Shown: positions 1 to 11,358 of the stretch, piece after piece
How positions within the stretch are numbered: the first letter of the stretch is position 1
How the letters are laid out: the number at the start of each line of letters is the position of its first letter
NCBI GenBank assembly: GCA_002372735.1
Contig: DFIE01000178.1
Span: 4,934-16,291 of the forward strand
Direction of reading: 5' to 3'
Length of the DNA: 11,358 bases
Source: Clostridiales bacterium UBA3705
GTDB lineage: Bacteria; Bacillota_A; Clostridia; Oscillospirales; Oscillospiraceae
Position numbers and translations under genes: made by a program
The notes under the pieces: generated by a model
The model's input: the letters and a program-made list of their open reading frames with translations, nothing else
Told to the model about the DNA's origin: nothing
Database searches by the model: none

Positions 1-1045
1 GGCAGCCGCCGAAGAAGGCGCCCATCATGGAGCCCACGCCGTCGCCCAGCAGGGTGCGGTGCAGGCCGGGATCCTTCAGCAGGTCCTGCTCCACAATGGA
101 GGACAGGTTCTCATGGTCGGCAATGTGCTCGGCGAAGACCACGAAGGCCACGGGCACATAGGCGGAGATCAGGGTGACAAAGTAGCCCAGGCTCAGCTCA
201 CCGAAGGCGCCGGTGCCCTGCAGAATGGTGAACCGGGGCACGGAGACCAGGGACTTCAGGCTGAAGGTGGCAAAGCAGTCCACAAAGGGCTGGAAGTTGA
301 TGACCTTGAGCATGTCGTTGCCGGTGGCGTTGCCCACCAGATAGAACACGCAGGCGCAGGCGTAGCCCGCCAGGATGCCCAGGATGAAGGGGATCAGCCG
401 GGCCATCTTCTTGCCGAAGGTGGACACCAGCACCGTGGTGAACAGGGTGACCAGGCCGCAGACCAGGCACACGTAGACAGAACCCGTGGGGGCGTCCACT
501 ATGCTCTCCACAATGGCGGGGATGCCGTTGCGCATCTCAATGGTGTACTCCATCACCTGCTCGGTGACGCTGCTCTTGAGCAGGTCAGACACCGCGTTGG
601 GGGCCAGAGACAGGCCGATGATGGCCACCGTGGGCCCGATGACCACCGGGGGCATCAGCTTGCCCAGCCAGTCGGTGCCCAGGGTCTTGGCGAACACTGC
701 CAGGATCACATAAACCAAGCCCGCCAATGCCGCGCCGAGAATCAGACCCAGATACCCGAGACCGACACTTGCGGCGCCTGCAAAGGCGGAGCACATTGAA
801 CCGATGAAAGCAAAGGAGGAGCCAAGAAACACGGGGCTCTTGGAGCGGGTGAAAAGCAGATACACAATGGTGCCGATGCCTGCGCCGAACAGGGCGGCTG
901 CGGGGTCCATGTCCACGCCCATGGCACCGTTGATAATGGCGGGCACGGCCAGGGTGGCGGCCATAATGGCCAGCAGCTGCTGGAACGCGAACACGATCCG
1001 CTGGGAGAATTTGGGCTTGTCCTTGATGCCGTAAATCAGTTTCAT
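1..1045 (-). CDS. uraA: Uracil permease, UraA/PyrP type (3' end off window)
   Basis: Membrane transporter of the nucleobase-ascorbate/uracil-xanthine permease family, expected to import uracil with protons for salvage. The 348 visible residues begin MKLIYGIKDKP and are rich in membrane segments. Family marks are the SPVFLGSSFAFI stretch of the third segment, a 'MPPVVIGPTVAIIGLSLA' segment, and the acidic substrate-binding segment FAEHIADHE (Glu306, equivalent to the essential Glu in E. coli UraA). The frame runs off the edge at AFFGGC, where the family continues into its Pro-Asn-Thr-Thr-Tyr motif. A loop of about 60 residues around 'MEYTIEMRNGIPAIVESIV' appears longer than in E. coli UraA. 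The start is set by GAGAGG at 1053-1058, 7 nt before ATG. It has its own promoter and attenuator-like leader. Family assignment is firm; uracil rather than xanthine as substrate follows from the closer motif match and is less certain. Confidence 0.93.
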   Translation of the reverse strand, partial: MKLIYGIKDKPKFSQRIVFAFQQLLAIMAATLAVPAIINGAMGVDMDPAAALFGAGIGTIVYLLFTRSKSPVFLGSSFAFIGSMCSAFAGAASVGLGYLGLILGAALAGLVYVILAVFAKTLGTDWLGKLMPPVVIGPTVAIIGLSLAPNAVSDLLKSSVTEQVMEYTIEMRNGIPAIVESIVDAPTGSVYVCLVCGLVTLFTTVLVSTFGKKMARLIPFILGILAGYACACVFYLVGNATGNDMLKVINFQPFVDCFATFSLKSLVSVPRFTILQGTGAFGELSLGYFVTLISAYVPVAFVVFAEHIADHENLSSIVEQDLLKDPGLHRTLLGDGVGSMMGAFFGGC

Positions 1046-1204
1046 TGGGATACCTCTCATTTCTAGAAAATTGCCGAAAGAAAAAACGCACCCTATCCGG
1101 CGGATGGGTGCGGCTCAGCTGGTGTCAGGGGTCCTTTCCGGCTGCATGACTCCGCCTGAAAGACTCATGCGGGTGCCGCCCATTGGGCGGGCCCGATTTG
1201 TTCT
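1046..1204 (-). promoter_or_regulatory. Structured leader of the uracil permease gene
   Basis: This is the predicted 5' untranslated RNA of the permease gene, from a start near 1204. In transcript order it contains a CCGCCC/GGGCGG hairpin (1190-1176); a longer hairpin at 1164-1131 (GUC, UUUC and GGC pairing with GCC, GAAA and GAC around an 11-nt loop); and the terminator at 1112-1087. The 3' arm of the first hairpin, AUGGGCGGC, could instead pair with GCCG-CA-CCCAU at the base of the terminator (9 pairs, 2-nt bulge), so an antiterminator is possible. Pyrimidine control is inferred from the gene. I do not see the PyrR-binding loop consensus (UCCNGNGAGG), so the effector is unknown. Confidence 0.55.
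1081..1112 (-). terminator. Attenuator terminator before uracil permease
   Basis: On the minus strand CGCACCC plus ATCC pairs with GGAT plus GGGTGCG (11 pairs, one bulged base, GCC loop), directly followed by six U. It lies upstream of the ribosome site of the permease gene, so it must be read through for expression. That is the layout of transcription attenuation. On the plus strand no T run follows, so it is not a plus-strand terminator. Confidence 0.8.
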
Positions 1205-1210
1205 TGGGGC

Positions 1211-1240
1211 AGTATATCACACCGGCAAAGGGGATGTCAA
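1211..1240 (-). promoter_or_regulatory. Sigma-A-type promoter of uracil permease
   Basis: On the minus strand a perfect TTGACA (1240-1235) is followed after 18 bp by TATACT (1216-1211). The predicted start is near 1204, leaving a leader of about 160 nt before the ATG. The boxes are close to consensus, so expression is probably set mainly by the downstream attenuator. Confidence 0.8.
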
Positions 1241-1327
1241 GCCCGGGCAGGGGCAATTCCCGCAATTTTGAGAGAACTCACAAAAAAAGAGCGCTGCATT
1301 TCAGCCCGTACCGGCAACTTGCCCAGC

Positions 1328-1350
1328 AAAATCCCCCCGGATGGGGGTTT
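1328..1350 (+). promoter_or_regulatory. C-run/G-run palindrome at sensor promoter
   Basis: ATCCCCCC, GGAT, then GGGGGTTT form an inverted repeat whose right end overlaps the -35 box. Its centre (about 1340) lies about 32 bp upstream of the first base of the -10 box. A matching palindrome in reverse orientation sits at the same distance in the response-regulator promoter (4349-4368). The position is that of an activator site overlapping -35 (inference). The hairpin has only three T after it, so it is unlikely to be a terminator. Confidence 0.5.
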
Positions 1351-1377
1351 ACAACCCCACCCTCTATGGAGTAAGAT
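1348..1377 (+). promoter_or_regulatory. Promoter of the sensor gene pair
   Basis: TTTACA (1348-1353), an 18-bp spacer and TAAGAT (1372-1377) give a plausible sigma-A promoter with a start near 1384. The leader to the ATG at 1410 would be about 26 nt. The -35 box overlaps the palindrome at 1328-1350. Confidence 0.55.
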
Positions 1378-1409
1378 AAAGAGAGAAGAAACCGAAGGGG
1401 GGTGCCGGC

Positions 1410-3044
1410 ATGGACAGGCAAAACAGACCGGTTCTGATTTATGTGGCGCTGCTGCTGGTCGCGGGGGTCCTGTATCTGTGCACCACGCCTACCGAGGGAT
1501 ATCTGAACACTCTGTGCTTCACGCTGAACTTCCTGATTTATGTTTGTCTGCTGGTATCCTGGATGTACTCCCTGCGGCAGCGGCTGCTGCCCTCCCGCAG
1601 CCGGAGCTATCTGCTCACCGCGGCCTGGCTGATGCTGCTGTTTTTGCTGACGCGGACCTTCAAATACCGGATACATGAGGAATATTTGTTTCTTGTCCGC
1701 ACTGTCACCGAGCTGTATTACGTCCCTCAGCTGCTGATCCCCACTCTGTTTTTCATGACCTGTCTGCGCCTGGCACGGGGCGAGACCCAGGAGGGCTACG
1801 GCCCGGAGCTGTGGCTGCTGGTGCCTGGCGTGGGGCTGGCGCTGCTGGTGCTGACCAATGACCTGCATCATTTGTTCTACCTTCCCACGGTCCCTCTGGA
1901 GAAGTTCAGCCTACACAGTGGCACCTATGCCTACGGCCCGGTGTTCTGGCTGGCTATGGGCTGGATTGTGCTGAGCCTGACCCTGGGCTGCCTGCTGCTG
2001 TTTTGGCTCACAGGCCGGCGCTCTGCCCGGCATCTGCTCTGGCCTGGGGCAGTGGGCGCGGGCTGGGTTGGCATGACCCTCATAAACCTGCTGGTGATGG
2101 AGCCTTTGAAGCTTGCGCAGCTCTACCACCTGCCGGAGCTCCATATTTTCGGGATGCTGGGCATTTTTGAATCCTGCATTCGGGCCCGGCTGATCCCAAG
2201 CAACGAGAACCACACCGGCTTTTTTGCCCGGCTGGAGCTGCCCGCCCTGGTCACCGACCGGAGCCTGCAGCCGGTGTGGACCACTGCCGTGCCCGTGCCG
2301 GCGGACCGGGATCTGCTAAAAGCTGCCCTGGAAGGGCCTGTGGAGCTGCCCGCCGACACCCGGCTCTTTGGCATGGAGCTGCCTGCGGGCCTGGCCTTCT
2401 GGACCGTGGACGAGAGCGGCCTGCGCCGGGCGGACCGGGCCCTGCAGGAGGCCAACGGGCTGCTCGGCATGGAAAACGAGATCATCCGCCGCCAGCGGGA
2501 GCTGGCCGAGGAGCGGGCGGGCATTGACAGCCGCCGCCTGCTCTTTGACCGGACGGCCCGGGCGGTGTACCCCGCCCAAAAGCGGATCTCCGACCTGCTG
2601 GAACAGGCCCGGCCGGATACCCCCTCCTTCCGCCGGGACATGGCCCGCATCCTGGTGCTGACGGCCTACGTCAAGCGCAAGGCGAATTTTGTCATGCTGG
2701 GGGCGGAGCGGGACACCGTCACCGCCGGGGAGCTCTGCGCCGCCCTGCAGGAGAGCGCCCACTATCTGAGCTATTGCGGTCTGCACACCACCATCAGCCT
2801 GGCCCGGGAGGAGAACCTGCCCCGGGCGGCGGCCATGGCGGCCTATGACAGCTTTGCCCTGGCCACAGAGACCCTGCTGGACCTGACCGGGGAGCTCTGG
2901 GTCCGGCTGTCCGGCCGCACCCTGCTGCTTCTGGCGGATTTGGACCGGGTGCCCCCGCTGCCGGCGCTGCCCCTGCCCTGCACCGCCGCCTGCGAGGACG
3001 GGCAGCTCCGCCTGCAGATCGACCTGGGAGGTGACGGCGTATGA
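1410..3044 (+). CDS. 7TM sensor-kinase-like protein, probably pseudokinase
   Basis: Membrane protein of 544 residues with seven hydrophobic segments (about 7-25, 36-53, 67-83, 103-121, 133-150, 177-200, 209-229). The motif TNDLHH at 149-154 is typical of the 7TM sensor region found at the N-terminus of some histidine kinases. A weak PAS-like stretch follows (about 275-335), then a charged helical linker (340-375) and a helix resembling the dimerisation/phosphotransfer region. Where kinases have a His followed by Asp or Glu, this protein reads RAVYPAQKRISD (384-395), so the phosphoacceptor seems lost. The C-terminal part (435-540) is shaped like an ATPase domain, but the N box, nucleotide-binding Asp and glycine motifs are not recognisable. 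It is translationally coupled (ATGA overlap) to the apparently active kinase downstream, so I infer a sensing or allosteric partner. The start is supported by AAGGGGGG 7 nt upstream. Known ligand: none. Confidence 0.75.
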   Translation: MDRQNRPVLIYVALLLVAGVLYLCTTPTEGYLNTLCFTLNFLIYVCLLVSWMYSLRQRLLPSRSRSYLLTAAWLMLLFLLTRTFKYRIHEEYLFLVRTVTELYYVPQLLIPTLFFMTCLRLARGETQEGYGPELWLLVPGVGLALLVLTNDLHHLFYLPTVPLEKFSLHSGTYAYGPVFWLAMGWIVLSLTLGCLLLFWLTGRRSARHLLWPGAVGAGWVGMTLINLLVMEPLKLAQLYHLPELHIFGMLGIFESCIRARLIPSNENHTGFFARLELPALVTDRSLQPVWTTAVPVPADRDLLKAALEGPVELPADTRLFGMELPAGLAFWTVDESGLRRADRALQEANGLLGMENEIIRRQRELAEERAGIDSRRLLFDRTARAVYPAQKRISDLLEQARPDTPSFRRDMARILVLTAYVKRKANFVMLGAERDTVTAGELCAALQESAHYLSYCGLHTTISLAREENLPRAAAMAAYDSFALATETLLDLTGELWVRLSGRTLLLLADLDRVPPLPALPLPCTAACEDGQLRLQIDLGGDGV

Positions 3045-4291
3045 TTCCACTGTCCCAAGCGGCGGGAACTCTGCCTGGGTATCTCCTCCTCCTGCTGATC
3101 CTGGTGCTGGTGGTGGGGCAGGCGGCAGTGCTGGTGCTGACGGTGCGGGACCGCCGGGGCCGGGGCTGGACCCTGGCTGCCTGCGCGCTGCTGCTGGCCG
3201 GCCTGGTGCTGGCGGTGGCGGTGGTGGATTTGGCTTGGCCCGGGCGGCAGTGGTACGCCTGGGATGGCTTTGTCCGGAACCTGCCCTGGCTGTGGTATGC
3301 CCTGCTGGAGCTGGTGCTGGGGGTGCTGACTGCCCTGGCGATGGCCAATGCCCTGGTCTATCGCCGCCGGAATCTGACCCCCGACGCCATCCGCCGGGTG
3401 CTGAATCTGCTGCCCGCGGGGGTGTGCGTCAGCCGGCCGGACGGCACCGTACTGCTCACAAATTTAAATATGGTCCGCCTGTGCCGGGCCCTCACCGGCA
3501 GCCCCCTGACCGACGCCAACCGGTTTTGGGCCCGGGTCCGGGCCCTGGGGGAGGACCGGGACGGCCAGCTGCTGGTCCATCTGCCCAATGACGAGGCCTG
3601 GCTGTTCTCCTGCAGCCCCCTGCAGGGCGGGCCGGAGCAGCAGATCCTGGCCGCCGACGTCACCGACCGGGACCGGATCACCCGGGAGCTGGCCGCCAAG
3701 AACCGGCAGCTGAAGCAGGTGCAGCAGCGGCTGAAGGCGGTGGCCGCCGACGAGCGGGGCCTGGTGGCGGCCCGGGAGCTGGTAAACGCCCGCACCACGG
3801 TGCACAACCAGCTGGGCAACGTGCTGCTCATCGGCAAGTATTACATGGACCACCCCGAGCGCATGGACGAGACCGAGCTGCTGCACCTTTTGGAGTATCA
3901 AAACTATTTCCTCCTGGGGGAGGCAGAGCAGACCCCGGCGCCCCCGGACGACCTGGACCGTGCCCTGGACAATGCCCGGCGCATCGGCCTGGAGGTGGAG
4001 ACCCTGGGCCCGGTGCCCACGGCCCAGCCTGCCCTGGGCCTGCTGGCCCAGGCGGTGGCGCAGTGCGGGGCCAACGCCGTGCGCCATGCCGGCGCCGACC
4101 GGCTGACGGTGACCCTCCGCACCGGCCCGGAGGGCTGGAGGTTGGAGCTGACCAACAACGGCACGCCCCCCGCGGGCCCCGTGGCGGAGACCGGGGGCCT
4201 GGCGGCCCTGCGCCGGGCGGTGGAGTCCGCCGGCGGGGTCATGACCATCCAAAGTGCGCCGGTCTTTGCCCTGCGCATCACCCTGCCCTGA
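3041..4291 (+). CDS. Membrane histidine kinase with PAS-like domain
   Basis: Sensor kinase of 416 residues. Three membrane segments lie near 13-34, 43-63 and 82-104, followed by a PAS-like domain (about 118-208, beginning LLPAGVCVSRPDG) and a coiled coil (209-235). The phosphotransfer helix reads ARTTVHNQLGN with candidate phosphoacceptor His255, giving HNQLG where related kinases have H-D/E-x-L-G. The ATPase domain shows an N-box-like ANAVRHAGA (Asn345), a G1-like TNNG (371-374) and a G2-like GGLAALRRAVESAGG (385-399). The usual N-box Glu is Gln341, and the G1 Asp is Asn, so catalysis may be altered. It resembles the kinases that pair with NarL-type regulators. GGGAGGTG lies 7 nt before the ATG, which overlaps the stop of the preceding gene. 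The likely partner is the regulator at 4453-5118, although a terminator separates them. Confidence 0.82.
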   Translation: MIPLSQAAGTLPGYLLLLLILVLVVGQAAVLVLTVRDRRGRGWTLAACALLLAGLVLAVAVVDLAWPGRQWYAWDGFVRNLPWLWYALLELVLGVLTALAMANALVYRRRNLTPDAIRRVLNLLPAGVCVSRPDGTVLLTNLNMVRLCRALTGSPLTDANRFWARVRALGEDRDGQLLVHLPNDEAWLFSCSPLQGGPEQQILAADVTDRDRITRELAAKNRQLKQVQQRLKAVAADERGLVAARELVNARTTVHNQLGNVLLIGKYYMDHPERMDETELLHLLEYQNYFLLGEAEQTPAPPDDLDRALDNARRIGLEVETLGPVPTAQPALGLLAQAVAQCGANAVRHAGADRLTVTLRTGPEGWRLELTNNGTPPAGPVAETGGLAALRRAVESAGGVMTIQSAPVFALRITLP

Positions 4292-4296
4292 CCCAT

Positions 4297-4328
4297 GCCC
4301 GGCCGCCTCATGACGGCCGGGCTTTTTT
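4297..4328 (+). terminator. Terminator after histidine kinase
   Basis: GCCCGGCCG (4297-4305) pairs perfectly with CGGCCGGGC (4314-4322) around an 8-nt loop and is followed by six T. It begins 6 nt past the kinase stop codon, so the sensor unit ends here and the response regulator is transcribed separately, apart from possible read-through. Confidence 0.93.
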
Positions 4329-4348
4329 GCAGGCAGCCCCGGGTGAAA

Positions 4349-4368
4349 AACCCCCCGTTTGGGGGGAT
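4349..4368 (+). promoter_or_regulatory. C-run/G-run palindrome at regulator promoter
   Basis: Six C (4351-4356), GTTT, and six G (4361-4366), with flanking AA and AT, form an inverted repeat. Read on the minus strand it is ATCCCCCC, AAAC, GGGGGGTT, matching the palindrome at 1328-1350 base for base outside the 4-bp spacer and one extra G. Its centre is 31.5 bp upstream of the -10 box, essentially the same spacing as in the sensor promoter. A shared operator is inferred; the response regulator is one candidate binder. Confidence 0.5.
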
Positions 4369-4389
4369 GAAGGGAAGGAATTCGTCGTG

Positions 4390-4395
4390 TATAAT
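4390..4395 (+). promoter_or_regulatory. -10 box of regulator/surface-protein unit
   Basis: A perfect TATAAT lies in a short AT-rich patch. At the expected distance upstream (4367-4372, ATGAAG) there is no good -35 box, which is what one expects of an activator-dependent promoter. The palindrome at 4349-4368 touches that missing -35 position. The predicted start is near 4402, giving a leader of about 50 nt. Confidence 0.6.
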
Positions 4396-4452
4396 GTAAA
4401 TGCTTATACGGGGGAGTATCCCGATCCGCTCCCGACAAAGGCAGGTGATACA

Positions 4453-5118
4453 ATGGAAGAAGCACCCGCAACCGTGGTGATTGTGGACGACGACCTGGTC
4501 TCCCGGGGGTATATGGAGCTGTTCATCAAGCCCTCCAAAAGCTACCGGGTGGCGGCGGCCCTGCCCTTTGCTGCCGACGTGCTGACCTGGTGCCGTGAAA
4601 ACGGCCCGCCGGATCTGGTGCTGATGGACGTGATGATGGCCGACGGGGTGGACGGGCTCACTGCTGCCGCCGGGCTCAAGCAGCGCTATCCCCGCACCCG
4701 GATCATCATTGCCACCTCCATGGCCGATGCCGACTGGCTGGACAAGGCCCGGGCCGCGGGGATTGAGAGCTTCTGGTTTAAAACCTACCCGGAGCTGCCC
4801 CTGCTGGAGATTATGGACCGCACCATGGCCGGCGAGCACGTCTATCCCGCCTCGGCCCCCGGGGTCAGCCTGGGGCAGCTGCCGGCCAGCCGACTCACCA
4901 AGCGCCAGCGCCAGCTGCTGCGCTGCCTGGTAGAGGGCATGACCAACCGGGAGATCGGCGAGCGAATGTATCTGAGTCCCAACACCGTCAAGGAGTATCT
5001 GGACGACCTGATGGAAAAGTCCGGGCTCCACACCCGTACCGCTTTGGTGGCCCAGGCGGCGCGTCTTGGCATAGTGGTCAGCGAGTCTGACCGGCTTGCC
5101 GGCGCCGGCGACCGCTGA
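4453..5118 (+). CDS. NarL/LuxR-family response regulator
   Basis: Cytoplasmic two-component regulator of 221 residues. The receiver domain (about 6-125) has the acidic pair in VIVDDD (Asp12, Asp13), phosphoacceptor Asp59 in LVLMDV, the switch Thr88 and the conserved Lys110 (FWFK). The C-terminal LuxR-type helix-turn-helix (about 147-207) begins LTKRQRQLLRCLVEGMTNRE and contains the recognition-helix motif SPNTVKEYL. The open frame extends upstream, but the ATG at 4453 is chosen because the receiver fold begins right after it, AGGTG lies 5 nt before it, and it follows the predicted promoter. It probably takes phosphate from the kinase at 3041-4291. The surface-protein gene follows after 65 nt with no terminator or clear promoter between, so co-transcription is likely. 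Confidence 0.9.
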   Translation: MEEAPATVVIVDDDLVSRGYMELFIKPSKSYRVAAALPFAADVLTWCRENGPPDLVLMDVMMADGVDGLTAAAGLKQRYPRTRIIIATSMADADWLDKARAAGIESFWFKTYPELPLLEIMDRTMAGEHVYPASAPGVSLGQLPASRLTKRQRQLLRCLVEGMTNREIGERMYLSPNTVKEYLDDLMEKSGLHTRTALVAQAARLGIVVSESDRLAGAGDR

Positions 5119-5132
5119 GACACCCACCCGCC

Positions 5133-5155
5133 CGGCAGGGGGCATCCCGCTGCCG
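5133..5155 (+). other. Intercistronic hairpin between regulator and surface gene
   Basis: CGGCAG (5133-5138) pairs with CTGCCG (5150-5155), with further GGG/CCC pairing possible inside the 11-nt loop. No T run follows, so it is not a terminator. It could act in RNA processing or stability to give the two genes different expression, but chance is possible in GC-rich spacer DNA. Confidence 0.35.
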
Positions 5156-5183
5156 CCCATTCCAACACGAAGGAGGAGAATTC

Positions 5184-8100
5184 ATGAAAACACGCACTCG
5201 CATTTTCTCTGCCCTGCTGGCGCTGCTGCTGGTGGCGTCGCTGCTGCCGGTGCAGGAGCTGCACCTGGTTCTGCCGGCCAGCGCAGAGGAAGACTACACC
5301 GACCTGACCATCGACCTGAAGCATGAGGACGAGTACACCGGCATGACCCCCGCCCAGATTCTCACGGATATGGGCAAAAAGGACGCCGGCTCCTACACCG
5401 GTCCCGGCGTGGCCAACGAGCAGGTCTACAAGGACGCCGCCAACAATCCCGATCTGTGGCGGCATGCCTGGAAGTGGACCGTCAACGAAGACAAAGAGGG
5501 CAGCATCCGCAAGTATCTCACCTCCACCGACCCCAAGGACACCTACATCTGTCTCACCGGCGACGACACGAGCGAGTACCATACCAAGGCCGAGGCCTGG
5601 GAGACCATGGTCATCACCACCGACAAGGTGCTGGACCTGAACGGCCATGTGATGAAAATCCAGTTGAACAACAACCGGAACAACGCCAAATATGACCGCT
5701 ACCAGAACAAATCCGCCTATACGCACAACAATATCGCCTTTGAGATCACCAACGGCGCCACCCTGACCATCATCGACTCCTCCGCCTGGCGGGGGGAGAA
5801 CTACGGCAAGGGCAAAGGTGAAATTTCCTTCACCGGCTACATGGTCAGCCCCTTCCACTACGACATCGACTGGTACACCACCCGTGACCTGTTCAAGGTC
5901 ACCAACGGCAACCTGGTCATCTACGGCGGCACCTTCCAGGCCGGCCGCAAGAAGTACCAGTCCAAGGACGTCAGCATTGACGACTTTGAGACCATTGTGG
6001 GCCAGGCGGTGAGCCTGGGCGTGGCCATTGCCGAGTACGCCACCGGCTGCAACACCGAGGTGGCCAAGTACCAGGACATCCTTGAGGCGGCCAAGGACGC
6101 CGCCGGCACCGTCAGCGGGCCCAAGGAGACCCCGAAAAACGAATCCGACTCCGACCAGGCGTCCGGCCCCAACACCGTAAAGGAGAAGGACGGCTCCGGC
6201 GCCCCCAAGGAGAAGAAAGAGGACACCGCCAAGGAGGCCGGCCAGGACGGCACCAGCGCGGGCCGGAACCAGACCGTCCAGGAAAAGAAGGACGACAAGA
6301 ACAAGGCCATTGCCGAGGGCACAAAGAACGCCACCCCCGAGGGCAGCAGCACCGGCAACAACGGCCAGGCGTCCACGGCCAAGAACGACAAGAACGCAAA
6401 GCTGGCCGAGGCCGAGAACAACGTGGTCAAGGCCTTTCTCGACGAGAACAAGCTCAAGACCATGGTAAAGGACGCCTTCGGCCTGGCCAAGGGCATCAAG
6501 GGCCTGTTTACCAACGACGGCAGCGCCCGGGTCTGCCAGTCCATCAAGGGCACTGTGGTCACCATCGGCAACGACGGCACCTTTGTCTGCTACGGCGGCA
6601 CCTTCAACGGCTACGGCTCCACCCCGGATACCCGCAACGCCGTCATTGAGTGCACCCGCCTTTCCACCGTCAATGTGAACGACAAGACCAAGTACCAGGG
6701 CGGCCTGGCCTACATCTACGGCGGCACCTTTAACGCCTACAACGGCGCCAACGTGTTCAACATGGTCAAGGCCAACAACGGCAAGCAGATCGTCTACCGG
6801 GTCACCGAGGATGAGAAAGGCAACCAGACGGTCACGCAGAAGACCCTCACCGACCAGGAGACCGGCAAGCTGGAGATCCTCTACTACGAGAACCAGGAGA
6901 ACATCCTCAAGCCCGGCTTTGCCTTCACCCCCATCAACACCTCCAACGTCCAGGTCCGCGGCGGCACCTTCCGCTGCTACTATGACCTGTGGAACGTGGC
7001 CACCAAGGACGGCAGCGACGAGCACTTCACCAAGTTCCCCGGCACCTCGGGCTCTGTGAACCTGGGGCCGGAGTCCTTCGGCAACGACCTGATCCAGGAC
7101 GGCCGCATCCAGCTCATCGACACCTACGGCGACGGCGCCCTGGTGCTGCTGGACGAGCGGACCGAAGAGGCGGCCGCGGTGCAGAACGCGGGGCTGTATC
7201 ACTACCGGCTGTTCTGCTCCAGCACGGAGCTCCGTGCCAAGAACTACCTGCAGGTCATGCCCAACGAGGCCGTGACCAACGCCTCCGCCTCCATGCAGCT
7301 GGCCACCTATCAGGACAACGAGAAGGCCGCCAACAAGCTCTGGCTGAATGATGAGAAGAAGGAAAACATCCGCACCCCCATGACCCAGACCGAGCGGTAC
7401 TTTGAGTTTATGTATAACGACTCAGACGCCGCCAACTACGCGGTCATGCCCAACTTCCACGACACCCAGTCCGGCAAGTACGACGTCTACGGCAAGCACC
7501 TGGACGACTCCGAAATCTGGTACTATCCCACCCCCAAGGACGCCAAAAACAATCCCATCGAGGACGTGTCCCTCACCGATCTGAGACTGCAGGCGGTGAG
7601 CAAGAAGGGGTCCAGCATCTATCTGTCCCAGCGCTTCAACGACGAAAACACCTGGAACACCAATCTCAAGAACGTAGATCCCAACAGCATCCAGCTCTAC
7701 AGTCTGAACGTGCAGAGCGCCGTCCGGGAGAATATGCGCCACTTCACCTATAAGATGTACCGCGTAGACCCCCTGACCCGGGAAAATCTCAGCGAATCCA
7801 ACGTCTACGGCGTGGACGAGCCCCTCTTTGAGGTCACCTACGGCACCTCCCCGGGCTCCCTCAAGTGCAAGTTCCCCCTGCTGGAGGTCCAGGAGCAGCT
7901 CAAGCAGCTGCGGCCCGACTGGCCGGGCTACCAGTCCGGCGAGTACTACCGCATCGTGCTGGACATTGAAGAGCACATGGGCATCGGCTTTAACGGCAGC
8001 ACCTACGGCGCCAAGATGCCCGTGGCCCACACCACCTCCACCATCCTCTTCCGCTGCACCGACGTCAACGAGACCCAGGACAACGGCGGCGCGTACAAAG

Positions 8101-11100
8101 ATCACGACTTTACCGCCCTGCAGTGGGTGGACACCCCCAAGGCCGGCAGCACCGCCAGCGTGCAGATCGTCAACGGCAAGGCCGGCATGACCGACTACGC
8201 CGCCCTCAACAAGATCTTTGACGTCTACTACCAGTGGTGGGAGGTAGACGCCACCGGCGAGCCCGTCACCCTCCTGGCCGGCACCGACAACATCTACGAC
8301 CCAGCCAGCGGCGTAGATAAGTCTGACCACAAGCCCTCCATGTGGAACGTGGGCAAGGACGGCAAGCACTATTTCAACACCGTGGATCCCTCCGATCCCA
8401 AGGCCAGTACCTATGCCACCGGCACCTACGTCAATGGCCTGCCCGCCAACCCGCTGAGCTGGACCCCCGAGCAGCTGCATATGTACTCCGCCCAGGTGGT
8501 GGAACGGATGGACCTGACCAAGGACTCCTCCAAGACCCTGAGCCTGATGAACAACAACGTCTTCAAGACCAACACCGACTCCTGCTACATCCCCGAGGAG
8601 CTGGCGGGCAAGGACATCTGCGTCAAGGCGATTGTGATCAACTACACCCGCCCGGGCACCAACGTCTACGACAAGAAGCAGACCTTCACCTCCCACGCCT
8701 TCCGGGTTGCCGAAAAGGACAGCGGCGAGACCACCATGAACAAGATCGAGGCCGTCTATTCTGCAGGCAAGGAGTATGCCACGGCCACCGACCCGGTGAC
8801 CATCAAGTACAAGGACGACACCACGGTGCTCTACACCATCCTGGACAGCCTGAGCTTCAAGGCCACCTCCTGCGTCACCGGCGAGACCTACACCAAGAAG
8901 TTCTCCGACCTGCACTACACCAGCCGTGACCAGCTGCCCCAGCTGAAATTCCCCACCGACTTCAAGGACGTGCTGGATCCCAACGAGATCCCCACCGGCG
9001 AATACAAGCTGTACATCCGTTACGGCACCCGCTGGACGCTCTCCGGCAATACCTATGTGCTGTACAATAATACCAACACCGTGAGCTTTGACTACGAGGC
9101 GCCGGCCACCGGCATGCGCCTGACCCAGGGCTCGGTGGTGGAGTACTCCCTCACCGACGTGCAAAACGGCGTCTACGCTGCCGGCGAGCGGCTCATTGCC
9201 CCGGTGCCGGCCAATGCCTCCGCCGGCTTTGACTACAACAGCGCAACCACCACCAACTTCTCCGTGGCCTTTATGGGGGCCGACGGCCTGATCCGCTTCG
9301 GCGGCGCGGCCGGCACCACCACCATCGCCCTCCGCGGGCCGGACGGCAAGATTGTCTCCGTTACCGTCAAGGTCACCAAGGAGGCCGGCGACCAGTCCCC
9401 GGTGCAGAACACCAACCTGGGCGAGAACACCTTTGTGGACGTCCAGGAGACCGCATTTTACGGCGACCCGGTGCTCTGGGCAGTGGGCCACGACCCGCAG
9501 ATCACCAACGGCATGGATCCCACCCACTTTGCCCCCGGCGCCACCTGCACCCGCGGCCAGATCGTCACCTTCCTCTGGCGGGCCAAGGGCTGCCCCGAGC
9601 CGGAGACCACCGTCAGCCCCTTTGTAGACGTCACCGGGGGCTATTACTTCAAGCCCGTGCTCTGGGCGGTGGAGGCCGGCATCACCAACGGCATTGACGC
9701 CACCCACTTCGGCCCCAACAACGGCTGCACCCGCGGCCAGGTGGTCACCTTCATCTGGCGTGCCATGGATGAGCCCGCGCCCAAGTCCACAACCACAGCC
9801 TTTGTGGATCTGCTCCCCAGCGCCTACTATTACAACGCGGTGCTCTGGGCCGTGGAGAACGGCGTCACCAACGGCATCGACCCCACCCACTTTGCCCCCA
9901 ACAACGTCTGCCAGCGCGGCCAGATCGTCACCTTCCTCTTCCGGGCGGACACCGGCGGCAACCTCCTGCGCTTTACAGAGCAGCCCATCGGCGGCCTGAT
10001 CGACTCCGCCAACGGCACCACCTTCCCCCTGAGCGTCAAGGTCACCGGCGGCACGGCCCCCTATACCTACCAGTGGCACAGGGTCAGAACCACCTCCATC
10101 TCCCAGGCCGGCGGCGGCAAGCAGCGTTTCCAGAGCAGCGACGACCTGCGGGATACCAGCCTGGACAACATTGTCTTTGACTATGACGAGCCCATTGAGG
10201 ACGCCGTGATGCCCGACGTCACCGTCAGCCAGGAGGGCTGGTACGAGTGCGTGGTCAACGACGCCGCGGGCCGGTCCATCCGCTCGGTCCGTGTCCATGT
10301 GGCGGACAAGCTCTCCTTCTTCTACGAGTCGCCGGACGGCTACTGCAGCACTGAAATGCCCTGCTACCTCCGGGCGGACGTGGCCGGCGGCATGGAGCCG
10401 CTGAGCTGCCAGTGGTACAAGGACGGCCAGAGCTTTGGCGAGCCCAACAAGGTGGGCATCTATACCAACGAGGCCGGCAGCTACTTCTGCGAGGTCAAGG
10501 ACAGCTTCGGCCAGCGCGTCAGATCCCGCACCTTCAAGGTGGAGTCTGTGGGCGCCAGCGGCGTGAACGTGCTGGGCCAGGACGACTTCCTGTTCTATGC
10601 CGAGGATGTGGTTTACGTCACAGGCCGGGGCCTGGTGGTCAGCGGCCGGGTGGTCAACGGCAGGGTGGACACCGGCGATACCATCCGTCTGCTCTCCTAC
10701 GACCCCGACACCAAGCAGTCGGTGGTAAAGGAATTCACCGTTGACGGCATCGAGATGTTCCACAAGGTGATGGACTACGCCGAAAAGGGCGACAACGCGG
10801 GCCTGCTGCTTAAGGAAGCCGTACGCGGCGACGTGCAGACGGGCGACGCCCTGGTGGGCCAAAACACAGGGCTGAAGAATCTCACCCAAGGCGCAAGACT
10901 GGTGGGCAAGATCGAGCTCAACGACCTGCGCAACAACCCCTTCCAGGTGGGCGATACCGTCCAGCTGAAAGTGCCCCGGGGCACTGACGTCACAGGCCTG
11001 TTCCTGGATCTCAACGGCGACCCCATCGGCAAGAATACCACCCGTGACAACGTGGTCATGCGCCTGGCCAACAGCGCCCACCGGCCCATCTGCTTCTATC

Positions 11101-11177
11101 CGGGCCAGCAGCTCAACATCCAGGTGGGCGGCAGAATCTACGGCACCTTTACCATTGTGGATATCCGGGAGGGCTGA
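5184..11177 (+). CDS. Giant secreted SLH surface protein with EF-Tu-like tail
   Basis: Exported protein of 1997 residues. A signal peptide (1-34) has a basic start, an LLALLLVASLL core and a likely cut after ASA. Residues ~180-600 carry beta-helix-like rungs, with GGTF at 248-251, 471-474, 513-516 and 593-596. They are interrupted by a Lys/Asp/Asn/Gly-rich low-complexity stretch (312-406). Residues 600-1340 are unassigned, probably beta-rich modules such as the YYQWWEVD region near 1015. A Big-like domain (about 1345-1405) precedes three SLH repeats (1417-1469, 1480-1532, 1540-1589), two Ig-like domains (1596-1708, 1709-1790) and an EF-Tu domain II/III-like module (1800-1997). SLH repeats normally bind cell-wall polymers, so the protein should sit on the cell surface; its role is unknown, possibly adhesion or envelope structure. 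AGGAGG (5171-5176) lies 7 nt before the ATG. No catalytic motif was recognised. Confidence 0.92.
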   Translation: MKTRTRIFSALLALLLVASLLPVQELHLVLPASAEEDYTDLTIDLKHEDEYTGMTPAQILTDMGKKDAGSYTGPGVANEQVYKDAANNPDLWRHAWKWTVNEDKEGSIRKYLTSTDPKDTYICLTGDDTSEYHTKAEAWETMVITTDKVLDLNGHVMKIQLNNNRNNAKYDRYQNKSAYTHNNIAFEITNGATLTIIDSSAWRGENYGKGKGEISFTGYMVSPFHYDIDWYTTRDLFKVTNGNLVIYGGTFQAGRKKYQSKDVSIDDFETIVGQAVSLGVAIAEYATGCNTEVAKYQDILEAAKDAAGTVSGPKETPKNESDSDQASGPNTVKEKDGSGAPKEKKEDTAKEAGQDGTSAGRNQTVQEKKDDKNKAIAEGTKNATPEGSSTGNNGQASTAKNDKNAKLAEAENNVVKAFLDENKLKTMVKDAFGLAKGIKGLFTNDGSARVCQSIKGTVVTIGNDGTFVCYGGTFNGYGSTPDTRNAVIECTRLSTVNVNDKTKYQGGLAYIYGGTFNAYNGANVFNMVKANNGKQIVYRVTEDEKGNQTVTQKTLTDQETGKLEILYYENQENILKPGFAFTPINTSNVQVRGGTFRCYYDLWNVATKDGSDEHFTKFPGTSGSVNLGPESFGNDLIQDGRIQLIDTYGDGALVLLDERTEEAAAVQNAGLYHYRLFCSSTELRAKNYLQVMPNEAVTNASASMQLATYQDNEKAANKLWLNDEKKENIRTPMTQTERYFEFMYNDSDAANYAVMPNFHDTQSGKYDVYGKHLDDSEIWYYPTPKDAKNNPIEDVSLTDLRLQAVSKKGSSIYLSQRFNDENTWNTNLKNVDPNSIQLYSLNVQSAVRENMRHFTYKMYRVDPLTRENLSESNVYGVDEPLFEVTYGTSPGSLKCKFPLLEVQEQLKQLRPDWPGYQSGEYYRIVLDIEEHMGIGFNGSTYGAKMPVAHTTSTILFRCTDVNETQDNGGAYKDHDFTALQWVDTPKAGSTASVQIVNGKAGMTDYAALNKIFDVYYQWWEVDATGEPVTLLAGTDNIYDPASGVDKSDHKPSMWNVGKDGKHYFNTVDPSDPKASTYATGTYVNGLPANPLSWTPEQLHMYSAQVVERMDLTKDSSKTLSLMNNNVFKTNTDSCYIPEELAGKDICVKAIVINYTRPGTNVYDKKQTFTSHAFRVAEKDSGETTMNKIEAVYSAGKEYATATDPVTIKYKDDTTVLYTILDSLSFKATSCVTGETYTKKFSDLHYTSRDQLPQLKFPTDFKDVLDPNEIPTGEYKLYIRYGTRWTLSGNTYVLYNNTNTVSFDYEAPATGMRLTQGSVVEYSLTDVQNGVYAAGERLIAPVPANASAGFDYNSATTTNFSVAFMGADGLIRFGGAAGTTTIALRGPDGKIVSVTVKVTKEAGDQSPVQNTNLGENTFVDVQETAFYGDPVLWAVGHDPQITNGMDPTHFAPGATCTRGQIVTFLWRAKGCPEPETTVSPFVDVTGGYYFKPVLWAVEAGITNGIDATHFGPNNGCTRGQVVTFIWRAMDEPAPKSTTTAFVDLLPSAYYYNAVLWAVENGVTNGIDPTHFAPNNVCQRGQIVTFLFRADTGGNLLRFTEQPIGGLIDSANGTTFPLSVKVTGGTAPYTYQWHRVRTTSISQAGGGKQRFQSSDDLRDTSLDNIVFDYDEPIEDAVMPDVTVSQEGWYECVVNDAAGRSIRSVRVHVADKLSFFYESPDGYCSTEMPCYLRADVAGGMEPLSCQWYKDGQSFGEPNKVGIYTNEAGSYFCEVKDSFGQRVRSRTFKVESVGASGVNVLGQDDFLFYAEDVVYVTGRGLVVSGRVVNGRVDTGDTIRLLSYDPDTKQSVVKEFTVDGIEMFHKVMDYAEKGDNAGLLLKEAVRGDVQTGDALVGQNTGLKNLTQGARLVGKIELNDLRNNPFQVGDTVQLKVPRGTDVTGLFLDLNGDPIGKNTTRDNVVMRLANSAHRPICFYPGQQLNIQVGGRIYGTFTIVDIREG
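9432..9950 (+). repeat. Three tandem SLH repeats within the surface protein
   Basis: Each copy of about 50 residues begins FVD(V/L), has a VLWAV helix and a TNG-(M/I)-D-x-THF-x-P loop, and ends with RGQ-(I/V)-VTF-(L/I/F)-(W/F)-R-A. Copies 1 and 3 are also nearly identical in DNA around the TNG..DPTHFAP and GQIVTFL parts, suggesting duplication or homogenisation. The usual TRAE wall-binding motif is TRGQ in copies 1 and 2 and QRGQ in copy 3. Confidence 0.92.
10581..11174 (+). other. EF-Tu domain II + III-like module (no GTPase domain)
   Basis: Residues 1800-1891 follow EF-Tu domain II: EDVVYVTGRGLVVSGRVVNG matches the bacterial EDVF-I-GRGTVVTGRVERG signature, then VDGIEMFHKVMD, KGDNAGLLLK and the V-x-x-GD-x-LV end (EF-Tu: GVEMFRK, GENVGVLLRG, IERGQVLA). 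Residues 1904-1995 follow domain III: NPFQVGDTVQLKV, GTDVTGLF, a DNV-M-L strand, HRPICFYPGQQL and GGRIYGTFTIVDI (EF-Tu: TPF-GYRPQF, TTDVTGTI, DN-KM-V, HPIA, GLRF, GGRTVGAG). The G domain and its nucleotide motifs are absent. Because the protein has a signal peptide, this module should be extracellular. Homology is strong by motif order; function is unknown. Confidence 0.82.
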
Positions 11178-11197
11178 GCCCTCACAGCAACAACCCC

Positions 11198-11228
11198 AGG
11201 CAGGCCGGGCTTCCCGGCCTGCCTTTTT
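11198..11228 (+). terminator. Terminator after surface protein gene
   Basis: AGGCAGGCCGGG (11198-11209) pairs perfectly with CCCGGCCTGCCT (11213-11224) around a 3-nt loop, followed by a run of T to 11228. It ends the regulator/surface-protein unit about 20 nt after the stop codon. Confidence 0.93.
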
Positions 11229-11255
11229 GCCGCCCCGCTTTCTTCGGAAAAACAC

Positions 11256-11284
11256 TTGCAAACAGGGCGAAAAAATGGTAGAAT
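11256..11284 (+). promoter_or_regulatory. Promoter for a gene beyond the window
   Basis: TTGCAA (11256-11261), a 17-bp spacer and TAGAAT (11279-11284) make a good sigma-A-type promoter reading rightward, with a start near 11291. It sits just past the terminator at 11198-11228 in DNA that becomes AT-rich. The target gene is not in the window. Confidence 0.65.
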
Positions 11285-11325
11285 AACATGATAAATTGGG
11301 ATTGTATCCACTTATACTAGAATGC

Positions 11326-11352
11326 AATAAAATCATTTATAATGGTTTTATT
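11326..11352 (+). promoter_or_regulatory. AT-rich palindrome in the downstream leader
   Basis: AATAAAATCATT (11326-11337), a TAT centre and AATGGTTTTATT (11341-11352) form an inverted repeat with 11 of 12 pairs matched (12 if G-U is allowed). It lies 35 bp past the predicted start of the promoter at 11256-11284 and contains a TATAAT at 11338-11343 that lacks a good -35. It may be an operator or an RNA hairpin of the next gene. There is no T run of terminator type after a GC stem. Confidence 0.4.
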
Positions 11353-11358
11353 CGTCGA

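Follow-up and report, generated by a model that had tools for sequence, protein, structure and literature searches.

The GTPase-free half of elongation factor Tu recurs as the tail of SLH-bearing, apparently exported proteins in some Clostridia

Introduction

The presence of EF-Tu at the bacterial surface has long been debated because EF-Tu has no signal peptide. According to PMC5593925, which deals with moonlighting surface EF-Tu, affinity columns of heparin, fibronectin, actin and further ligands retain EF-Tu and its surface fragments in mycoplasmas and Staphylococcus, heparin binding being tied to clustered basic residues. There, the surface protein is the housekeeping EF-Tu itself. The gene described here likewise would place EF-Tu domains on the cell surface, but it is a separate gene whose product has its own wall anchor. 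With SLH-domain surface proteins this product shares SLH stretches, a signal-peptide-like N-terminus and Ig-like and beta-helix-like parts; it differs from them by an EF-Tu cassette C-terminal to the SLH region. Among the matches listed in our search of the literature on surface or SLH-linked EF-Tu, no SLH-EF-Tu fusion was described.

An SLH-bearing protein ending in EF-Tu domains II and III

The window, i.e. the whole stretch of 11,358 nucleotides that was analysed, has the following features:

1410..3044, + strand: 7TM sensor, first gene of a trio (HisKA_7TM, 44.5 bits)
3041..4291, + strand: histidine-kinase-like protein (HATPase_c at 20.4 bits, under the cut-off of 26.4)
4453..5118, + strand: response regulator with a LuxR-type DNA-binding domain (Pfam)
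5184..11177, + strand: SLH-bearing, apparently secreted protein of 1997 aa with EF-Tu domains II and III at its C-terminus
5184..5288, + strand: putative signal peptide of typical look, about residues 1-35 (judged by eye from the sequence)
5289..9410, + strand: large head at the N-terminus, residues ~36-1410; GGTF repeats resembling a beta-helix (by eye)
9411..9950, + strand: SLH region in three stretches, about residues 1410-1590 (PF00395, E 5.5e-19)
9951..10566, + strand: two Ig-like domains, about residues 1590-1794 (Pfam; the second by eye)
10581..10874, + strand: EF-Tu domain II-like barrel, residues ~1800-1897 (Pfam, NCBIfam, fold)
10875..11174, + strand: EF-Tu domain III-like barrel, residues ~1898-1997 (NCBIfam, fold)
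11206..11230, + strand: terminator-like hairpin and T-run, 3' of the SLH gene (consensus match only)

No Pfam domain was found in the head (residues ~36-1410) at E<=1. In the Ig-like region, the Pfam matches to Ig_3, SprB and I-set are all under their cut-offs, and Ig_3 is above its cut-off at the equivalent place in some relatives. The predicted model of the SLH, Ig-like and tail regions together was poor (pLDDT 61.6), too poor for domain packing to be read from it.

The sequence-only reading had taken the C-terminal region (hereafter the tail) for EF-Tu domains II and III without the GTPase domain, and both parts of this claim were borne out. Domain II scores 45-50 bits with PF03144 (cut-off 30.3) and, for domain III, the NCBIfam EF-Tu matches reach model position 392-394, the Pfam GTP_EFTU_D3 model being silent on the window protein. 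In the fold comparison that this reading called for, both barrels aligned with EF-Tu domains II and III in the same two-barrel arrangement, which ruled out an unrelated beta-barrel family. In BFVD, the 13 matches found at E<=0.001 are, by name, without exception giant-virus translation-GTPase-like proteins. EF-Tu has a GTPase domain, whereas NCBIfam EF-Tu models match the tails only from position ~202-211 onward and far under their cut-off (TIGR00485, 76-155 bits vs 522.4 in the five tail proteins scanned). The P-loop motif that we took to mark the GTPase is absent upstream of the tail in all 25 tail proteins of the set described below, and was found in 75 of 83 EF-Tu rows; seven of the eight exceptions are ORFs cut at the locus start, and the last regains its P-loop if TGA is read as Trp.

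A chimeric assembly or a frameshift at about 10560, by which a tuf fragment would have been fused to an SLH gene, was ruled out: the reading frame is open, codon use is alike, the same join is seen again at 68% identity on further contigs and genomes as well as in many relatives that have diverged, and the tail is distant from 27 housekeeping EF-Tus in the tree. No point in support of such an artefact was found, and its probability is close to nil.

A family of EF-Tu tails with different heads

When proteins of similar length were searched with the window tail alone, P0002 (68% identity), P0003 (35%) and P0004 (34%) were retrieved. A search with the P0003 tail alone yielded 14 proteins, all carrying SLH according to a precomputed domain list; P0016, from a Ruminococcaceae MAG, is the only match with a given name, "hypothetical protein". 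We assembled a set of 25 tail proteins from the protein-search matches and the tails found in seven genomes. In 25 out of 25, Pfam finds SLH, the best stretch of which precedes the tail, and puts GTP_EFTU_D2 above its cut-off; GTP_EFTU_D3 is above its cut-off in 11. The search for other SLH proteins with such a tail, proposed from the sequence alone, was thus successful.

The remaining parts of these proteins vary. A pectate-lyase-like adhesive domain is found in the heads of P0003, P0004 and P0012, and a zinc phospholipase C with PLAT in those of P0013-P0015 and of the first gene of L087. SLH is at the N-terminus in some members (e.g. P0009-P0011, P0016, P0017 and L111). Between SLH and tail, Ig_3 or SprB is matched in many members, in some cases under the cut-off; at E<=0.01, none was found in this interval in P0012, P0017-P0020, L094, L111 and L112, and Ig-like matches lie C-terminal to the tail in P0017 and L111. 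Judged from sequence, the EF-Tu tail is a distinct, recurrent protein family with several different heads.

Distribution across genomes

We then screened genomes at strict cut-offs placed above the EF-Tu scores, so diverged tails were missed. The draws followed the ranks of G001, the genome of L051 (Candidatus Evtepia), which we take to be Oscillospirales, Clostridia and so on. Tails were detected in 1 of 394 genomes of the order, 2 of 400 of the family and 4 of 391 of the class, and in 3 of 148 genomes among relatives of G795; these draws overlap and the counts are lower bounds. None was found in 299 genomes of the phylum, an empty result that by itself shows nothing. In genus-level searches (1 of 23, 1 of 2 and 1 of 2 genomes), the starting genome was each time the only one. 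One genome search had EF-Tu-sized ORFs in two of its three matching genomes, which were left uncounted. Seven distinct genomes have tail genes, G020 and G777 each carrying two of them side by side. The second gene of L114 is a real tail at 161 bits with A2, within the EF-Tu range, and was found only as a neighbour. At strict cut-offs, the tail family has few and scattered carriers, which speaks against a core function.

Apparent housekeeping EF-Tus dominated the matches listed in a scan of genome contigs; because of this flood, the scan gives no information on tail distribution. We used these sequences as the EF-Tu reference, which is biased by the search pattern (IEMF..D, FL.Y.EDV) and in which EF-Tu conservation is inflated.

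A phage or plasmid origin of the tail was also considered; the tblastn matches, in 84 plasmid and 15 phage records, are all <60% identical. Among the matches listed (10 of the 84 plasmid and all 15 phage records), most are annotated EF-Tu or unannotated.

Origin of the tail

For the tree, 49 D2-D3 rows (21 tails, 27 of the EF-Tu rows and P0007) were aligned over 190 columns. Near copies (P0004, P0015, P0020 and L112) and fragments (P0005 and P0006) were dropped before the tree and the residue counts. The branch parting the 21 tails from the 27 EF-Tus has a support of 100/99 and is present in 100% of 200 bootstrap trees; the tree is unrooted, and its program warns that long branches meet. A tree against EF-Tu, other translational GTPases and related short proteins had been suggested beforehand; the tails do stand on a side of their own, in a sample whose translational GTPases are EF-Tu alone.

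In each of the three tail genomes checked, one full EF-Tu is over the curated cut-off (692-712 bits). The tail is not the product of the housekeeping gene, and the earlier claim of a dedicated SLH-bearing protein holds, with a separate gene in addition to a full EF-Tu in these genomes. The tree does not support a recent acquisition of the tail from the tuf gene of the same genome, since the tails lie opposite all 27 EF-Tus, including those of three tail-bearing genomes.

P0007 (248 aa) resembles the tails in having a GTPase-free D2-D3 that, by eye, is placed outside the membrane, but it has one TM stretch and no SLH, and branches with a Mycoplasmataceae EF-Tu (99/90). Its origin is probably separate from that of the tail family; this grouping suggests two or more origins for an EF-Tu half devoid of the GTPase.

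Selection and conserved residues

We estimated dN/dS on a single pair, the window gene vs L093 of G529. The lowest of the six values is that of domain II (0.228), followed by the head (0.276), SLH (0.362), domain III (0.403), Ig1 (0.464) and Ig2 (0.653), so that in this pair SLH is under stronger constraint than domain III. These values indicate that the tail is under purifying selection. Together with the recurrence of the family on one well-supported branch, this argues for a module rather than an isolated oddity.

In the numbering of enterobacterial EF-Tu, the pocket residues E215, E259 and G275 are conserved in all 21 tails, F261 in 20, and D216 and N273 in 19. In contrast, R233, H319 and R333 of EF-Tu are each kept in a single tail and G386 in none, while Y213 and F386 are tail-specific residues present in all 21. 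The aminoacyl-tRNA pocket residues are largely kept, H319 being lost. Of the charged positions of domain II that are near-invariant in EF-Tu, E243, R233 and R279 are lost; among the retained positions, several have a glycine or are off the pocket list (K263, D266). The mean net charge is -6.2 in tails (range -23 to +1) vs -3.2 in 75 EF-Tus.

GE2270A binds a pocket of EF-Tu domain II that is locked by a salt bridge between R223 and E259 (PMC8183687), and EF-Tu thiopeptides sit at the aminoacyl-tRNA site (PMC3917276). In all 21 tails, position 223 is R or K and position 259 is E. The window tail is identical at 9 of the 12 GE2270A contacts published in PMC8183687, T256, R262 and V274 being changed, compared with 31 of 91 positions over domain II (hypergeometric P = 0.0025). 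Over the 21 tails, the excess of these contacts over other EF-Tu-near-invariant positions gives P = 0.095, and this published list carries our verdict rather than contact lists of our own (wider, P = 0.0066; narrower, P = 0.067 and 0.082; T-stem, P = 0.050). Pocket conservation by entropy gave P = 0.053, or 0.049 without glycines. Other GTPases gave no usable control of the pocket residues, as the domain II profile matched only one of the ORFs given, and weakly. Retention of the domain II pocket is thus suggestive, with borderline statistics compatible with pure structural constraint; as the pocket is largely kept, a peptide-like ligand or a bait function stays alive.

Genomic neighbourhood

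In the window, the trio of sensor, kinase and regulator genes lies upstream of the SLH gene, with 65 bp between the LuxR-type regulator and the SLH gene. Relatives of the trio adjoin L093 in G529, in divergent orientation (identities of 45% for the response regulator, 28% for the kinase and 29% for the 7TM protein); there, the regulator alone is above its Pfam cut-off. Since the link between trio and gene survived rearrangement, the tail protein of the window lineage is probably controlled by this 7TM sensor, kinase and LuxR-type regulator.

In two other lineages (L111 and L087), an SPFH gene (Band_7_1) is near the tail gene; the L111 match is a cut ORF barely over the cut-off, and L111 also has TPM, TMEM43 and zinc-ribbon-like genes as neighbours. 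In B. subtilis, an SPFH protein is encoded in the pspA-ydjGHI operon, which belongs to the envelope-stress response (PMC8581546). No PspA was seen at L111, and a resemblance of this cluster to the operon is only a lead.

Discussion

A role of the tail in translation is unlikely, given the missing GTPase, the apparent export and the lost residues. An RNA or tRNA role is less likely in view of the apparent export, the near-complete loss of H319 and R333 and the more acidic charge. We consider it fairly probable that the EF-Tu-derived cassette and the exported SLH anchor together form a family of their own, acting as a binding or assembly module of the wall or surface. A GTPase-free D2-D3 cassette would have split off from an EF-Tu-type gene, would have been joined to an exported SLH wall anchor, directly or via Ig-like domains, and would then have become a family in its own right, attached to various heads. 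The protein would be exported and held by its SLH region on secondary wall polymer, where the EF-Tu barrels, whether within the wall or at the cell surface, would serve for binding or assembly and not for translation. Their ligand may be peptide-like, a wall component or a partner protein, most likely bound at the conserved domain II face.

It is possible, if somewhat unlikely, that the barrels bind no ligand and are a rigid spacer or an S-layer-like lattice or assembly element, the conserved residues merely holding the fold. The position of the tail C-terminal to SLH in 25 out of 25 proteins, the non-significant pocket excess (P = 0.095) and the retained glycines and off-pocket positions all agree with this, but domain II evolves more slowly than SLH, Ig or any other part of the window protein, and E215 and E259 are invariant in tails that have lost the near-invariant charged E243, R233 and R279. 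The barrels could instead bind host mucus, matrix or glycosaminoglycan, as a dedicated version of the surface-moonlighting EF-Tu whose fragments are retained on affinity columns (PMC5593925). Despite the pectate-lyase-like adhesive domain in three heads, such an adhesin is unlikely: the tails are on average acidic, whereas heparin binding is tied to basic clusters in that paper.

Surface barrels might also catch EF-Tu-targeting agents (GE2270A-type thiopeptides, EF-Tu-docking toxins) before these reach the cytosol. The 9 GE2270A contacts kept in the window (P = 0.0025; PMC8183687) and the 223-259 pair kept in all tails speak for such a decoy, but with EF-Tu conservation as the yardstick the excess falls to P = 0.095 and three contacts are changed in the window, so that we hold it to be very improbable. 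In a broader form, an exported domain II with a working acceptor-end pocket would act at the surface as a receptor, or as a decoy, for toxins docking on EF-Tu or for aminoacyl- or thiopeptide-like compounds; this is quite unlikely and, if true, the pocket of a translation factor would have become a sensor or shield on the cell surface. The domains, the missing GTPase and the SLH protein of the sequence-only reading stand, while its proposed functions (adhesin, RNA mimic or bait) are conjectural. A module for binding or assembly, displayed on the wall and with its selected face on domain II, is the most economical reading.

In the family described here, selection acts on the non-GTPase half of EF-Tu as a dedicated domain that is apparently exported, the housekeeping copy being intact in the genomes checked. 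A dedicated tail gene separates a surface role from translation, and what EF-Tu domains II and III would bind outside the cell can be addressed directly with a small purified domain. In some Clostridia, part of the translation apparatus has seemingly been put to a new extracellular use.

Neighbouring genes and additional open reading frames

Besides the SLH gene with its EF-Tu tail, the following ORFs were recorded in the window:
1-1060 (-), truncated ORF, xanthine/uracil permease-like (by eye, without family search)
4842-7202 (-), very long antisense ORF, 786 aa, opposite the SLH gene
7422-11336 (-), very long antisense ORF, 1304 aa, opposite the SLH gene

The sequence holding the two long antisense ORFs has a GC content of 63%, and both are most likely shadow ORFs of this GC-rich sequence. 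In L093, the locus of a relative of the window gene, an ORF recognised by eye lies near the sensor trio:
3977-5272 (-), IS110-type transposase-like ORF
Such an element might explain why the orientation differs there.

Tailed genes also adjoin each other or share longer gene runs:
L087 9490-14487 and 14551-16563, pair of EF-Tu-tailed genes
L114 5971-7725 and 7770-9497, two SLH-EF-Tu genes in tandem
L111 1-9917, run containing an SLH-EF-Tu gene

The head of the first L087 gene (9490-14487) is a zinc phospholipase C with PLAT, and an SPFH Band_7_1 gene and DUF6935 are found upstream of the pair. The L114 pair adjoins an esterase / LamG-type protein. P0007, a GTPase-free EF-Tu D2-D3 protein of 248 aa, is apparently TM-anchored; its origin is probably separate and mycoplasma-like.

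In L111, the SLH-EF-Tu gene shares its run with TPM, zinc-ribbon-like, TMEM43, DUF4428, SPFH and LRR-SLH genes, a gene content that appears reminiscent of the pspA-ydjGHI envelope-stress genes.
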